From positions 62,001-126,000 of IMG/VR virus record IMGVR_UViG_3300042691_023183: 64,000 nt of DNA. The stretch is one strand, 5' to 3'. Each line of letters starts with the position of its first letter. The first letter of the stretch is position 1. Below are positions 1 through 64,000 of this stretch, in pieces. The notes beneath the pieces were generated by a model. It saw only the letters and a program-made list of their open reading frames with translations. It was not told the DNA's origin and searched no databases. This stretch comes from a virus. The position numbers were made by a program, and so were the translations under genes.

Positions 1-281
1 ATTGGTTTGAACTCATTGGGTATTGAGATCTGAATAAACAAGTCTGGTTGTCTATTCAAAGGTTCTTTCAACATCTTATCGAACAATGCAAGATTGAGTG
101 GATCATTTGAATCCAATTCATCCTGAAAACGTTTGATGGGATTTCCACCCCACTTTGTTGTTGCGATGCGAAGATCGAATTTATTGTAACGAAGAATGCT
201 TTTAGCAACTTCTCTTGCCCAATCTCCATAGCCACTGCGACTAAAGACTGGACCTTGTATAACACATAATGGTTTGCTCAT
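1..281 (-). CDS. Glycosyltransferase, N-terminal part (cut by window edge)
   Basis: About 93 codons are visible and the 3' end lies beyond base 1. The product begins MSKPLCVIQGPVFSRSGYGD; the SRSGYG loop followed by a helix resembles the N-terminal nucleotide-fold start of GT4-type glycosyltransferases common in large phages. ATG at 281 follows the dUTPase stop directly and is the only sensible start. It belongs to a minus-strand run with two further GT4 halves and dUTPase. Acceptor and donor cannot be inferred. The family call rests on the N-terminal motif only, because the catalytic C-terminal half is missing. Confidence 0.6.
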   Translation of the reverse strand, partial: MSKPLCVIQGPVFSRSGYGDWAREVAKSILRYNKFDLRIATTKWGGNPIKRFQDELDSNDPLNLALFDKMLKEPLNRQPDLFIQISIPNEFKP

Positions 282-282
282 A

Positions 283-972
283 TTAATTTCCAAAAAGTTT
301 GTTGTCTCTTTCCTTGATCATGTCAGAATACTTTTGCGCATTAGATGCAAAGTACCCTTCCTTTTGTTTCATTAAATCTTCAATAGTTTTTCCGGACTTT
401 GGTTGTGTTGCGGGTGGTGTGTTTGTATCTGTACTTCCAAATCCACCTTCACCACGATTTGTAGCATCTAATTCGTCAACAAGAACAAATTCGATGTTTT
501 CAACTCTGGTAACTTTAAGTTGACAGATTTTATCACCCATATTGTAAATCTTAGTTTCGTTGACGTTGCCCACAATTTGTTGGGAAATAATACTATAATC
601 CTCTGGTTGAAATATATACTTAAATCGAAGTAGAACTTCACCACGATAATCTGCATCAACCAATCCAATACAGTTAGCTAGGATTAAATTGTATTTACTG
701 ACACTGCTACGAGGAAATGCAAGTACATCATGATCGATATCTGTATAACCAAAATTACTATATACACGATCTTTTTGAACTGCAAGTTTTAGATTAGTGC
801 GATATTGAATATAGTCAATACGTTTATATCCTCCAATTTCATAATTTTTTTCACCAACAATTTCAGGTCCACTCGTTGCGATGATATCATAACCTGTTGC
901 TCTATCAGTTCCTTTCTTAGGCAGGTTATCCACTGTTTGATATGTTTCATTTTTTAATATTTGAATTTTCAT
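283..972 (-). CDS. dut: dUTPase
   Basis: It hydrolyses dUTP to dUMP and pyrophosphate, keeping uracil out of phage DNA and supplying dUMP to thymidylate synthase (encoded at 45-46 kb). All five family motifs are visible: RATGYDI near residue 25, PRSS at 87-90, GLVDADYRGE at 103-112, GDKICQL, and the C-terminal GEGGFGST arm. At 229 residues it is longer than the usual ~150. The excess is an insert between motifs 1 and 2 and about 45 residues after motif 5. It overlaps the upstream glycosyltransferase half by 4 nt. Confidence 0.93.
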   Translation of the reverse strand: MKIQILKNETYQTVDNLPKKGTDRATGYDIIATSGPEIVGEKNYEIGGYKRIDYIQYRTNLKLAVQKDRVYSNFGYTDIDHDVLAFPRSSVSKYNLILANCIGLVDADYRGEVLLRFKYIFQPEDYSIISQQIVGNVNETKIYNMGDKICQLKVTRVENIEFVLVDELDATNRGEGGFGSTDTNTPPATQPKSGKTIEDLMKQKEGYFASNAQKYSDMIKERDNKLFGN

Positions 973-1940
973 ACAATTTCCTTTTGAACTTTTTCAATAT
1001 CAACTTTACCGAAATCTACTCCCATACAATTATCTGGTTGTATCTGTCCAACTTGTTCTTTGGTGGTGTGCAGAGTGAACTTTTCACTTGGTGTGAAATT
1101 TGCCAACGTGTAATCCATGGCTTTGATAAACTGGTTACACATATTTACGGCGTTCAATCCACCTTCGTTTAGTGCCCATCTACGTCCTTCTTCACCACGA
1201 CGAGTACGTTCTTCGTTTGGAATTAGGTACCAATACATCATGGCTTCTGCCAAATCACGGGGGTCAACCATATCATCAAAAATGTATGGAGTTTGATTAC
1301 TACCATGCATATCGTGAACCCTTGGCCACACTGGCTTTGCCCACACACCGTGTTTCTTATACTTTCCAACGTTATTGGTTCCAAACTCTTTGGTGAATTC
1401 AACAGGGTTACCATTGTCATCCACTTGTCCAATTTGATCTTGTAGACCACCGGTAACACTCACAATAACAGGAGTACCTGACATAATGGACTCGTTGACG
1501 CTCAATCCGAATCCTTCGTTACTGGAAGCGTTAATTGTTACATCTGCCAAGTTATACATCAAGTTCATTTCTCCCGGTGTGATTTTACGTTGAGAGAAGT
1601 ATACGACATAATCACGACAAATGGCTTCCTTGACTGCGGGAAGATCAGTACCGTGACCGTTTTGACCAACGACTTCAGTATGTAGAATCAAACACACCTT
1701 CTTTGCGTCTTCTTTAGAAAGACTATCACAGAAAATTCGGTATGCGAGAATTACATTTGAAACCTGTTTACGTTTGACGTTACGACTATTGAAAAAGATT
1801 GTATAATCGTATTCGTTACCGTTAAAGAATCTCTTCTTTCCTTCAATTAGGTTTTTATCGGACGTATCTACTGGTCGAAATACCTCACTATTAATTCCGT
1901 GGGGTACATAATGTAAAAGTGTTTTTCCTTTGATTGGCAT
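969..1940 (-). CDS. GT4 glycosyltransferase, C-terminal (donor-binding) half
   Basis: 323 residues matching the C-terminal Rossmann half of GT4 enzymes. It has YVPHGINSEVF near the start, FFNSRNVKRKQ, and the nucleotide-sugar binding stretch SNEGFGLSVNESIMSGTPVI. The N-terminal half is a separate gene (1944-2495) in the same frame, separated only by TAA TAT before this ATG. An AAGGAG sequence lies 12 nt upstream of the ATG, so independent initiation is plausible. Together the pair would form one normal-length GT4 enzyme. Confidence 0.85.
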   Translation of the reverse strand: MPIKGKTLLHYVPHGINSEVFRPVDTSDKNLIEGKKRFFNGNEYDYTIFFNSRNVKRKQVSNVILAYRIFCDSLSKEDAKKVCLILHTEVVGQNGHGTDLPAVKEAICRDYVVYFSQRKITPGEMNLMYNLADVTINASSNEGFGLSVNESIMSGTPVIVSVTGGLQDQIGQVDDNGNPVEFTKEFGTNNVGKYKKHGVWAKPVWPRVHDMHGSNQTPYIFDDMVDPRDLAEAMMYWYLIPNEERTRRGEEGRRWALNEGGLNAVNMCNQFIKAMDYTLANFTPSEKFTLHTTKEQVGQIQPDNCMGVDFGKVDIEKVQKEIV

Positions 1941-1943
1941 ATA

Positions 1944-2495
1944 TTAAACGTTCTCCTTGATAATGTTACCGTCTTTGTCAAAATCACCGTCTAAAGTGGT
2001 ACAGTTTTCAGGTCCAAGTACCCACTTATTGATGTTATAAGTTTGTTTGCTGATACTAAACAACGCATCACAGCTTTCGTAGAATGGACGATTCCACATA
2101 GGATATGGTAGATCATCCCAAATATTAAGATATGTGATGGGAATCTTCTTACGAAGTTCACGTTCAATCGCGTATAACCATCCCCAATAACGAGGATCTG
2201 TAAAATGCATAATTGCGTGAGGATTTTCTCTTGCAATAACTGTATACAATATATCTTCGTTACCATATCCTGCGGTGGGATATAATGTAACATACGCATC
2301 TTGTACGTTTGTATTTTTCTTAATTTCATCACTAAGATTTATAATCTTTCCTTGATCGGGATGGTTAATCGCTCCTGCGATTTGAACCCAATCATAATGA
2401 TGAACTGTACCAATGACCAATTCACGACTCATAGTAGATACACCACTATGCATACGCAAATCATCACTCAATAAAAGAATTTTCTTTTTTGCCAT
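1944..2495 (-). CDS. GT4 glycosyltransferase, N-terminal (acceptor) half
   Basis: 183 residues resembling the N-terminal half of GT4 enzymes: KKILLLSDDLRMHSGVSTMS at the start, a HFTDPRYWGWLY stretch, and a NIWDDLPYP segment. It ends at an in-frame TAA, and translation could resume two codons later in the C-terminal half (969-1940). The sequence runs across this point exactly as the inter-domain linker would. This is either a natural two-subunit enzyme, a recent nonsense mutation, or a sequencing error. Confidence 0.8.
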   Translation of the reverse strand: MAKKKILLLSDDLRMHSGVSTMSRELVIGTVHHYDWVQIAGAINHPDQGKIINLSDEIKKNTNVQDAYVTLYPTAGYGNEDILYTVIARENPHAIMHFTDPRYWGWLYAIERELRKKIPITYLNIWDDLPYPMWNRPFYESCDALFSISKQTYNINKWVLGPENCTTLDGDFDKDGNIIKENV

Positions 2496-2501
2496 AACTT
2501 A

Positions 2502-2732
2502 TTATACTGTTTCTGATTGTGTTACACTTGATAGTTTTATTTTTTGACTTTCGGTTGACAATACTGGAATATGATAATTCAATACTGTGTCTCTAAAGTT
2601 TGTATCAGTTAAAAACAAATGCATAGACCTATTGACTAGATCTTGCAAATGAAACTTGATATTGGAGGTGTTTTGTTTAAATTGATCGTACACCTCCGGT
2701 TCGATCTTGACGCTGGTTAGAACTTTTGCCAT
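2502..2732 (-). CDS. Ribbon-helix-helix-like DNA-binding protein
   Basis: 76 residues starting MAKVLTSVKIEPEVYDQFK. A short basic beta strand followed by two helices is the architecture of Arc/MetJ/CopG regulators. The ATG at 2732 is chosen because upstream in-frame codons overlap the neighbouring nuclease gene and look non-coding. The start is preceded by a palindromic CGTATATATACG, a possible autoregulatory operator. Function as a transcription regulator is inferred from fold resemblance only. Confidence 0.55.
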   Translation of the reverse strand: MAKVLTSVKIEPEVYDQFKQNTSNIKFHLQDLVNRSMHLFLTDTNFRDTVLNYHIPVLSTESQKIKLSSVTQSETV

Positions 2733-2745
2733 AACTTTGTATATA

Positions 2746-2757
2746 CGTATATATACG
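2746..2757. promoter_or_regulatory. 12-bp palindrome CGTATATATACG, candidate operator
   Basis: A perfect inverted repeat inside a longer GTATATAC-rich stretch, 14 nt upstream of the ribbon-helix-helix gene start and between it and the nuclease gene end. The position suits autoregulation. It could also be merely AT-rich promoter DNA. Confidence 0.35.
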
Positions 2758-2775
2758 CAATACAAATGGTTATTT

Positions 2776-3693
2776 TTAATTGTCGTCTTTATCGTCTTTG
2801 GTTTCTTTTCCGTCACAGTTTGTCTTGTAGTGTGTACAATACTTACAGTTCTTTTTAGCTTTACCCGGAACTTTTGGATAATAACCATCTTCCTTATAAG
2901 TTCCTTCCGGTGTAAAACATTCATCAATAAAGGATGTAAACGTCACCAACGACTTTGAAACATAGTTCTTAGCATTAGCCGGTTCAAAGATTTGAATTCG
3001 ATTTTGTGGAAACGCAACATTCTCATACAACTTACGCTTTAGAATAAAAAACTCGACATCAATGGAATCCAAAGGAACATTGAACTGTTTGGAGTAAAAC
3101 GCCTTGTACAACAATAACTGTGAATACTTACTTTCATCAGCAACCTGATACTTGTTCCACCCCATCGAACTTGTTTTGAAGTCCCAAATCTTGTATTTAC
3201 CAGAAGTCTTATCACGTAGAATCAAGTCAACATACGCAATAAACCGAACGTTATTCTTGATCGGTACATCCAATGGAACTTCAACTCCAATGAATTCATA
3301 CTTCCGACTCGGAAAATACTTGATACGGTTGGCGGAACTACTAAAGGTCTTTAGAATATCTTCACCATCAAACATGAATTCGGTAACGTCATCATCCGTA
3401 TATGGTTCCTTCATGTTATCTTTTTCTTCGGAAAGAATACGGGTAAATTCCTCACGGAACTTTTTAACCAAATCTATTTCGTCTGCCACTTCTGCACCAT
3501 CGGTGTACAATGACTTAATATAATCTTGAAGTGTATTATGAATAGCGGTACCAAAACAAGTGTTTAGACTCGACTCATATACACGCAAACCTTTCAAATA
3601 ATTAAGATACCAACTATGAGGACACTTGAACCATCCTGAATATTGTGAAAAGCTGACCGTCTTTTTGTTTTTTTCTTCTATAATTTCAGACAT
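2776..3693 (-). CDS. PD-(D/E)XK exonuclease with Fe-S cysteine cluster (RecB/Cas4-like)
   Basis: 305 residues from the ATG at 3693, preferred over an ATG six codons upstream. The N-terminal region has FSQYSGWFKCPHSWYLNYL with one cysteine, then FGTAIHNTLQDYI. The core nuclease motif is AYVDLILRD followed by IWDFKTS. The C-terminus carries CKYCTHYKTNC. One N-terminal plus three C-terminal cysteines is the layout of AddB/Cas4-type 4Fe-4S nucleases. The likely role is DNA end processing in phage replication or recombination. Confidence 0.82.
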   Translation of the reverse strand: MSEIIEEKNKKTVSFSQYSGWFKCPHSWYLNYLKGLRVYESSLNTCFGTAIHNTLQDYIKSLYTDGAEVADEIDLVKKFREEFTRILSEEKDNMKEPYTDDDVTEFMFDGEDILKTFSSSANRIKYFPSRKYEFIGVEVPLDVPIKNNVRFIAYVDLILRDKTSGKYKIWDFKTSSMGWNKYQVADESKYSQLLLYKAFYSKQFNVPLDSIDVEFFILKRKLYENVAFPQNRIQIFEPANAKNYVSKSLVTFTSFIDECFTPEGTYKEDGYYPKVPGKAKKNCKYCTHYKTNCDGKETKDDKDDN

Positions 3694-3744
3694 ACTTATA
3701 TACAGTATCATGTACGAACTTGAAAGTCTACATCTTCTAATTCT

Positions 3745-4500
3745 ATGCGAAATATAATATTTACCCTACTGTTTACTTTAACCACTTACGCCAACGGTGT
3801 CTTTTATGTCCAAAAATCAAGTGGAGAAACCGTTTTGGAAAATGTGGCAAATAATGTTTTGTCCACTAATTCTCCGGTTGTGGGTCAAACATACACCGCC
3901 AACGGACAAAATTATGCTTTCAAAACTTCAACCAACTCGGAAGTAACTGTGGCATTTTCCAACGACGTGTTTGTTAAAGTCAAAGAATCGGCCCATGTAA
4001 CCCTTGATAATTTTGATCAAACCTTCATCAATATCTCTTCTCTACCAGAAAAAGCTAAGTACGAGACATACTCAAAATCGTTATCGTTAATCGAAGGTGA
4101 ACTTGATGTCTACTCAGATCAAGGTGGCAATTCCGAATCAATCTCTACCATCAACACCAAACTTGCATCGATTATACTGTCCAAGGGCAAATTCGTCGTA
4201 CAAGCCGATGATCGTACCACCGTGATTATTGTTCTTGAAGGGTCCGCTGTTATTTTGGATAATTCATCCAAGAGAAAAGAAAGCGTTAAAGCCAACCAAA
4301 CCGTGGTGATTGTACCCGCTCCAAAGTTTCAAGGACGTGGAGTGGATACCATGCGTCGTGGCAATATTTTCTCAATTAAAGAAACTGTGAATGGTGACTC
4401 TGAGTCCTATCTATTGGGAGTTAATGCCGTAGTTGAAGATTCCAAGAACGTTCGATTTTGTATAATCGACAAAAACGTTCGTGGTGTTAAAATTAATTGA
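3745..4500 (+). CDS. Exported FecR-domain-like protein
   Basis: 251 residues starting with a probable Sec signal (MRNIIFTLLFTLTTYANG). The remainder is beta-rich with the FecR-like succession of short strands: VKVKESAHVTL, LSLIEGELDVYS, LASIILSKGKFVV and VLEGSAVIL. FecR domains are normally periplasmic sensors in anti-sigma systems, but no transmembrane helix or sigma-binding domain is seen here. A stand-alone exported FecR-like protein next to DNA polymerase is unusual for a phage. It could alter the host envelope or be a virion protein. Confidence 0.6.
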   Translation: MRNIIFTLLFTLTTYANGVFYVQKSSGETVLENVANNVLSTNSPVVGQTYTANGQNYAFKTSTNSEVTVAFSNDVFVKVKESAHVTLDNFDQTFINISSLPEKAKYETYSKSLSLIEGELDVYSDQGGNSESISTINTKLASIILSKGKFVVQADDRTTVIIVLEGSAVILDNSSKRKESVKANQTVVIVPAPKFQGRGVDTMRRGNIFSIKETVNGDSESYLLGVNAVVEDSKNVRFCIIDKNVRGVKIN

Positions 4501-4531
4501 CTTTTTGACCACCATAGAATAAGGTTATAAG

Positions 4532-4765
4532 ATGACATTAGAAGAATTGCAGTCCCTTAACGAGGATGAAACTGCCATGTTATGGTACATGGTAAATAAA
4601 ATTGGAAGACCTGCCATCTATGGTATAGAATTGGAACCATCAGTATTTCCATCAATTAGTCGTTTTTGGTTGGCAGAAAAGATTTTGGCATCTAAAGATT
4701 CTGTTAAACCGGAACACCTTCCTATCTATGAGAGTCTGACATCCAAGTTGGGTTATATCAAATAA
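4532..4765 (+). CDS. Small protein of unknown function upstream of DNA polymerase
   Basis: 77 residues, not recognised. It is predicted mainly helical (MTLEELQSLNEDETAMLWYM at the start) with no cysteines or membrane segment. AAGG lies about 10 nt before the ATG, and the stop is 3 nt before the polymerase start, so the two are co-transcribed and probably translationally coupled. Confidence 0.6.
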   Translation: MTLEELQSLNEDETAMLWYMVNKIGRPAIYGIELEPSVFPSISRFWLAEKILASKDSVKPEHLPIYESLTSKLGYIK

Positions 4766-4768
4766 GTT

Positions 4769-7315
4769 ATGTATCAAAATATTTATATCGACAAGAAGAC
4801 TGAAACCGTACACCTTTGGGATGACCAAAAGGGATATGTTACGTTCCCGATGCCTAAGTATGCGTACCGTAAGAAGACGGGTGGACGTTATCGTTCTGTT
4901 TATGGCGACGAGCTAGAAAAGGTCACCAATTTTAATCGTAATGATCCTTCAATCTTTGAAGGTGATGTTCCTCCCGAAACACGGGTATTGATTGACGCTT
5001 ACGAAGATAGTGATGAACCTTCCAAAGGACATCGTGTGGTGTTTTTCGACATTGAGGTCAGTTCTGAAGGTGGATTTCCTGTTATTGAAGAAGGTGACAA
5101 GGAACTGACGGCTATTGCTTTGTATGACGGTGCTGCATCCAAGTATACAGCGTTCATCTTGGATAAAGATGGAAAACTTAAAGACAGTGAAACTTCCGAT
5201 ACGATTATTCAAAGTTTTGATAATGAGGAATCGTTGATCAGTCACTTTATGAATAAGTGGGAGGAAATTCAACCCACAATTATCACCGGTTGGAACATCG
5301 ACGGGTTTGACGTTCCTTATCTGTATAATCGAATCAAACGGGTGATGGGTACAAACTTCGCTAAGAGGTTGAGTCCTATCCGTGAATGTTACTACAACAA
5401 TTTCTCTAAACGAATGGTTGTTGCTGGTATTTCGTGTATGGACTATATCGAACTATACAAGAAGTTCAGTGGCAAAAACGAACCAAGTTATACACTCGGT
5501 GCGATTGGTAAGAAAGTGGTCAATATTGACAAGATCACTTATACCGGAAGTCTTAATGATTTGTACCGGGATGACATTCAAAAGTACATTGAGTACAACC
5601 TGAATGACGTTAAGATCGTGGTTGCTCTTGATAAGAAACTACAATTCATCGATCTTGCACGTCGTATTTGTCATACTGGACATGTTGGTTATGAACAGTT
5701 TGGAACTTCATCACGTTATCTTGAAGGTGCTATATTGATGTATCTACGTCGTCAAGGTCGTGTTGCTCCTAATAAACCATTGGAAGGACGTGAAGAATAT
5801 GAACAACGAATGGAAGACGGTGAAGAAGGATTTGAAGGAGCTTATGTTAAACCTCCTGTTCCGGGTCGTTATGATTGGGTGTTTGATTTGGATCTCACAT
5901 CAATGTATCCGAATATCATCATCAGTCTTAACATCAGTCCTGAGACCAAGATAGCTAAGGTCGAAAACTGGAACGCTGAAGATTTTGTTCGTGGTAAATT
6001 GACCGAGGTAATTCTCAGTGGTCAAAAGTATTCTGCTCAGGATTTCAGTGAAATGTTGATTCAGAATAACCTCAGCGTTGCTAGTAACGGAGCAGTGTAT
6101 AAACTTCCAAAGGGAGAAGGTGAAGAGGGTACTATTCCAAGTATTCTTATCAAGTGGTTCAATGAACGTAAAGAAATGCGTAAGTTGGCCAAGAAACACG
6201 CTGATGCTAAAGAATGGGAAATGTATGAGTTCTACGATCAACGTCAGAAGGTTCAAAAGATCTTGTTAAACTCCATTTATGGGTGTTTGGGTCTTCCCGT
6301 GTTTCGTTTTTATGATAAGGACAACGCTGAGGCAGTTACCTTGAGTGGTGTCAGCATCATTAAGACTGCGAATATGGCAATCAACCAGTATTACAAGAAT
6401 GTCTTGGGTGAAGAGGCTAAGGGTAACGATTATGTTATCTACGTTGATACCGATTCTTGTTTTGCCAGTGCGTTGCCTATTATCAAGAAAACGATGCCGG
6501 ATATTGATATGGAAGATGAAAAACAAATGACGGAGGCGATTCTCAAGGTAACTGGAGAAGCTCAGACTTATGTCAACAAGATGTTTGACATTATGTCACT
6601 TCGTTTGTTTAACGTGAAGAAACATAGGTTTGACGCAAAACAAGAGGTGATTGCCAAGTCATCGTTTTGGTTGGCGAAGAAACGGTATTGTCAGTTCATT
6701 ATTAACAAGGGTGGAGTTGAGTGTGACGAATTGGAAGTTAAGGGTATTGACGTTGTTAGAACGTCGTTTCCTGCCAAGTTTCGTACCTTTATGAAACAGT
6801 TCTTGATTGATCTTTTGAAGAAGGTTGATCAGGAGACCATTAACAACAACATTCTACAGTTCAAAGAGGACATGAAGGACTTTGGTGTTATTGAACTGGC
6901 GAAGAATACCAGTGTAAAGTTTAAGAGTGATGCGACAAAAAAGGTGGATTACAATCCTAAGAGTCGTCAACCTTTTCAAATCATTTCAGGTACTCCTGCT
7001 CAGGTTAAGGCAGCATTGTATTATAACGATCTATTGGCACAGTTTAATTTGACCAAGATTATTCCTCCGATATTTCATGGTCAGAAGATTAAGTGGGTAT
7101 ATCTAAAACAGAATGAGTATGGTATTGAGTGTCTTGCTATGAAGGCGGACGGTACTGATCCTCAACCGATTATGGATATTATCACAAAGTATATGGATCG
7201 TGATACCATGTATGAACAAGAGTTGAAGAGTAAACTTGTTGATTTTTACGAGGTGTTAAATTGGGAGTACCCAAATTCAAATTGGAAAGCTGCATCTGCA
7301 TTTTTTGAGTTTTGA
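4769..7315 (+). CDS. Family B DNA polymerase (T4 gp43-like)
   Basis: Replicative polymerase with proofreading, 848 residues. Exonuclease motifs: FFDIEVSSEG (D94, E96), GWNIDGFDVPY near 174-184, and YNLNDVKIV near 276-284. Polymerase motif A is DLDLTSMYPN (D375), motif B is KILLNSIYG (K497 to G505), and motif C is YVDTDS (D560, D562). A KKRY motif follows. All catalytic aspartates are present, so the enzyme looks active. The processivity partners (clamp 13994, loader 14743) are separated from it by a 6.6 kb accessory island, unlike the compact T4 arrangement. Confidence 0.97.
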   Translation: MYQNIYIDKKTETVHLWDDQKGYVTFPMPKYAYRKKTGGRYRSVYGDELEKVTNFNRNDPSIFEGDVPPETRVLIDAYEDSDEPSKGHRVVFFDIEVSSEGGFPVIEEGDKELTAIALYDGAASKYTAFILDKDGKLKDSETSDTIIQSFDNEESLISHFMNKWEEIQPTIITGWNIDGFDVPYLYNRIKRVMGTNFAKRLSPIRECYYNNFSKRMVVAGISCMDYIELYKKFSGKNEPSYTLGAIGKKVVNIDKITYTGSLNDLYRDDIQKYIEYNLNDVKIVVALDKKLQFIDLARRICHTGHVGYEQFGTSSRYLEGAILMYLRRQGRVAPNKPLEGREEYEQRMEDGEEGFEGAYVKPPVPGRYDWVFDLDLTSMYPNIIISLNISPETKIAKVENWNAEDFVRGKLTEVILSGQKYSAQDFSEMLIQNNLSVASNGAVYKLPKGEGEEGTIPSILIKWFNERKEMRKLAKKHADAKEWEMYEFYDQRQKVQKILLNSIYGCLGLPVFRFYDKDNAEAVTLSGVSIIKTANMAINQYYKNVLGEEAKGNDYVIYVDTDSCFASALPIIKKTMPDIDMEDEKQMTEAILKVTGEAQTYVNKMFDIMSLRLFNVKKHRFDAKQEVIAKSSFWLAKKRYCQFIINKGGVECDELEVKGIDVVRTSFPAKFRTFMKQFLIDLLKKVDQETINNNILQFKEDMKDFGVIELAKNTSVKFKSDATKKVDYNPKSRQPFQIISGTPAQVKAALYYNDLLAQFNLTKIIPPIFHGQKIKWVYLKQNEYGIECLAMKADGTDPQPIMDIITKYMDRDTMYEQELKSKLVDFYEVLNWEYPNSNWKAASAFFEF

Positions 7316-7317
7316 TT

Positions 7318-8088
7318 ATGAATATTGCTATTTTGATGTCAGGAAGAACCGAACGGTTTAATTTTGTTTTAGATTTGAATAAAAGCAATTTGATCCAACC
7401 ACTTTTGGATTCGGGTCATAAAGTTGATATGTTTGGATCTTTCTGGGATGAACATGATACAGAATCATGTATTCACGCATTTCAACCCCATTTGAAAGTT
7501 ACTGACATTGAAACGTTTACACCTTTCACTTGTGGTATGATTAATAATTTTAACGAACATGAAGAACGTATTAAGAAGTATCAAAATGATAGTAAACTTT
7601 CAAATACATTGTATTGGCTTTATAAGTTGAATCGTTTATATAAAATTGTTAAACAGTATGAACGTATGAATAGTATAAAATATGACTATTATGTTCGTAT
7701 TCGTCCTGACGTTGGATTGAGATATCCATTTAATGTAGATGATTTAAATCACTTAACGGATGATTCTATTATTACCCACGTTGACCACGTAGTTAATTCG
7801 GGTGGTAAGATATATGGGTGTGGAGAAGGATGGATAGATGACAATTTCTGTATTGCTAAACAACATCCATTTGAGGTCTATTGTAGTGTCTACGATGATA
7901 TACTGTCACTCTGTGATATGTGTCAGAACTGTATATCTCATTTGTTGTTTAAAAAACAATTTGAATTGAAGAATATAAAAACATTGCTTCCTAATTCGCC
8001 ATTAATTATAGTTCATAAAACCCATATGGGTATACAACTGTTTACTTACTTTGAATATGTGTACCCAAATTTTGGTGTTACCCGGTAA
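7318..8088 (+). CDS. Glycosyltransferase-like protein
   Basis: 256 residues starting MNIAILMSGRTERF. The central DYYVRIRPDVGL resembles the metal/nucleotide loop of GT-A-type phage glycosyltransferases that scan a partner's position (YDYYVRxRPD). The ATG at 7318 is preferred to a TTG two codons upstream that overlaps the polymerase stop. It is the first gene of the accessory island. Donor and acceptor are unknown. Confidence 0.6.
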   Translation: MNIAILMSGRTERFNFVLDLNKSNLIQPLLDSGHKVDMFGSFWDEHDTESCIHAFQPHLKVTDIETFTPFTCGMINNFNEHEERIKKYQNDSKLSNTLYWLYKLNRLYKIVKQYERMNSIKYDYYVRIRPDVGLRYPFNVDDLNHLTDDSIITHVDHVVNSGGKIYGCGEGWIDDNFCIAKQHPFEVYCSVYDDILSLCDMCQNCISHLLFKKQFELKNIKTLLPNSPLIIVHKTHMGIQLFTYFEYVYPNFGVTR

Positions 8089-8090
8089 GT

Positions 8091-8195
8091 GTGATTGAGT
8101 TAATTATTTTTGATTTGGATAAAGTTTTGGTTGAAACAAATATTGAAAATATGTGGGGTGGGAAAACTAGAAGAGTAAAAAATTATATTAAGTAA
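8091..8195 (+). pseudogene. HAD-superfamily phosphatase remnant (motif I only)
   Basis: From GTG at 8091 the frame reads MIELIIFDLDKVLVET and stops after 34 codons. FDLDKVLVET is the HAD motif I (DxDxV) at exactly the N-terminal position expected of a haloacid-dehalogenase-type phosphatase. Motifs II-IV and the cap domain are absent, and downstream frames before the RLP do not restore them. A 34-residue HAD protein cannot be catalytic, so this is most likely a deletion remnant. It matters because HAD phosphatases accompany RuBisCO-like enolases in known pathways. Confidence 0.55.
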
Positions 8196-8226
8196 AACGA
8201 TTAAATATAAATTAGTTATAATTGTT

Positions 8227-9438
8227 ATGATAACCAAATCGATAAAAGAACTTATTTTTGTTAACCGGAACACTGTGTTTTCTGGTAACATTGTTACATA
8301 TTATATTAAATCTAAAACGGATTTATTTGATGCGGCTAAAGCTATTGCATTGGGACAAAGTGTTGGGAACCCAGAAAAAAGATCCGAATTTGAAAGCAAC
8401 GAATTGTTTGAAACATTTTGTGCCAAAGTTATTATAGACGACGTTGATTTTTCTAAAAATGAAGGATCGGTTGATATTTATTATCCAGACTCCAATTTCA
8501 ATTATCAAGAAGATGGAATAACACATTTTTTAACCACTATTATGGGTGGACAAGTTGATATTGACATCATTCAAAAATGTCGAATAACAAACATACAGTT
8601 TTCAAATAAATTCACATCCATATTTAATGGACCGAATCTTGGTTTATATGAAATGCGGCAGTTGTGTAACATCAATGATAAAACACCGTTATTTGGTGGA
8701 ATTATCAAACCGAAAATCGGACTTAATGTAAATGATTATGTAGAAGTTGTTAAAATTTATGCGGATAATGGATGTAATTTTATCAAAGAGGATGAAATTT
8801 TATCAAATCAATCGTTTTGTTCAATTGAAAAACGACTTGAAAAGATTGGTGATTATCTTAGAACCAACAACATTAAGATGGTCTATGCACCATCGATAAC
8901 GTGTGACCATTTATATTTAGAGGACCGTATACGTAAAGTCCATAATATGGGAATAAACGGTATCCACATCAATATTCATAGTGGATACGGTGCATATAAA
9001 TTGGCAAAAGATCTTAATCTATCTATGTTTTTACATTATCAGAAAAGTGGAGATAGGTTATGGACAAATCCACAACACGATTATTCTATAGATGAATCAG
9101 TTTTGTTTGAAATTGCAAGTCGATGTGGATGTTCTACACTTCATGTTGGTATGATTGGTGGATATTTAAATAGCGATTCTGATAGTTTGAAGAAAACTAT
9201 AAAGAAACTAGTTGAATTAAATTCTGTGCCAGCTTTAAGTTGTGGAATGCATCCGGGGTTAATTGAATATATTAAATCCGAACTTGGTCATCCAAACTGG
9301 ATGGCAAATGTTGGTGGATCAATTTCATCACATCCGATGGGTAGTAAAGCTGGCGTAAAAGCGATGGTCCAATCGATTCAAAAAACATACGGTGATGAAT
9401 ATTACACAGCAATTGAAACGTGGGGATTAAAGAAATGA
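8227..9438 (+). CDS. RuBisCO-like protein (form IV-type, RLP)
   Basis: 403 residues aligning in order with the RuBisCO large-subunit fold. An N-terminal domain is followed by a TIM barrel starting GGIIKPKIGL. Equivalents of spinach residues as I align them: K175/K177 are K161/K163, the K201-D203-E204 metal/carbamate triad is K187-D189-E190 (FIKEDE), H294 is H270, H327 is H306, and S379 is S338. SHPMG matches the GHPWG loop. Loop-6 K334 is replaced by Y313, and N123 and E60 equivalents are not seen, so CO2 fixation is not expected. Known RLPs are enolases, isomerases or decarboxylases of ketose-phosphate-like substrates. The stop overlaps the next gene's start (ATGA), indicating coupling. Confidence 0.88.
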   Translation: MITKSIKELIFVNRNTVFSGNIVTYYIKSKTDLFDAAKAIALGQSVGNPEKRSEFESNELFETFCAKVIIDDVDFSKNEGSVDIYYPDSNFNYQEDGITHFLTTIMGGQVDIDIIQKCRITNIQFSNKFTSIFNGPNLGLYEMRQLCNINDKTPLFGGIIKPKIGLNVNDYVEVVKIYADNGCNFIKEDEILSNQSFCSIEKRLEKIGDYLRTNNIKMVYAPSITCDHLYLEDRIRKVHNMGINGIHINIHSGYGAYKLAKDLNLSMFLHYQKSGDRLWTNPQHDYSIDESVLFEIASRCGCSTLHVGMIGGYLNSDSDSLKKTIKKLVELNSVPALSCGMHPGLIEYIKSELGHPNWMANVGGSISSHPMGSKAGVKAMVQSIQKTYGDEYYTAIETWGLKK

Positions 9439-10160
9439 CTTTAAACGTTGTTATACCAGCTGCTGGTCTTGGTACTCGATTTAATACCACAATTCCAAAA
9501 CCTTTACTGGATGTTAATGGATCTCCGATGTTAGCGAGAGTTATAAATAACTTTCATCATCGTGATGTAAAGTTTTTTGTATGCATTCTTAAAGAGCATC
9601 AACAGAAATTTAATATCATAGATAATGTAAAAACATACTGTGACACATCATCGATCAACTATGTTATCATTGATGAACTTACAGATGGACCTGCTCGAAC
9701 ATCCTATTTTGTAAAACAACATATTAATGTCGATGAACCATTGATCGTGACAAATTGTGATCAGGTTATTTTTGATTTGGATTTGGATAAACTAACGTCT
9801 TTTTCAGAAAAGAAATCAGCAGATGGAGTCGTTGGGACGTTTTATTCAAATAGTCCAAAAAATAGTTATATTAGATTAAATGATGATGGGTTAGTTACAC
9901 AAGTTAGAGAAAAAGAGGTTATTAGTAATTATGCTACAAACGGACTTCATTTTTGGTCAAAAGGATCTTATTTCTTTGAGTCATGTGACGAAATGTTTTC
10001 TCGAAATGACAGAGTAAATAATGAGTTTTATGTTGGACCAAGTTACAACTATATGATCAACAAAGGAATGAAAGTTGTTCAATATTTTTTCAATGAACAT
10101 TTTCCAATAGGAATCCCACAAGATTTAGAGTTATTTAAAAAAATAGATGAAAATATTTGA
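9435..10160 (+). CDS. Sugar-type nucleotidyltransferase
   Basis: 241 residues starting MTLNVVIPAAGLGTRF; the signature GxGTRF followed by PKPLLDVNG is the NTP-binding loop and catalytic lysine of sugar-1-phosphate nucleotidyltransferases. TNCDQVIF carries the metal aspartate. ATG at 9435 overlaps the RLP stop, so it is translated with the RLP. It probably activates a phosphorylated sugar or polyol as an NDP derivative; which nucleotide and substrate is unknown. The tight coupling suggests the RLP product or a derivative is its substrate. Confidence 0.85.
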   Translation: MTLNVVIPAAGLGTRFNTTIPKPLLDVNGSPMLARVINNFHHRDVKFFVCILKEHQQKFNIIDNVKTYCDTSSINYVIIDELTDGPARTSYFVKQHINVDEPLIVTNCDQVIFDLDLDKLTSFSEKKSADGVVGTFYSNSPKNSYIRLNDDGLVTQVREKEVISNYATNGLHFWSKGSYFFESCDEMFSRNDRVNNEFYVGPSYNYMINKGMKVVQYFFNEHFPIGIPQDLELFKKIDENI

Positions 10161-10473
10161 TTCAAAACCGTTTATGGATAAAGGCGGTTGGTTTATTGGA
10201 GATTTCGAACCAACTGTTTTTAAAACGACTGCATTTGAGGTTTCATACAAACTCCATTATAAAGGAGAGAGTTGGCCAACTCACCACCATAAGGTAAGTG
10301 AAGAAATAAACTTTCTAATTCGTGGTAGAATGACTATTAATGATGTAGTTATTAATGTTGGAACCATATTCATCATTGATCGATATGAATCGATAAAACC
10401 AGTATTTCTGGAAGATTGTGAACTAATTGTTGTGAAAGTTCCGTCTTCGAAAAATGACAAATATGAAGATTAA
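10147..10473 (+). CDS. Small single-domain cupin
   Basis: 108 residues. Cupin motif 1 is exact: G40, five residues, H46-x-H48, then E53, then G60. The second-motif histidine is not evident, so metal binding, if any, would use the motif 1 ligands. Cupins of this size are isomerases, epimerases, dioxygenases or sugar-binding proteins. It overlaps the nucleotidyltransferase by 14 nt and so belongs to the same operon. Acireductone dioxygenase was considered because of the RLP context, but the protein is too short and the second motif does not fit. Confidence 0.75.
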   Translation: MKIFDSKPFMDKGGWFIGDFEPTVFKTTAFEVSYKLHYKGESWPTHHHKVSEEINFLIRGRMTINDVVINVGTIFIIDRYESIKPVFLEDCELIVVKVPSSKNDKYED

Positions 10474-10475
10474 TT

Positions 10476-11108
10476 ATGAGCAATATAGATCAAAATTTAT
10501 ACGTTAAGAATACATCAAATGTTAATGGACTTTCTTATCTACCATCTTTCAAAAATGAATATGATAACGACGTTGACTGGCCCCGATGGTTTGATGTAAA
10601 AAACGGGATTCCAAATGAAATTAGTGATGCGAACAAAGAAGCATTGGATGATATTCTACGTAAGGTCAATGTAAAAAACGTCATTGAAATTGGTATTTCT
10701 CGTAATGATACAAGATCTTTTACCACACAACTACTTTACGCAAAGAAAGGAATTTATTGTGGAATTGATATTGAGGACAAAACATTTTTGAATGATCATT
10801 TAAATCGTGTATATACAATCAAAGCTAATTCACATGATCAATCAACTATACGTTCATATTTAAATACCATTGGATTGAAAAAATGTTCTGTATTATTTAT
10901 CGATGGATGGCACTCGGTTAATACTGTTATTAATGACTGGAAATATACAGATTTGCTTGATGACAATGGTGTCGTTATTTTTCATGATACTAACTATCAT
11001 CCGGGTCCAAATCTTATTATTGATGCAATTGATCGATCCATGTATAGGGTAGTAAAGTATTGTGATGGTGGTTGTGATTGGGGTATTGCAGCTGCGTATA
11101 ATTTATGA
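10476..11108 (+). CDS. SAM-dependent methyltransferase (Methyltransf_24 type)
   Basis: 210 residues. NVIEIGISRND is the SAM-binding loop and CGIDIEDK the acidic ribose-binding strand. LFIDGWHSVNTVINDW and GVVIFHDTNYHPG are typical of the family that includes cephalosporin-hydroxylase-like and sugar O-methyltransferases. It starts 2 nt after the cupin and overlaps the next glycosyltransferase by 4 nt. A role in methylating a glycan or nucleotide sugar is inferred from the neighbours. Confidence 0.78.
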   Translation: MSNIDQNLYVKNTSNVNGLSYLPSFKNEYDNDVDWPRWFDVKNGIPNEISDANKEALDDILRKVNVKNVIEIGISRNDTRSFTTQLLYAKKGIYCGIDIEDKTFLNDHLNRVYTIKANSHDQSTIRSYLNTIGLKKCSVLFIDGWHSVNTVINDWKYTDLLDDNGVVIFHDTNYHPGPNLIIDAIDRSMYRVVKYCDGGCDWGIAAAYNL

Positions 11109-11941
11109 TACACGTATATATTCTAACATATAATAATAACCAAATCTTAAACGGATGGGCATTAAAATCATTACACGAATCAGAGTATGACCGTGATAAA
11201 GTCAAGGTTTTTGTAATAAACAATCACAGCAATATTGTTATTGAGGAACAATATAAACAAACTGTTACTGTATTAAACAATGTATTACGTCCAGATTTTT
11301 CAACTGGACATTTGGCCAGAAATTGGAATCAGGCAATAATGAGAGGATTTGTTAATTTGAATAATCCTCAATGTGAATATGTTATCACATGTCATAACGA
11401 TACCGTCTTCAAAAAAGACTGGTATAATAAATTAATGAAACATGCACGTATATACAACTATATTCAGTTAGGTGCTGGCGATCAATTTCAAATGTTTAGC
11501 CCAATTGCTGTAAAATATATTGGCATGAACGATGAACGATTTTGTGGAAACGGTGTACAAGAAGCAGATTATTTGTTACGTGCCAGATTATATTTTGGAC
11601 AACATTCGACTATTAATGACTATAGTCATGATCGAATTCATAATCCAATTGAAGAAAATGACGTGATCGAAACGACACCCCTTGGATGGCAACATTCAAA
11701 AGACATCCACGCATTGTATGTACGATTTCATCCGATTTGTTATACTATTTTTAAGAAAAAGTGGGGAATATCTCCTATCGAATGGAGTCGTTATGATGTT
11801 CCATTTGACAGTCTTGAACCACTAATTGATAACTATATTTTATACCCATATTTTGAACGGGATATCATTACATTAAAACAACAAAAATACGTTTGTGAAG
11901 ATACTTCGCTTGATGAAATTTGTAAACTAAGAACCAGATGA
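11105..11941 (+). CDS. GT2-family glycosyltransferase
   Basis: 278 residues. The start MIHVYILTYNNNQIL is the first beta strand and nucleotide loop of GT-A folds. CHNDTVF near residue 100 occupies the DxD position (HND). RNWNQAIMRGF is the family helix before it. It sits in an overlapping chain with the methyltransferase and the GDPD-like gene, so one transcript is expected. Confidence 0.82.
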   Translation: MIHVYILTYNNNQILNGWALKSLHESEYDRDKVKVFVINNHSNIVIEEQYKQTVTVLNNVLRPDFSTGHLARNWNQAIMRGFVNLNNPQCEYVITCHNDTVFKKDWYNKLMKHARIYNYIQLGAGDQFQMFSPIAVKYIGMNDERFCGNGVQEADYLLRARLYFGQHSTINDYSHDRIHNPIEENDVIETTPLGWQHSKDIHALYVRFHPICYTIFKKKWGISPIEWSRYDVPFDSLEPLIDNYILYPYFERDIITLKQQKYVCEDTSLDEICKLRTR

Positions 11942-12399
11942 AACTCATATCACACAGAGGCAACTTACATGGACCAAATCCGGATAAAGAAAACCATCCA
12001 GATTACATTACCTCTGCATTAAAAGCTGGACATGATGTTGAAGTTGATGTATGGTATCAGAATAACAAGTGGTATTTGGGACATGATAACCCTGAATATC
12101 AGGTTAAGTATGATTTTCTAGCAGAACGTAAGTTTTGGCTACATGCCAAGAATGGAGATGCGTTTCACCTATTGTTACAAGATTTTACGTTGAATGTATT
12201 TTGGCACACCGATGAAGATTGGGTATTGACAAGTAAACGATATATTTGGACTTATCCTACCAAACAATTATATCCTGAAAGCATCTGTGTAATGCCAGAA
12301 CGGGGTTGGATGGGTGATCTTACAAAATGCTATGCAGTATGTACTGACTTCGTAAAAGAATTTCCAGAACAGTTTGAACAAGAATATTGGCTAAATTAG
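11938..12399 (+). CDS. GDPD-like phosphodiesterase-fold protein
   Basis: 153 residues. MKLISHRGN at the start, VEVDVWYQNNKWYLGHDNP at 53-71 and WLHAKN at about 88 match the HRG, ExD and GH(D) motifs of glycerophosphodiester phosphodiesterase TIM barrels. At half the usual length it is a compact version seen in phage sugar-modification regions. It might act on a phosphodiester-linked glycan, but catalytic activity is uncertain. Confidence 0.68.
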   Translation: MKLISHRGNLHGPNPDKENHPDYITSALKAGHDVEVDVWYQNNKWYLGHDNPEYQVKYDFLAERKFWLHAKNGDAFHLLLQDFTLNVFWHTDEDWVLTSKRYIWTYPTKQLYPESICVMPERGWMGDLTKCYAVCTDFVKEFPEQFEQEYWLN

Positions 12400-12401
12400 T
12401 T

Positions 12402-13241
12402 ATGATTAACGTAAGTTTATATGATGGATCATTTGCACATGCATATTCGTGTTCAAATGGAGATTTGAATATTTTATCAAAACATGTACATTTTGATAGA
12501 GAAAATATACATGACATTGCGTTTTTTACGGATGGGTATGTTACGTGTGATAGTATAGATAACCATAACCACAAACGAAAAATTGCGTGGTTATTGGAAC
12601 CAAGATCTATTTTACCTGATTTGTATAGTTTTGATATAGACTGGAGTAAATTTGATTTTATTTTAACTCACGATAAACAGTTCATTAAAGACGTTCAATC
12701 GCATACAAATGCCAATGTGTATTGGTATCCTGTAGGAGGAACTTGGCTATATGAAAGTGATTGGGTCATATATCCAAAGACTAAAAACTTATCTATCATT
12801 GCGTCTGGAAAACGGGAAACTGTTGGTCACAAAATGAGACACGATATTATTGATCGTTTTCGTAGTCATTTTGATGCAATACACGGACGTGGTTATCAAT
12901 GTGTCGAATATAAATTTGAATCGTTGGCACCATATAGGTTTTCAACTATTATTGAAAACGCTCGTATAGATGACTATTTTAGTGAGAAACTTATTGATTG
13001 TCTACTGACGGGTACCATACCAATTTATTATGGAACCAACAACATAGGAAATTATTTTGACACGAACGGTATGTTGTTGATCGATAACGTTGATTCGTTT
13101 AGTAATATAATTCCGATGTTAAACGAAGAGTATTATGAATCCAAAATGGACATAATTCTTGAAAACTACAATCGTGCCAAAGAATACGTCAATACCGAAG
13201 ACTGGATTTATAACAAGTATAAAGATATACTGTTTGTATGA
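12402..13241 (+). CDS. GT10 (alpha-1,3-fucosyltransferase-like) glycosyltransferase
   Basis: 279 residues from ATG 12402, chosen over a TTG inside the previous gene. The C-terminal half has the GT10 hallmark: FSTIIENARIDDYFSEKLID, then GTIPIYYG, corresponding to the GDP-fucose binding region. KIAWLLEPRS precedes it. A GDP-mannose 4,6-dehydratase is encoded at 34.7 kb, which could contribute to GDP-fucose or a related GDP-deoxysugar; the link is inference. Confidence 0.82.
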   Translation: MINVSLYDGSFAHAYSCSNGDLNILSKHVHFDRENIHDIAFFTDGYVTCDSIDNHNHKRKIAWLLEPRSILPDLYSFDIDWSKFDFILTHDKQFIKDVQSHTNANVYWYPVGGTWLYESDWVIYPKTKNLSIIASGKRETVGHKMRHDIIDRFRSHFDAIHGRGYQCVEYKFESLAPYRFSTIIENARIDDYFSEKLIDCLLTGTIPIYYGTNNIGNYFDTNGMLLIDNVDSFSNIIPMLNEEYYESKMDIILENYNRAKEYVNTEDWIYNKYKDILFV

Positions 13242-13936
13242 TTACAGATTTGTTTAACATACTGGATTCTGTTGAGATAATCAACCTTGATGAAAGAACT
13301 GATAGGTTTGATAGAATATCAACACATCTAAATAAAATCGGATTTAACGGACGTTTTAATAGGTTTTCAGCTATAAAACGTGAACATACAGAACTTACAC
13401 GTTCTGAGAATGCAAGACTTGGGTGTTTTTTAAGTCATTGTAACGTGATTGAAAACGCTTATAATAAAAAACAAAAATATGTACTTGTTCTTGAAGATGA
13501 CTGTGAATTTATAGAAAATAACATCAGATACTTCAATTTTCAGAGTCTATGTGAAACCATTCAAAATATTCAGTTTGATATGGTATATCTAGGAGCAACG
13601 TACTATCATTTAGAATCAACATCATTTTCACAGTTGGATAAAGTTAAACCATATGGGTGTAATGCCGCGTTTTGCGTAATTATTAATATTCAGTCAATGT
13701 TTGAGAAAATAATTAATGAATACGTGGATGAAGATCATATTACAAATTTGGCAAAAAACAACCGTACAGATTATTCTAAAACCACGATTGATGGAGCATA
13801 TAATTTTTTGAATCCGGTACGATATGCCACGGATCCAATTCTAGCGACTCAATTTTCATCATTCAGTGATATAGAACAGGTTGACGTGTCGTATCCACTG
13901 GTAACCATGTGGAAAGATGCAAAATCGAAGATATAA
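13238..13936 (+). CDS. GT25-family (LPS-type) glycosyltransferase
   Basis: 232 residues with the GT25 signatures: IINLDERTDRFDRI near the start, LGCFLSHCNVIENAY, and VLVLEDDCEF providing the acidic metal site. GT25 members transfer galactose or glucose to lipooligosaccharide or glycoproteins. Last gene of the 7.3-13.9 kb island, overlapping the GT10 gene by 4 nt. Confidence 0.86.
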   Translation: MITDLFNILDSVEIINLDERTDRFDRISTHLNKIGFNGRFNRFSAIKREHTELTRSENARLGCFLSHCNVIENAYNKKQKYVLVLEDDCEFIENNIRYFNFQSLCETIQNIQFDMVYLGATYYHLESTSFSQLDKVKPYGCNAAFCVIINIQSMFEKIINEYVDEDHITNLAKNNRTDYSKTTIDGAYNFLNPVRYATDPILATQFSSFSDIEQVDVSYPLVTMWKDAKSKI

Positions 13937-13993
13937 AAACTGGACATTTCAGGAAATCATAGTAAAGTATAGGAACAATAAACGAAAAAAGTT

Positions 13994-14737
13994 ATGACAA
14001 AGACAAATCTACAAAAATTCATTAGCAAGTATTCTCTTAACGGAGAAGTAACCGCAGTTAAGTGGAATCTTTCCACCAAGGACAATCAGATCAGTCTGAG
14101 TGCCATCACAAACGACAAGAGTTTGGTTTATGATGTGAACTGGAAGAATGTCGAAGGACTTTCTGCTGATTATGAGATTGGTGTGTATGATACCGATAAG
14201 TTGCAGAAGATGTTGAAGGCTCTTGGTGAGGATATTACCATGACAGTTAATCAGAATGAGGGACGTGTGACTTCATTGTCATTTTCTGATGGTACTTCGG
14301 AAATTCAGTTTATGACCGCTGAGTTGACTGTGATTCCCAAGTCTTCACGATTGAAGGGTCAACCCGCGTACAACTTTGAAATCGATCTCACTAAGGATTT
14401 CATTGCCAAGTACCGTAGTGCCAAGGATGCGTTGTCTGACGAATCCAAGTTCACCCTTCTCATGAACAAGAAGAGTAAGAAGGTTCAGTTGGTTATCGGA
14501 TACGCTTCAATCAACAGCAATCGTGTGACTTTGGATGTTCCTATTAAGAGTGGAACTGCGAAGCTCGAGAAGTCGTTGAACTTCAACGCTGACTTCCTCA
14601 AGAGTGTGTTGGATGCTAACAACGAGTGTGAAAATGCGGTGTTGAAGGTTTCCGAGTCAGGATTGGCAACTGTTCAGTTCAGTACTGATGCCTTTGAAGC
14701 TGTTTATCATTTCGGTCCAGTTCAAGCTAACGACTAA
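13994..14737 (+). CDS. Sliding clamp (gp45-like)
   Basis: 247 residues, the expected length for a T4-type trimeric clamp. LQKFISKYSLNGEVTAVKW at the start, YEIGVYDTDKLQKMLKAL and TAELTVIPKS are clamp-like strand and helix elements. It is followed 5 nt later by the clamp loader. Codon composition is noticeably more GC-rich than the accessory island before it. Confidence 0.85.
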   Translation: MTKTNLQKFISKYSLNGEVTAVKWNLSTKDNQISLSAITNDKSLVYDVNWKNVEGLSADYEIGVYDTDKLQKMLKALGEDITMTVNQNEGRVTSLSFSDGTSEIQFMTAELTVIPKSSRLKGQPAYNFEIDLTKDFIAKYRSAKDALSDESKFTLLMNKKSKKVQLVIGYASINSNRVTLDVPIKSGTAKLEKSLNFNADFLKSVLDANNECENAVLKVSESGLATVQFSTDAFEAVYHFGPVQAND

Positions 14738-14742
14738 GTATT

Positions 14743-15711
14743 ATGGATGCCTTTTTTGAAGAGGTTAGTCACACCAACGATGAAAAGGTTCATAGTTTGT
14801 GGGTCGAGAAGTATCGACCCACAACCCTTGAAAACTATATCGGTAATGAGAACATTATCACGACTATCAAGTCGTATATTGATCAACAGAACATTCCTCA
14901 TTTGATGTTGTATGGTGGTGCGGGTACTGGCAAGACTACTCTTGCTAAACTTCTTACCAAACAAATCAATTGTGATGTTTTGTATATCAATGCGTCTGAT
15001 GAAAACAAGGTTGATAACGTTCGAACCAAGATCAAGACTTTTGCGTCTTGTGTGGGTATCAAACCGTTGAAGGTTATCATTCTTGACGAGTGTGATTATA
15101 TGTCACCTGAGGCACAAGCGGCTCTTCGTAACCTGATGGAGACGTTTAGTATGTCTACAAGGTTCATTCTTACGTGTAACTATCATGAGAAGATGATTCT
15201 TCCGATTGTGTCACGTTGTATGACTTTTGAGATTGCTCCGATGACTAAGGTTTCGGTGGCAGTTCATATGACCAAGATTCTTAAGACTGAGAATGTTGAG
15301 TATCAGAATGATGACTTGGCTTATATTGTTAACACGTACTATCCTGATATTCGTAAGATTATCAATGTGACACAACAGTCTACCTTTGAAGGTAAGTTGA
15401 AAATCAATAAGGAGTCATCCTTAAAGACTGATACTCACCAAAAGTTGATTGACATGATCAAGAGTGGTATTGGTAAGCCTACTGCGTTCAATGAGATCCG
15501 ACAGTTTCTTGCGGATCAACGTATTAAGGTGTACGATGATTACTTTGCGGTTCTATACCAGAAGGTAGATGAATACGCTAACGGTAAACAAGCGATTGCT
15601 ACAATCATCATTTCGGAATATATGTATCAGTGTAGTTTGTTGATTCCTCCTTTGAAGGAGATTGCGTTGATGGCGTGTATCAGCAAACTTCTGAACGATT
15701 TACGAAAATGA
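14743..15711 (+). CDS. Clamp loader ATPase (RFC small subunit/gp44-like)
   Basis: 322 residues. LWVEKYRPTTLENYIG is the RFC-family N-terminus, YGGAGTGKTT the Walker A, VIILDECDYM the Walker B (DECD variant), and IVSRC the sensor/arginine-finger SRC motif. It loads the adjacent clamp for the family B polymerase. A separate gp62-like small subunit was not recognised nearby. Confidence 0.95.
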   Translation: MDAFFEEVSHTNDEKVHSLWVEKYRPTTLENYIGNENIITTIKSYIDQQNIPHLMLYGGAGTGKTTLAKLLTKQINCDVLYINASDENKVDNVRTKIKTFASCVGIKPLKVIILDECDYMSPEAQAALRNLMETFSMSTRFILTCNYHEKMILPIVSRCMTFEIAPMTKVSVAVHMTKILKTENVEYQNDDLAYIVNTYYPDIRKIINVTQQSTFEGKLKINKESSLKTDTHQKLIDMIKSGIGKPTAFNEIRQFLADQRIKVYDDYFAVLYQKVDEYANGKQAIATIIISEYMYQCSLLIPPLKEIALMACISKLLNDLRK

Positions 15712-15896
15712 AACCGATTGAGTTAATTACAAAAACGTTTGGCAAACGTCCTTGGTATAATAGGTTGGAAAATGGGTTAAATAAACGTGAGTTTATTATA
15801 TATGCTAATTACTATCCATATACTGAGGACGGCAAAGTGTATGACTTTGCCAAATCAAATAAAATTAAAATAAGTATACGACCATTGGGTGGTTAA
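15708..15896 (+). CDS. Small ANYYP-motif protein A
   Basis: 62 residues starting MKPIELITKTFGKRPWY, with ATG overlapping the clamp-loader stop (ATGA). The end has IIYANYYPYTEDGK and IRPLGG. The same ANYYP core and proline-glycine end occur in the gene at 16279-16482, so the two look like diverged duplicates. Function unknown. Confidence 0.65.
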   Translation: MKPIELITKTFGKRPWYNRLENGLNKREFIIYANYYPYTEDGKVYDFAKSNKIKISIRPLGG

Positions 15897-15914
15897 TATA
15901 TATAACCACAAAAT

Positions 15915-16286
15915 ATGGTTACAATCAGTGTCGATGAAGGTTATGCGTTTGATATCTTGACTATTTTTCAAGTCAAGATACATAATTGTACTGATCCAGT
16001 TAAACTTGAAACGAGTAAACGTGGATTTTCCATGCTTTATGAAGAATTGAAAGTCCAATTGGGTCAAGACAAGTTATCTGAAATATTAAACTCAAAAGAG
16101 TATGATGACTTGTATGCAGAAAATCAAACAACGTTTGTGTTGGTTGATGCAATTCGTTCTAGTAATGAAGTTTCAATTGGTAAAGACATTGATAATACTA
16201 ATTTAGCACGTTTCGACTGCAAGCGTCGTTTGCAGTCGAAATTTTTTAATTCACAGATGGTAGAAACCAAAACAAAACATGAATAA
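15915..16286 (+). CDS. Conserved-looking protein of unknown function
   Basis: 123 residues starting MVTISVDEGYAFDILTIFQV. A helical middle (KLSEILNSKEYDDLY) is followed by ENQTTFVLVDAIRSS. Not recognised. Its last 25 codons contain a perfect 12-bp terminator-like hairpin followed by T6 (16211-16247), so the 3' coding end doubles as a possible transcription signal. It lies between two paralogous small genes. Confidence 0.65.
   Translation: MVTISVDEGYAFDILTIFQVKIHNCTDPVKLETSKRGFSMLYEELKVQLGQDKLSEILNSKEYDDLYAENQTTFVLVDAIRSSNEVSIGKDIDNTNLARFDCKRRLQSKFFNSQMVETKTKHE
16211..16247 (+). terminator. Intrinsic-terminator-like hairpin inside coding sequence
   Basis: TTTCGACTGCAA pairs perfectly with TTGCAGTCGAAA (12 bp) around a 7-nt loop and is followed by six Ts. 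It lies within the 3' end of the 15915-16286 frame, encoding DCKRRLQSKFF. It would end or attenuate transcription from the replication genes unless ribosomes melt it. Confidence 0.6.
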
Positions 16287-16482
16287 ACGTCAAATTCTTA
16301 AAGAGGTGTGGGATAATTGGGCCGGTAAAGAGTGGTTCAAGTATGCTAATTATGAAAATGAACAATCAAACAAGATTGTGATTCAAGCAAACTATTATCC
16401 TACGTTAGAAATGCCACAGTTTAGAATCTTTATGGGTAAATATCCTGAGATTCAATATGAGGTAACATATCCAAGAGGTTAA
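16279..16482 (+). CDS. Small ANYYP-motif protein B
   Basis: 67 residues, similar to the gene at 15708-15896: an aromatic/charged N-terminal half (GKEWFKYANYENEQ), IVIQANYYPTLE, and a YPRG end. It overlaps the preceding gene by 8 nt. Function unknown; duplication followed by divergence is the simplest reading. Confidence 0.62.
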   Translation: MNKRQILKEVWDNWAGKEWFKYANYENEQSNKIVIQANYYPTLEMPQFRIFMGKYPEIQYEVTYPRG

Positions 16483-16485
16483 TTT

Positions 16486-17046
16486 ATGGGTATGTATGAT
16501 GACATAGTGTGTAAGTATCCTCTTCCTTTACCGGAGGATCCCAAGGGGTATGTACAAGATCGTTTTCAGACCAAAGATCTTGAAAACTTATTGAATCTTT
16601 ATGAGATTCGTGAGGATGGCACATTGTGGTTGTATGAATCGGAACATGTATGTACTGATGTTGATCCTGATGGGTGGCCAATTGTTGTAGAAAAAAATAA
16701 ACGTTGGTCATTCGTTAAAACAACCCGATGTATATCAATGTATGATTACCAACGTTCAAATGGTGATTATGATTATAGTATTGAGTATGAGATTGTTTTT
16801 ATTGATGGTGTGATAGACGAAATCAAACTTATAAAGTTTGAAACGTTTGATAATACTATACGAAAAGAAAACGACAGAATGTTTATTGAAGAACTCAAAC
16901 TTAGAAAGAAGTTTGAATCAACGTTAAGGTACAGGTTAATTTATCGGTGGTATAATAAGTCTATTTATAAGGTCTCTATGTGGTTAAATCTTTTTGGAAA
17001 TAGATTATCAAGTGTGTCATTTAAGTTACATAAGTTTACTGTATGA
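16486..17046 (+). CDS. Phage protein beginning MGMYDDI
   Basis: 186 residues. The start MGMYDDIVCKYPLPLPED and the YEIREDGTLWLYE segment are typical of a widely distributed phage hypothetical family with no known role. No cysteine cluster or membrane segment is visible. It overlaps the next gene by 4 nt, at the head of the second glycosyltransferase island. Confidence 0.65.
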   Translation: MGMYDDIVCKYPLPLPEDPKGYVQDRFQTKDLENLLNLYEIREDGTLWLYESEHVCTDVDPDGWPIVVEKNKRWSFVKTTRCISMYDYQRSNGDYDYSIEYEIVFIDGVIDEIKLIKFETFDNTIRKENDRMFIEELKLRKKFESTLRYRLIYRWYNKSIYKVSMWLNLFGNRLSSVSFKLHKFTV

Positions 17047-17600
17047 ATAAAGATCAGTTTAACATTTTGCCAAATTATATTAATAAGAAGTTGGAAGTCA
17101 GTGAAGTAAAACAAGAACTAAAGTCAGTTAATATAAAAAGCACAGATGTGCCCGATTTATCAATTGATACAAAAATATCAAATGATGATTGGGTTATTTA
17201 TTTAAACGGCAAGTATAATTATGAATATCCCAGTAAAAAGTTTTGGTGTAAACCTCAATTTGTTATTCGTCCACAACTTCCAAAAACCGTATTCAAATAT
17301 TTGTTTTTGACTTTATCGATACCCGATGTTGAAAATAATAAAATAACTGTAAAAAATCGTGATGAATTATTGTTTGAAAGTAGTAATGTTAATCAAGATA
17401 TTGACATAATTTTAAAATACAAAAATGAATATACTTTCAACAGTTTGCCATTTACTCCTCAAAACTCCGAAGATAAACGAGTTCTGGGATCTTATATTGC
17501 AAGTATAAAAATAGTAGACAACGATAATTTCACATATCCAATATCATTAAGAAATATAGTCGTATTCGACTGTAATAGAATGTCTCAATTCATTGTATGA
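17043..17600 (+). CDS. Protein with an EDKRVLG beta domain shared with the next gene
   Basis: 185 residues, beta-rich, not recognised by family. The C-terminal stretch SEDKRVLGSYIASIKI is closely matched inside the next protein (TEDKRVLGTHLLSMKV), so both carry the same module. The gene overlaps its neighbours by 4 nt on both sides. A glycan-binding or glycosyltransferase-accessory role is inferred from that sharing. Confidence 0.6.
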   Translation: MNKDQFNILPNYINKKLEVSEVKQELKSVNIKSTDVPDLSIDTKISNDDWVIYLNGKYNYEYPSKKFWCKPQFVIRPQLPKTVFKYLFLTLSIPDVENNKITVKNRDELLFESSNVNQDIDIILKYKNEYTFNSLPFTPQNSEDKRVLGSYIASIKIVDNDNFTYPISLRNIVVFDCNRMSQFIV

Positions 17601-20185
17601 AAAAACTTAATATATTATTCATTTCAAATAGTGTATCTAAAACTGGTGCTCCTAAGATGTTGGAGTTGTTATTGAATTATATAAAGAAACACAAAGCTGA
17701 TAAGTATACTGTTTATGTTGCGAGCGTATTAGAATCAGAAATTAAAGTAGAAGATAAAACGTATTGGGAAAGAAACTATAACTGTTTCTTTTTACGTCCA
17801 GTTTATAACATTAATGAATTAAAAACTTCTGAAGTACCGATTCTGTTTAATTTGATAGATATTGATATTGTTTATGGAAATTGTACTTGTACACTTCCAT
17901 ATCTTTACTTGTTTAAAAAATGTAATTCTAACATTAAAACGATTTTACATTTACACGAACACGCAAATGGATTTCAAATGTCAAGAATGAAGTTTGGCGA
18001 ATACACAGAATCATTGTTTCATCATGTTGACGAATTTATCACTGTATGTAAATATCAAATTTCTGCACTTCAACAATTCAATATACCTCTAAAGAAACAA
18101 CTTCATGTGTCAGAAATGATTGATGTTGATGTTATAGAACAACTTGTTTCTACCAATCCTCCGTTTAATATAAAACAGAAAGTTAGAATTATTGGATGTG
18201 GAACAGGCGGTAGTCGTAAAGGAATTGATAGGTTCATCGAAATATCTAACAGATTTGATCCAAATATTTTTGAGTTTATATGGATTGGCGACGTACCTGT
18301 CAAGGACGACAAGGTGTTTTTAGAAGGACATGGTGTATTTGAAGATTACCACGTTGATATCGGTAATGTAAAGTTTATTGGTCAAATTTCGGTACCATCT
18401 ACATATTTTACAAATTCAAATATATTCTTGATGTTATCAAGACAAGATCCATGTCCTCTTGTAGTTTTAGAAGCGTTATACATGGGTATGTTTGTAGTTA
18501 CCATTGAAGAAAGTGGAGATTCTCACATTTACTGTACTCAATATGATGAAATATTGAAAAAGTATGACGCTGATGATGTATTTACATCTATAAATCGAAT
18601 TTTAGAAAAAAGGAAAGATCTTAATATAATCAATGAAAAACGGAATTACTACAAGATTCTTAAAAACATAGTTAGTCCAAACATTGTATCTGACAAAATT
18701 ATAAAGTTAATTGAAAATGACTATCCGATTGTGACAATTAAAAATTTCAATGATTTTGAAGGCGAAAATAACTCAGTAGTGTGGACCAAAGATACTTCAA
18801 CTATTACGTTTAATAAACCTTGTAAAAAGTTAGATTTAAAAATTCAAAATACTTTTCAAACTGCACACACTATTGACTTTGTTTTTGACACCAAAGTAAA
18901 ATCGTTATTGATTCCCCCTGATGTGTTTCATTATGATGTATCGTTTGATATATCCAACGTTAAAACGGTAACAATCAATTCAAAAGTTTATCCGTGCACA
19001 GAAGACAAACGTGTTCTTGGAACGCATTTGTTGTCGATGAAAGTTGATGGGGTTATAATTGATAAAAACATTTTCAAATCAATTGATGTTAAATCAGAGT
19101 ATCATGACGAAAATGTCAATTACTCTCCGTTTAACAAGTCAGATAAAATTGTATTTGCATGTATTGATGGAACATCTGGTTATGGCGTTTTGGCAAGAGA
19201 GACTGTGTTAAATTTACGTAATTCTGGGTATAAGGTAAATTATCTTCCATTCGTTTTTGAAAAGTCACTGGGTGGACACAATCAAGATTTGCTTCTAAAT
19301 GATTTTGATGAATCTCAGGCAACTTGTTATATCTTGAATTTTCCTCCACATATATTGGAATATGTATACAATTATTTGTTGGGTGGTCGTTGTAAAGGTA
19401 AGAAAACTATATCGTTTCCTTTGTGGGAATCTGAATATATCAAGAAAGAATATGTTGATCAGATAAACAGATTTTCATCGTCTGTAATTGTCTCATCAGA
19501 GTGGAACAAAAACACTATGAGACAATGTGGCGTTATTAAAGACATACAAGTTATGTATCATAAACCCATATTGCCACCGTTGAGAACAAAAAATGAAGTT
19601 ATCAACTTTGTTTATCAAAACTCAAAAGTATTTGGTCAACCAAAAGACTTAATAACAACAAAGAATTTTTATTCTATTGGACAATGGACGTGTCGTAAAG
19701 GAATAACCGAGGTACTTGAATCTTTTTGTCAATCTTTTACAAATAACGATAATACCGCATTGATTCTAAAAACTCATTATGTTTCACATGATGAAACAAG
19801 TGTGACAACATGTGTTGATAGAATAAATGACATATTGAAAAGATATCCAAATCATCCAACGATTTATTATATCTATGTTAATTTGTTGGATGTTGATATG
19901 ATGAATATTCATTTTTGTGGAGATGTGTATGTGTCTGCTACAAAGTCTGAAGGCATTGGTTTAGGAGCAATTACTGCGTCTGCATATAATAAACCTGTAA
20001 TAATAACAAAATATGGTGCTCAATATGAATATTTAAAGAATGATCCAAATGTGAAGTTTGTATCATATACGCTACATCCAGCGAAAGATGACTTATCGTT
20101 TAATTTGGATTTGTCAAATCAATTGTGGGCACATCCGGATATATCTGATATGGTAGATAAAATGAAAATGGTATACAAATTATGA
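17597..20185 (+). CDS. Bidomain GT4 glycosyltransferase with central beta module
   Basis: 862 residues. The first GT4 unit (about 1-370) starts NILFISNSVSKTGAP and has GCGTGGSRKGIDRF and DPCPLVVLEALYMGM. The central beta module (about 375-505) includes EDKRVLG. The second GT4 unit (about 510-862) starts IVFACIDGTSGYGVLARE, then GQWTCRKGITEVLE and SEGIGLGAITASAYNKP. Two donor sites suggest successive transfer of two sugars. Confidence 0.85.
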   Translation: MKKLNILFISNSVSKTGAPKMLELLLNYIKKHKADKYTVYVASVLESEIKVEDKTYWERNYNCFFLRPVYNINELKTSEVPILFNLIDIDIVYGNCTCTLPYLYLFKKCNSNIKTILHLHEHANGFQMSRMKFGEYTESLFHHVDEFITVCKYQISALQQFNIPLKKQLHVSEMIDVDVIEQLVSTNPPFNIKQKVRIIGCGTGGSRKGIDRFIEISNRFDPNIFEFIWIGDVPVKDDKVFLEGHGVFEDYHVDIGNVKFIGQISVPSTYFTNSNIFLMLSRQDPCPLVVLEALYMGMFVVTIEESGDSHIYCTQYDEILKKYDADDVFTSINRILEKRKDLNIINEKRNYYKILKNIVSPNIVSDKIIKLIENDYPIVTIKNFNDFEGENNSVVWTKDTSTITFNKPCKKLDLKIQNTFQTAHTIDFVFDTKVKSLLIPPDVFHYDVSFDISNVKTVTINSKVYPCTEDKRVLGTHLLSMKVDGVIIDKNIFKSIDVKSEYHDENVNYSPFNKSDKIVFACIDGTSGYGVLARETVLNLRNSGYKVNYLPFVFEKSLGGHNQDLLLNDFDESQATCYILNFPPHILEYVYNYLLGGRCKGKKTISFPLWESEYIKKEYVDQINRFSSSVIVSSEWNKNTMRQCGVIKDIQVMYHKPILPPLRTKNEVINFVYQNSKVFGQPKDLITTKNFYSIGQWTCRKGITEVLESFCQSFTNNDNTALILKTHYVSHDETSVTTCVDRINDILKRYPNHPTIYYIYVNLLDVDMMNIHFCGDVYVSATKSEGIGLGAITASAYNKPVIITKYGAQYEYLKNDPNVKFVSYTLHPAKDDLSFNLDLSNQLWAHPDISDMVDKMKMVYKL

Positions 20186-20907
20186 AAACAATTTCTGTGA
20201 CAGTTGTAGGCAGACCGGAATTTCTAACTCAATTTATTGAATGTCTTAGAAAGGTTAATAAACGAAATGAATATGTTTTATATGTTGCAGTAGAACCAAC
20301 CACAAATGAAGTATACGACTTGATAGAATCCATCGATTTCATGGAGAAAAAAGTCATTTATAACTCTAAGGTATTGGGTGTATTTGACAATCCGTATCAT
20401 TTATTATCTACAGTTTTTAATGATGGTGCGGAACATAACATTTATTTAGAGGAAGACTTACTATTCTCACAGGATATCACTGATTTGAGTGAATGGATGA
20501 TTTCTAATTTTAGTGACCGTGATTATTCACATTTTAGTATGTATATGCACTCTTTAAGTTCTAAATGGAAATGTCCTGACATAAAGTATATACGTGAACG
20601 TCATGATTCTGTATTTAGTCCACTTGGATTTACTTTAACGAAGTATCAATGGAACAGTCATTTTAAACCTAATTGGCATATTAACAAAGATGGTTGGGAT
20701 TTTTCGATATTACAATACATTAAATCACATGGGTTTAAGAATATTGAACCTCATGTATCACGTACAAAACACATAGGTCATTATGGTACAAACTGTGTAT
20801 TTGAATCAAAACAAGCTCACGATGACATGTATAATGTTAATTATTATGATGGACCCAAACCAGAATATTATGTACTGAGTGATGAACCAGTAGTTCAGTT
20901 ACAGTGA
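20182..20907 (+). CDS. GT-A glycosyltransferase-like protein
   Basis: 241 residues beginning MKTISVTVVGRPEFLTQFIE. NIYLEEDLLFS near residue 92 is the acidic metal-binding position, and HINKDGWDFSIL lies in the C-terminal catalytic region. It overlaps the GT4 gene by 4 nt. The 3' end overlaps the convergent minus-strand gene by 13 nt. Confidence 0.7.
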   Translation: MKTISVTVVGRPEFLTQFIECLRKVNKRNEYVLYVAVEPTTNEVYDLIESIDFMEKKVIYNSKVLGVFDNPYHLLSTVFNDGAEHNIYLEEDLLFSQDITDLSEWMISNFSDRDYSHFSMYMHSLSSKWKCPDIKYIRERHDSVFSPLGFTLTKYQWNSHFKPNWHINKDGWDFSILQYIKSHGFKNIEPHVSRTKHIGHYGTNCVFESKQAHDDMYNVNYYDGPKPEYYVLSDEPVVQLQ

Positions 20908-21566
20908 TATGATATAAGTTCGTGATTGTTTTTATCAATCGGAGATATGTGGTGTTTTAAGAATATGTTTGTTAGTATACTTTGATCATGACGGTGATCT
21001 CTAAATCCATCAAAGTTTGGTTCTCCACATATGTTAGGAAGATCTGTTACAATTTTTTCATTTTGACAGTGTTGTAACCATTCTGTAATTATTTGAACTG
21101 CGACTGGACTATTTTTCACTCCTATTAGTCCTGCTTCTAATTGGGTTGAATTGTGATATTTTGGTTCATCACAGTTCATTAAAATAAAACAATCACGTTT
21201 AGTCCAATGACGATGCAAATGACACATGTCGAATACAAATAAATGATTGGTTTGCATGTGTTCTATAAAAACTTCAAAGAACTTTGAACTCACCATATCT
21301 TGAGAGTCCATATAGACCAACAATTCGTTTGGTTCTAACTTTGTCATTTCTTGTAGAATAAAGTATGGTTTCCACAACCAATATCCATATCCTCTTTTGT
21401 ATTTGAAGATATGTTTATTATCTTGTTTAAACTTTTCGTCAATATCGTGTTCATTTTTTTGTATGTGATGAACCGGATATATTTCTAGTATTTTTTCATT
21501 CAATCTTTGACGAAAAGGTTCGTATGCTTCTGTAGCGAAGGTTATGATTTTTATCTTTAATGACAT
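20895..21566 (-). CDS. GT-A glycosyltransferase-like protein (minus strand)
   Basis: 223 residues starting MSLKIKIITFATEAYEPF. YGYWLWKPYFI, LLVYMDSQDM (DxxD metal site) and a late HDQSILTNIF fit the GT-A family of capsule/LPS-type transferases with a YWLWKP signature. It lies head-to-head with the next gene with only 19 nt between starts. Confidence 0.7.
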   Translation of the reverse strand: MSLKIKIITFATEAYEPFRQRLNEKILEIYPVHHIQKNEHDIDEKFKQDNKHIFKYKRGYGYWLWKPYFILQEMTKLEPNELLVYMDSQDMVSSKFFEVFIEHMQTNHLFVFDMCHLHRHWTKRDCFILMNCDEPKYHNSTQLEAGLIGVKNSPVAVQIITEWLQHCQNEKIVTDLPNICGEPNFDGFRDHRHDQSILTNIFLKHHISPIDKNNHELISYHCN

Positions 21567-21585
21567 GTATCAATATATATTTACA

Positions 21586-22254
21586 ATGAAAAATGTAATT
21601 TGTTTTGTTTTATCCACTGAGAAATATGTAGATCGTATTGAAAGAATTGAAAGAACGTGGAGTAAAAATGTACCAACAATTTTTTATTCGGATCATGATG
21701 TAATAGAACGGAATATTATAAAAGTACATGATGAAAAAAACTATCGTGCTGCCGAAATGAAACAATACAAAGTTTTGAATTCGATAAAAAAGATGTCAGA
21801 TGTTATTTCAAAATATGATTGGATCTGTTTTACCGATGATGACACTTTTTTGAATGTTAAAAAACTAAATGAAATAATTCAGACTTTGGATGAAACCAAA
21901 TCTTATGGTGAAGTTTTATCTTATCAAAACGATCCACGAAATCCGATGTTTCAACGATCTGATATACCTAAAGATTTAAGGTATCCAAATGGAGGGTCTG
22001 GATTTTTAATTAGTGTAAAAACAATAAACCAAATACCCGAGTTTAAAAGTTATGATACTGGATTTAGTGATGTAACATTTGGTTTAAATTTATATTTTAA
22101 CGGTGTATATATAGAACACTGTGATTTGTTTCATAGACACCCACCTTCTTTTTATAATCACAACATTGATCAAATTAAAAAGAATATCTCGTATCATTAC
22201 ATATTAAACGACGATGATATGAATAAACTATATTCAATCACTGAGGAAGAGTAA
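21586..22254 (+). CDS. Fringe/GT31-like glycosyltransferase
   Basis: 222 residues from ATG 21586, which avoids overlap with the divergent gene. ICFVLSTEKYVDRI at the start, WICFTDDDTFLN (DDD metal motif) and NGGSGFLISVKTI match GT31/Fringe-type transferases. YDTGFSDVTFGLN follows. The 3' end overlaps the convergent gene by 17 nt. Confidence 0.78.
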   Translation: MKNVICFVLSTEKYVDRIERIERTWSKNVPTIFYSDHDVIERNIIKVHDEKNYRAAEMKQYKVLNSIKKMSDVISKYDWICFTDDDTFLNVKKLNEIIQTLDETKSYGEVLSYQNDPRNPMFQRSDIPKDLRYPNGGSGFLISVKTINQIPEFKSYDTGFSDVTFGLNLYFNGVYIEHCDLFHRHPPSFYNHNIDQIKKNISYHYILNDDDMNKLYSITEEE

Positions 22255-22903
22255 AAAATGGACTATGACATACTTCTGGGTGCATGTGTGAACTACGTCC
22301 GGGTATACAAGATGCCACTTTTCGTTTATTTTTTCTTATTTGAACAAATCCGTGATAATCATATTGCCAAATGTTATGCACCACTTCGTTCATCCAAATA
22401 TCATAATCTTCAACCAAAGTTTGGTGTTTAAAAGCAAATGTACCGGTAGTTGAGTTGGTGTATTTCCAATGAGAACTCTTGGTTAAGAATACCACTGTAT
22501 TTTCTCCAATATCTGTTAATTCTGGATTTGGGTAAATGAACTGAGAATATTTATCTGGATGGTCATATAAAGTAACATAATCAGCGTGTTGTAATCCTTC
22601 TTCAAACAGTATATCTGACCCCGGATAGTGTATGTAATCGTCTTCTACCATGTACACAATATCGTCTGAATCGAAGTTATTACGACAAAATTCAAACTTA
22701 TCAATCATGTATTTATCCTTTCCACGTACTTGATTGTCTACCGTAACATTGTAGGATTTCAGAAAATCCATCATTTCGTCGCTCAAATCATCACCCAATA
22801 TATAAATGTTGTGATTGGTGAATACTGTAAATAAGTTTTCTAAACATGGCTTTTTTGGATAGGTTGATCTAGATTTTTCACACAAAGAAAGCACAACATT
22901 CAT
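22238..22903 (-). CDS. Glycosyltransferase-like protein
   Basis: 221 residues. The start MNVVLSLCEKSRSTYPK, the central DIVYMVEDDYIHYPG (EDD acidic motif) and TTGTFAFKHQTL fit small GT-A-type phage transferases. A perfect 20-bp palindrome immediately precedes the ATG. Substrate unknown. Confidence 0.66.
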   Translation of the reverse strand: MNVVLSLCEKSRSTYPKKPCLENLFTVFTNHNIYILGDDLSDEMMDFLKSYNVTVDNQVRGKDKYMIDKFEFCRNNFDSDDIVYMVEDDYIHYPGSDILFEEGLQHADYVTLYDHPDKYSQFIYPNPELTDIGENTVVFLTKSSHWKYTNSTTGTFAFKHQTLVEDYDIWMNEVVHNIWQYDYHGFVQIRKNKRKVASCIPGRSSHMHPEVCHSPFFTLPQ

Positions 22904-22923
22904 ATATTGATATATATCAATAT
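22904..22923. promoter_or_regulatory. Perfect 20-bp palindrome, candidate operator
   Basis: ATATTGATATATATCAATAT is its own reverse complement. It abuts the start codon of the minus-strand glycosyltransferase and lies 37 nt before the plus-strand ArdC-like gene. A partial match (TATCAATATATAT) sits in the divergent gap at about 21570. It could be a regulator site for divergent transcription. Confidence 0.5.
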
Positions 22924-22946
22924 CTGATGTGATTTGATATTTTTAC

Positions 22947-22956
22947 CATATTTATA
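22947..22956 (+). promoter_or_regulatory. TATTTATA-type promoter box
   Basis: CATATTTATA, 4 nt before the ATG of the ArdC-like gene, with no Shine-Dalgarno sequence. The same decamer at the same 4-nt spacing precedes the gene at 33807. Confidence 0.5.
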
Positions 22957-22960
22957 GATT

Positions 22961-24856
22961 ATGACCTATAAAGACTTCTTCAAAGAATATAATATGAGTC
23001 AGGTTCCTGTTGGTGGACAACCATCAATTTCAGGTCAATCTGGAACATATGCATCACCTGACGTGACTCAAAATCCCGGTTCGTTTCCTGCAGATAGTTC
23101 AAATGTCAATATTGTTCCTCCAGTGGATCAAGACATTAAGTCCAAAATTGATCCTGAACAGTATAAAAAGGATGTTGAGGACGTTAAAACAAAGGTAACT
23201 CCCGATGATATCATTCAAGGGATGCAATATGAACTCAAGAAACAGATTTATAAGAACAAAATGGTTGCAAAGGAAACCGTTGTTCAAAACTTGAAAGAAA
23301 ATCCACGTTATTATCGTGATCTTGGTATGTTGGGAATGACTCCTGACATGATGAATGAATCTGTTACAGGCGATATTAATGAGAAATTGGAACTTCATCG
23401 CCATACCGATGAGGAAACCGGAAAACAATACATTATTGTGGTGTCTGATTTATACAAACCATACGATCCAGATCAACCAGAATCTCCAGATAATAATCCA
23501 GACACTACGGTTAAAAGTTCTAGAGCTGCTGGTAATGAAACATATAAATCAAAGGATGGCATCAAGTCATTGGGATTTCTATGGAATCCAGATAGAGGGT
23601 GGGAAAAACCATATACTACCGATGAAGATTTACGATACTATATGAAAGCAATTGAGAAGATCAATGCTGGATATTCATATAATTGGAAAACGAAAACGTG
23701 GACTCCTCCAAAATCTGGTCCTATACAATATGAAGAGTTGTTACATACATTTGAAAATCTTAAAGTGTTTGTAGAGAGAGAAGACTTTAACAAGAAACGA
23801 ATGCTTGCCGACAAAATTACATCGATAATTAATGATTTGGCAAACGCAATTGAAGGAGCTTCAATGAGCGAAGCAATGAAGTCGTTTTTGAATTTCAAAA
23901 AGAAATTTTGGAAGTACAGCTTTAGTAATAGTTTACTAATTTGGTCACAAAAACCTAATGCTACTCAAGTTGCTGGACTTAGTAAATGGAAAGAACTTGG
24001 TATAAAAGTTAACTTTGAAACTGCTACTCGCATTAAAATTTGGAGACCTCTAAAAGCAAAGAAAGATGATTCCGAAGTTAAACCGGGAGAAGATACTGGT
24101 CTAGATGATGAAATAGCTAAAAATAACATTACACGATTTGTTATTGGAATCGTGTATGATATTTCAGATACTAATGCCGCAGAGTTAGGAAAGATACCAC
24201 AAATACCACAATGGCACGATCCTAATACGCCAAGTGAAACCGCTGATAAACTTTATAATTATCTCATTGAATTTTGTCAAGATAAAGGTATCAAAGTTAC
24301 CACTGATCCAGCCACGGGTAAAGAACAAGGATGGGCAAGTGGAGATCATATTAACTTAACAAGTACTATATCGGGTATAAATCGTGTGTCAACTTTGATT
24401 CACGAAATTGCACATTCATTATTACACTTTAAAGATAGTTCAGTGTTTTATGGAAATGATGAAACGTTAAAGTTAACCAAAGAAGAAGCCGAACTTCAAG
24501 CTGAATCAGTTGCTTATACTGTGACAAATCATTATGGACTAGATACAAAACACGGCGCCGCTTACATTTCCCTGTGGAAAGGTAATAAAGAAGCTGTTCA
24601 GAAAAATTTAACTTTAATACATAAAGTTGCTACCTTTATTATTAAAGGTGTTGATCAAATTGCAGAAGAAAAATCGAAAGAAACTCCAATGAACGAAAAT
24701 CAAAAAGAGAAGATTGGAAGTATCATACGTGATATGGCTAATCAATCCAAAACACGTGAACGTGTTGAACAAAAATATGGTAACTTTGAAGCTATCAAGA
24801 AGTTGATGGAAGAAAAATGGGAAGAAAAGAAAAAGAGAAGGAACTACGGTGGATAA
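22961..24856 (+). CDS. ArdC-like antirestriction protein with metallopeptidase domain
   Basis: 631 residues. An N-terminal phage-specific region holds a DUF5661-like helical segment (about 80-125). From about 270 an ArdC N-terminal-like domain follows, with FWKYSFSNSLLIWSQKP, TQVAGLSKWKELG and KIWRPL. A zincin domain has HEIAH (H481, E482, H485) and a downstream AELQAESVAY glutamate. ArdC proteins bind ssDNA and protect incoming DNA from restriction. First gene of a five-gene overlapping run, so possibly a virion-delivered protein. Confidence 0.8.
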   Translation: MTYKDFFKEYNMSQVPVGGQPSISGQSGTYASPDVTQNPGSFPADSSNVNIVPPVDQDIKSKIDPEQYKKDVEDVKTKVTPDDIIQGMQYELKKQIYKNKMVAKETVVQNLKENPRYYRDLGMLGMTPDMMNESVTGDINEKLELHRHTDEETGKQYIIVVSDLYKPYDPDQPESPDNNPDTTVKSSRAAGNETYKSKDGIKSLGFLWNPDRGWEKPYTTDEDLRYYMKAIEKINAGYSYNWKTKTWTPPKSGPIQYEELLHTFENLKVFVEREDFNKKRMLADKITSIINDLANAIEGASMSEAMKSFLNFKKKFWKYSFSNSLLIWSQKPNATQVAGLSKWKELGIKVNFETATRIKIWRPLKAKKDDSEVKPGEDTGLDDEIAKNNITRFVIGIVYDISDTNAAELGKIPQIPQWHDPNTPSETADKLYNYLIEFCQDKGIKVTTDPATGKEQGWASGDHINLTSTISGINRVSTLIHEIAHSLLHFKDSSVFYGNDETLKLTKEEAELQAESVAYTVTNHYGLDTKHGAAYISLWKGNKEAVQKNLTLIHKVATFIIKGVDQIAEEKSKETPMNENQKEKIGSIIRDMANQSKTRERVEQKYGNFEAIKKLMEEKWEEKKKRRNYGG

Positions 24857-25043
24857 ACCTAAAGGAGATTGGTATATTGTAGGATCTCAGAAGAAAATTC
24901 AAGATCCTCTGATTGGTCATCCGGCTATGAAAGGTCGTAGATGGCAAATTGATTACGCATATCCATCAAATGGTTATAGTAAAATGCAAAAAGCCGAACA
25001 AGAAGCTTCACAACACAAACATAAAAGTAACAACCGACCATGA
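24849..25043 (+). CDS. Small basic protein of unknown function
   Basis: 64 residues from GTG 24849, overlapping the ArdC-like gene by 8 nt and the next gene by 4 nt. Rich in Lys and His near the end. No family recognised; the tight overlaps support it as a real gene. Confidence 0.55.
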   Translation: MDKPKGDWYIVGSQKKIQDPLIGHPAMKGRRWQIDYAYPSNGYSKMQKAEQEASQHKHKSNNRP

Positions 25044-25945
25044 AATATAAAGACTTTTTCATCAACGAAGATAACGAACTCAAAGGTGGTGTAGGTGACG
25101 CAACCGCTCCAGCAAATGTAGATCCCGCACAACTAGCGTTGGGTGTTCAAATCGAAATGGAACATACCAACGATGAAAAGATTGCTACCGAAATTGCATT
25201 GGACCATCTAACAGAAGACGGTCAATACTATCAGAAGTTAATCGCCGCTGGTCTTGCCAAAGAGTTTCAACCACAAGCCAATTCTGGATTTGGTGATCCA
25301 AAACAAAGTTTCAACGACAAAGCCAGACTTGGAAGCGAAATATCTTGTACACCGGGAAACAATGTGGTAGGTAAGATTGGTACAACACCAATTGGTCAAG
25401 TCAAAGACAGTGAACCAGTTGGACCAAGTAAAGTACCTGGCGTTGAACTTGATATTGATGAACCATCGTTAGATGAAGATAGATGTACAAACATTGCCAA
25501 ACGTAAGTACAAAAAGTGGCCAAGTGCATACGCAAGTGGTGCCGTTGTACGTTGCAGAAAAGGAAAGATTTGGCGTAAAAAGAATGAAGAAGTTGAACTA
25601 GAAGAGAAAAAAGACTTTAGTAAAGAAAAGAAACAAGGTCTTCATGGATGGTTTGCAAGACAGGGTGGAAAAGGAAAAAGCAAAGGTTGGGTAGATTGCA
25701 ATACTTGTCGTAAAGATAAAAAGACCGGTCGTAAAACATGTAAAGCCTGTGGTCGTCAAGCCGGTGAAAAACGATCCAAGTATCCAGCTTGTCGTCCAAC
25801 TCCTTCACAGTGTAATAAACGTGGAACAAGTAAGAAAAAAGGTCCAAGCTCGGTTTCTTGGCAAAAGAAAAAGAATGAATCTGTAGAACCACAGAATCCA
25901 ATCAAGTTGACCGATATTCTCAAAGATATATTGAAAGACCAATGA
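25040..25945 (+). CDS. DUF5661/DUF5872-type phage protein with cysteine cluster
   Basis: 301 residues. MKYKDFFINEDNE is the same kind of start as the ArdC-like gene. GVQIEMEHTNDEKIATEIA with HLTEDGQYYQKL is DUF5661-like. RCTNIAKRKYKKWPSAYASG is a motif common in large phages. The C-terminal GLHGWFARQGGKGKSKGW with several CxxC pairs is DUF5872-like and may bind zinc. The role is unknown, but such proteins often lie with virion genes. Confidence 0.7.
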   Translation: MKYKDFFINEDNELKGGVGDATAPANVDPAQLALGVQIEMEHTNDEKIATEIALDHLTEDGQYYQKLIAAGLAKEFQPQANSGFGDPKQSFNDKARLGSEISCTPGNNVVGKIGTTPIGQVKDSEPVGPSKVPGVELDIDEPSLDEDRCTNIAKRKYKKWPSAYASGAVVRCRKGKIWRKKNEEVELEEKKDFSKEKKQGLHGWFARQGGKGKSKGWVDCNTCRKDKKTGRKTCKACGRQAGEKRSKYPACRPTPSQCNKRGTSKKKGPSSVSWQKKKNESVEPQNPIKLTDILKDILKDQ

Positions 25946-27024
25946 TCAAACTAGCAGACATCGCAAGAGAAATTCTTTCGGAGGAAAACGTTAAGAAACT
26001 CTTTGGATCATTATCCAACAGAGTTACCACCGAGGAAATGCATGGTGTTTTTGGTGAGTTAAAAAAGAAACTCGCTAAGAAGTTTTCTAGCTTCAACAAC
26101 ACAACCAAACTGTCAAGTCGTCAAGATCATGGCGATATTGACATTGTTGTTGTACCTCCTGCGGGACAATCTGCGCGTGATATTATAACCAACGCAGTTG
26201 GAACCAATATTGTCAGAAATACCGAACCAAATGCGGTTGTAACATCTAATGGTAACGTATATCAACCAAAACAAATGTATGTTACCACCAATGGTAATAT
26301 CTTTTCTATATTGTATCGGCCAGATAAGTTGGATAAACAAGTTCATATTGACTTTATTGTAGCAAAAGATGAAGAAGATGCACGTAACAAACAAGATTAT
26401 CTAGCATACAATGACTTTTCAGGTATAGTTGGTGTTATTGCCAGAAAACTTGGGTTTAAGTATGGTAGTGATGGTTTCTTTAAGATCTTTGTTGATAACA
26501 AGGGTCAAAATCGATCAATCTTAATTACAAAGAACCTTCGTGACGCTCAAAAGATTCTTGGTTTTCGTAATGTTGATACTAATTTTTCCAACATTAAGAG
26601 TGAAGATGATATTGTAGAATACATCAAGACATCACCATTGTTTGATATACGTCAATTAAGTGGTGAATTGAATCGTGGTGATCGTAAAAAGATGCGTAGT
26701 GAACGTCAGTCCGCGCAGTATATACGTGATCAGTTGTTGCAAAGTGGTCAACGTCGTAGTGTGAATGATGATGACTTCTTCTTCAAGTCGTTGTTTCCAT
26801 CTTTGTATGATCAGGTTGACCAAGAAAAACAAAAGTTAGACGCCGAAACCGTTAAAACTGAAAAGTATAATGGTAAGTGGATCATAAACACATTCAATTT
26901 GAAGACTGGTAAGGTTATAGGCGATATTAAAGACCATTTGAACAAACAGTATGGTGACGAGTTAGAAAACACCCCTGAAGAAGAAGTGATTAACACTGTT
27001 AAACAATATTTATCTACACTATGA
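25942..27024 (+). CDS. Nucleotidyltransferase-fold protein
   Basis: 360 residues starting MIKLADIAREILSEEN. The HGDIDIVVVP stretch near residue 70 (DxD) with a later VHIDFIVA strand is the acidic triad arrangement of polymerase-beta-like nucleotidyltransferases. The rest is not recognised. It overlaps both neighbours by 4 nt. A second NTase-fold gene lies at 40827-41465. Confidence 0.6.
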   Translation: MIKLADIAREILSEENVKKLFGSLSNRVTTEEMHGVFGELKKKLAKKFSSFNNTTKLSSRQDHGDIDIVVVPPAGQSARDIITNAVGTNIVRNTEPNAVVTSNGNVYQPKQMYVTTNGNIFSILYRPDKLDKQVHIDFIVAKDEEDARNKQDYLAYNDFSGIVGVIARKLGFKYGSDGFFKIFVDNKGQNRSILITKNLRDAQKILGFRNVDTNFSNIKSEDDIVEYIKTSPLFDIRQLSGELNRGDRKKMRSERQSAQYIRDQLLQSGQRRSVNDDDFFFKSLFPSLYDQVDQEKQKLDAETVKTEKYNGKWIINTFNLKTGKVIGDIKDHLNKQYGDELENTPEEEVINTVKQYLSTL

Positions 27025-28946
27025 ATGAACTTACGAAGGATCAGTGGAAAAAAAGTATGTCAACCGGATTTGGTGATAGTAGTCATCCAATCAATATGGA
27101 CAATCCACATCACGATAAACTGGTGGTTAAGTTAGAAAATGCCGAAATGGCCATGAGTGACATGACCAAGGCCATTGAATATAGCGACAAGTTGCAGAAG
27201 ATGTTCAATGTCAGTGATGATTTGGAAGATTGGGTAAAAGCCAAGTTGAATCACGCTGCGGATTATATTGCTACTGTAAGAGATTACTTGAAGTTTTACC
27301 ATGATGAAAAATCGTTGGGTACATCTGATCAAGAAATAAACGAAAGGTGGACACGTAAGTATAAAACCAGTATTGATTGTTCACATCCAAAGGGATTTAG
27401 TCAAAGAGCACATTGTGCTGGACGTAGAGCTAGACGTGATGGTAGACATACCAAAAGTAGTTCTGTTAGCGAAGTGGAAGTATATAACGAAGTTTTAAAA
27501 GATTTGATTGAGGATATTCTTGAAGAAGAAAGTTCTATGGCAATGGGTGCGGTGAAACAGATAAACAGTGATGCACAAGAACTTCAATCAATGTTGAAAC
27601 CACAGATGGAACTTCCTGACTGGTGTAAAGCCAAATTAAACTTGGCAGGAGAATATTTGGATGATGTATATCATCACTTAGATCATTTTGGTCCACAAGG
27701 TCGTAAGTTTGATGAAAACATCAACGAACTTGATTATGAAGGTGCGGTGGGTTTTCATGAATTGATGACTTTTTATGGAAAAGCGTCAGATGAACAACGT
27801 CAACAAATGGATGATTGTTTGGCTAATAAAAACGTTGATTGTGTCAAAGATCTAATTCATCAAGTAACTGGTATGACTATGAATAATGTTAAAGAAGCTG
27901 TTACAGATCCACGTTTTCTTGCAATGAAACAGATGAGTCCACAGGACTTGGAACGTTATATTCTTTCTACTCAACAAAAGAAGTCATCATATGTTCCACC
28001 CGTTATACAAAAAGCATATTGGATAAGTCCAATCGGAGAATTGACTCCTGTATCTGATCACGAAAGATGGGCAAAAGAAATGTATCCTGACGCAAAAGAT
28101 CCAAAGATGGAAGCATTTCGTAATGGATATATTAGAATGGTATATTCTGTTCTTAAGAATGGTCGTGTTCAGTTTGACTTTCAAAATATAAAAACTCCAT
28201 CTGGTGGAGAAGAATTCAATAAAAATGGTAATTCTACGTTAGGAATACCTCCTGTTAAACCGAATGTCATGGTAGTGATACATCAATTTATTAAAGAAAA
28301 GAATAAATTGACTAACACTGTTGCTGATGATAACTTGGAGGAAGCCATGAGTATCGAAGAAGATTGGAAAAAGATGTTAGGTACCGCCGCATTAGCAGCT
28401 GCTACTGCATTTGGTACCCCGCAGGTACAAGGTGGTGCGTCTGCGAATGTCACCACTCCACAACCTGTTGTAACAACAACTGTACAAAAACAATATCCGT
28501 ATACAGTTGAAGATATCATTGCCGCTACACTAGTTGATGAAGCTGGTGGAGAGAAAAATTCATTGGAGGGCATGCATGCTGTCTTGAACGTTATTATGAA
28601 TCGTGCGAAAGGCAATATACGTCAAGCTGCAATTGAATGTTTGAAACCAAAACAGTTTAGTGGTTGGAATACCGTTGATAAAAAGAGTGCAGATGCAATC
28701 AAGAAATTTATCGACTCCAAACGTGGACATTCACAATTCAAGAACGCTTTGAAGTTGGTTGACCAAGCAAAAAACAAATCCTTGAAGGATATTACCAAAG
28801 GATCCAATCATTTTTTGAATGTAAAGTTAACACAACAACAACGTAAAGGCGGTAAATTACCATCTTGGTACGATCCTAAAAAGGTTGTTGTTGACTATGG
28901 AAAACATCGGTTCTTGAAATTAGAAGAGTTGTATGAACTTGCCTGA
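27021..28946 (+). CDS. Multidomain protein with SleB-type cell-wall hydrolase domain
   Basis: 641 residues. The N-terminal part carries two similar helical repeats (VKAKLNHAADYIATVRDYL and CKAKLNLAGEYLDDVYHHL) and SIDCSHPKGFSQRAHCAGRR, a cysteine motif common in large phages. The C-terminal 150 residues match cell-wall hydrolase SleB/Hydrolase_2: TLVDEAGGEKNSLEGMHAVL, QFSGWN and DYGKHRFLKL. It probably cleaves peptidoglycan, either in the virion during entry or at lysis. Confidence 0.8.
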   Translation: MNELTKDQWKKSMSTGFGDSSHPINMDNPHHDKLVVKLENAEMAMSDMTKAIEYSDKLQKMFNVSDDLEDWVKAKLNHAADYIATVRDYLKFYHDEKSLGTSDQEINERWTRKYKTSIDCSHPKGFSQRAHCAGRRARRDGRHTKSSSVSEVEVYNEVLKDLIEDILEEESSMAMGAVKQINSDAQELQSMLKPQMELPDWCKAKLNLAGEYLDDVYHHLDHFGPQGRKFDENINELDYEGAVGFHELMTFYGKASDEQRQQMDDCLANKNVDCVKDLIHQVTGMTMNNVKEAVTDPRFLAMKQMSPQDLERYILSTQQKKSSYVPPVIQKAYWISPIGELTPVSDHERWAKEMYPDAKDPKMEAFRNGYIRMVYSVLKNGRVQFDFQNIKTPSGGEEFNKNGNSTLGIPPVKPNVMVVIHQFIKEKNKLTNTVADDNLEEAMSIEEDWKKMLGTAALAAATAFGTPQVQGGASANVTTPQPVVTTTVQKQYPYTVEDIIAATLVDEAGGEKNSLEGMHAVLNVIMNRAKGNIRQAAIECLKPKQFSGWNTVDKKSADAIKKFIDSKRGHSQFKNALKLVDQAKNKSLKDITKGSNHFLNVKLTQQQRKGGKLPSWYDPKKVVVDYGKHRFLKLEELYELA

Positions 28947-29214
28947 GTTTCCGACTTCTATAAACGATCCAATCTTTCAAAGTTTGGTTCGTAGAAAGAA
29001 ACAGGGAGAAGATACAACACTTCCTCCTGTTCAAGAATTTCCTCAATCGGATATTGATGAACTAGAGTCTTTTTGTAGGGCACATGGTATATTGGGATTT
29101 AACTGTGGACGTATGAATCCCAAGGCCGCACTACAAATGCTTAAAAGCAAATTGGGTGTATTGAGTCATAACGAAGTTACTTCGACTCAAGTAAAACAAA
29201 TATTAAAGGGTTAA
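28933..29214 (+). CDS. Small protein of unknown function after the wall hydrolase
   Basis: 93 residues, overlapping the hydrolase by 14 nt. The start is MNLPEFPTSINDPIFQSL. FCRAHGILGFNCGRMNPKAA suggests a compact helical domain. Not recognised. The 3' end overlaps the convergent fibre-like gene by 4 nt. Confidence 0.6.
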   Translation: MNLPEFPTSINDPIFQSLVRRKKQGEDTTLPPVQEFPQSDIDELESFCRAHGILGFNCGRMNPKAALQMLKSKLGVLSHNEVTSTQVKQILKG

Positions 29215-29684
29215 CTCCAAAGGTTAACTGCTATACGTTTCCATTTATTATCAACGTATACATAAATGTAATTATCATCTAATCTTACTTCTCCGACTAA
29301 TCCTGAATCTGTTGGTGATGTTGGTGCGGATGCGGTGGTATTAAGTTGAAATGATACAAATGACCCACTTGGTGAACTAATACTATTAGTGAAATACGCA
29401 TTAGATGCAGTGATGTCACCACCACTTCCACTTAGACTAGAACTTACATCACTTGGTACAACGATTAAACTGCCACTGATGATTTGATTTCCTTGGAACG
29501 TATTACTTCCAGTACTAGCACTTCCACTAATAGATGTTACCAGTTCGTTGATACTTACCGCGGCTAAATTACCAGATCCATCTGTACCAAATACAATGTT
29601 GGACCCAGATAGATATTTTTCATCGAACTTCGTATTAGAAGCATTTCTCTGTGAAAATATGATGCTTAATGGATATAGTGGCAT
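29211..29684 (-). CDS. Fibre- or virion-like repetitive protein
   Basis: 157 residues, rich in Ser, Thr, Gly and Asn. It has NIVFGTDGSGNLAA, GSNTFQGNQIISGSLIV and a C-terminal VRLDDNYIYVYVDNKWKRI. Shallow beta repeats of this kind are typical of phage tail fibre or decoration proteins. A TATTTATA box lies 8 nt before the start. Confidence 0.6.
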   Translation of the reverse strand: MPLYPLSIIFSQRNASNTKFDEKYLSGSNIVFGTDGSGNLAAVSINELVTSISGSASTGSNTFQGNQIISGSLIVVPSDVSSSLSGSGGDITASNAYFTNSISSPSGSFVSFQLNTTASAPTSPTDSGLVGEVRLDDNYIYVYVDNKWKRIAVNLWS

Positions 29685-29692
29685 ACAATACG

Positions 29693-29700
29693 TATAAATA
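29693..29700 (-). promoter_or_regulatory. TATTTATA-type promoter box (minus)
   Basis: On the minus strand this reads TATTTATA, 8 nt before the fibre-like gene ATG. Confidence 0.4.
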
Positions 29701-29730
29701 TAAGAAAAAACGGTAGATCTATGTTTTAAA

Positions 29731-29740
29731 ATATATTTAT
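29731..29740 (+). promoter_or_regulatory. TATTTATA-like promoter box
   Basis: ATATATTTAT, 6 nt before the ATG of a tiny ORF that is coupled to the lipoprotein gene; a variant of the recurrent box. Confidence 0.35.
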
Positions 29741-29746
29741 GACGGT

Positions 29747-29806
29747 ATGGGCTTTAAAGAACAACTTTTGGAACAAACACTTGAACTGAAAGAAAGAAAT
29801 TTATGA
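29747..29806 (+). CDS. 19-codon leader ORF coupled to lipoprotein gene
   Basis: ATG at 29747 encodes MGFKEQLLEQTLELKERNL, and its TGA overlaps the lipoprotein ATG (ATGA). The short amphipathic helix and exact stop-start overlap suggest a translated leader for coupling. It could also be chance. Confidence 0.35.
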   Translation: MGFKEQLLEQTLELKERNL

Positions 29807-30753
29807 AAAGAATATATATTGTTTTGTCGTTATTGTTATTAACCAGTTGTGCTACTGTTAGACCCGCTAAACAAGTTACTACCAATCAAGATGGTATTGC
29901 TAAAGAAGAAAAGAAAGTAGATAAAACCTTGGATCAAATTGATAAGAATGAACAAGGTAAAAAATCACAAACATCTACATTAGCACAAGGTATTCAACAC
30001 TCGTTGAATCAAGTTACCAATCCTCCAATTCAGGTTGAAACTGCCAAGTCTTTGAACGACCGTGTTGTTTCTATTGTTGGATCTCCTAACGTCGATGAAA
30101 TGAAACGTATCAAAGCAACCGTGGATCTTTTGAATTCCGCAGTTGAAGAAGAACGTAAAAAAGGTCAAGAGTTGTTGAGTAAACGTGATGAAATTATCAG
30201 TAAATTACAACAAGAAAATGCCGAACTCAATCAAAAGTACGATGACCAAATGTGGGAAATGACTGATAAGGCTAAGGAACAAGCAAAAATAGCAGATCAA
30301 AATAAAGCCGCATTGGATTCAATGAGCGGTATGTTTGGTTTGAACGCTGTATTTTGGGGTTTAAAGAAGTTTGTATTTAGTTGTTTAACCTTTATTATTG
30401 TTTTTGGTATTATCTTCTTGATTTTACGTGTATTGAGTACATTGAATCCCGCCGCAGCTGCTGCTTTCGGTATTTTTAATCTAATTGGTACTACAATATT
30501 GAGTATGATTAAGGCACTAACACCACATGCGTTTGAAATGGCTAATTTTACATCTAAAGATCATGTAGATGAATACAAATCACCGTTGACAAAAATAGTG
30601 GATGTAATTCAAGAGTTCCGTGAAAAATACAAAGAAAATCCAGATCGAACTTTTACATTAGATGAGTTATTGAAGAAATTTGATAAAGAAATGGACAGTC
30701 ATGAGAAGTCACTGATTGATAATCTATTGGCCGAACTAAGATGGAAACGGTAA
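29803..30753 (+). CDS. Lipoprotein with coiled coil and membrane segment
   Basis: 316 residues. A lipoprotein signal ends LLLTSC (C16). Residues about 100-180 form a charged coiled coil (EEERKKGQELLSKRDEIISK). A hydrophobic stretch about 190-215 (CLTFIIVFGIIFLILRVL) is a likely transmembrane helix, followed by a ~100-residue charged tail. Lipid anchor, coiled coil and inner-membrane helix recall unimolecular spanins. The long C-terminal domain is atypical, so a lysis role is only a hypothesis. Confidence 0.65.
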   Translation: MKRIYIVLSLLLLTSCATVRPAKQVTTNQDGIAKEEKKVDKTLDQIDKNEQGKKSQTSTLAQGIQHSLNQVTNPPIQVETAKSLNDRVVSIVGSPNVDEMKRIKATVDLLNSAVEEERKKGQELLSKRDEIISKLQQENAELNQKYDDQMWEMTDKAKEQAKIADQNKAALDSMSGMFGLNAVFWGLKKFVFSCLTFIIVFGIIFLILRVLSTLNPAAAAAFGIFNLIGTTILSMIKALTPHAFEMANFTSKDHVDEYKSPLTKIVDVIQEFREKYKENPDRTFTLDELLKKFDKEMDSHEKSLIDNLLAELRWKR

Positions 30754-30764
30754 CATATATTAAG

Positions 30765-30793
30765 TTGAACATCGTTACATAGTAATATATACT
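30765..30793 (+). promoter_or_regulatory. Sigma70-like promoter for helicase operon
   Basis: TTGAAC, a 17-nt spacer and TATACT, about 60 nt upstream of the gene at 30854. The good match and standard spacing suggest host RNA polymerase recognition. Confidence 0.6.
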
Positions 30794-30814
30794 ATTACCA
30801 TAACAAGTAAATTA

Positions 30815-30834
30815 TATTTAGTGTATACTAAATA
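30815..30834. promoter_or_regulatory. Inverted repeat downstream of promoter, candidate operator
   Basis: TATTTAGT and ACTAAATA are perfect inverted arms around GTAT, lying between the sigma70-like promoter and the first ORF of the helicase operon. Confidence 0.4.
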
Positions 30835-30853
30835 AACCACTAGTTATTAAGGT

Positions 30854-31159
30854 ATGAGTATGAAGTATTATATTATTGACAAACAGGTTAGTCATCAACC
30901 TGCCATTTTTAATTCACTAAATGAACTAGTTAGTACACTTGAACGTGTGGTACAATACAAGTTCAAGATGACTCGTAAACAGTACATGCAAAATCTTATA
31001 GATTTGGGACATGGTGTTGATGATCATCTTGGACGTACATTTACTGAATCTATGTCTGAATACGTAGAGATTGGCGTTATGAAGAATAACGCATGTGTTC
31101 GTTGTAATGTACATGAAGTGACACATTACGCTAAGTATATTAATGAAATGGGTCACTAA
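30854..31159 (+). CDS. Small protein of unknown function upstream of helicase
   Basis: 101 residues starting MSMKYYIIDKQVSHQPAIF, with AAGG 5-9 nt before the ATG. A mid-region GVDDHLGRTFTESM and two cysteines (CVRCN) near residue 80 are visible. Not recognised. It is 3 nt before the helicase gene and presumably co-transcribed. Confidence 0.6.
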   Translation: MSMKYYIIDKQVSHQPAIFNSLNELVSTLERVVQYKFKMTRKQYMQNLIDLGHGVDDHLGRTFTESMSEYVEIGVMKNNACVRCNVHEVTHYAKYINEMGH

Positions 31160-31162
31160 TAT

Positions 31163-32776
31163 ATGATCAACATTGATATTGAGTGGGGTGATCCCTATCA
31201 AATGTCCGATGATAAAGGTATGTGGAGACGGGAAGGTTTGATTCCGGTCTCTTACCGTAATGAGTTTTTTGCTTACTGGAAGGTTAATAGTTATAAACTA
31301 AAGGACAAGGGTTTTGGTGTAGTAAAAAAAGATAAAGATTGGTATTTAACCCAAACCAAAACAACCAAAGACCAATTTACCAACGCAAAACCCAAACAGT
31401 TGATATCAGAAGATGTGGTGTTAAAGCCATATACAATGAAACACAGTGATGGATTGCGTCCATGGCAGGTTGAAAGCGTTGCCAAACTATGTTCTGTGAT
31501 TAAAACGATTGGATGTGGTATTGACGGTAGTGACGTTGGTATTGGCAAAACATACGTTGCATGTGGTGTTGCACGTGAATTGGACATGGATATTCTTATT
31601 GTGTGTCCTAAAGCAGTTATGGAAAGTTGGAGACGTGTTGTCATTAACCACTTTAAAATGAAAACCCGGTTGATTGGTATTATCAACTATGAACTACTTC
31701 GTATGGGTCGTTCAGATTCAATGATTGCATCCTACGTTAAAAACCGTAAAACCCACGTAGAGGAGTTTAAATGGAAGATTCCTAAATCCACCTTGATTAT
31801 ATGGGATGAAAGTCAGAAACTAAAAGGAGCCACTACTAAAAACAGCGAGGTATGTTTAAAAGCTCTTAAAGACGGATATAAAATGTTGTTTTGTAGCGCT
31901 ACCAACGCTACTAATCCGTTGGAATTACGAACTGTTGGGATGGCAATTAAACTTTTTGAAAACAATCGTCAGTATTATCAGTGGTTGTATACACATGGTG
32001 TATCCAAAGGTCGATTTGGATTACAGTTTAACGGTAATAAAGAAGTATTAAAGAAACTCCACAAGGATATCTTTGTTAATCGTGGAACTCGTCTTACAAG
32101 AGATACCATTCCGAACTTTCCAGAAAGTCAAATTATTGCGGAGTGTTATGATATGGAAGAAGAAGCCAAACACAAGATCAACTCCATTTATGACGAAATG
32201 GAAGTTGAATTGACTAAACTCAAGAAGAAGGTCAAAAAGGAAAAGAATGATACCGCAAGTGAGTTGACTGCTATTTTAAGAGCAAGACAAAAAGTAGAAC
32301 TTGTAAAAGTTCCATTGTTTGTAGAAATGGTTGAAGAAGCTCTTGAAAACAACATGAGTGTGGTTGTCTTTGTTAATTTTACTGAAACCATAACAGCGTT
32401 ATCTAAACGTCTTGGTACCAAGTGTATTGTTAACGGTGTTGTATCTGACACTGAAAGACAACAAAACATTGATGATTTTCAAGCGGATAAGCAACGAGTT
32501 ATATTGGTGAATATTGCGGCTGGTGGTGCGGGTTTGTCATTGCATGATTTGCATGGCAATCATCCACGACAAGCATTAATTAGTCCATCGTATAGTGCTG
32601 TACAAATGAGACAAGCAACTGGACGTGTGTGGCGTGATAGTGCAAAGAGTAAGAGTATTCAAAAAATTGTATTTGTTGCAAATACAGTTGAAGAAAAAGT
32701 ATGTGACGCTGTTAATGAAAAATTAAAGAACATGGATTTATTAAACGATGGTGATTTGAAATATGAAAAGAACTAA
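31163..32776 (+). CDS. SNF2-type superfamily 2 helicase
   Basis: 537 residues. RPWQVESVAKL (Q-like), SDVGIGKTYVA (Walker A/motif I), LIIWDESQKLKG (DExx/motif II), FCSATNATNP (motif III), VFVNFTET, and NIAAGGAGLSLHDL with QATGRVWR (motifs V-VI). This order matches SNF2-like helicases used by phages in replication and recombination. It overlaps the next gene by 14 nt. Confidence 0.9.
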   Translation: MINIDIEWGDPYQMSDDKGMWRREGLIPVSYRNEFFAYWKVNSYKLKDKGFGVVKKDKDWYLTQTKTTKDQFTNAKPKQLISEDVVLKPYTMKHSDGLRPWQVESVAKLCSVIKTIGCGIDGSDVGIGKTYVACGVARELDMDILIVCPKAVMESWRRVVINHFKMKTRLIGIINYELLRMGRSDSMIASYVKNRKTHVEEFKWKIPKSTLIIWDESQKLKGATTKNSEVCLKALKDGYKMLFCSATNATNPLELRTVGMAIKLFENNRQYYQWLYTHGVSKGRFGLQFNGNKEVLKKLHKDIFVNRGTRLTRDTIPNFPESQIIAECYDMEEEAKHKINSIYDEMEVELTKLKKKVKKEKNDTASELTAILRARQKVELVKVPLFVEMVEEALENNMSVVVFVNFTETITALSKRLGTKCIVNGVVSDTERQQNIDDFQADKQRVILVNIAAGGAGLSLHDLHGNHPRQALISPSYSAVQMRQATGRVWRDSAKSKSIQKIVFVANTVEEKVCDAVNEKLKNMDLLNDGDLKYEKN

Positions 32777-33074
32777 AATTATAGTAAGATTGTCGTCTGA
32801 GTATTTTACAATTGATATTGAAGATATGTTTGACGATCCGTATATGGAAGCCTGCACACGAGCAATAGAGTTTAAATGTAAAACCAGTGATAAACTCTCA
32901 GCTCCACCGTGTATTATTGCGTCTTTGGATCGTAAAGGTGCAAAAACACATGTATATAACACTTATAACGTTTTGATAAATGCGGGATTACATACCTTCG
33001 CTGAAAACTTAAGAGTTAGATTCATGAATGACAGTGGCATCGATTTACAAAAAGAACCATCAAAATCTAAATAG
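32763..33074 (+). CDS. Small protein of unknown function after helicase
   Basis: 103 residues starting MKRTKIIVRLSSEYFTIDIE. It alternates short strands and helices with a basic end (KEPSKSK). No family recognised. The overlap with the helicase and the 1-nt gap to the next gene place it in the same operon. Confidence 0.55.
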   Translation: MKRTKIIVRLSSEYFTIDIEDMFDDPYMEACTRAIEFKCKTSDKLSAPPCIIASLDRKGAKTHVYNTYNVLINAGLHTFAENLRVRFMNDSGIDLQKEPSKSK

Positions 33075-33075
33075 T

Positions 33076-33792
33076 ATGGATAATATACCAGATAATCTTT
33101 CTCCAGATTTGATACAGGAACTTGAAAAGTTAAAACAAGAAGTACGTGAAATTAAAAAACTTCAAGGTTTAGGTGAATCAGTTGCGGAAGAAATTCAAAG
33201 AGAAATTGCCGAAAGTCTTGACGTTCCACATTTACGTGATAAACAGGATAGCCTAAAGGTAAAACTAAAAAGAGGACACGGATCAAGACCACTTTTGCAA
33301 TCAGAAATTGCAGCTGCTCAAGCGGTTTCACGTAGTGGTCGTGAAGCAGCACGTAAGTTGGGAGTAAACTATTTAACATATCGTAAGTATGCAAAAATGT
33401 ATGATATGCACAATCTTTTGAATCCATTCAACAAAGGAATCAAAAAAGATGTAGATCCCGAAGTTGGTAAATATCCGTTAGCAGAATTGTTGGAAGGTAA
33501 GTATCCAGATTATCCTGTATACCGACTCAAAGACAAGTTGATCCGATCACGTAAGAAAGACGCTTGTTGTGAAATCTGTGGATATAGAGAACGTAGGGTT
33601 GTAGATGGAAAGATACCGTTACTGTTGAATTTTGAAGACGGTAACTCAAAGAATCATAAAATTGAAAATATCAAGTTACTGTGTTACAATTGTACGTTTG
33701 TAGCGGGTAAAGGGTTTATTAAAAGAGGACAAAAACACTTTGATCCAGATGTGATGCAAGGATCGAAACACTTGTTTATTACTAGATTCTAA
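33076..33792 (+). CDS. HNH-like zinc protein with N-terminal helix-turn-helix
   Basis: 238 residues from ATG 33076. Residues about 85-110 (SGREAARKLGVNYLTYRKYA) look like a helix-turn-helix. The C-terminus has CCEICGY, then LLNFEDGNSKNHKIEN and LLCYNC, the HNH/zinc-ribbon frame. The first catalytic His of LHHxDG-type HNH motifs is replaced (LNFEDG), so it may bind DNA without cutting it. In large phages such proteins may be regulators rather than nucleases. Confidence 0.65.
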   Translation: MDNIPDNLSPDLIQELEKLKQEVREIKKLQGLGESVAEEIQREIAESLDVPHLRDKQDSLKVKLKRGHGSRPLLQSEIAAAQAVSRSGREAARKLGVNYLTYRKYAKMYDMHNLLNPFNKGIKKDVDPEVGKYPLAELLEGKYPDYPVYRLKDKLIRSRKKDACCEICGYRERRVVDGKIPLLLNFEDGNSKNHKIENIKLLCYNCTFVAGKGFIKRGQKHFDPDVMQGSKHLFITRF

Positions 33793-33802
33793 CATATTTA
33801 TA
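33793..33802 (+). promoter_or_regulatory. TATTTATA-type promoter box
   Basis: CATATTTATA, beginning right after the preceding stop codon and 4 nt before the next ATG, identical in sequence and spacing to the box at 22947. Confidence 0.5.
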
Positions 33803-33806
33803 TAGC

Positions 33807-34292
33807 ATGGACACATGTGATCATATATTAGCAAAGTATGGAGTTATGGCCAACTTTTCAATTGCAAAGAAGGTCACCAAAGAACGTATCAAAAGAATGT
33901 CTGAACGGTTAAACACCGAAGACGAAACTTCTGCGGAGTTTCAAGAAGCATTAAAACAAGAAATTCTAAAAGAAACTCAGGTAGCAATATTCAATAATAC
34001 CATACCCGGATTGATTACCAATGCTAAAGTTAACAAATCATCCATCAAACCAAAGATAATAAACGATAAAGACAAACGTAAAGTAACTCTATTGTCTGCT
34101 ATCATTATTCAAACCATACTCGAAAAGAAATTAACCAAAGATGAAACATGTTTGTTGATCATTCAAATGGTTAACGCTCTTGGATTAAAAGATTCAGATT
34201 TTAAAGATTTTACCCAACGATATTACATTCAAACAGATGATGAAGACGAAGAAGAGGACGATTATTATGATGGAGATGAAGAAGACGATTAG
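33807..34292 (+). CDS. Acidic-tailed protein of unknown function
   Basis: 161 residues. An N-terminal helical part (SIAKKVTKERIKRMSERL) is followed by a lysine-rich middle. The C-terminus consists almost only of Asp and Glu (from about 143). Acidic tails occur in DNA mimics and in chaperone or assembly factors, but nothing here decides. The promoter box and convergent neighbour suggest a single-gene unit. Confidence 0.6.
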   Translation: MDTCDHILAKYGVMANFSIAKKVTKERIKRMSERLNTEDETSAEFQEALKQEILKETQVAIFNNTIPGLITNAKVNKSSIKPKIINDKDKRKVTLLSAIIIQTILEKKLTKDETCLLIIQMVNALGLKDSDFKDFTQRYYIQTDDEDEEEDDYYDGDEEDD

Positions 34293-34651
34293 TAAAAGTA
34301 TACTTTGATTTTGTCGTGTAAGTGAACTACACTTAGTCCTTCATATTTCCAATTTTCAGTTTTAGCCCTACGAATTAGACGTAGGTACTCTTCATCGTTT
34401 GTAATTTCAAATACTTTACCATCTACCCGGAGTGAGTTTGAATTGTCATTGATATAGTTTAACAAATTTTTACGAAAATGTTCATTCTCATCGTAAAATC
34501 TACAAATCGTATTTTTACATTTTTCGTTATGTTCAGGCGATGCGTTTTGACGATATGCAGTGATGTACGAGTATAAACCGGGAAACTTTTTTATCAGTTC
34601 ATTGCTGAATTTATTGTCATTGATAATTAAATAGAATAATTCATCTTTCAT
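34289..34651 (-). CDS. Small protein of unknown function (minus)
   Basis: 120 residues starting MKDELFYLIINDNKFSNEL, mixed alpha/beta, with three cysteines scattered in the first 60 residues. Not recognised. It is divergent from the GDP-mannose dehydratase gene with 18 nt between starts and overlaps the acidic gene's 3' end by 4 nt. Confidence 0.55.
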   Translation of the reverse strand: MKDELFYLIINDNKFSNELIKKFPGLYSYITAYRQNASPEHNEKCKNTICRFYDENEHFRKNLLNYINDNSNSLRVDGKVFEITNDEEYLRLIRRAKTENWKYEGLSVVHLHDKIKVYFY

Positions 34652-34669
34652 AGTCTCTCATATATATGA

Positions 34670-35929
34670 ATGTCATTACATTCAAGGGTTATTTTAAATA
34701 TGATATCAAAAAATATAGAAGTTACACTATACGGTAAAAAAATTGATACCGCAAACATTCTTAGCGTTGCTGATGCAAAGATAATACGTGACAACAAGAT
34801 TAAAAGAAATATATATGCAAACATTGTAATCATTACAGGAGTAACCGGTCAGGACGGTAGTCATATGGTTGATTATCTTTTGGAACACACAGATGCTATT
34901 ATATTTGGTGGTGTGCGTAGATTAAGTGTTTATAATCATACCAATCTGGCTCACATCAATTCTGATAGATTTTTCTTGGTCAATTTTGATCTTACCGATT
35001 CACATTCAATTGGACAGTTTATCGAAAAAATGCGGCCTGATTACTTTATCAACTTCGCTGCACAGAGTTTTGTTGCAAGTAGTTGGGATTTTCCACGACA
35101 AACTTGGGAAACCAATTGTACTGCGGTACTAGACATTCTTGAAGCAATTCGTTTGTATCGACCAAGTTGTAGGTTCTATAACGCCGGTTCATCAGAAGAG
35201 TTTGGCAATGTTTCATACTCTCCACAAGACGAAACACATCCTCTCAAACCTCGTAGTCCATACGGTGCTAGCAAAGCCGCAGCAAGACAGATTGTAAAGG
35301 TATATCGTGACAGTTATAACCTATATGCAATTCAAAGTTGGTTGTTTAACCACGAAGGAACACGTCGTGGTGAAGAGTTTGTAACACGTAAGATATCAAA
35401 GAACGTTGCCCGTATATCAGAAGAACTAAACGAAGGTAAAGTTCCAACACCAATCGAACTTGGTAACGTGTATGCCAAACGTGACTGGAGCGATAGTGAA
35501 GACTTTGTTCAATGTGTGTGGATGATGTTGAACCAAGAAAAGTATCGTAAAGAATTAGACTCCAAGTTGTATACTGGTTTGATGTATACGAAAGATGCTA
35601 TTGAGTCTTTGAAGGAATATGTGTTGTCTAGTAACGAGACTCACACAATCAAAGAGTTTGTTGAACTGTCATTTAAGTCTTTAAACATTCATGGTCATTG
35701 GGAAGGTACTGATATCAATGAAAAGTTTATTCAAAATGATACCAATAACGTACTTGTTTCCATCAATAGTAACTTTTATAGACCAGCCGAAGTGGAACTT
35801 CTATTGGGTGACAGTACCCAGTTTAGAAATGATTTCAACTGGACTCCCAAGACATCGTTTAACGAGTTGGTACAAAAAATGGTAAAACACGATCATTATT
35901 TGAGATGTAAAGCGTATCTAAACAAGTAA
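34670..35929 (+). CDS. gmd: GDP-mannose 4,6-dehydratase
   Basis: It converts GDP-mannose to GDP-4-keto-6-deoxymannose, the precursor of GDP-fucose, rhamnose or perosamine. About 40 extra N-terminal residues precede GVTGQDGSHMVDYLL (NAD(P)-binding glycines). NFAAQSFV, YGASKAAARQI (YxxxK catalytic pair), NHEGTRRGEEFVTRK and GNVYAKRDW match the family. ATG at 34670 or 34700 could be used; neither has a strong ribosome site. It could supply the GT10-type transferase at 12.4 kb. Confidence 0.92.
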   Translation: MSLHSRVILNMISKNIEVTLYGKKIDTANILSVADAKIIRDNKIKRNIYANIVIITGVTGQDGSHMVDYLLEHTDAIIFGGVRRLSVYNHTNLAHINSDRFFLVNFDLTDSHSIGQFIEKMRPDYFINFAAQSFVASSWDFPRQTWETNCTAVLDILEAIRLYRPSCRFYNAGSSEEFGNVSYSPQDETHPLKPRSPYGASKAAARQIVKVYRDSYNLYAIQSWLFNHEGTRRGEEFVTRKISKNVARISEELNEGKVPTPIELGNVYAKRDWSDSEDFVQCVWMMLNQEKYRKELDSKLYTGLMYTKDAIESLKEYVLSSNETHTIKEFVELSFKSLNIHGHWEGTDINEKFIQNDTNNVLVSINSNFYRPAEVELLLGDSTQFRNDFNWTPKTSFNELVQKMVKHDHYLRCKAYLNK

Positions 35930-35934
35930 TACTT

Positions 35935-36336
35935 ATGTCAAACGAAACTTACACACTCTATAACAACACTGTGATGGATCATTTTATGAATCCACGTAAC
36001 ATGGGTGATATTCATGATGCGGATGCTATAGGAGAAGTAGGTGCAGCTGCATGTGGTGATATCATGAAAATCAGTCTTAAAATTGATCCCGAAACACAAA
36101 CGGTGACAGATGCTCGGTTTAAAACATTTGGTTGTGGTAGTGCGATTGCTGCATCCAGTATGGCAACTGAACTAATCAAGGGTCGTAAAATAGATGATCT
36201 ACAATCTAATTTTACCAACGATCAAATAGTTGATGCATTGGGTGGTCTTCCTCCCGTTAAAATTCACTGTAGCGTACTTGCGCATGAAGCATTACAAGCT
36301 GCATTGGATGATTACAAACGACGTAAGGGGTTGTAA
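35935..36336 (+). CDS. iscU: IscU-type Fe-S cluster scaffold
   Basis: 133 residues matching IscU/NifU-N. DHFMNPRNMG lies near the start, ACGD gives C40 and D42, FGCGSAIAASS gives C67, and KIHCSVLAHEAL gives C112. The HscA-recognition motif LPPVK is intact at 105-109. All three cluster cysteines and the assembly aspartate are present, so it should be functional with the host HscA/HscB and cysteine desulfurase. It could support Fe-S enzymes such as the phage nuclease at 2.8 kb. Rare as a phage gene; it overlaps the next start by 1 nt. Confidence 0.93.
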   Translation: MSNETYTLYNNTVMDHFMNPRNMGDIHDADAIGEVGAAACGDIMKISLKIDPETQTVTDARFKTFGCGSAIAASSMATELIKGRKIDDLQSNFTNDQIVDALGGLPPVKIHCSVLAHEALQAALDDYKRRKGL

Positions 36337-37265
36337 TGAGAGCTTACGTACTGTTTGCGGTAGGACAATCTTATATTGACAAAATACAAATATTAGTAGA
36401 TTATTTATTAAAGTATTCTATTAATAATATTGTTTTGTGTTATTCTGAAGGAGTCGTTAATTTTAGTGATGATCGATTAATATCGATTTATATGTCGATT
36501 CCATATGTGATTGATTTTAATATTCATCCACATGCACCATCGAGTGTACGTAATTGTTATTTAATGAGTTTTAAATCAACTGCGTGTCAACTAGCAATAA
36601 AAAAAACTAATTATGACGAATTTGTATATTTAGATTCTGATGTATTACCCATGCCTAACATTGATACAATGTTTGATGTGTGGTCGAGTCAATGTACTAA
36701 TTTTCCATTGTTAAGCAAATATCCATCAAATGAGATGTTGATTGAAGGCAGACCACTTGTTCTTGATAAAGTATTAAATATACTCGGTATATCGAGAAAC
36801 ATGCAGTGTGTACCATCATTGTGCGCCGGATTTTTCTTTTTTAATCGACAATGTTGGTCATTTATAAACACATGGACATCATTGATTCAGAGTAAACAAT
36901 ATATTGACGTTTTTACAAAACCAGATGAATTTGGAAATTTAGACATGTGTCAATATACAGATGAAGGGCCTATAAACTCACTGTTGTGGCTATATGGTTA
37001 TGATAAATATATTGGACCAATGGTATGGACTTCATTGGGGGAGTGTATAAAATATGTATTAGGTAGTTATCATACATCGATCCCGATCACTTTACATCCC
37101 GATTATCCAAACACTTATGGTTGGACTCCTGATGAATATTCATATCCATACGTAGGAAATGCGTCGGTGTTTCCTATAAATAAAAATGACTTGTTTGCAT
37201 TTCATGCAATCAAGGATTATAAGGAATTTGAATTGGGTATAAAATATGTCGATGAACTTTATTGA
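36336..37265 (+). CDS. GT-A glycosyltransferase-like protein
   Basis: 309 residues. EFVYLDSDVLPMPNI near residue 93 is a clear DxD nucleotide-sugar motif. SLCAGFFFFNRQCW and the late YTDEGPINSLL acidic segment fit nucleotide-diphosphosugar transferases. It directly follows iscU. Composition is AT-rich like the other glycosyltransferase genes. Confidence 0.72.
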   Translation: MRAYVLFAVGQSYIDKIQILVDYLLKYSINNIVLCYSEGVVNFSDDRLISIYMSIPYVIDFNIHPHAPSSVRNCYLMSFKSTACQLAIKKTNYDEFVYLDSDVLPMPNIDTMFDVWSSQCTNFPLLSKYPSNEMLIEGRPLVLDKVLNILGISRNMQCVPSLCAGFFFFNRQCWSFINTWTSLIQSKQYIDVFTKPDEFGNLDMCQYTDEGPINSLLWLYGYDKYIGPMVWTSLGECIKYVLGSYHTSIPITLHPDYPNTYGWTPDEYSYPYVGNASVFPINKNDLFAFHAIKDYKEFELGIKYVDELY

Positions 37266-37423
37266 AATCGATTTGTCATGAACGAAATAAGTCTGTTGTA
37301 AAACTTTTCAATACCACGTTTGGTTACTCTCTTTTTACGTGTAGTGTTTTTGTATCGTTCAATCAAATCATGTGTCAATTCAACTTCAGTGTTATCAACA
37401 ACGATGGTTTGAAACTTAAGCAT
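37259..37423 (-). CDS. Small basic protein of unknown function
   Basis: 54 residues from ATG 37423. The C-terminal half is strongly basic (TTRKKRVTKRG), suggesting nucleic-acid contact. It starts one base after the T-run of the terminator at 37424-37456. The 3' end overlaps the plus-strand glycosyltransferase by 7 nt. Confidence 0.45.
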   Translation of the reverse strand: MLKFQTIVVDNTEVELTHDLIERYKNTTRKKRVTKRGIEKFYNRLISFMTNRFQ

Positions 37424-37456
37424 AAAAAATCCAGATGACAAATAAATATCATCTGG
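37424..37456 (-). terminator. Intrinsic terminator downstream of HNH gene
   Basis: CCAGATGA pairs with TCATCTGG (8 bp), followed on the minus strand by A and six Ts, 25 nt after the HNH stop. The loop contains ATATTTATTT, resembling the recurrent promoter box. Confidence 0.7.
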
Positions 37457-37480
37457 AAATTTTACGTTTAAGATTTTAGA

Positions 37481-38125
37481 TTAATTCACCAAAAAATGTT
37501 TCCAATCTTCGTGTTTAGCTTCCTTGATCAAAGCATAAGCTGGAATTGGTTGTGGAGCAATTGGATTCTTCAATAGAGTTAAACCGGCTTCACTGTTGCT
37601 CTTGTTACCCTTCTTGCTGTTGATGTCTTTTGAACACAACACCAGATTGGTCCAAGTATCCGCACCACCCTTACTACGAGGAACAACGTGATCGACAGTA
37701 GCACTATGACGATCCACCTTTTTGCCAGTGTACTGACAAATACCATTGTCACGGTTGTAAATCGCTTCCTTACTTGGCTTACTCTTGAAATGTTTCACTG
37801 GCATCTTTGCGTAATTGATCGCAATGATAACAGTAGGAACACGGTAAATACGATTGACGCTAGAGATGGTAAGATCCCAACTACGAATAGGCAGTTGCAT
37901 CCAATCGGTCCAACTCACAGGATTCATGCTCTTGGCTTCATCCATGATTGGTTCTCCATTTTCATCAATTTCATAATCAATATCAAGAGCCAATGAAGTG
38001 GGTTTGCCGTTGGTATCATAACCGCAAAGATCGATAATGGCATCTTTGACAGTCTTGAATCCGACTGGCTGCCAGTTTGCATTTAAATTCAAACAAATCG
38101 CTTTATTTACAACGCTTCCATTCAT
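37481..38125 (-). CDS. HNH endonuclease
   Basis: 214 residues. NRDNGICQYTGKKVD, then ATVDHVVPRSKGG, then TWTNLVLCSKDINSKKGNK form the HNH_5-type nuclease core, with the catalytic His in DHVVP. The N-terminal ~110 residues are the family's usual beta region. It is free-standing, between a terminator and a sigma70-like promoter. It lies next to a GIY-YIG gene, as in homing-type or mobile nuclease clusters. Confidence 0.88.
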   Translation of the reverse strand: MNGSVVNKAICLNLNANWQPVGFKTVKDAIIDLCGYDTNGKPTSLALDIDYEIDENGEPIMDEAKSMNPVSWTDWMQLPIRSWDLTISSVNRIYRVPTVIIAINYAKMPVKHFKSKPSKEAIYNRDNGICQYTGKKVDRHSATVDHVVPRSKGGADTWTNLVLCSKDINSKKGNKSNSEAGLTLLKNPIAPQPIPAYALIKEAKHEDWKHFLVN

Positions 38126-38131
38126 AACGTC

Positions 38132-38159
38132 ATCCTATCATCAAATTAAAATAAGTCAA
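38132..38159 (-). promoter_or_regulatory. Sigma70-like promoter for HNH gene
   Basis: On the minus strand: TTGACT, 16 nt, TAGGAT, then only 6 nt to the ATG, implying a leaderless or near-leaderless transcript. The same TTGACT-16-TAGGAT pair precedes the gene at 54220-54417. Confidence 0.5.
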
Positions 38160-38457
38160 TACCTTTTTTATCGTATTCTTCCAACTGTTCGTCCAGCCGT
38201 GGTTTTGCCATGTGAAGGTCTACTTCAAACCATTCGTTTTTGATGGCTTTTGCAAACGGTTTCATGGTTTCCTTGATGCGTTTTTCTGCTTCAAGGTATT
38301 TGGGGTGAAAAATCGAATACACCAACCGATAATTTCTATACGGACTTGCCGTTTGATAGTTATTCAAACGAGCGTCAAGGTCTTTAGTAACACCTACTTT
38401 GACCCATCCCGGAAAGTTTTCATTGGTTATGATGTATAAGTATCCACCCACCGACAT
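38146..38457 (-). CDS. GIY-YIG-type nuclease domain protein (T5orf172/MUG113-like)
   Basis: 103 residues. GGYLYIITNENFPGWVKVGV is the variant GIY-YIG start, followed by DLDARLNNYQTASPY and a helix with AEKRIKE. The conserved Arg (ARL) and a later Glu (NEWFEV) fit the catalytic set. Probably a small endonuclease or nicking domain. Confidence 0.75.
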   Translation of the reverse strand: MSVGGYLYIITNENFPGWVKVGVTKDLDARLNNYQTASPYRNYRLVYSIFHPKYLEAEKRIKETMKPFAKAIKNEWFEVDLHMAKPRLDEQLEEYDKKGIDLF

Positions 38458-38468
38458 GTGGATACATA

Positions 38469-39083
38469 TTAGACAATTTCGTCAACCAAACCGTATTTTA
38501 CACATTCTTCTGCGTTCAAATAGGTATCATGTTTGAGTATTTCTATCAAATCTGACTCTGGAATCTTGGTGTGTTCAAGGTATATCTTCTTGATACAAGT
38601 CATCAAAAGTTCCATGTTTTCATATTCTTCTTTGATAATTTCGTAATTACCCCATATACCGCCACTCAGTTGATGTATCATCATAAACGCATTTTTGCGT
38701 ATGTATCTTTTATGTGCAACCACACTAATTAACGTCGCTGCACTTGCACAAAATCCTTCGACGGTGGAATGTATTGGAACCTTTGAACTTTTTATACGGT
38801 CAACTGCGCTGAAAGCGCTAAACACTTCTCCACCTTCACTATTAACAAATAATTCTATTGGTGGTGTGATTGGAAGATTATAATGTATGTTTAACAATCG
38901 AATTGATTTGACTGTAGCGTCCAATTGTCGATTGAAGGTGTATATACTTTGTCGGGTCACATCATCGTAGAAGAAAATTTGATTACTACTGATGTTGATA
39001 GTATCTTTGGATGGTTTAGTGGAATCACTTTCAGTATCATCATCGGTCATTAAGTACACTGGCGTATAAGTCTTTTTTGTCAT
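38469..39083 (-). CDS. clpP: ClpP-like serine protease
   Basis: 204 residues from ATG 39083 (alternative starts at 39101 and 39050). ELFVNSEGGEVFSAF matches the substrate-binding strand. GFCASAATLISVV carries the nucleophile Ser114, AFMMIHQLSGG has His137, and KHDTYLNAEECVKYGLVDEI supplies Asp186. The triad is complete. Phage ClpP homologues are often prohead proteases, but a non-structural proteolysis role with host ClpX is equally possible. It overlaps the upstream small zinc gene by 44 nt. Confidence 0.9.
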   Translation of the reverse strand: MTKKTYTPVYLMTDDDTESDSTKPSKDTINISSNQIFFYDDVTRQSIYTFNRQLDATVKSIRLLNIHYNLPITPPIELFVNSEGGEVFSAFSAVDRIKSSKVPIHSTVEGFCASAATLISVVAHKRYIRKNAFMMIHQLSGGIWGNYEIIKEEYENMELLMTCIKKIYLEHTKIPESDLIEILKHDTYLNAEECVKYGLVDEIV

Positions 39084-39252
39084 AAACATTATTTGATTCA
39101 CCGTTTAATAAATATACTTTATCAGTATGAAATCCCAATAATATCTCTTCTAACTGTAAATGTCTGTAATCGTCATCACAAATACAGCACATTTTTATTA
39201 AAGATCCAGATTTTTTAGTAGGAGCGTGACAACATGTACAAAAAAACTTCAT
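39040..39252 (-). CDS. Small cysteine-rich (zinc-finger-like) protein
   Basis: 70 residues from ATG 39252. MKFFCTCCHAPTKKSG and MCCICDDDYR place two CxxC-like pairs about 18 residues apart, a plausible zinc knuckle. A shared 12-mer (TATAGTTACACC, minus strand) about 60 nt upstream also occurs at the promoter at 41484, suggesting the two are co-regulated. Confidence 0.55.
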   Translation of the reverse strand: MKFFCTCCHAPTKKSGSLIKMCCICDDDYRHLQLEEILLGFHTDKVYLLNGESNNVYDKKDLYASVLNDR

Positions 39253-39324
39253 ACATGTTAAAGTATAAAGTTTTGATATCAAGGTTGTGAACGTAATTGA
39301 TTTGTCACCGGTGTAACTATATTG

Positions 39325-39978
39325 TCACAATAGATAATTACCCAGTTGTTCTTCAGGATCGCCTGTAAAGATATAATGCCATGTATATTCTAATATACGA
39401 CCACTTACATACGCGTCCGATTTGGTAAAATACTCTATTTTTCCAGTGTAAAGATCTTTATCAATCGTAGTTGTTTCCAACCAATTTATAATTTGTTTAT
39501 AAAACTCGATTGGATGACGTAACACATAGTTTTTTGACACCAAAAACTGTGCATGACCTAAAAAAGTCAACGTGTGCGGTATTGGAAATTCACCAAATAC
39601 CTGTTTCCACGGAGTTTCAATCCACAATTCATAACTTTTACGATAGTTTCTCTCATTATCTTCAAAATCATTTATTATACTGATATATTGTTCATCAAAT
39701 CTACGAGTATTAATGTTCATAAACTCGTTGTTCCAATTCAAATTATTGGCAATATACCACGTTGGATAATCTTGATGATAAGAGTTTTCATGACCGTGTA
39801 CAAACAACATACGGTCAGGTAAATTGTTGTAGTTATCAATAATAAAACGAATGTAGGACCACGCTTCGTTTCCTACATTCGCTGTATTTTCTTTGTTTAT
39901 AATTGTATACGGATCTTTGAGCTTGTTAACCCAATTTACGTTATCGTTATATCTAGATACAATTATATGTTTATTCAT
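39325..39978 (-). CDS. DUF3431-like protein (glycan-modification associated)
   Basis: 217 residues from ATG 39978. HIIVSRYNDNVNWVNKL, NVGNEAWSYIRFIIDNYNNL and MLFVHGHENSYHQ match the DUF3431 family, found in glycosyltransferase loci of fungi, bacteria and phages. No biochemical role is established. It overlaps nothing but follows the phosphoesterase gene by a few bases. Confidence 0.65.
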   Translation of the reverse strand: MNKHIIVSRYNDNVNWVNKLKDPYTIINKENTANVGNEAWSYIRFIIDNYNNLPDRMLFVHGHENSYHQDYPTWYIANNLNWNNEFMNINTRRFDEQYISIINDFEDNERNYRKSYELWIETPWKQVFGEFPIPHTLTFLGHAQFLVSKNYVLRHPIEFYKQIINWLETTTIDKDLYTGKIEYFTKSDAYVSGRILEYTWHYIFTGDPEEQLGNYLL

Positions 39979-39983
39979 GATTA

Positions 39984-40724
39984 TTACCATCTACTAATGT
40001 CAATAGAAGATTTAATCTCCAATTTACCATTACTATATATCACATAATCTCTGTTGTGTGTATCCAAACACAGATTTTCACTGGTCAATCCGTTCTCGGT
40101 ATAATTCTTCCAAGTTGGCGTTGGTTGTGGAGTGTGTCCAAAGATTTGTTTTACACCCGGAATGCCTTCGAATTCAGCAAAGTCACACCATACAATTCCA
40201 CCATACTTGTTTATGCCACCACGACTGTATCCGGCATGAAACATTTCATGAATTTGAGGACGGTTTTCAAACGCATTTCTCAATGCAAATTTAGACTCTT
40301 CCTTCAACCATGTGTTGATATCACGTTCACCGATGCAGTTCTTTTTATAGAAATATCGGTGGACACCAGCGTGACTACAAAGAATATCATCCAACCAATG
40401 ATACATCTTGATCTTCTTCCAATGATCACGTGTCATCACTGTATTGATTAAATACTCTTTGTCTTCGTTATAGCCAGAACAACGATAGTTACGATCACGT
40501 GTACCATACATGATATCGTGATTGCCCATAAGATGAATACGGTTTGGTTGTTCAATTGAACGTACCAACCATTCAGCCATTACGAGATTACGTTCTGGTG
40601 TATCACCAAAATCATCAAAGTAGTCACCCAAGAAAATAATTTCATCAGGCGATTCCTCCTTGATAATGTTGTCCACCAACTTCCATCTAAGATGGATGTC
40701 AGATATAATAAGTGTTCTTTTCAT
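39984..40724 (-). CDS. Calcineurin-like metallophosphoesterase
   Basis: 246 residues with all five motifs: LIISDIHL, IFLGDYFDDFGD, HLMGNHD, LCSHAGVH and FGHTPQP. It binds two metal ions and hydrolyses phosphomonoesters or diesters. Substrate unknown; in large phages such genes may act as Ser/Thr phosphatases or nucleotide phosphatases. Its start overlaps the 40-residue gene's stop (ATGA). Confidence 0.9.
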   Translation of the reverse strand: MKRTLIISDIHLRWKLVDNIIKEESPDEIIFLGDYFDDFGDTPERNLVMAEWLVRSIEQPNRIHLMGNHDIMYGTRDRNYRCSGYNEDKEYLINTVMTRDHWKKIKMYHWLDDILCSHAGVHRYFYKKNCIGERDINTWLKEESKFALRNAFENRPQIHEMFHAGYSRGGINKYGGIVWCDFAEFEGIPGVKQIFGHTPQPTPTWKNYTENGLTSENLCLDTHNRDYVIYSNGKLEIKSSIDISRW

Positions 40725-40843
40725 TTCTTCTTCTTGGGTCTTCCCCAGTCAATTTTATCGTAGTTTTTATCATAGACGCTTTTCTTAACTGGACGAGGAG
40801 CGTCACCTTTTCCGTTTTGTCCTGAACTATTGGAGTCCTTCAT
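40721..40843 (-). CDS. 40-residue conserved small phage protein
   Basis: It encodes MKDSNSSGQNGKGDAPRPVK and ends NYDKIDWGRPKKKK. The NGKGDAPRPV...YDKNYDKIDW pattern recurs in many large phages as a short ORF of unknown role. It overlaps the upstream nucleotidyltransferase-like gene by 17 nt and the phosphoesterase start by 4 nt, supporting translation. Confidence 0.7.
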   Translation of the reverse strand: MKDSNSSGQNGKGDAPRPVKKSVYDKNYDKIDWGRPKKKK

Positions 40844-41465
40844 ATGCATGATCTGCTGTGTGTTTTTTGTTGTTTTGTATATCTTTGGTTATTGCATCAA
40901 AAAATTTATTGATTTCACTGTGAGGTAATTTGAATCCAAGACGTGCATATTTCATGCACCGTGACATTACATTTGTTCCATTTGAAATTCTATTCAAATA
41001 AAAGGTTCTGTCTTCTATACATTGTATTACATTTTGTTCCAAATATAAATGTCTGCCATCATATGCAAGTTGACAGATATTGATATCAAAATCATCCAAA
41101 AGGTTGCATGGATTATCATAGTACTTTCGGGTAATCAATTGAAGTTTGTAACTTCGATCCATGTATTTGATAAATACATTTTTTGCGTATGCACTATCAG
41201 AATCAGTTACATAAAGAAACTGTTTTCCTTCATAATTTGATTTGATTTTAAAAAGATAATCATCAAACTGTTGTTTGTTTTTAAAGAAAATATCAATATC
41301 GGTGGTCATTGGAAGTCCCAATTTAGTTCTCAACAACGATCCACCGGCAATCCATGGTCCATCTTCTTCAAGTTTAGGTAGAATCTCTACAAGATATTCT
41401 ATCTCCGTTATTTTTTCATATTTTGCAGTCAGTGTAACCAACGGTACCTTGAAATAATTTGGCAT
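40827..41465 (-). CDS. Poly(A) polymerase/CCA-type nucleotidyltransferase-like protein
   Basis: 212 residues. WIAGGSLLRTKLG followed by TTDIDIFFKN is the GGS...DxD core of the NTase fold. LDDFDINICQLAYDG supplies a likely third acidic strand. It may transfer nucleotides to RNA or act as a toxin-like NTase; the RNA-repair genes nearby make an RNA substrate attractive, but that is inference. It has an AGGAG ribosome site and a strong sigma70-like promoter. Confidence 0.72.
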   Translation of the reverse strand: MPNYFKVPLVTLTAKYEKITEIEYLVEILPKLEEDGPWIAGGSLLRTKLGLPMTTDIDIFFKNKQQFDDYLFKIKSNYEGKQFLYVTDSDSAYAKNVFIKYMDRSYKLQLITRKYYDNPCNLLDDFDINICQLAYDGRHLYLEQNVIQCIEDRTFYLNRISNGTNVMSRCMKYARLGFKLPHSEINKFFDAITKDIQNNKKHTADHAYEGLQ

Positions 41466-41483
41466 GATATCTCCTATGGTGTA

Positions 41484-41512
41484 ACTATAGAGGATAAAAA
41501 CTTGACTGTCAA
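41484..41512 (-). promoter_or_regulatory. Consensus sigma70-type promoter
   Basis: On the minus strand: TTGACA, 17 nt, TATAGT, then 18 nt including AGGAG to the ATG at 41465. The best host-type promoter seen in the window. Confidence 0.8.
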
Positions 41513-41520
41513 CCGAATAT

Positions 41521-41709
41521 TCAGATTTCTTTGGTGTTCATTTCTGACGCACACGTTACACAGAGTTGCCCTGCACCTTCGATGTAGTTAGTTCTAAAAT
41601 CAATGTGCATGGAACGAGGAACGTCAGTTTCTGCGTCACACATGATGCATGTTTCGTTTTGTTCGACTTTGAAGTCGCCTTTTTCAAGTTTAGTAACTGT
41701 ATTGTTCAT
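41521..41709 (-). CDS. Small zinc-ribbon protein
   Basis: 62 residues from ATG 41709. CIMCDAE near residue 22 and LCVTCASEM near 50 give two CxxC pairs spaced for a zinc ribbon. The role is unknown; it may bind RNA or DNA. It directly follows the small membrane protein gene. Confidence 0.6.
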   Translation of the reverse strand: MNNTVTKLEKGDFKVEQNETCIMCDAETDVPRSMHIDFRTNYIEGAGQLCVTCASEMNTKEI

Positions 41710-41714
41710 ATTGT

Positions 41715-42053
41715 TTATTTCCAAATAACTTGTAATGCCACAATAAGACCACTTAATGCAATCAGTACAAGAGTTTTAAGGTTAATTTTCTCATTAAAAT
41801 ATATCTGGGTCAATAATGTAAACATCACAATTCCAATACTGAATGTAAGAATACGATTTGGCCACATCTTACCATCAAAATGTTCACTGATCAGTTTTAC
41901 AGAGTAAATAGATAGTAACGTGTTTGGTATGCTAAACAATACCAACCAGTTTTGGTACTTTTTATACCACTCTGCAATGAATTGACCATATAACTGATGC
42001 CATCCGATAACGTATACAAAAGTTAATATTCCGATTCCAAGTAGTAGTTTCAT
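41715..42053 (-). CDS. Small multi-pass membrane protein
   Basis: 112 residues with about four hydrophobic segments: LLLGIGILTFVYVIGW at the start, LVLFSIPNTLLSIY, ILTFSIGIVMFTLL and TLVLIALSGLIVAL. Size and topology are like a small multidrug-type or EamA half-unit transporter, but no signature residues allow a call. It overlaps the upstream gene by 4 nt. Confidence 0.6.
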   Translation of the reverse strand: MKLLLGIGILTFVYVIGWHQLYGQFIAEWYKKYQNWLVLFSIPNTLLSIYSVKLISEHFDGKMWPNRILTFSIGIVMFTLLTQIYFNEKINLKTLVLIALSGLIVALQVIWK

Positions 42054-42295
42054 TTAATTATAAACATAGGAGTAGTATCTCCCAACCACGCATCTGCTTG
42101 ATTATATTCGTGGTATTCTTCTGCTTGTTCATACGTCATGTCATGTGTCATCAGTTTACGAATGACCTTTTCACGATCATAAATCACCACCATTTCACGC
42201 ATTTTACCATATGCGATACCTTCAATACAATCATCAAATCCATCCATAACTAGAAGATGATTAGACTCAATCATTTCTTTAATAAGTTCGTTCAT
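42050..42295 (-). CDS. Conserved small phage protein (MDGFDDCIEG family)
   Basis: 81 residues. LLVMDGFDDCIEGIAYG followed by VVIYDREKVIRKLM and a YEQAEEYHEYN end matches a widespread phage/bacterial small-protein family without known function. No membrane segment. Confidence 0.65.
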   Translation of the reverse strand: MNELIKEMIESNHLLVMDGFDDCIEGIAYGKMREMVVIYDREKVIRKLMTHDMTYEQAEEYHEYNQADAWLGDTTPMFIIK

Positions 42296-42337
42296 TCAAT
42301 TAAGTTATCACATCCATATCGTCTTGTAAAGTGTTAT

Positions 42338-42351
42338 CTATTTATTATAAA
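42338..42351 (+). promoter_or_regulatory. TATTTATT-type promoter box
   Basis: CTATTTATTATAAA, immediately before the ATG at 42352. The same sequence precedes the Asn/Gly-rich lipoprotein gene on the other strand at 44948-44962, which encodes the facing envelope protein. Confidence 0.5.
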
Positions 42352-43053
42352 ATGAACAGACGACTATTAAATAAACATGGTAAATCCAAGAACAACGTCA
42401 AAATTAGTATTTTGAATAAAGATACTTCGGATGTTGACCCGCAACCAATTGTAAAAACGGAACCTGTCGTCAAAAAATCGTGGATGTGGCGAATACTTGG
42501 TTGGTTTACAGTAAAGTTTGTTCAGTTTGTCAAGTGGGTATGGAGTTACCCAAAGAGATTCATTAAATGGTTGGCAGCAATGATCTTAATGTGGCTTTTA
42601 AGTTTTTTACCGTTCAAATTGCCTAATTTACCGTTTCTTCCACTGCCGGTACAACAATCTAAACCACAAGAGAATAAAAAGGAAGAAAAGAAAGAAGATC
42701 CTAAGAAGGAACAATCAACACCAACCGATCAAACAAAAACAAACGTAGTAACGACCACGGTTACAAACACAGTAACTCAAACTAATATAGTGACACAAAC
42801 AAATTACGTTACTGAAACCAAATACATAACCAATTTTGTTGTACAACCAATCGTTGTAACTAATACAGTGATAAAAGAGGTTCCTGTCGTTGTTACAAAT
42901 GTATTGGTGATTAAAAATGGTATATCTGATACCAGCACTAATGGTGCAAAAAATAAGGTAATGAATGGTCCAGCATTTTATTTTACTGACGATTTCAATA
43001 CCTTATTACAAAACCAACAACAGAATCCTGTTAGAGGTCAACGTGTTAATTAA
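42352..43053 (+). CDS. Membrane-anchored Thr/Val/Asn-repeat protein
   Basis: 233 residues. A basic N-terminus precedes a hydrophobic segment at about residues 65-95 (WLAAMILMWLLSFLPF). A Lys/Glu-rich linker follows, then repeats of VTNT/TNIVTQT/TNYVTE over about 130-190. The repeats recall extracytoplasmic spacer or fibre regions. Together with the facing lipoprotein gene it may form a surface pair; the function is unknown. Confidence 0.6.
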   Translation: MNRRLLNKHGKSKNNVKISILNKDTSDVDPQPIVKTEPVVKKSWMWRILGWFTVKFVQFVKWVWSYPKRFIKWLAAMILMWLLSFLPFKLPNLPFLPLPVQQSKPQENKKEEKKEDPKKEQSTPTDQTKTNVVTTTVTNTVTQTNIVTQTNYVTETKYITNFVVQPIVVTNTVIKEVPVVVTNVLVIKNGISDTSTNGAKNKVMNGPAFYFTDDFNTLLQNQQQNPVRGQRVN

Positions 43054-44945
43054 TTCCAACTAAACCAACTGTCCCATAAACTTTGGAAGAAACTTGGTTG
43101 TGGCACTGAGTTTCCTTTGTTACCATTACCTTTTCCATCATCAATTGGAACAACTGGTGTCACTGGCGTAGTTGGATCTGTAGGAACAACTGGAGATGGC
43201 GCATTACCGCCTGAACCTATAGCACCTGCGTCGTTGTCACTATTACCTCCGCCTGGTGGTGGTGGATCATCACCATTACCTATTCCGTTATTTCCTTTTG
43301 GACCACCACCATTTCCACCGGAATTATTATTTCCTCCGGAGTTACCATTATTATTTCCGTTGTTTCCATTATTGCCTCCAGAATTTCCATTGTTACCTCC
43401 TGAGTTATCGGTTGGTGTGGTTGGAGTAGTAGGTGTGGTTGGTATTGTTGCAGATCCACCTGCACCACCTGTGCCTCCGTTACCTATGCCGCCTTGACCT
43501 CCAGTAGCGGTATTATTTATTTCACCCGTTGATGCGTTACCTCCATTACCAGTGCCTCCTGTTGCGGTATTATTGTTATTGATTTCACCTGTTACCGCAT
43601 TACCACCATTACCTATCGCAGTTGATTGTCCACCTTCACCGCCGGTTGCAGTATTACTATTGTTGTTGGTATTTTGTGCATTACCACCATTTGCGGTGTT
43701 TGCATTGCTGTTATCAATATTTCCAACAGATCCACCCGTGGCATTACCACCGGAACCACCAGTAGCATTTGATGTAGAATTACCACCTTGACCGCCTTGT
43801 GCCACATTGGCAATATCACCAACGTTACCACCAGTGGCATTACCTCCTGCACCACCGTTTCCTACACCACCTTGTCCACCTGTAGCCGAATTATTATTGT
43901 TTATTTCACCGGTAGTTGCATTTGCATTTCCACCTAATCCTCCCTGACCTCCTTGTCCACCTTGTGCTACATTATTGATTTCACCCGTGGTTGCATTTCC
44001 ACCGGTTGCAGAACCACCTGCACCACCTTGTGCGGTATTATTTGCAGTATTGCTATTGTTATTGTTTAAATCGATATTACCAACCGATCCACCAGTAGCA
44101 TTACCTCCTAATCCGCCCTGTCCTCCATTGGCAGTGTTATTGTTATTATTTGTAGCAACTCCACCCTGTGATGTATTATTGATATCGTTATTATTTGATG
44201 CTGATGAATTACCACCAGTAGCGTTTGCTACACCACCTTGACCACCATTTGCAGTATTTGAATTTTGAAGGGTGTTATTTAGATTATTGTTGCTAGACGA
44301 TGTATTTGCAATATCATTCTTGTTATTCAACAGGTTGTTAATATCGTTAGAATTGCTGTTATTAGCTGTATTGCTATTATTGTTGCTAGCTGAATTGCTA
44401 TTTTGGTTATTGTTGTTAGCAGTATTGTTATTGCTATTAGAAGCGAGATTGCTAATATCATTTTTATTGGCGTTGTTTGCAGTGTTATTAGCAGTATTAT
44501 TTGCCGTGTTAGCATTTGAATTGTTTGCTACACTGGTATTGTTATTACTGCTGGTAGAACTACTATTACTTGTGTTGTTATTAGATGACCTACTATTAGC
44601 ATTTACTGTGGTTGTGCTACCATTAACTGTAGTGTATGAATTTCCGGGTTGTGGAAGACTTAAACCCATAGTTGCACTAGAAGCAACTTGTCCACCCGTA
44701 GCAATGATTGATTGTCCTATACCCGCACTACCAAACACATAATTGATACTTACTTTACCATCTTGGTCTTTGGTTACCAATGCAGTAAAGTTAGGACCAT
44801 CAAAGTCAAAACTGTGTACTTTGTAAAACTCTACTTCACCGATCTTACCAATCTGTGAAGTAGAACTACATCCTACAGTCAAATAAATTGTAGCACATAA
44901 CCCAGCCTTGATAACAAGACCAACGATAGTATTATTTTGGTTCAT
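43050..44945 (-). CDS. Asn/Gly-rich low-complexity lipoprotein
   Basis: 631 residues from ATG 44945. A lipoprotein signal ends YLTVGCSS (lipid Cys26). A globular part (about 27-100) contains EVEFYKVHSFDFDGPNF. About 450 residues of Asn-rich then GGQGG/NATGG/GEINN repeats follow, and a Pro/Gly-rich C-terminus ends FFQSLWDSWFSWN. It is presumably displayed at the outer membrane. Long ORFs on the opposite strand here are artefacts of the repetitive composition. Confidence 0.75.
   Translation of the reverse strand: MNQNNTIVGLVIKAGLCATIYLTVGCSSTSQIGKIGEVEFYKVHSFDFDGPNFTALVTKDQDGKVSINYVFGSAGIGQSIIATGGQVASSATMGLSLPQPGNSYTTVNGSTTTVNANSRSSNNNTSNSSSTSSNNNTSVANNSNANTANNTANNTANNANKNDISNLASNSNNNTANNNNQNSNSASNNNSNTANNSNSNDINNLLNNKNDIANTSSSNNNLNNTLQNSNTANGGQGGVANATGGNSSASNNNDINNTSQGGVATNNNNNTANGGQGGLGGNATGGSVGNIDLNNNNSNTANNTAQGGAGGSATGGNATTGEINNVAQGGQGGQGGLGGNANATTGEINNNNSATGGQGGVGNGGAGGNATGGNVGDIANVAQGGQGGNSTSNATGGSGGNATGGSVGNIDNSNANTANGGNAQNTNNNSNTATGGEGGQSTAIGNGGNAVTGEINNNNTATGGTGNGGNASTGEINNTATGGQGGIGNGGTGGAGGSATIPTTPTTPTTPTDNSGGNNGNSGGNNGNNGNNNGNSGGNNNSGGNGGGPKGNNGIGNGDDPPPPGGGNSDNDAGAIGSGGNAPSPVVPTDPTTPVTPVVPIDDGKGNGNKGNSVPQPSFFQSLWDSWFSWN
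43150..44620. repeat. Low-complexity coding repeat tract
   Basis: DNA-level degenerate repeats of AAT/AAC and GGT/GGA/GCA codons encode NN, TANN, NATGG and GGQGG units. They shift gradually from Asn-rich to Gly-rich along the gene. They are prone to slippage and assembly collapse. Confidence 0.75.
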
Positions 44946-44947
44946 TA

Positions 44948-44962
44948 TTTTATAATAAATAG
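44948..44962 (-). promoter_or_regulatory. TATTTATT-type promoter box (minus)
   Basis: On the minus strand CTATTTATTATAAAA directly precedes the lipoprotein ATG and lies about 50 nt after the thyA terminator, so it begins a new transcription unit. Confidence 0.5.
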
Positions 44963-45012
44963 AATAATGAACCACCCAACTTTATAAAAAGTATGTTAAT
45001 TAATCACAGAAT

Positions 45013-45047
45013 AAAAAAACAACCCAATAATTACTATTGGGTTGTTT
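45013..45047 (-). terminator. Strong intrinsic terminator after thyA
   Basis: AACAACCCAATA pairs with TATTGGGTTGTT (12 bp, 5-nt loop), followed on the minus strand by a run of Ts. It lies just after the thyA stop. Confidence 0.85.
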
Positions 45048-45054
45048 AACTTAA

Positions 45055-46173
45055 CTATACTGCTACTTCTCCTTTAATTGCTGGATGTGGGTTATAATCT
45101 ATAATTTCGATATCTTCAAACTTAATATCAAATATTGACTTGCCCGGTGTCTTGATATTCAATCGTGGTAATTCTCTAATATCTCTGGTTAATTGTAATT
45201 TAACTTGTTCCAAATGATTTTCATATAAATGAACATCTGCCGCGCTATATACTAATTGACTTGGAATCATGTTAAGTTGATTTGCAATTAAATGTGTAAA
45301 CAACGCATAAAATGCACAATTAAATGGCAGACCCAAGAAAGTATCAGATGATCGCATATTAAAGTAACAATTCAAACGATATTTTGGAATACCTGTTCTA
45401 TCAAAATCTTCATCGGAATATTTATAATACATATTTTCATTTCTTGAATCTTTCTCCCGTGCGATTTCCAAACGTTCTTGCCATGTCAATTGTTCTGTAC
45501 CAAACTGAATATAATTGTGACACGCTGGCAATAGAGCGTCTTCTCGGTTATTACTATGATATGGATGCCATGCGGTAATAATGATTCTACGACTATCTGG
45601 ATTGTTCTTTAGATCATTGATTGCATTAGTAAGTTGATCCACCGTTTCAACGGACCACCCTTTGACAATCATGTGATCACCATTGTTTTGACCAATTGGG
45701 CTAATACGATGTGGAAAGTTTCTCCACATTCCACCATAACCATATCGTCCAATACTTCCCCACTTTTTGGCAAATTCATCATTATTGATGATTTCTTGTT
45801 CGAATTCTTTTTGTGTCATTTCACGCACACAATTTTTTTCAATATCCTCGATATGAACATCATAATCGGGTTCGGTGAGTGTTTTACAATGGTTAAGATA
45901 CTTTTGATAGGGCCATTCAGTCCAGAATGTTACGCCGTTCTTTAGAAGATACTGAATGTTTGTATCTCCATTAATCATCCACAATAGTTCATGCACTACA
46001 CTCTTCCAGTGCATTTTCTTTGTGGTAAGAAGAGGAAATCCACGTTGTAGATTGACATAAATCTGCGCACCCCAAACCTTTCGGGTGTTTATACCGGTTC
46101 GATTCTTAGAAAGTGTTCCTAAATCACATATGTCATTAAGAAGGTTTATATATTGTTCTTCGTAATTATTCAT
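45055..46173 (-). CDS. thyA: Thymidylate synthase (ThyA-type)
   Basis: It methylates dUMP to dTMP using methylenetetrahydrofolate. 372 residues, longer than the usual ~265. SKNRTGINTRKVWG, LLTTKKMHWKSVVHELLW, the catalytic-cysteine segment LLPACHNYIQFG and the NMRSSDTFLGLPFN/SAADVHLYENH region are present. About 35 residues rich in Glu/Arg/Asp are inserted after the Cys segment (TEQLTWQERLEIARE onward), and the N-terminal part is also extended. It pairs with dUTPase and DHFR encoded in this window. Confidence 0.96.
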   Translation of the reverse strand: MNNYEEQYINLLNDICDLGTLSKNRTGINTRKVWGAQIYVNLQRGFPLLTTKKMHWKSVVHELLWMINGDTNIQYLLKNGVTFWTEWPYQKYLNHCKTLTEPDYDVHIEDIEKNCVREMTQKEFEQEIINNDEFAKKWGSIGRYGYGGMWRNFPHRISPIGQNNGDHMIVKGWSVETVDQLTNAINDLKNNPDSRRIIITAWHPYHSNNREDALLPACHNYIQFGTEQLTWQERLEIAREKDSRNENMYYKYSDEDFDRTGIPKYRLNCYFNMRSSDTFLGLPFNCAFYALFTHLIANQLNMIPSQLVYSAADVHLYENHLEQVKLQLTRDIRELPRLNIKTPGKSIFDIKFEDIEIIDYNPHPAIKGEVAV

Positions 46174-46393
46174 TTTTATATTTATTGTCGATAAAGTTTA
46201 TACAAGATCTTTCCCAGTCTCTAACATCATTGATATCGGGTCCAAATTTTGCATCATACGTTATCGTAACCTGTTGGATTGTCAACATTTTACCATTTTC
46301 ACTTATAACCAATTCACCTTCATATGGAGCTACACGTTCGACCCATACATCGAATTTTTTATCAACCTTGCTTTTCCATATTATGTAATTCAT
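46166..46393 (-). CDS. Small protein of unknown function
   Basis: 75 residues starting MNYIIWKSKVDKKFDVWVER, mixed alpha/beta, with one cysteine (RSCINF) near the end. It overlaps thyA by 8 nt and follows the glycosyltransferase gene by 1 nt, so it is in the thyA operon. Not recognised. Confidence 0.55.
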   Translation of the reverse strand: MNYIIWKSKVDKKFDVWVERVAPYEGELVISENGKMLTIQQVTITYDAKFGPDINDVRDWERSCINFIDNKYKNE

Positions 46394-46394
46394 A

Positions 46395-47174
46395 TTAACT
46401 AAATTTACAGTCTTCCGGTTGAGTATACTTTAGACTTTCTGGTTCGGCAGAAGGTCCATTATTCAGAAATGACAAACTATAACTGTATTTGCCAATATGA
46501 GCTAATACAACTCGGGTGTCACAATATAACTTGATTCCACTTTGGGTTGCTCTATGACAAAATGCAAAATCTTCTCCGATGTACTCGTTGTCGTAAATCA
46601 TTGGATAAAAATAAGGATACACATTGTATTGTCCGCCCCAAATCTTAACCCGTTGCATATTGTAATGTTTTGCAATCGACTCATATACACTACGATGTGT
46701 GTACATAAAGCCAGTTGCAGCGTACTTCACTTCGTATAACCCACCCTGTTGTCCCAATTTGACTTCCTTGTCAACAAACTGTGTGGTAAGTACCGGCCAA
46801 CCCTTTACACTATATGGTGCACTAACAAAAGGAAGACCCATACTGACAATCTTCTCAACATCATATGGCCAGAAAGTAACATCAGCGTCAATCCAAAACA
46901 AATGTTCAAAGCCAGCGTCTAACGCTTCTTGTGCCATTGCGCATCGTCCTTGGTCGATTGCTGACCAACCATATTTTCTCCAAACGGTGTATCCCATCGA
47001 TTCCAACTTACGAAGAGATTCGTCAACTGGTGGTTCAATGTGATGTCCTACGGGTACAAGAATTACTACCGAGTTTTTCTTAACTGGCTGTACATTAACA
47101 GGTTGTGGAGTTGGAAGTTTGGGTTGTTTTTTACCACCCAAATTTTTTAAGAAAGAAACAAATTTTGAGATCAT
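46395..47174 (-). CDS. GT-A glycosyltransferase-like protein
   Basis: 259 residues. An N-terminal Lys/Pro linker is followed by VVILVPVGHHIEPPV, LFWIDADVTFWPYDVEKI (DxD) and GEDFAFCHRATQSGIKLY. The DADVxFWP motif is typical of phage transferases that act on virion or host glycans. The preceding gene is DHFR, an unusual neighbour for a glycosyltransferase. Confidence 0.75.
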   Translation of the reverse strand: MISKFVSFLKNLGGKKQPKLPTPQPVNVQPVKKNSVVILVPVGHHIEPPVDESLRKLESMGYTVWRKYGWSAIDQGRCAMAQEALDAGFEHLFWIDADVTFWPYDVEKIVSMGLPFVSAPYSVKGWPVLTTQFVDKEVKLGQQGGLYEVKYAATGFMYTHRSVYESIAKHYNMQRVKIWGGQYNVYPYFYPMIYDNEYIGEDFAFCHRATQSGIKLYCDTRVVLAHIGKYSYSLSFLNNGPSAEPESLKYTQPEDCKFS

Positions 47175-47207
47175 AAATATTCGCCGATAAATAGTGAAAT
47201 AATCACT

Positions 47208-47684
47208 TCATGTCTTTTTATATTTCACAACCTTGTGTCCATTTTCAAATTCAATGTACAGTGAACTTTCAGTGTGGTACTTACTCAACGGAGGCATGTA
47301 TGTATCACCTTCATATTCACCATTAACGTGAGTAATATAAAACTCATCAATAGCGTCCATGAACAATTCATACGTTTTGGCACCACCCGCAACAATAACA
47401 TCACGTTTTTCAGCAACCTTTAGTACATCAACATATGACATTGTACACATCGCAGTGTCTTTGAAAGGATTAAACCAACGATCTGTAAACGAATCGGTTA
47501 ACACCAATAACTTTCTGCCAGGAAGTGGTGGAAGTGTTCGATATGTGGTTGATCCCACAACAAGATACTGATTGGCAGTAAATGTCTTGAACCACTGAAA
47601 GTCTTCTTTGATACTTGGCCAAGGAAGACCACCACCCCGTCCAATCAGACGGTTTTTATCCATTGCAGCAATTGCTTTGATCAT
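47208..47684 (-). CDS. folA: Dihydrofolate reductase
   Basis: 158 residues with the DHFR fold: MIKAIAAMDKNRLIGRGGGL, PWPSIKEDFQWFK, VVGSTTYRTLP and VIVAGGAKTYELF. It regenerates tetrahydrofolate for thymidylate synthase 1 kb away. It overlaps the next upstream gene by 4 nt. Confidence 0.93.
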   Translation of the reverse strand: MIKAIAAMDKNRLIGRGGGLPWPSIKEDFQWFKTFTANQYLVVGSTTYRTLPPLPGRKLLVLTDSFTDRWFNPFKDTAMCTMSYVDVLKVAEKRDVIVAGGAKTYELFMDAIDEFYITHVNGEYEGDTYMPPLSKYHTESSLYIEFENGHKVVKYKKT

Positions 47685-48109
47685 GTCAATATGTAGGTTA
47701 ATGCTTTCTGTTGTGTTTCTACCACAGAATGTATGTCGGTGTCAATATGTAAATAATTGTTGGTTGGAGGAGAATAGTAATCGACCATACGACCATCACG
47801 TTGACGACTACTTGTCAAGTAAATTTCTTTGACATTAGCTTTGGTTTTAACCCAATCACGTTGGTCTTTAAATGGACTCACCGCTGCAACAATGACATAA
47901 TCATAGTAATGATCTTCTCCTAACGCAAATATCATCATGCGTTCCACATTTAGTCTACGTCCTTGTTCAGAATAGTCATTATTTTCTGTCAACCTTCTAA
48001 AGTTATCACCGTCAATGACTCTGTATGATTGAGATATAAAACATTCACATAGTTTATTTGCCAAAGTTGTTTTTCCACTGGCAGGTTGTCCCGTAATCCA
48101 AATAATCAT
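47681..48109 (-). CDS. APS-kinase-like P-loop kinase
   Basis: 142 residues. IIWITGQPASGKTTLANKL is Walker A, and VIDGDNFRRL with DYSEQGRRLNVERM matches the adenylylsulfate kinase (CysC) pattern DGDNxR...F/YS..R. At 142 residues it is shorter than CysC (~200). Within an RNA-repair operon it may phosphorylate a nucleotide or RNA end rather than APS, so CysC is not asserted. Confidence 0.7.
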   Translation of the reverse strand: MIIWITGQPASGKTTLANKLCECFISQSYRVIDGDNFRRLTENNDYSEQGRRLNVERMMIFALGEDHYYDYVIVAAVSPFKDQRDWVKTKANVKEIYLTSSRQRDGRMVDYYSPPTNNYLHIDTDIHSVVETQQKALTYILT

Positions 48110-48486
48110 ACAGAAACAGTTCTGTTATACCTTTCAATAATGTTACGAATATTAGCAGCACCAACCGGATTCATACTATGAACCACATAAGGTGGATGTT
48201 TAATACCCATATTATTACATTGATTAAGTAGAAACTGACAACAATCGTATCCAGTTTTTTCTTTATATTTTGTATAATCAATTTTATCACCATGCAAACC
48301 ATCACCATAGTGAGTGTCTGCCAAATCATGATCATACGCAACAAACTCCGGAATACCCAAGTTCAATATAATATTACGAAACTCCGAATAGTTACGAATA
48401 ATAGTCCATTCAACTTCAGGCAGTCTTACCCAAGTAACATCTTCTGGCATTCTAATATCGTCCAAAAATAAATAATACTTCTTCAT
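48106..48486 (-). CDS. Receiver-like cyclic-phosphate-processing domain protein (cREC)
   Basis: 126 residues. YLFLDDIRMPEDVTW, WTIIRNYSEFRNII and EFVAYDHDLADTHYGDG fit the cREC_REC family, proposed from comparative genomics to process cyclic phosphate ends in RNA repair. It overlaps the polynucleotide-kinase gene by 4 nt, which strongly supports such a role here. The biochemical activity is a prediction. Confidence 0.75.
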   Translation of the reverse strand: MKKYYLFLDDIRMPEDVTWVRLPEVEWTIIRNYSEFRNIILNLGIPEFVAYDHDLADTHYGDGLHGDKIDYTKYKEKTGYDCCQFLLNQCNNMGIKHPPYVVHSMNPVGAANIRNIIERYNRTVSV

Positions 48487-48938
48487 ACAAAGTGAATTTG
48501 ATCAATACCTTCTTCTTTAGAAGGTTCAACATAATTAGTCAACATACGATCAATAACTTCAACAGGCACGTTTCTGCCACCCATTTCTCCACGTTTTTGA
48601 TTGCGTTCAATCAAAGTATCACGATCAACAACAAAAACATACGCTGTAACCGTAGCACCATGTTTCTTTGCCAAATCAATCCACACTTTACGTGCCCTAC
48701 GATGCATGTTAGTTGCATCAATACACACATCTTCACCCTTTTTCAAGAGTCGATCAACCTCATGTTCCATGTACTCAAATACACGAGCACTCACGGTTTG
48801 GTCGTTTTCATCCTTTCCAAAGACAGCACGAAGAGCGTCACTGCTTAAGTTTATGTATGGATGCGTGTTCTTATACTTTTCTACCCAAGTGGATTTGCCA
48901 CTTCCCGGTGCTCCCACAGTAATTACAACGTTGTTCAT
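48483..48938 (-). CDS. Polynucleotide/nucleotide kinase (AAA_33-type)
   Basis: 151 residues. VVITVGAPGSGKSTWVEKY is Walker A, INLSSDALRAVFG and CIDATNMHRRARKVW the substrate and lid motifs, and RNQKRGEMGGRNVP a basic lid. It matches the kinase domain of T4 Pnkp-like enzymes, which phosphorylate 5'-OH RNA or DNA ends. It lies directly between the RNA ligase and the cREC gene. Confidence 0.83.
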   Translation of the reverse strand: MNNVVITVGAPGSGKSTWVEKYKNTHPYINLSSDALRAVFGKDENDQTVSARVFEYMEHEVDRLLKKGEDVCIDATNMHRRARKVWIDLAKKHGATVTAYVFVVDRDTLIERNQKRGEMGGRNVPVEVIDRMLTNYVEPSKEEGIDQIHFV

Positions 48939-48940
48939 AT

Positions 48941-49960
48941 TTAATCGTTATGTTTAAGTTCAAAGGTTTCACTGATAATCTTACCAGACAAACGTCCCTT
49001 TAGAGTCTCACTATAAGACTCCTCGGTTGGACGAATCACAATACCCTCAGCAAGATTACCGTTATCGTACTTCAAGTTGTTAGCAAACTCTTGTAGTTCT
49101 GAAAGAGTCTTATTGAAAGACGGTCCAATATCAATAGTGTCAACAATTGGAATTGAGTTATAGAAACAAAACTCTTGCAACTCCTTCCAATCAAGATACT
49201 TGTAGTTGTCAATGTCAAATAGATTGAATGCACGAAACTGAATATCCTTGACCCCAAGTAGATTTCCTTGAATGCCAGGTCCGTAAACCTCACCTTGAAT
49301 AGCAAGATTACGTCCAGAGTTCTTCAACTTGTTCTCAAGATCATACTTTCTAGCGATGACCCAAAAACTGTTCTTATCGTCTTCCTTGAGTTGATAGTTT
49401 CGACTACAAACACCAAATCCAACATCGTTCTTGTAAAAGTAAGTTCCACTGCTTCCATCAACCTTTACAGTGATGTAATATGGCTTACCAGTAAGCTCTT
49501 GAATGATCTCGGGATTGTTCTTGATATTGTCCTCGTCAGTCTTACGAAGATAACTAGGCATCAGACCAACCATTTGACCTGCCAATTGCGCAGAAAGCGG
49601 CTTTTCATAGTGTTTTGCGTAAACATAATGACTTACATCACTTCCAATAACATCTGGCTCTGTAAACACTACGGTATCATGTCCAAGAGTCTTGAATAGA
49701 CTCATGGGAAATGCAATACCCTGACTAATTTGTCCACGGAGTTTGACAGTCTTAATACGGAAATGCTTGTTACGTAAAAACTCATAACAAGGCTTGTCTT
49801 CAAGAACGCTATCAACACAGATATAGATACAAAGGTCTCCTTTCTTGAACTCACCTTTCTTGATACAAACCTGCCAACCCTTGATCTTTGCAAGTTCAAG
49901 AGCGTCAGCGTTTGGGTGAGGAAGTACCTCTGCGATTTCTTCGATTGTAGCGACTTTCAT
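48941..49960 (-). CDS. RNA ligase (Rnl5/DraRnl-like) with N-terminal OB domain
   Basis: 339 residues. The N-terminal ~120 residues (LPHPNADALELAKI, KGEFKKGDLCIYI) form an OB-like tRNA-binding-type domain. Motif I is KVDGSSGTYF with adenylated K166. IQGEVYGPGIQGN, GIVIRP and SGKIISETF supply motifs III-V. This domain order is that of the Deinococcus Rnl5 ligase. It seals RNA 3'-OH/5'-P ends together with the adjacent kinase and cREC. Confidence 0.88.
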   Translation of the reverse strand: MKVATIEEIAEVLPHPNADALELAKIKGWQVCIKKGEFKKGDLCIYICVDSVLEDKPCYEFLRNKHFRIKTVKLRGQISQGIAFPMSLFKTLGHDTVVFTEPDVIGSDVSHYVYAKHYEKPLSAQLAGQMVGLMPSYLRKTDEDNIKNNPEIIQELTGKPYYITVKVDGSSGTYFYKNDVGFGVCSRNYQLKEDDKNSFWVIARKYDLENKLKNSGRNLAIQGEVYGPGIQGNLLGVKDIQFRAFNLFDIDNYKYLDWKELQEFCFYNSIPIVDTIDIGPSFNKTLSELQEFANNLKYDNGNLAEGIVIRPTEESYSETLKGRLSGKIISETFELKHND

Positions 49961-49978
49961 AACTTTTTATAGAATATA

Positions 49979-50197
49979 TCAATCGACGGATGAAATCAAC
50001 TCTTTTTTTGGTTGAACCTTATTTTTATTTTCTTCGAAATACTTTTCTGCCTTTTCGATGACCAGTTTAATAAAATCGGTGGTCATGCCAGTTGACTTAT
50101 TATGAGCCAAATCTTCTTGAATGGCGTTTTGTTTCCACTTTGGAAGTTTTTCAAACTCGGCATCGTAGATTTTTTTGTATATGTCAGACAATTTCAT
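49979..50197 (-). CDS. Small helical protein of unknown function
   Basis: 72 residues starting MKLSDIYKKIYDAEFEKL, helical and Lys/Glu-rich, with no cysteines. It is 18 nt upstream of the RNA ligase gene and probably co-transcribed. Not recognised. Confidence 0.5.
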   Translation of the reverse strand: MKLSDIYKKIYDAEFEKLPKWKQNAIQEDLAHNKSTGMTTDFIKLVIEKAEKYFEENKNKVQPKKELISSVD

Positions 50198-50202
50198 AAT
50201 GT

Positions 50203-50454
50203 TTAGAAAGATGTTGAAATTCGACTTGCGTAACCCATGTTGCTTCCTTTGTTCATACGATATGACACTTTGCTATAGTTTTCAAATCCTGCTTTGCTAG
50301 TCACGACAATACTACCTGCCGTTTTATGTCCATAGTGAACATAACCATATGGTTTGTTTTTTCTCGCCACTTTATCCCCACAGGTCAGACAAATTTTAAA
50401 TCCAAGGTTGTAACGTTCATCCGGAATTGAATTTCCACATCCACAATTGTTCAT
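50203..50454 (-). CDS. Small zinc-ribbon phage protein
   Basis: 83 residues. MNNCGCGNSIPDERYN and FKICLTCGDKVARKN form a CxC/CxxC pair. The rest (YGYVHYGHKTAGSIVV) matches a phage small-protein family of unknown role. It is in the same minus-strand run as the RNA-repair genes. Confidence 0.6.
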   Translation of the reverse strand: MNNCGCGNSIPDERYNLGFKICLTCGDKVARKNKPYGYVHYGHKTAGSIVVTSKAGFENYSKVSYRMNKGSNMGYASRISTSF

Positions 50455-50461
50455 GATGTGA

Positions 50462-50755
50462 TTATCGTATCATATCCACAACAAAAATCAAGTCATTTAA
50501 ATTATTGTAAGTCAACTTTTTTATAGATTCGTGTTTAAGTCTGAATCCATGTGCTTCTCCTACGATAACCAGTTCTTCAACAAAATCCATGGCATATTTG
50601 TCTTTTAACCACCTATAGTAAAAATCAACTTCTCCCGGTTGAACTTCGACCAAACAGTTTAGTTTTCTGAATACAGTAGCATATAGTGTAAGTGTTCTAA
50701 ATGCCGACACTTCACTCGGTGGTGCAGTCAACTCGCCGCTAATCAAAAGGTTCAC
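50462..50755 (-). CDS. Small protein of unknown function
   Basis: 97 residues from GTG 50755, which sits after a TATTTATTA box. LTLYATVFRKLNCLVE and FVEELVIVGEAHGFRLKHES suggest alpha/beta structure. Not recognised. Confidence 0.5.
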   Translation of the reverse strand: MNLLISGELTAPPSEVSAFRTLTLYATVFRKLNCLVEVQPGEVDFYYRWLKDKYAMDFVEELVIVGEAHGFRLKHESIKKLTYNNLNDLIFVVDMIR

Positions 50756-50757
50756 TA

Positions 50758-50767
50758 TAATAAATAT
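50758..50767 (-). promoter_or_regulatory. TATTTATT-type promoter box (minus)
   Basis: On the minus strand ATATTTATTA, 2 nt before the GTG start at 50755; no Shine-Dalgarno sequence fits in the gap. Confidence 0.35.
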
Positions 50768-50861
50768 TTTGTTAAGGACATGTAAAAGAAAAAATCAACA
50801 AGTAATTTGGTCATATGTATCAATGAAACTCAGCGTCAGGCTGAACAACGAAAGGAAATCT

Positions 50862-51179
50862 ATGAAGTATGTTTTGTTAGTATTATTGACTGCGTTTGTT
50901 GTGAACGCACAAGAAGGTCCAAAAACCGGTGGACCCGATCCCGTTCCACCACATTTGCGTCCTCAACGTCCAAAATTGACAGAGGAACAAAAGAAGCAAC
51001 GTGACTCTCTTGTTGCAAAGTATGATACAAATAAGGATGGCAAATTGGATAAGGAAGAACGTATCAAGGTTAGTGATGAAGATCGTAAACTATTGAGACG
51101 TTTCGGGCCACCGCCAGGTGGACCAAGAGGTCCAAAGAAAGACGGTGATCGTCCAAGTAAACCACAAAAGAAAGACTAA
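50862..51179 (+). CDS. Exported EF-hand-like protein
   Basis: 105 residues from ATG 50862, which has AAAGGA in front. A Sec signal (MKYVLLVLLTAFVVNA) is followed by a Pro-rich spacer. The EF-hand loop DTNKDGKLDKEE has Asp1, Asn3, Asp5, Asp9 and Glu12, so calcium binding is plausible. A Pro/Gly/Arg tail follows. Unusual as a phage product; such proteins are frequent in Planctomycetota/Verrucomicrobiota genomes. Confidence 0.7.
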   Translation: MKYVLLVLLTAFVVNAQEGPKTGGPDPVPPHLRPQRPKLTEEQKKQRDSLVAKYDTNKDGKLDKEERIKVSDEDRKLLRRFGPPPGGPRGPKKDGDRPSKPQKKD

Positions 51180-51184
51180 ACAAA

Positions 51185-51215
51185 AACCCCACTGTAAAGT
51201 GGGGTTTCTTTTTTT
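51185..51215. terminator. Bidirectional intrinsic terminator
   Basis: AACCCCAC pairs with GTGGGGTT (8 bp, 6-nt loop), with T-rich tails on both strands, between convergent genes. The same stem recurs at 52391. Confidence 0.85.
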
Positions 51216-51630
51216 ATTGTTCGACAATGAAATAAAAATCGATGTTTGCTAAATTTTTAGATATTGACCACATAGTTAACTCTTCTTGAAGTTCTTTCAA
51301 TGACTTTAGTATTTCCACTTTATCTGGTTCATCGGTGATTCCGGTGATTGTAAAATGAGTCTTAACTTTTATATGGTTATCGGGTAATTTTTCGTTTTCT
51401 TTTTCATAAGGTTCTTTAAAGTTTTTTGTAAAAATTACATCTGTATCGAATTCATATTTTACAATCTCAACCATTTTTGGTATATATTCTTTTATTTCAT
51501 TTTCATACCCGATTGCGATTGAAACAATTTTTATTTCGTCATCGATGATGTTGTTTGAATGGGTATATGGTCCTGTAAAAACCTCATTTATACATTCTTT
51601 GATCAACTGTTTTAATTCAGATTTGGTCAT
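51214..51630 (-). CDS. Protein of unknown function
   Basis: 138 residues starting MTKSELKQLIKECINEVF. The KELQEELTMWSIS helix and a beta-rich centre do not match a family I recognise. The N-terminal helix is like those that open virion proteins in large phages. A TATTTATA box precedes the start. Confidence 0.5.
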   Translation of the reverse strand: MTKSELKQLIKECINEVFTGPYTHSNNIIDDEIKIVSIAIGYENEIKEYIPKMVEIVKYEFDTDVIFTKNFKEPYEKENEKLPDNHIKVKTHFTITGITDEPDKVEILKSLKELQEELTMWSISKNLANIDFYFIVEQ

Positions 51631-51636
51631 ATTGTT

Positions 51637-52182
51637 CTATAAATATGGTTGTAAATCGGGTACGCAATAACTTTTAGGAACTTGATTGAATTTAATTGGA
51701 CTTTTTTTGATTAGTGTACCAAATATCCAGTCTGCAAAGGGCAATACCACATTGAAATTCTTGTTCATGTACCGGTGGTGTAATATATGATGACCATTTA
51801 GTTTTCTATACCACGTTTTATACTCAATCTTTCTTTTTTTAGGAAGATGCATGTACCAATGTAATGTTTCGTATATACCATAGTAACATAATGCCACAAT
51901 ATAGTTTAGAACAAAGATCTTCCACCCAAATACCAACAACGGTAAACTAGAAAGCAACGCAATTACGATTCCATTCCACCACGCCATAGGAATCTTTTTA
52001 CCATCATCTCCCTCTTGAGCGTGATATGTTTCATCATACTTATAAATGTTATGATGTACTTTGGTGTGAGCGTTATATGCGTAAGTAAATTTGAATGGAT
52101 GTTTGTGCATTACAAATCGATGTAACATCCACTCACAAACACTACACCATAATATACACAAAAAAATCTGAACTAGTATCAT
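51637..52182 (-). CDS. Fatty-acid-hydroxylase/sterol-desaturase-like membrane protein
   Basis: 181 residues. The histidine set follows the diiron hydroxylase pattern: H21 and H26 (HRFVMH), H39/H43/H44, H54, H108/H112 (HWYMH), and H131/H132/H135/H136 (HHILHH). Hydrophobic helices lie at the N-terminus and at about 70-105. Such enzymes hydroxylate or desaturate lipid chains using O2. It may modify host envelope lipids. Rare in phages. Confidence 0.8.
   Translation of the reverse strand: MILVQIFLCILWCSVCEWMLHRFVMHKHPFKFTYAYNAHTKVHHNIYKYDETYHAQEGDDGKKIPMAWWNGIVIALLSSLPLLVFGWKIFVLNYIVALCYYGIYETLHWYMHLPKKRKIEYKTWYRKLNGHHILHHRYMNKNFNVVLPFADWIFGTLIKKSPIKFNQVPKSYCVPDLQPYL
51638..51647 (-). promoter_or_regulatory. 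TATTTATA-type promoter box (minus)
   Basis: On the minus strand CATATTTATA, 7 nt before the ATG at 51630. It overlaps the 3' end of the hydroxylase-like gene. Confidence 0.45.
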
Positions 52183-52185
52183 TAT

Positions 52186-52195
52186 TATAAATATG
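52186..52195 (-). promoter_or_regulatory. TATTTATA-type promoter box (minus)
   Basis: On the minus strand CATATTTATA, 3 nt before the hydroxylase-like ATG. Confidence 0.45.
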
Positions 52196-52196
52196 A

Positions 52197-52376
52197 CTAT
52201 TTAAGTTCAAATCGACTTTTCAAATTAGATTTAAAGTCATTTAGTCGATTAAGTATTTCTTCTTTTTGTTGGTCCATATAAAAAGACCATTCTCGTATTT
52301 GTTCCCAAGTACGTCCACATCCTACACACGTTTGTTTATCATCTAATTTACAAATACGTCTACATGGATTTCTCAT
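52197..52376 (-). CDS. DUF1289-like cysteine protein
   Basis: 59 residues from ATG 52376; codons upstream overlap the promoter box and are not used. RNPCRRICKLDDKQTCVGCGRTWEQIREW has four cysteines with the C-x3-C...C-x2-C spacing of DUF1289. Those proteins are suspected to bind Fe-S or zinc. The remainder is one charged helix. Confidence 0.68.
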   Translation of the reverse strand: MRNPCRRICKLDDKQTCVGCGRTWEQIREWSFYMDQQKEEILNRLNDFKSNLKSRFELK

Positions 52377-52379
52377 ATT

Positions 52380-52387
52380 TATAAATA
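52380..52387 (-). promoter_or_regulatory. TATTTATA-type promoter box (minus)
   Basis: On the minus strand TATTTATA, 3 nt before the ATG at 52376 and immediately after a terminator hairpin. It is the clearest case of terminator, box and start in order. Confidence 0.55.
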
Positions 52388-52390
52388 ACA

Positions 52391-52413
52391 AACCCCACCT
52401 TAAAAGTGGGGTT
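52391..52413. terminator. Intrinsic terminator after second RNA ligase
   Basis: AACCCCAC and GTGGGGTT stem with a 7-nt loop and T6 on the plus side. The minus side has a weaker TTTGTT tail, which would stop the upstream RNA-ligase transcript. Confidence 0.7.
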
Positions 52414-52418
52414 GTTTT

Positions 52419-53525
52419 TTAGTTTTTTAATACTTGGAACATTAACTTCTTATATTCTTCCTTACCCAATGACTTACCATCAAGCAACTTGAATAGAAAT
52501 GAAGCTCTGTTGGTTTCACCATAAGATGAAATAACCAGTTGTGCTTGTTCCTTTCGGGTAGACAATGAACGAAGTCTGTTATTCACAAAACTATTCATAG
52601 CATCCACAATCTTGTCTACTTCTTTTTTTGCATCAACAATTCGGCTGATGTCACCCACAATTTGTTTTGCGGTTTCCCAATCCACGACTTCTGCAATTTT
52701 GCTTTGAAAAGTGTGAAAATCAGGATAACCTGAATCTAGATAAAAATCCAAAACTTTTTCAAGTGATGAAAATTCATCCTTCAAACGATGACGAATCAAA
52801 TACCAATCACTCTTTAGTTTGTGCAAAACTTGATCGTTCTTTGAATATACAACAACCCCCTCAAGTTTTTCCCAAGACTTTACTAACATTGACAGGTCAT
52901 TTATGTCATTAAAAGTATAAGTAGCAGGACGTTTGAGTCCCAATTCCTGTGCAGCTTCGTCCAAACGAGACTGTGACCACAACATATAATGATGATGGTT
53001 GATTACGCCAACTAAATACCAATCAGGTTCATCACCATAGTTCAATACAATCTTATTGATAGGACTAACCCATTCAAATAGAATGGAATAATGCCAATTA
53101 CCATTTAGATCCACAGGTAGACACGTATCAATCTTCTTGAGAATAGTATCCTTGAACAGTTCCAACTCATGACCATTAGCCATAGTAGAAGCATCAACAG
53201 TTCCACGGGTTCGTAGAATATATTGACCCTTATACTTGCTAACAATCAATAGAGAACCGTCAAGCTTCTCCATTACAGTACAGTTCCGTAATGAAGTAGG
53301 AACAGGAAAGTGATCGGGATTCTCACCCCAGTTGGTAAACTTTGGAAAGCCTGCACTAATCACTTCACCATCGTAATTGACAACAACACTACGTAGGTGT
53401 TTGTTGTCTTGCGTCCATTTAGTTCCGATGTGTTGTGGCTGAACCAAGTAAACAACTTCTCCGTTGAGAAAGTGTTCATGCACCATGAATTGGGTGCGGT
53501 CAACCGTTGAAACATCTATTTTCAC
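52419..53525 (-). CDS. RNA ligase 1-like (T4 Rnl1-like)
   Basis: 368 residues. Motif I is MEKLDGSLLIV (adenylated K87, with D89, G90 and S91). SAGFPKFTNWGE precedes it, FEWVSPINKIVLNY is motif III-like, EGVVVYS is motif IV, and HKLKSDWYL is motif V. The helical C-terminal half is as in T4 Rnl1. In T4, Rnl1 with Pnkp repairs anticodon-cleaved tRNA. This is the second RNA ligase in the window, 3 kb from the first. Confidence 0.86.
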   Translation of the reverse strand: MKIDVSTVDRTQFMVHEHFLNGEVVYLVQPQHIGTKWTQDNKHLRSVVVNYDGEVISAGFPKFTNWGENPDHFPVPTSLRNCTVMEKLDGSLLIVSKYKGQYILRTRGTVDASTMANGHELELFKDTILKKIDTCLPVDLNGNWHYSILFEWVSPINKIVLNYGDEPDWYLVGVINHHHYMLWSQSRLDEAAQELGLKRPATYTFNDINDLSMLVKSWEKLEGVVVYSKNDQVLHKLKSDWYLIRHRLKDEFSSLEKVLDFYLDSGYPDFHTFQSKIAEVVDWETAKQIVGDISRIVDAKKEVDKIVDAMNSFVNNRLRSLSTRKEQAQLVISSYGETNRASFLFKLLDGKSLGKEEYKKLMFQVLKN

Positions 53526-53719
53526 AAGTCTCTAAGGTTGTAAGTATCAAAAGAGTCTACCGCCTTATAAAGGCTATCAACTGCTTTTTCTTTGGTATCA
53601 CACACATCAAGAATAAACGCTCCATCTTTTGTGTGATCCATATCGTCAAGTTCATCGACTTGATCGTCGGTGAGTTCGATTTTGCGGATGTTGAGACAAA
53701 CAATGTATTTGGTTTTCAT
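53522..53719 (-). CDS. Small protein of unknown function
   Basis: 65 residues starting MKTKYIVCLNIRKIELTDD. The end (DTKEKAVDSLYKAV) resembles SDKEKAVDYVYADY in the gene at 54220, so the two may be paralogues. It overlaps the RNA ligase by 4 nt, and the two share a promoter. Confidence 0.55.
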   Translation of the reverse strand: MKTKYIVCLNIRKIELTDDQVDELDDMDHTKDGAFILDVCDTKEKAVDSLYKAVDSFDTYNLRDL

Positions 53720-53728
53720 TTCGAAAAT

Positions 53729-53757
53729 AGAATAAACGATTGGTATTGAAAAATCAA
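53729..53757 (-). promoter_or_regulatory. Sigma70-like promoter for RNA ligase operon
   Basis: On the minus strand: TTGATT, 17 nt, TATTCT, then 9 nt to the ATG at 53719. Confidence 0.5.
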
Positions 53758-53780
53758 GAAGTTTTTTGAAAATTGTTTTG

Positions 53781-53906
53781 ATTGATAGTAGGAGTCGAAC
53801 CTACAATCCCCACCCCTATTTAGGTTTATATGATGGTTACGCCTGTTTTCGCCATGAACCTCATTGGGCTACCGACACGCTCCTTTTCCAGTTAGGTAAT
53901 ATCAAT
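53781..53906 (-). tRNA. tRNA-like element of 126 nt, identity unresolved
   Basis: The 5' ATTGATA pairs perfectly with the 3' TATCAAT (7 bp). A D-arm CCT-AACTGGAAA-AGG and a T-arm GTAGG-TTCGACT-CCTAC are in the right order and distance from the ends. The middle is about 50 nt too long for a normal tRNA, and I cannot define a 5-bp anticodon stem or an anticodon. It could hold an intron, be a degraded tRNA, or be a tRNA mimic. Confidence 0.45.
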
Positions 53907-54219
53907 CAAAGAACTAAAAATTGGAGCTAAGGGACGGTTCGTTATCCATCTACAACAGGTTGATCCGATAACCATTCCGGTGTCCTGTGTTCTATCCCAA
54001 TTCATCCATTGGTTATTACAAATGACTGGAGGCGTATTACTCGCACTCTCCTCAGCATTAAAATTGTTGCCCATTTTTGTCGCAGTGTAAAGTGACTGGA
54101 ACCATTATCACTTGGGCGGCACTGTCTGGTTGAGTTGAGGAAACACTGATTAAACTTCCACGCCTCCCGGCTTTCACCGATCACAGGTAGCACGTTCCTT
54201 GTTTACCAACTCTGAAATA
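53907..54219. other. 313-nt stretch without a supported gene; possible structured RNA
   Basis: Two short minus-strand frames (53892-54074 and 54002-54193) overlap each other and resemble no family. The GC content is higher than around it. Inverted arms occur: AAGTGA/TCACTT at 54090-54113, and nested GGAC/GTCC with GTTATC/GATAAC near 53934-53985. It lies directly upstream of the tRNA-like element on the minus strand, so a structured transcript is possible. Confidence 0.35.
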
Positions 54220-54417
54220 TTATTCTACTTTAGCTTCGTGAATAACACGATCAATTTCTTTCACCAAATCTTCTTTTGATTTTCCCGCATGGAAAGGGTG
54301 TTTCATATAATCAGCATATACATAATCAACCGCCTTTTCTTTATCAGAGAAAACCTTTTCAACAAAGGTTCCAACGTCAAGACTATTTGATTCATCAAGA
54401 ATGATGTAAACTTTCAT
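54220..54417 (-). CDS. Small protein of unknown function
   Basis: 65 residues starting MKVYIILDESNSLDVGTF, with SDKEKAVDYVYADYMKHP in the centre. It is similar in outline to the gene at 53522. A sigma70-like promoter lies 9 nt before the ATG, with the element ATATACCCAC in the gap. Not recognised. Confidence 0.55.
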   Translation of the reverse strand: MKVYIILDESNSLDVGTFVEKVFSDKEKAVDYVYADYMKHPFHAGKSKEDLVKEIDRVIHEAKVE

Positions 54418-54426
54418 CGTGGGTAT

Positions 54427-54454
54427 ATCCTACCAGAGTTTTATAGAAAGTCAA
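54427..54454 (-). promoter_or_regulatory. Sigma70-like promoter
   Basis: On the minus strand: TTGACT, 16 nt, TAGGAT, then ATACCCACG before the ATG. ATATACCCAC also precedes the ATG at 54773. Confidence 0.55.
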
Positions 54455-54461
54455 CAACTTT

Positions 54462-54773
54462 TTAAGGAGCATCAACTTCAACCTCGACGATTTCAATGCC
54501 CCAGTTTGGCAAATCTTTGCGTTCAGCAATCATCTTTTTAGTCTTGCTGATAAGTTTCTTATCCCAATGAAGATCAGGGTGAGTCAAACACTTTACATTC
54601 CAAGGCCAACTGCCACTATAATTTTCGTTAACATACTCTTTGATCTTCTTCTCAGCATTTTTCCTCTGAAAATACACAGCAGCCTGATCAAATGACACAA
54701 TGTCGTCAGCGGACTTACCCTCGTAAAAGTTGCCGGTAACACTATCCTTGATGAAGTAAAACTTGCGTTTCAT
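54462..54773 (-). CDS. Small protein of unknown function
   Basis: 103 residues from ATG 54773, preceded by ATATACCCACA like the 54417 start. MKRKFYFIKDSVTGNFYEG followed by a helix (FQRKNAEKKIKEYV) and WPWNVKCLTHPDLHW suggest an alpha/beta domain. Not recognised; it is probably one of several small accessory genes in this cluster. Confidence 0.55.
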   Translation of the reverse strand: MKRKFYFIKDSVTGNFYEGKSADDIVSFDQAAVYFQRKNAEKKIKEYVNENYSGSWPWNVKCLTHPDLHWDKKLISKTKKMIAERKDLPNWGIEIVEVEVDAP

Positions 54774-54783
54774 TGTGGGTATA

Positions 54784-54945
54784 TTACTTTTCGTCATCTT
54801 CTTCAAGTTCGTCCATCATATCTTGGGCTACATCATAACCCTCCCAGTTATCAACACCGGCTGAATATAGACATTCAAGAAACTCTGAATCTCTCCGAAG
54901 TTGATCGTATTCGTCTTGACTGATTGTAATAGTTTTTTCACTCAT
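54784..54945 (-). CDS. 53-residue acidic small protein
   Basis: It encodes MSEKTITISQDEYDQLRRDS, then LYSAGVDNWEGYD and an acidic EELEEDDEK-type end. The YSAGVDNWEGYD motif is shared by many short phage and bacterial proteins of unknown role. The stop is 10 nt before the next gene's ATG. Confidence 0.65.
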   Translation of the reverse strand: MSEKTITISQDEYDQLRRDSEFLECLYSAGVDNWEGYDVAQDMMDELEEDDEK

Positions 54946-54949
54946 ATAA

Positions 54950-55174
54950 TTAATCCTTTTTATTGTTGGTATTAACTGAACTGCTCTTGAAGATGAAATT
55001 ACACAACACGGTCAACGCCCATGCGTGAAGAAAGTCAATCTCCTTCAATCCAAACTGGTGAGGAACAACATAGTTCCACAACCACATGACGGGAAGAGCA
55101 AACAACGCACTCAACCCAACGATTAATGCAATAAATCCCACCACAGCACCGATAGCCAACATAATGTAATTCAT
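54950..55174 (-). CDS. Small membrane protein
   Basis: 74 residues. An N-terminal hydrophobic helix (MLAIGAVVGFIALIVGLSAL) continues into FALPVMWLWNYVV, with a second moderately hydrophobic segment (HAWALTVLCNFIF) and a charged end. Probably two transmembrane passes. No holin-specific features can be asserted. Confidence 0.55.
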   Translation of the reverse strand: MNYIMLAIGAVVGFIALIVGLSALFALPVMWLWNYVVPHQFGLKEIDFLHAWALTVLCNFIFKSSSVNTNNKKD

Positions 55175-55179
55175 AGTTT

Positions 55180-55422
55180 TTACTCCTTGATAATCTCTAG
55201 TTTTTGTTTCCGTGTCAATCTTTTTATTTGATATTCTCTTTTCATTGCCTCACTTTTGGTCTCAAAACATTCTGTATAGACCAATTTTACAGGCAATCTT
55301 GTTTTTGTGTATTTTGCACCTTTACCTTTGTTGTGAGTATCAACTCGTTTTTGTACGTCGTTTGAATAACCACAGTATAAAGTTCCATCATTACATTGTA
55401 CGATGTAACAACAATGGTTCAC
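55180..55422 (-). CDS. GIY-YIG nuclease (UPF0213-like)
   Basis: 80 residues. CYIVQCNDGTLYCGYSNDVQ is the GIY-YIG motif (here YIV...YCG), followed by KRVDTHNKGKGAKYTKTR and a late YQIKRLTRKQK with the catalytic Glu in MKREYQ. It belongs to the compact UPF0213/YhbQ family. It overlaps the upstream gene by 4 nt. Confidence 0.82.
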   Translation of the reverse strand: MNHCCYIVQCNDGTLYCGYSNDVQKRVDTHNKGKGAKYTKTRLPVKLVYTECFETKSEAMKREYQIKRLTRKQKLEIIKE

Positions 55423-55931
55423 TCAACAAAAGTAACATTTTCAAAGTTAATCACCCACCCACCCTTTTTGTCAAACTTTTCATTAATAGTCACCTGATAC
55501 ATTTCTGGGTTAATAGAGTTAATGTAATAATTCTCGTACTTTTTAAGATTCTGCTTTGCATTGACCTTCTTGCCAACTACATCACTCGGAATCTCAAGAA
55601 AATTCTCTTTGATCCACTGATCCAAAATTTCTTTAGTCAAACTATCCTTGACAAAATACATTTGATCCAGAATATCTACAAGTTCACTATCTGGTTCAAG
55701 ATAAACTTTTTCCTTCAAAAATTCAGCAAGATGATAACCATCGTGATCGTATTCAAATAAACAATCAATGATGTCTTCTTCAAGAGTTTCACGATTTTCA
55801 CCGTTTTGACACCATCGCTGATATTGGTCAACGATATGTTTAAACTGTTTGTTGTCACGATTAACCTTTTCCTTAGACAAGGTAGGACGATTAACTTTAT
55901 CTTGCAATTTCATGTAAGTTTGTTCAACCAT
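55419..55931 (-). CDS. Protein of unknown function
   Basis: 170 residues starting MVEQTYMKLQDKVNRPTLS, helical and acidic in the middle (LEEDIIDCLFEYDHDGYHLA), with a beta-like C-terminus. No recognised domain. A TTGACA-type promoter lies directly upstream. Confidence 0.5.
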   Translation of the reverse strand: MVEQTYMKLQDKVNRPTLSKEKVNRDNKQFKHIVDQYQRWCQNGENRETLEEDIIDCLFEYDHDGYHLAEFLKEKVYLEPDSELVDILDQMYFVKDSLTKEILDQWIKENFLEIPSDVVGKKVNAKQNLKKYENYYINSINPEMYQVTINEKFDKKGGWVINFENVTFVE

Positions 55932-55937
55932 GAAATG

Positions 55938-55965
55938 ACCATACCACAGATTTTGAAAATGTCAA
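55938..55965 (-). promoter_or_regulatory. Sigma70-type promoter
   Basis: On the minus strand: TTGACA, 16 nt, TATGGT, then only 6 nt to the ATG at 55931, implying an almost leaderless transcript. Confidence 0.6.
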
Positions 55966-56162
55966 CTGATTTTTGGAAGTTTGTAATCGGGAATTTGTCC
56001 TGAAAACCAAAAGAAATCTTCCTCGAAACTATAAAAGAAGGTTTGTCCGGTTACGGGATTGTACGCTTCCATAACCTCACGGTTATTTAATTCACGACGT
56101 TTCCCACGAAATTCCATATGGGGATACTTTTCTCTGATGTTTTCAGGAACATGAATGTTCAT
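55962..56162 (-). CDS. Small protein of unknown function
   Basis: 66 residues starting MNIHVPENIREKYPHMEFRG, with an aromatic-rich YSFEEDFFWFSGQ near the end. It overlaps the macro-domain gene by 4 nt. Not recognised. Confidence 0.5.
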   Translation of the reverse strand: MNIHVPENIREKYPHMEFRGKRRELNNREVMEAYNPVTGQTFFYSFEEDFFWFSGQIPDYKLPKIS

Positions 56163-56617
56163 GGTTCGTACCGACAGATATAAAGGACAATATCACTGTT
56201 ATCAAAGACATCTTCAATAATGGCATTAACAATATGCCAAGATCCTCCACCCAACATACATCCCATATTATGAGGCAGACTCAGACTGTTCAACTGATGA
56301 CTTTCCGCATGTTTTTTGATTGAAGATAGTCCGTTATAGACTGCCTCATAATTGGTATGACGTTGTTCACGACCATAACGAAATTGACTGTAACAGTTGT
56401 AAATGTAGAATTTACCATCATTTGTCTTTACCCAACTGAATGTACCTAACTTGGAGTAATCACCCGCCTTAGTTTTACAGTCTTCTTCATACACCTCTGG
56501 ATATCTGGCACGAATTTCTTTGGCAATTCCGCTGCCCATGGTGTTTTGACAATTGGCTTGATGGATGATGCCTTCAGCACCACCATCAAAAATGTTACAG
56601 TCTTTTCGAACAATCAT
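56159..56617 (-). CDS. Macro-domain protein (ADP-ribose binding)
   Basis: 152 residues from ATG 56617. GIIHQANCQNTMGSGIAKEI is the macro-domain ADP-ribose-binding loop, and SLPHNMGCMLGGGSWHIV the second. Macro domains bind or hydrolyse ADP-ribose derivatives, including RNA or protein ADP-ribosylation. The NAD-salvage pair and RNA-repair genes in this window make a role in countering ADP-ribose-based host defence plausible but unproven. Confidence 0.85.
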   Translation of the reverse strand: MIVRKDCNIFDGGAEGIIHQANCQNTMGSGIAKEIRARYPEVYEEDCKTKAGDYSKLGTFSWVKTNDGKFYIYNCYSQFRYGREQRHTNYEAVYNGLSSIKKHAESHQLNSLSLPHNMGCMLGGGSWHIVNAIIEDVFDNSDIVLYICRYEP

Positions 56618-56618
56618 T

Positions 56619-57854
56619 TTATTGTAGTTTTGATCGAGCACAGTTTAAATTACTTTCAATTCTGTGACGTTGATTTGTTGGCAATATGTTTTTATAAAGA
56701 TCCGATAACAATAGTTTTGCAGCATCAAACGATTCTTGATAGTATCCCATATGGTATGTAGATATTATGAAATAGTCTAATGTTGACCATCCAGTGTCAG
56801 TATATGAATCCTTTTCAATCCACACGACTCTTTTATTTGGAAATGGATAGTTATTGCGAACAGCTATATTTGAATATAGATATAAGTTTGGAATATCATC
56901 AACATGGTTTAAATAGTAGTCACATAAACGCATTAATGATTCGTTACGAATTGGATCGAAATTAAATGCTTTTTGCCAATATTGGACAGCAGTTTCCATA
57001 TTTCCAATACGTTCGTTCATACAACCAATTAGGTACAGTCCATAATAAATAAATTCGTCTTTCGTCTGTGTTTTAAACAAGTTAATATTTGGATATTTGG
57101 GGTGATGTTTTTTGATGTATTGTTCAAAATAAAATGTGGCACGTCGAACAATTTCTTTAGCGTGATCTAACTTAAAAGGAAATATCTCGGGATTGACAGC
57201 ATCATTATACGATTTACCGACATAAAATAAATGATACATATCAGAACATTCTTGTTGTGTAACGGTTTGATTTTCCAATTCAAGAGCATCAATAAAAAAC
57301 TTAAACTTATTTTCCCACGTGATTCCACCGGGAAGAAGAACGTGACGAAATCCAATTGGTAAATTTCCCATTGAATATGCACCATTGTCCTTTATATGAA
57401 TCGTTTCATGTCGTTTATCTTCAGCAAAATACCATGGCAATCCAGCCTTCCATAACCACATACGGTAATAATCGAAGTTGCCACTACGAGCAACTACATT
57501 CCATGCATCGTGTGACTTGATGATATCCCAATCAAAGTCATCATCAACTTCAAGAATTTCATCCGCGTCCATTCGTAGAATATAATCACATCCATGATTA
57601 GCTTGAAGACAATATTGAAGTGTATGGTTTCGATTATAACCGGGGTATTGCCATGGTTCATAATACAAAACACCGGGAATATTTTTACTTTCAAAAAAAC
57701 TCTTAATTATGTCCTGTGTTCCATCGGTTGATCCGTTGTCTTGGATTACCCAATAGTCAATGTGTTTATAGGCCGATTCAAGCATGCGTTCAATAACCGC
57801 CGCTTCATTTTTAACCATTGCATTCAATACAATTTTTACTGATTTGTTGCTCAT
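56619..57854 (-). CDS. GT2 glycosyltransferase with TPR-like C-terminus
   Basis: 411 residues. VLNAMVKNEAAVIERMLES, VIQDNGSTDGTQDII and ILRMDADEILEV (DxD) define a GT2 domain. From about 270 the NERIGNMETAVQYWQKAF helices look like tetratricopeptide repeats. This arrangement is common in bacterial and phage GT2 proteins. Confidence 0.88.
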   Translation of the reverse strand: MSNKSVKIVLNAMVKNEAAVIERMLESAYKHIDYWVIQDNGSTDGTQDIIKSFFESKNIPGVLYYEPWQYPGYNRNHTLQYCLQANHGCDYILRMDADEILEVDDDFDWDIIKSHDAWNVVARSGNFDYYRMWLWKAGLPWYFAEDKRHETIHIKDNGAYSMGNLPIGFRHVLLPGGITWENKFKFFIDALELENQTVTQQECSDMYHLFYVGKSYNDAVNPEIFPFKLDHAKEIVRRATFYFEQYIKKHHPKYPNINLFKTQTKDEFIYYGLYLIGCMNERIGNMETAVQYWQKAFNFDPIRNESLMRLCDYYLNHVDDIPNLYLYSNIAVRNNYPFPNKRVVWIEKDSYTDTGWSTLDYFIISTYHMGYYQESFDAAKLLLSDLYKNILPTNQRHRIESNLNCARSKLQ

Positions 57855-57861
57855 ATGTTTA

Positions 57862-59142
57862 TTAAGGTTTAAAATCTATATTTAGACGTTGTTCTTGTTC
57901 ACCAAAACGTGCGTAGTTTGTTCCCTTATAAAAGTTTGTAATACAATCAGGATTATTTATATCATATGCCCAATCAACTTTTCCTAGTTGTTCAATACGA
58001 CGTTTTATTTGATTTGAATAATAGTTTTGAATATAACGTACATGACGTAAAATATCACCATGGTACTTCCATCCCAATCCACCATTGCTCACTTTGGTAT
58101 TGACATTATAAAAATATTGTTCATAACAAAAATGATGTAAATGAACTATTTGTGTATTTAAAAATGTTCTTAACATTAATTCGTAGTCGTCTGCGCTATT
58201 CAAGTATCTATTATGACCACCAATCTTCATATATAAGTCTTTTTTCCAAGACTTTGGATGATTGAATAAACTCCACAATCTACGAATTGTTAATGGGTTA
58301 ACACTTGATGCACACGCGACTTTAATTTGTCTATCGTGATAAGGATGTTTTACATTGTAATATGTTCCATATCCCCAAGAAAATGTATCACCATCACCAT
58401 ACGTTATTTCTTCTTTACTTTCAAAATTCATTTCAACCCAATCGGCATAAACGAATCCACAATCTGGAAATTGTTTGTGTGTAAGTAATAATTTTTCCAA
58501 CGCGTCTTTTGTAAATGCATCGTCATGATCAAGTTCAACAATATAATTTGAAGAACAATTCATTGCTGCATTAAACTTATTATGACCAATACGGGAATAT
58601 TTGGATTGATTTAAATTTTTATTGATTGAAATTCTACTATCGGATTTCGCCAACGTTTTAACTATATCCCACGTTATATCATCAGTGGAATCATCATAAA
58701 TTGACCATTCCCAATTTTGGTGGGTTTGGTTTTTTAACGACTCATAAGCAACAAATATACGATCTTTAGTATTACATGTAACGGTGTATACTGACATCTT
58801 ATTTATTGAATTGTTGTTAATTATACTATTTTGAATATAACGTTTAAAAAACTCTTCAATAAAATACTTAATACCATAATATTTTAATTCTGAATTTGAA
58901 AGAAGATATAACTTCGATTTTAAATATCCACACGATTTTATAATTGGAAAATCTATGATGTTTCCAATAACAACGATGATATCTGGCTCCCAATTAACAT
59001 AAAATTCAAGGAAATTAGAATCATCAACAAATGTTGCTGTTTCTATTCCTGAATACTCTGATTGATACTTCGGATCTTGTGTACACAGTTCTAAATTATC
59101 CGAAATACCATATATTACCACCTTTATGATCTTTAAAGGCAT
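57862..59142 (-). CDS. GT2-type glycosyltransferase with extra N-terminal domain
   Basis: 426 residues. The N-terminal ~110 residues (KVVIYGISDNLELC) look like a separate small alpha/beta domain. A GT2 domain follows: VYTVTCNTKDRIFVAYESL, WSIYDDSTDDITWD and YIVELDHDDAF (DxD-like), then a helix-rich end. It starts 1 nt before the next gene, so it is co-transcribed. Confidence 0.8.
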   Translation of the reverse strand: MPLKIIKVVIYGISDNLELCTQDPKYQSEYSGIETATFVDDSNFLEFYVNWEPDIIVVIGNIIDFPIIKSCGYLKSKLYLLSNSELKYYGIKYFIEEFFKRYIQNSIINNNSINKMSVYTVTCNTKDRIFVAYESLKNQTHQNWEWSIYDDSTDDITWDIVKTLAKSDSRISINKNLNQSKYSRIGHNKFNAAMNCSSNYIVELDHDDAFTKDALEKLLLTHKQFPDCGFVYADWVEMNFESKEEITYGDGDTFSWGYGTYYNVKHPYHDRQIKVACASSVNPLTIRRLWSLFNHPKSWKKDLYMKIGGHNRYLNSADDYELMLRTFLNTQIVHLHHFCYEQYFYNVNTKVSNGGLGWKYHGDILRHVRYIQNYYSNQIKRRIEQLGKVDWAYDINNPDCITNFYKGTNYARFGEQEQRLNIDFKP

Positions 59143-59143
59143 A

Positions 59144-59713
59144 TCAATGTTCAGTATTAAAGAAAAAGACCTGAAAGAGTCTACCAGTTTCTAATGTTTT
59201 ACCAAAATAATCCCTACTCATGTGATACAATTGTCCCCTATACATTACTAGTCGATTAAATATATTGCCAAATGAATCGACTGTTTGCCACTTAGTAATA
59301 TCATTTCCATCCGATTCCACGTTTTTAACTAAATCTTCCGATAAGTCAGTAGAAGAATAAGCTCCCGTATCATTATGACGATATGTAGCAGTCCCCCCTG
59401 TTAATGGTGCATTCGGAGTTAAATAACATACTGCTGCCCATGTATTATGTGGATCGGCGTGAATCCATGATTTATCCCATGCATATGTTAATTGAAACGA
59501 CCCATTATATCCATCATCTGGAAATGATATAATATTACCTCCCGCATTATATACAATTCGCTGTAACGTATCCTGTATCGACATATTTAACATTGGAAGT
59601 GTACGTGCGCCGGGATAATTTCCCCTAGTTGAAAACTCCTGAGACAAAGCAAATCGTCTCACTTCATACGGATTTTCATAAAAGTCGTCAGTAATAATAA
59701 CATTTGTTTTCAT
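59144..59713 (-). CDS. 2-oxoglutarate/Fe(II)-oxygenase-fold protein (DUF6445-like)
   Basis: 189 residues. WIHADPHNTWAAVCYLTPN has the HxD pair. GGTATYRHNDTG and NRLVMYRGQLYHMSRDYFG provide the distal His and a possible oxoglutarate-binding Arg (GRLFQVFFFN). The pattern is that of DUF6445, a prolyl-hydroxylase-like fold. It might hydroxylate a protein or sugar; the substrate is unknown. It precedes two glycosyltransferases in one transcript. Confidence 0.7.
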   Translation of the reverse strand: MKTNVIITDDFYENPYEVRRFALSQEFSTRGNYPGARTLPMLNMSIQDTLQRIVYNAGGNIISFPDDGYNGSFQLTYAWDKSWIHADPHNTWAAVCYLTPNAPLTGGTATYRHNDTGAYSSTDLSEDLVKNVESDGNDITKWQTVDSFGNIFNRLVMYRGQLYHMSRDYFGKTLETGRLFQVFFFNTEH

Positions 59714-59720
59714 ATTTGAA

Positions 59721-59730
59721 TATAAATATT
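59721..59730 (-). promoter_or_regulatory. TATTTATA-type promoter box (minus)
   Basis: On the minus strand AATATTTATA, 7 nt before the ATG at 59713. Confidence 0.45.
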
Positions 59731-59732
59731 AT

Positions 59733-60290
59733 TTACTTGTCCTGACGTATTTTTTTAAATAGTTCATTTGCTTCATTATTATTAATGATTCGTCTAGAAC
59801 CTTTTGCATGTTTTTCACATACATTACGAATCCATCCACCACAAGTTGAACCAACGTCAACTGTGCTGCCACACTCTTCACATATATACTTAGTATGTGA
59901 TTCGTAAAAATCTACAATCGGAGTAATTCTATCATCTCCACCCATGTAGTAAAATCGAAGAGTTCCAAACTTTTCCTTTATTTGAACAGCAACCACTTGT
60001 GGAATAGGAGTTTGTTTAACACGTAGGTAGTTATAACGAGACTTCTTGTACAATGACATCAACTTCTTATACCAAGGAAGTTTGTTATAATGACGTTTCA
60101 AATTTTCATAATTGGTTTCACTGTAATCAATCATGGATTGAATGTCCGCAAACATTCTGTCTAAATGCAGAAACCATCCATCTTTACATTCGATTCCAAA
60201 CAGTCCATAACAATGTTCCTTGTTTTCGTCAGACTTTTTTAGAATCTTCGGATACTTTTTAACCAAATAACTTTCAAGTTCTTCGTTCAT
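59733..60290 (-). CDS. Phage protein with C-terminal zinc-ribbon
   Basis: 185 residues. WFLHLDRMFADIQSMIDYSE and KEKFGTLRFYYMG are motifs shared by many phage hypothetical proteins. Near the C-terminus ICEECGS and CGGWIRNVCEKH give two cysteine pairs, probably zinc. Function unknown. Confidence 0.6.
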   Translation of the reverse strand: MNEELESYLVKKYPKILKKSDENKEHCYGLFGIECKDGWFLHLDRMFADIQSMIDYSETNYENLKRHYNKLPWYKKLMSLYKKSRYNYLRVKQTPIPQVVAVQIKEKFGTLRFYYMGGDDRITPIVDFYESHTKYICEECGSTVDVGSTCGGWIRNVCEKHAKGSRRIINNNEANELFKKIRQDK

Positions 60291-60293
60291 ACT

Positions 60294-60500
60294 TTATACG
60301 TTAAATGTGTATGTTTGTGTATTTGCACTATCGAACGTAAACCCCTTGGGGTCCAAATTAATGTTACACAAGGCAGCGTTATCGATAATGGTCTGAATGT
60401 CATGTTCTACACGTTCAGAACTGAAACATTCGGTTGAAACCCATCCGTTCTTAAGAAGGTGAGCGAGAATTTGTTTTGCAGCGTAATTAGAGTTTGTCAT
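60294..60500 (-). CDS. Small protein of unknown function
   Basis: 68 residues starting MTNSNYAAKQILAHLLKNGW, with two cysteines. It overlaps the upstream gene by 14 nt and is 3 nt from the downstream one. No family recognised. Confidence 0.5.
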   Translation of the reverse strand: MTNSNYAAKQILAHLLKNGWVSTECFSSERVEHDIQTIIDNAALCNINLDPKGFTFDSANTQTYTFNV

Positions 60501-60762
60501 ATATTAGTTTTGTAAAGTTTTTCATCAATGCACTAATTGCATCAGTTTTTCCTTGTTCACGTCCCCTTTCATATGCATCTTCATTGATATGTCGGAACAA
60601 CACTCGAAAGTTGGTGACTTTTTGATGTTTATTAAGGTTGACAGAAACCACATCGGGATAGTCATATACAATAAGTGAAGTTTGACCGAGTATTGGTCTT
60701 GCAACAAAACCAATATCGGTCAAAAACTTGTGACTTTCTTCGTGTAACAATTGTGTAGTCAT
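60487..60762 (-). CDS. Small protein of unknown function
   Basis: 91 residues from ATG 60762. DIGFVARPILGQTSLIV and FRVLFRHINEDAYERG form a short beta region and a helix. A possible TTGAAT/TATATT promoter lies upstream, but with short spacing. Not recognised. Confidence 0.5.
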   Translation of the reverse strand: MTTQLLHEESHKFLTDIGFVARPILGQTSLIVYDYPDVVSVNLNKHQKVTNFRVLFRHINEDAYERGREQGKTDAISALMKNFTKLIYDKL

Positions 60763-60804
60763 ATAACCACTAATATATACCAGATCAGTCAACAATTCAA
60801 CTTA

Positions 60805-61446
60805 TTATAGTTCTTTAACGTGATGGTCTGCCTTACGAATGTTCTTGTTGTTCATGATACGAACAATATCATCAAACAACAAAGGAGTTGCATGACCATC
60901 CCAACCACAATCGAGAGTAAGGCCATCAGTACAATCAACTCGGGTTGATGGATAACTATAATGGCTATGTCCACACAACATGTAAGATCCCTCCTTCATG
61001 TTCTCCCATACAGCAATAGGAAAGTGGTTCATAACAACATACTTGCCCTTAATCAAACACTCATAGTGATAACCAAGAATACTCACGTTACGATACCTAT
61101 AAGGATATACCTCAATATCATCTCGTTGGTACTCTGTAGCAACCATCTGTCGATACATCTTGTAAATAGGATTTGGATGGTTACCCCAAATCAATTTGAT
61201 GTTTTGACACGTAATTTGACTTAGATATGCGTCAAACTGTTCTTCACTGGTATTAAGACAAAAGTCTCCCAACGAGAACAACACATCATCAGGGCCAACA
61301 AGTTCATTGATCTTGGCAATAACCCCACGATCATGTTCTTCAACACTGGAATACCCACGTTTACTCCAAATAAACGCTTTCTTATGTCCAAGATGTAGAT
61401 CACTAACAACCCAACACTTGACATCATTGTACTTTTCGATTCTCAT
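60805..61446 (-). CDS. Metallophosphoesterase (second copy in window)
   Basis: 213 residues. WVVSDLHLGH, VLFSLGDFCLNTSEEQ, LIWGNHPNP, VMNHFPIAVW and LCGHSHYSYPS give the two-metal set. It is distinct from the 39984-40724 enzyme: GNHP replaces GNHD, and the length is shorter. Substrate unknown. Confidence 0.85.
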   Translation of the reverse strand: MRIEKYNDVKCWVVSDLHLGHKKAFIWSKRGYSSVEEHDRGVIAKINELVGPDDVLFSLGDFCLNTSEEQFDAYLSQITCQNIKLIWGNHPNPIYKMYRQMVATEYQRDDIEVYPYRYRNVSILGYHYECLIKGKYVVMNHFPIAVWENMKEGSYMLCGHSHYSYPSTRVDCTDGLTLDCGWDGHATPLLFDDIVRIMNNKNIRKADHHVKEL

Positions 61447-61455
61447 GACAATAGT

Positions 61456-61971
61456 TTACTCCCGGTTCACAATAAACTCAATCAATTTCTCAACAAATTC
61501 ATCATAATCGGAATAATACTCCACAAAATGACGTTTGGGACTATTTTTAACGGTATCGACATAGGTATTGAGAATCATTTCAGTTTGATACTCCACATCA
61601 AATTTACGACGATACTCGGGTTCACAATAAATGAATATCTGTTGTCTATTTTCTTTAGTCAAATTACGTTCCAACGCCGCACCAAGCTCAAACAACGTAA
61701 TTGGTGCCAGAGTTTCATGACTAAAATAGAAAATAATGATATCAGCCTGATGTAGTTGATGATATTCCCAACTGATTTGTTCCGCACTTTCGTTTGGATC
61801 ACTCATGTTGAAATTTTCACGTCTAGGATTATAAACAGTACCATTACAAAACTTAATCCGATCAAATAGATTCTTTTGCCAATCTTTTGCACCTGTAATA
61901 CTACCAGCAAAAAACACTGACGGATACGGATTGTGAAAATTTTCGTAATTAGGTGCTTCAATGTATTTCAT
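61456..61971 (-). CDS. Nucleoside 2-deoxyribosyltransferase-like protein
   Basis: 171 residues from ATG 61971. SVFFAGSITGAKDWQKNLFD, YNPRRENFN, QISWEYHQLHQADIIIFYF and PITLFELGAALE match the Nuc_deoxyrib_tr_2 family, with the catalytic Glu in FELGA. It could cleave or exchange nucleobases, fitting nucleotide or NAD metabolism beside PRPP synthetase-like and NAMPT genes. It overlaps the upstream gene by 4 nt. Confidence 0.78.
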   Translation of the reverse strand: MKYIEAPNYENFHNPYPSVFFAGSITGAKDWQKNLFDRIKFCNGTVYNPRRENFNMSDPNESAEQISWEYHQLHQADIIIFYFSHETLAPITLFELGAALERNLTKENRQQIFIYCEPEYRRKFDVEYQTEMILNTYVDTVKNSPKRHFVEYYSDYDEFVEKLIEFIVNRE

Positions 61972-62429
61972 GACCAATTATCCTCCATAATTCTTTTCTC
62001 TTTGGTACCAATCGTCTTAGGATCAACTAAGGCATAATAAATCTCTTTCCAATCAGTTGTACCATCAAATCCAGCCTTATCATCAAGTAGGAAATTGAAG
62101 TAAAACTTATCATCAAAATTGCAAATCTCCGTGTTTTTACACCGATGATTACAGTTAATATCGTTAAACTGTAGATCAAATCGACTCGTAATATCCGCAA
62201 TTGCAGTATAGTGACTACTTGTCCATAGAATAGTTATATGTTCAGGGTGATTAAACAAATAATCAAGAGTTTCCTTTGCATACGGATATATTACAGCACC
62301 CTCGTTAAACTTATTATAAGTTCCCGTGATTATGGTATCGTGTAGGTCAATACACCAATACAGTTCTTTCCAATTACGTTCACGCTTTTGTTTGTAAACG
62401 TTCTGAATAATCTGAGTCCAAGTTTTCAT
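61968..62429 (-). CDS. HAD-like phosphatase
   Basis: 153 residues. YWCIDLHDTIITGTY is HAD motif I (DxHDT), ITILWTSSHY motif II, and FLLDDKAGFD the acidic motif IV. The phosphatase is likely small-molecule directed. It overlaps both neighbours by 4 nt in the NAD/nucleotide operon. It is unrelated to the remnant at 8091, apart from the superfamily. Confidence 0.75.
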   Translation of the reverse strand: MKTWTQIIQNVYKQKRERNWKELYWCIDLHDTIITGTYNKFNEGAVIYPYAKETLDYLFNHPEHITILWTSSHYTAIADITSRFDLQFNDINCNHRCKNTEICNFDDKFYFNFLLDDKAGFDGTTDWKEIYYALVDPKTIGTKEKRIMEDNWS

Positions 62430-63370
62430 ATGAAGAGTTCGCTCACACTTTCATTGTTATGAATACTATTGATAGCTTTAGCAAACAAATTGCTTACATC
62501 CAAAGACACAAATCGATCACCCCACTGATTTTCATGTAAAATATTAGCGGTGTTACTACACAGAAATTCATCAACAGTACCAGTATTAAAGGAACCGTCA
62601 AGTCGAGTAATGCCAGTCTTTGTAATACATCCATGTGTAACCGCACAAATAACCTTGTCAGCACCATTTTTCTTACACGCTTCCGCAGCCTGAATCAAAG
62701 TACCACAACTTTCAGTCAAATCATCAATAATAATCACGTTTTTACCGTTAACGTCACCAATGATGTTTTGAAGTTCAACCTTTACATCACTGATACGTTT
62801 CTTACTGATAAATCCAAAGTCAACACCCAAGGTTGTAGCGTACTTTTCAATACGTTTGACTGCACCAACGTCCGGTGCCATCAAAACCAAGTTACTCTTG
62901 TCAAATTTGGTACTAATATAGTTACCAAGAACAGGTTCAAACGTCAAGTGGTCAAACGGAAGGTTAGTGAATCCGCCCACCTGAGGTGAATGAAGATCCA
63001 TAGTGACCACACGATCAATACCACTCGCTTCAAATAGATCCAGAACCAATTTGGCAGTAATAGGAACTCTACTCTTATCCTTACGATCCTGACGTGCATA
63101 TCCAAAGTAAGGTACAACAGCAGTGATACGTTCGGCACTAGCACGACGTGCAGCGTCTGCCATGACCAACAACTCCATTAGATTTTCGTTGGCAGGATTG
63201 GTGATACCTTGAATAAGAAACACATCATTTCCACGGATATTGTCCTTGAATTGACAATAAGTTTCACCGCTTGGAAAACGGTGGTGGTAAATGTTACCAA
63301 GTTTCGTATGTAGATTATCTGCAATCCTCTTTGCCAAATTAAGATTGCTAGTTCCGCTAAAAATTTTCAT
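62426..63370 (-). CDS. PRPP-synthetase-like pyrophosphokinase (Prs or Adps)
   Basis: 314 residues from ATG 63370. FPSGETYCQFKDNIRG, PYFGYARQDRKDKSRVPIT, MDLHSPQVGGFTNLPFDHL and the pyrophosphate-binding VIIIDDLTESCGTLIQA are PRPP-synthetase landmarks. The PRPP-loop residues (LTESCGT instead of the usual MIDTAGT type) deviate. It directly precedes the HAD gene and follows the NAMPT gene, as in phage NAD-restoration pairs, so the phosphoribosyl acceptor may be ribose-5-P or ADP-ribose. Confidence 0.85.
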   Translation of the reverse strand: MKIFSGTSNLNLAKRIADNLHTKLGNIYHHRFPSGETYCQFKDNIRGNDVFLIQGITNPANENLMELLVMADAARRASAERITAVVPYFGYARQDRKDKSRVPITAKLVLDLFEASGIDRVVTMDLHSPQVGGFTNLPFDHLTFEPVLGNYISTKFDKSNLVLMAPDVGAVKRIEKYATTLGVDFGFISKKRISDVKVELQNIIGDVNGKNVIIIDDLTESCGTLIQAAEACKKNGADKVICAVTHGCITKTGITRLDGSFNTGTVDEFLCSNTANILHENQWGDRFVSLDVSNLFAKAINSIHNNESVSELFI

Positions 63371-63397
63371 AGATGTCATGGAGTAAAACGGTTTTAA

Positions 63398-63426
63398 AGG
63401 ATAACCGTAAACCTTCGTTTAGTCAA
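63398..63426 (-). promoter_or_regulatory. Sigma70-like promoter for Prs-like operon
   Basis: On the minus strand: TTGACT, 17 nt, TATCCT, then 27 nt to the ATG at 63370, starting right after the NAMPT stop. Confidence 0.45.
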
Positions 63427-64000
63427 TCACAAAGAAGCGTTCTTACGAACAGTAGCAAAGTCAACTTCCTTGACCAATTCGCCGTTATAAAAAACAACAT
63501 TCAGGTAATCCTCACCGGGATCGTTTTCATTAACGGTAACAAACTTACCATCGATCTTAGTCAACTTGAGACGACCCTTCTTGGAAGCCTTAGAAACGTC
63601 CTTGGGATTCTTCTGAATGTCATGCCACTGACCATCACGATACTGAGCACTACACTTGAAAGCACAACGCTGAGTATCACGATTGACCTTCTGCAACAAT
63701 CCACCACCCATACCAAAACAAGCAATGTTCTCAGTTGCAAATCCAGCCTTGGTAATGGCATACAGAATCTTCTTGATTCCTTCAATGTCAATACCATCAC
63801 CCCAAAGAACACGAACCTTTGGATTGATAACACAATAACCCCTGCTGTTAATAGTGCCACCGAAGTTATCCCAAAGATTGTACATGATCCAAACCATTTC
63901 CTCTTCGGGGGTAGGATGTTGAGGAGTAATACTGTCAGGACGAACCACAAACACACCGTCACGGGCAAGAATACGATCCTTGAACTTGTTTCCAATAATC
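63427..64000 (-). CDS. nadV: Nicotinamide phosphoribosyltransferase (NAMPT/NadV), C-terminal part
   Basis: About 191 codons are visible; the N-terminal part is beyond the window. VVRPDSITPQ, VRVLWGDGIDIEGIKK, FGMGGGLLQKVNRDTQ and FKCSAQYRDG align with the catalytic half of NAMPT. GKFVTVNEND and FATVRKNASL match its C-terminus. It makes NMN from nicotinamide and PRPP, or the NARP1-type ADP-ribosyl equivalent. Reading continues open to base 64000. Confidence 0.9.
   Translation of the reverse strand, partial: IIGNKFKDRILARDGVFVVRPDSITPQHPTPEEEMVWIMYNLWDNFGGTINSRGYCVINPKVRVLWGDGIDIEGIKKILYAITKAGFATENIACFGMGGGLLQKVNRDTQRCAFKCSAQYRDGQWHDIQKNPKDVSKASKKGRLKLTKIDGKFVTVNENDPGEDYLNVVFYNGELVKEVDFATVRKNASL

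Follow-up and report, generated by a model that had tools for sequence, protein, structure and literature searches.

A phage NAD+ salvage cluster, very probably of the PRPP-dependent NARP2 type, with a linked canonical ribose-phosphate diphosphokinase gene

We found that a 64,000-nucleotide stretch of DNA from a virus of bacteria (the window; positions 62001-126000 of a 126,838-base virus record) very probably carries a NARP2-type cluster for phage NAD+ salvage, i.e., the PRPP-dependent NadM-NadV route, to which a gene for a canonical ribose-phosphate diphosphokinase (Prs) is linked. NARP2 was reportedly described by Osterman in 2024 as the combination of a nicotinamide phosphoribosyltransferase (NAMPT, NadV) and an NMN adenylyltransferase. 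Membership of the protein families, intact catalytic residues and conserved linkage of the genes in relatives were observed directly. Judged from the protein families, Prs would convert ribose-5-phosphate and ATP to PRPP, NAMPT would join PRPP and nicotinamide to give NMN, and NadM, a bifunctional NMN adenylyltransferase/Nudix protein, would produce NAD+ from NMN and ATP. We infer that these activities are exerted with PRPP, and not ADP-ribose pyrophosphate (ADPR-PP), as the donor, and that the pathway would restore NAD+ after its depletion by the host's defence. The NadM-NadV route has been reviewed (PMC9503650); the name NARP2 comes from later work on anti-defence systems.

The earlier note on this DNA had reported an adjoining pair of Prs-like and NAMPT genes, which proved to be real. 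Both genes lie on the minus strand in the order NAMPT, a gap of 47 nt, and then Prs downstream. The 3′ part of the NAMPT gene (63427..64000), assigned by Pfam, NCBIfam, alignment and tree, is cut by the window edge; the complete gene encodes 465 aa and runs to record position 126824 (this would be window position 64824), with its start codon only 14 nt from the record end. The Prs gene (62426..63379), assigned by domain models, loop and tree, encodes a canonical, full-length protein of 317 aa, the predicted PRPP maker. A HAD-type phosphatase-like gene (61968..62429), which is kept near Prs in relatives, shares its first 4 nt with the end of the Prs gene. This gene is in turn overlapped by a nucleoside deoxyribosyltransferase-like gene (61456..61977; PF15891), both on the minus strand, and a phosphoesterase gene (60805-61446) comes next. 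In structure comparison, the predicted model of the nucleoside deoxyribosyltransferase-like protein resembled 4MCJ and the NDT/DNPH1/MilB fold. Sugar phosphates are released by nucleotide N-glycosidases that have this fold and, by analogy, one may speculate that the protein feeds Prs.

Two readings of the gene pair had been put forward, classic salvage and NARP1. In the latter, the Prs-like protein would be an Adps making ADPR-PP and the NAMPT-like protein a Namat joining it to nicotinamide, so that NAD+ would be obtained in two steps. To determine the type of the NAMPT encoded here (the query), we compared it with both groups of enzymes. The protein matched the domain models PF18127 (E 5.1e-39) and PF04095 (E 5.6e-42) and scored 544 bits against NCBIfam NF006629 (cut-off 405); the family scores of both NAMPT and Prs were far above chance. 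It scored 367–415 bits against human and Xanthomonas NAMPT (3DGR, 7YQO). All the catalytic residues checked were kept (D16, Y18, F193, R196, D219, H247, R311, D313, D354, and R392 in human numbering), and every catalytic or NMN-contacting residue listed was the same as in the human enzyme. Bit scores were 405–415 against vertebrate NAMPTs vs. 243 against the Namat structure 9W5W, with which phage K Namat scored 666 bits.

The structures of the SPbetaL1 Namat (9W5W, 9W5X) revealed an adenine clamp consisting of a helix with the motif GSX..X...TRD, the aromatic residues F392 and Y396, and a variable loop (PMC12774641). The query NAMPT was aligned with 14 related proteins encoded on viral contigs, with human NAMPT, with eight further phage NAMPTs, of which four have an adenylyltransferase-type gene beside them, and with nine Namat-type proteins, namely 9W5W and the eight whose genes adjoin one for an Adps-like protein. 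All nine Namat-type proteins read GS[FY]xYQxxTRD. The query reads GGGLLQKVNRD at this site, with Gly at the F392 and Lys at the Y396 position, as in human NAMPT, and thus lacks the SCH motif with its two aromatics. Neither clamp aromatic was present in the query or in 22 of the 23 other NAMPTs, the exception being L010, which has the first only. The GDPxxIxxG stretch that follows RPDS in the Namat-type proteins was also absent from the query; human and Xanthomonas NAMPT have GNP after RPDS, while the query's phage clade has ITPQHPTPEEE instead. In the tree, the nine Namat-type proteins formed one clade (support 100/100) with the query outside, and forcing the query into it was rejected by the AU test (p 8e-21). 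As the F392G/Y396K mutant, altered in the clamp residues, retained partial activity (PMC12774641), loss of the clamp alone need not abolish the use of ADPR-PP. Taken by its sequence, the query NAMPT is of the PRPP-using (NadV) type. Among the relatives, the L010 NAMPT (L010:2283-3650) reads GSYLVRKLNRD, with the Namat-like Ser and Tyr first and Lys at the second aromatic position, and is a possible intermediate between the clamp types. The NAMPT of L019 (L019:1935-3329) is only 45% identical to the query, between neighbours that are 70–81% identical, which suggests that another NAMPT lineage has taken the place of the original gene at this locus.

Results for Prs pointed to the same type of pathway. 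The protein matched PF13793 (E 6.8e-52) and TIGR01251 (341 bits; cut-off 113), and its top matches in the PDB were canonical Prs enzymes (254–265 bits). It has the same length, N- and C-terminal domains and catalytic motifs as bacterial Prs from B. subtilis (1DKR), E. coli (7XMU), and Thermus (7PN0), with scores of 243–265 bits, and keeps YARQDRK, DLHSPQ, KKR (the KxR flexible loop), and the DD...GT loop. It differs from them in belonging to a phage clade of its own and in the PRPP loop (residues 219–227; 62699..62725 on the minus strand, computed from residue numbers), where DDLTESCGT replaces DDxxDTAGT. The earlier note had quoted LTESCGT correctly; its proposal that the loop departs from the usual sequence to fit ADP-ribose did not hold, as the loop is much closer to those of cellular Prs (DDIIDTAGT, DDMIDTGGT) than to those of Adps-like proteins (DDICDGGRTF, DDICDGGGTF, DDLTSYGGTF, and similar). 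Adps-like proteins, represented for ICP1 by a 304-aa ORF, stood on one side of a branch of length 2.9 (support 100/100) and the query Prs on the other with cellular Prs; neither the separate clade nor the DGG-type loop of Adps was found in the query. Joining the query Prs alone with Adps was not rejected in the AU test (p 0.09), but here the test only asks at which point of the tree the very long Adps branch joins, and this may be anywhere. The arrangement, too, had been likened to that of NARP1. Yet, the Adps-like gene lies upstream of Namat in all eight Adps-Namat phage loci inspected (in ICP1 by ORF), the reverse of the order found here. Thus, when aligned with Adps/Namat and NadV/Prs, the two proteins grouped as a NadV-type NAMPT and a canonical Prs.

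The third gene of the route was searched for with PF01467, NUDIX and the NadM of a sister contig. No NMN adenylyltransferase was detected in the window, as the earlier note had stated, or on the whole 126,838-base record. With only 14 nt of the record left ahead of the NAMPT start codon, this absence cannot be read as biology. The search beyond 64 kb, fruitless on the remainder of the record, succeeded in sister contigs. In L009, whose NAMPT and Prs are 92% and 91% identical to those of the query at the protein level and which aligns to the last bases of the record (86.6% identity over 5,077 bp), a 319-aa NadM-Nudix ORF (L009:4883-5842) precedes NAMPT, with 77 nt between them; the end of the record coincides with the site of this gene. 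NCBIfam NadM models match both ends of the ORF and Pfam detects the Nudix domain, while the adenylyltransferase half gave a weak match (18 bits) to the Pfam nucleotidyltransferase domain. The protein contains the motifs GRFQxxxLHxxH and SGTEVR and the Nudix core REVQEEAG. Its AlphaFold model had a mean pLDDT of 71, with an uncertain domain arrangement. The six best PDB hits of the model in Foldseek were from 2QJT, 2R5W, and 2QJO, entitled bifunctional NMN adenylyltransferase/ADP-ribose pyrophosphatases, and covered both domains (E 2e-12 to 4e-15). As the VIA-align list was filled by Nudix domains, the assignment of the N-terminal half rests on these full-length hits, the HxxH/SxTxxR motifs and NCBIfam.

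Ten relatives extend far enough upstream of NAMPT to show a NadM gene, and nine of them have one; its 3′ end was found at the contig edge in three more (12 of 13 informative relatives in total). The exception is L023 (IMGVR_UViG_3300037042_006844, 303 kb), with a NAMPT 87% identical to the query, a linked Prs and no NadM homologue on the whole contig. In L010, L011, and L021, the adenylyltransferase domain of NadM has lost both the SxTxxR motif and, in HxxH, the second His, and a second protein of 371–373 aa is encoded between NadM and NAMPT; proteins of this kind were located at L031:8771-9886, L034:8777-9892, and L010:1082-2203. The C-terminal domain resembles NMN adenylyltransferases (PF01467, 36 bits; ISSTAIR), and the N-terminal half has a weak, below-cut-off CinA/PncC match. 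It looks as if the adenylyltransferase step may have shifted to another protein in these phages, and motif loss together with a second adenylyltransferase-like protein is the pattern expected if NMN is the intermediate. Going by the sister contigs, NadM is probably present in this phage and missing from the record only because the contig ends.

In the light of these data, we weighed the possible readings of the cluster. NARP1 draws on the adjoining genes and on a record without an adenylyltransferase. Against it stand the missing clamp motif, a NAMPT outside the Namat clade, a Prs with a Prs-type loop on the Prs side of the tree, the reversed gene order and the adenylyltransferase upstream of NAMPT in sister contigs, a neighbour that the earlier note had itself given as refuting NARP1. 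We consider it very improbable and rejected it on these grounds as well as on the bit scores; of the two options raised before, classic salvage was retained. Another reading, that the phage makes only NMN and the host's NMN adenylyltransferase finishes NAD+, would fit the lack of NadM on this record and on the 303-kb L023 contig. We regard it as improbable, given the point at which the record breaks and the 12 of 13 informative relatives that encode NadM.

A larger, though still minor, chance has to be given to the reading that the role of Prs lies in the general nucleotide synthesis of the phage and that its position near NAMPT reflects only loose clustering, the NAD module proper being NAMPT and NadM. 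In relatives, the distance between Prs and NAMPT ranges from 0.05 to about 5 kb, with other genes in between in several of them, and the window also encodes a thymidylate synthase and, identified by eye, a dihydrofolate reductase. On the other hand, every relative in which both genes could be located near each other kept them linked within about 5 kb, even at a Prs identity as low as 69%; a shared PRPP pool is still compatible with this. Within the NARP2-type reading, which we prefer, one may tentatively propose, as a somewhat unlikely variant, that NadM-Nudix, NAMPT, and Prs form a closed loop of canonical enzymes that rebuilds NAD+ from both products of defence NADases. The putative reaction of the Nudix domain would split ADP-ribose into AMP and ribose-5-phosphate, Prs would convert the latter to PRPP, NAMPT would add nicotinamide and the adenylyltransferase domain would finish NAD+. 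If the Nudix domain does cleave ADP-ribose, Prs would draw its ribose-5-phosphate from the NADase product on which NARP1 also relies, and the outcome of NARP1 would be reached by a different, convergent route.

Compared with known systems, the cluster resembles NARP2 of the KVP40 type (NadV + NadM/NatV) in that its NAMPT falls among PRPP-type NAMPTs outside the Namat clade, and in that the gene immediately preceding NAMPT in sister contigs is a NadM-type adenylyltransferase-Nudix gene, an arrangement also seen in phages B23, MD18, and SCTP-2. In these three, an annotated adenylyltransferase precedes a NAMPT gene that has no Prs beside it, and the N-terminal domain of Prs was found nowhere in the genomes of B23, MD18, SCTP-2, ValKK3, and others; the canonical Prs linked here is the difference. 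With NARP1 (Adps + Namat; SPbetaL1, Bas63, DyoEdafos) the cluster shares Prs-like and NAMPT-like genes side by side in a phage; it differs in the lack of the selectivity clamp, the Prs-type loop, the separate clades of both proteins, the gene order and the adenylyltransferase next door in relatives. LR756502, a 642-kb metagenomic phage, encodes NadM, NAMPT, and Prs, with Prs 417 kb from NAMPT. A true Prs linked to NAMPT was not seen among the matches listed out of 1,015 hits in a collection of sequenced phages, and a literature search of limited reach gave no paper on a trio of NAMPT, adenylyltransferase, and Prs in phages. The linked NadM-NAMPT-Prs trio is best called the known NadM-NadV route plus Prs, so far in uncultured phages.

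Several other genes of the window and its relatives concern NAD+, coenzymes or RNA. A Macro-domain protein (56159-56641, minus strand; PF01661, 35.6 bits), a possible ADP-ribose binder or hydrolase by its family, is encoded about 6 kb from the NAD genes, and a similar ORF occurs in the sister contig L028 (L028:15857-16315). Two RNA ligases (PF09414, PF09511; 47681-49960 and 52419-53525, minus strand) accompany kinase-like genes (AAA_33, APS kinase-like), possibly as an RNA repair set. Inspection by eye of one relative suggested that a NADAR-like protein is encoded downstream of its NAMPT gene (L049:2967-3494); NADAR domains beside NadM/NadV have been reported (PMC9503650). The contig of L022 and L032 encodes a NAD synthetase (G015:147746-148390, minus strand; PF02540, E 1.8e-50) a few kb from NAMPT and NadM. 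Related phages also encode a CoaD-CoaE fusion for coenzyme A synthesis (pantetheine-phosphate adenylyltransferase and dephospho-CoA kinase; L031:4221-5390, domain-tested; L034:5175-6305 and L071:990-2123, by similarity). L044 (G019), L024, and L027 encode relatives of Prs (57%) alongside a PncB-like protein, a Nudix protein and what looks by eye like a NAD synthetase, which suggests another PRPP-using NAD route.

Our results indicate that adjacency alone does not justify calling a phage Prs-NAMPT gene pair NARP1; what decides is whether the clamp motif is present, which type of loop the Prs has and which genes lie past the end of the contig. A Prs of its own alongside the NadM-NadV route could free this group of uncultured phages from the PRPP supply of the host; should ADP-ribose be a substrate of the Nudix domain, both NADase products could be recycled.
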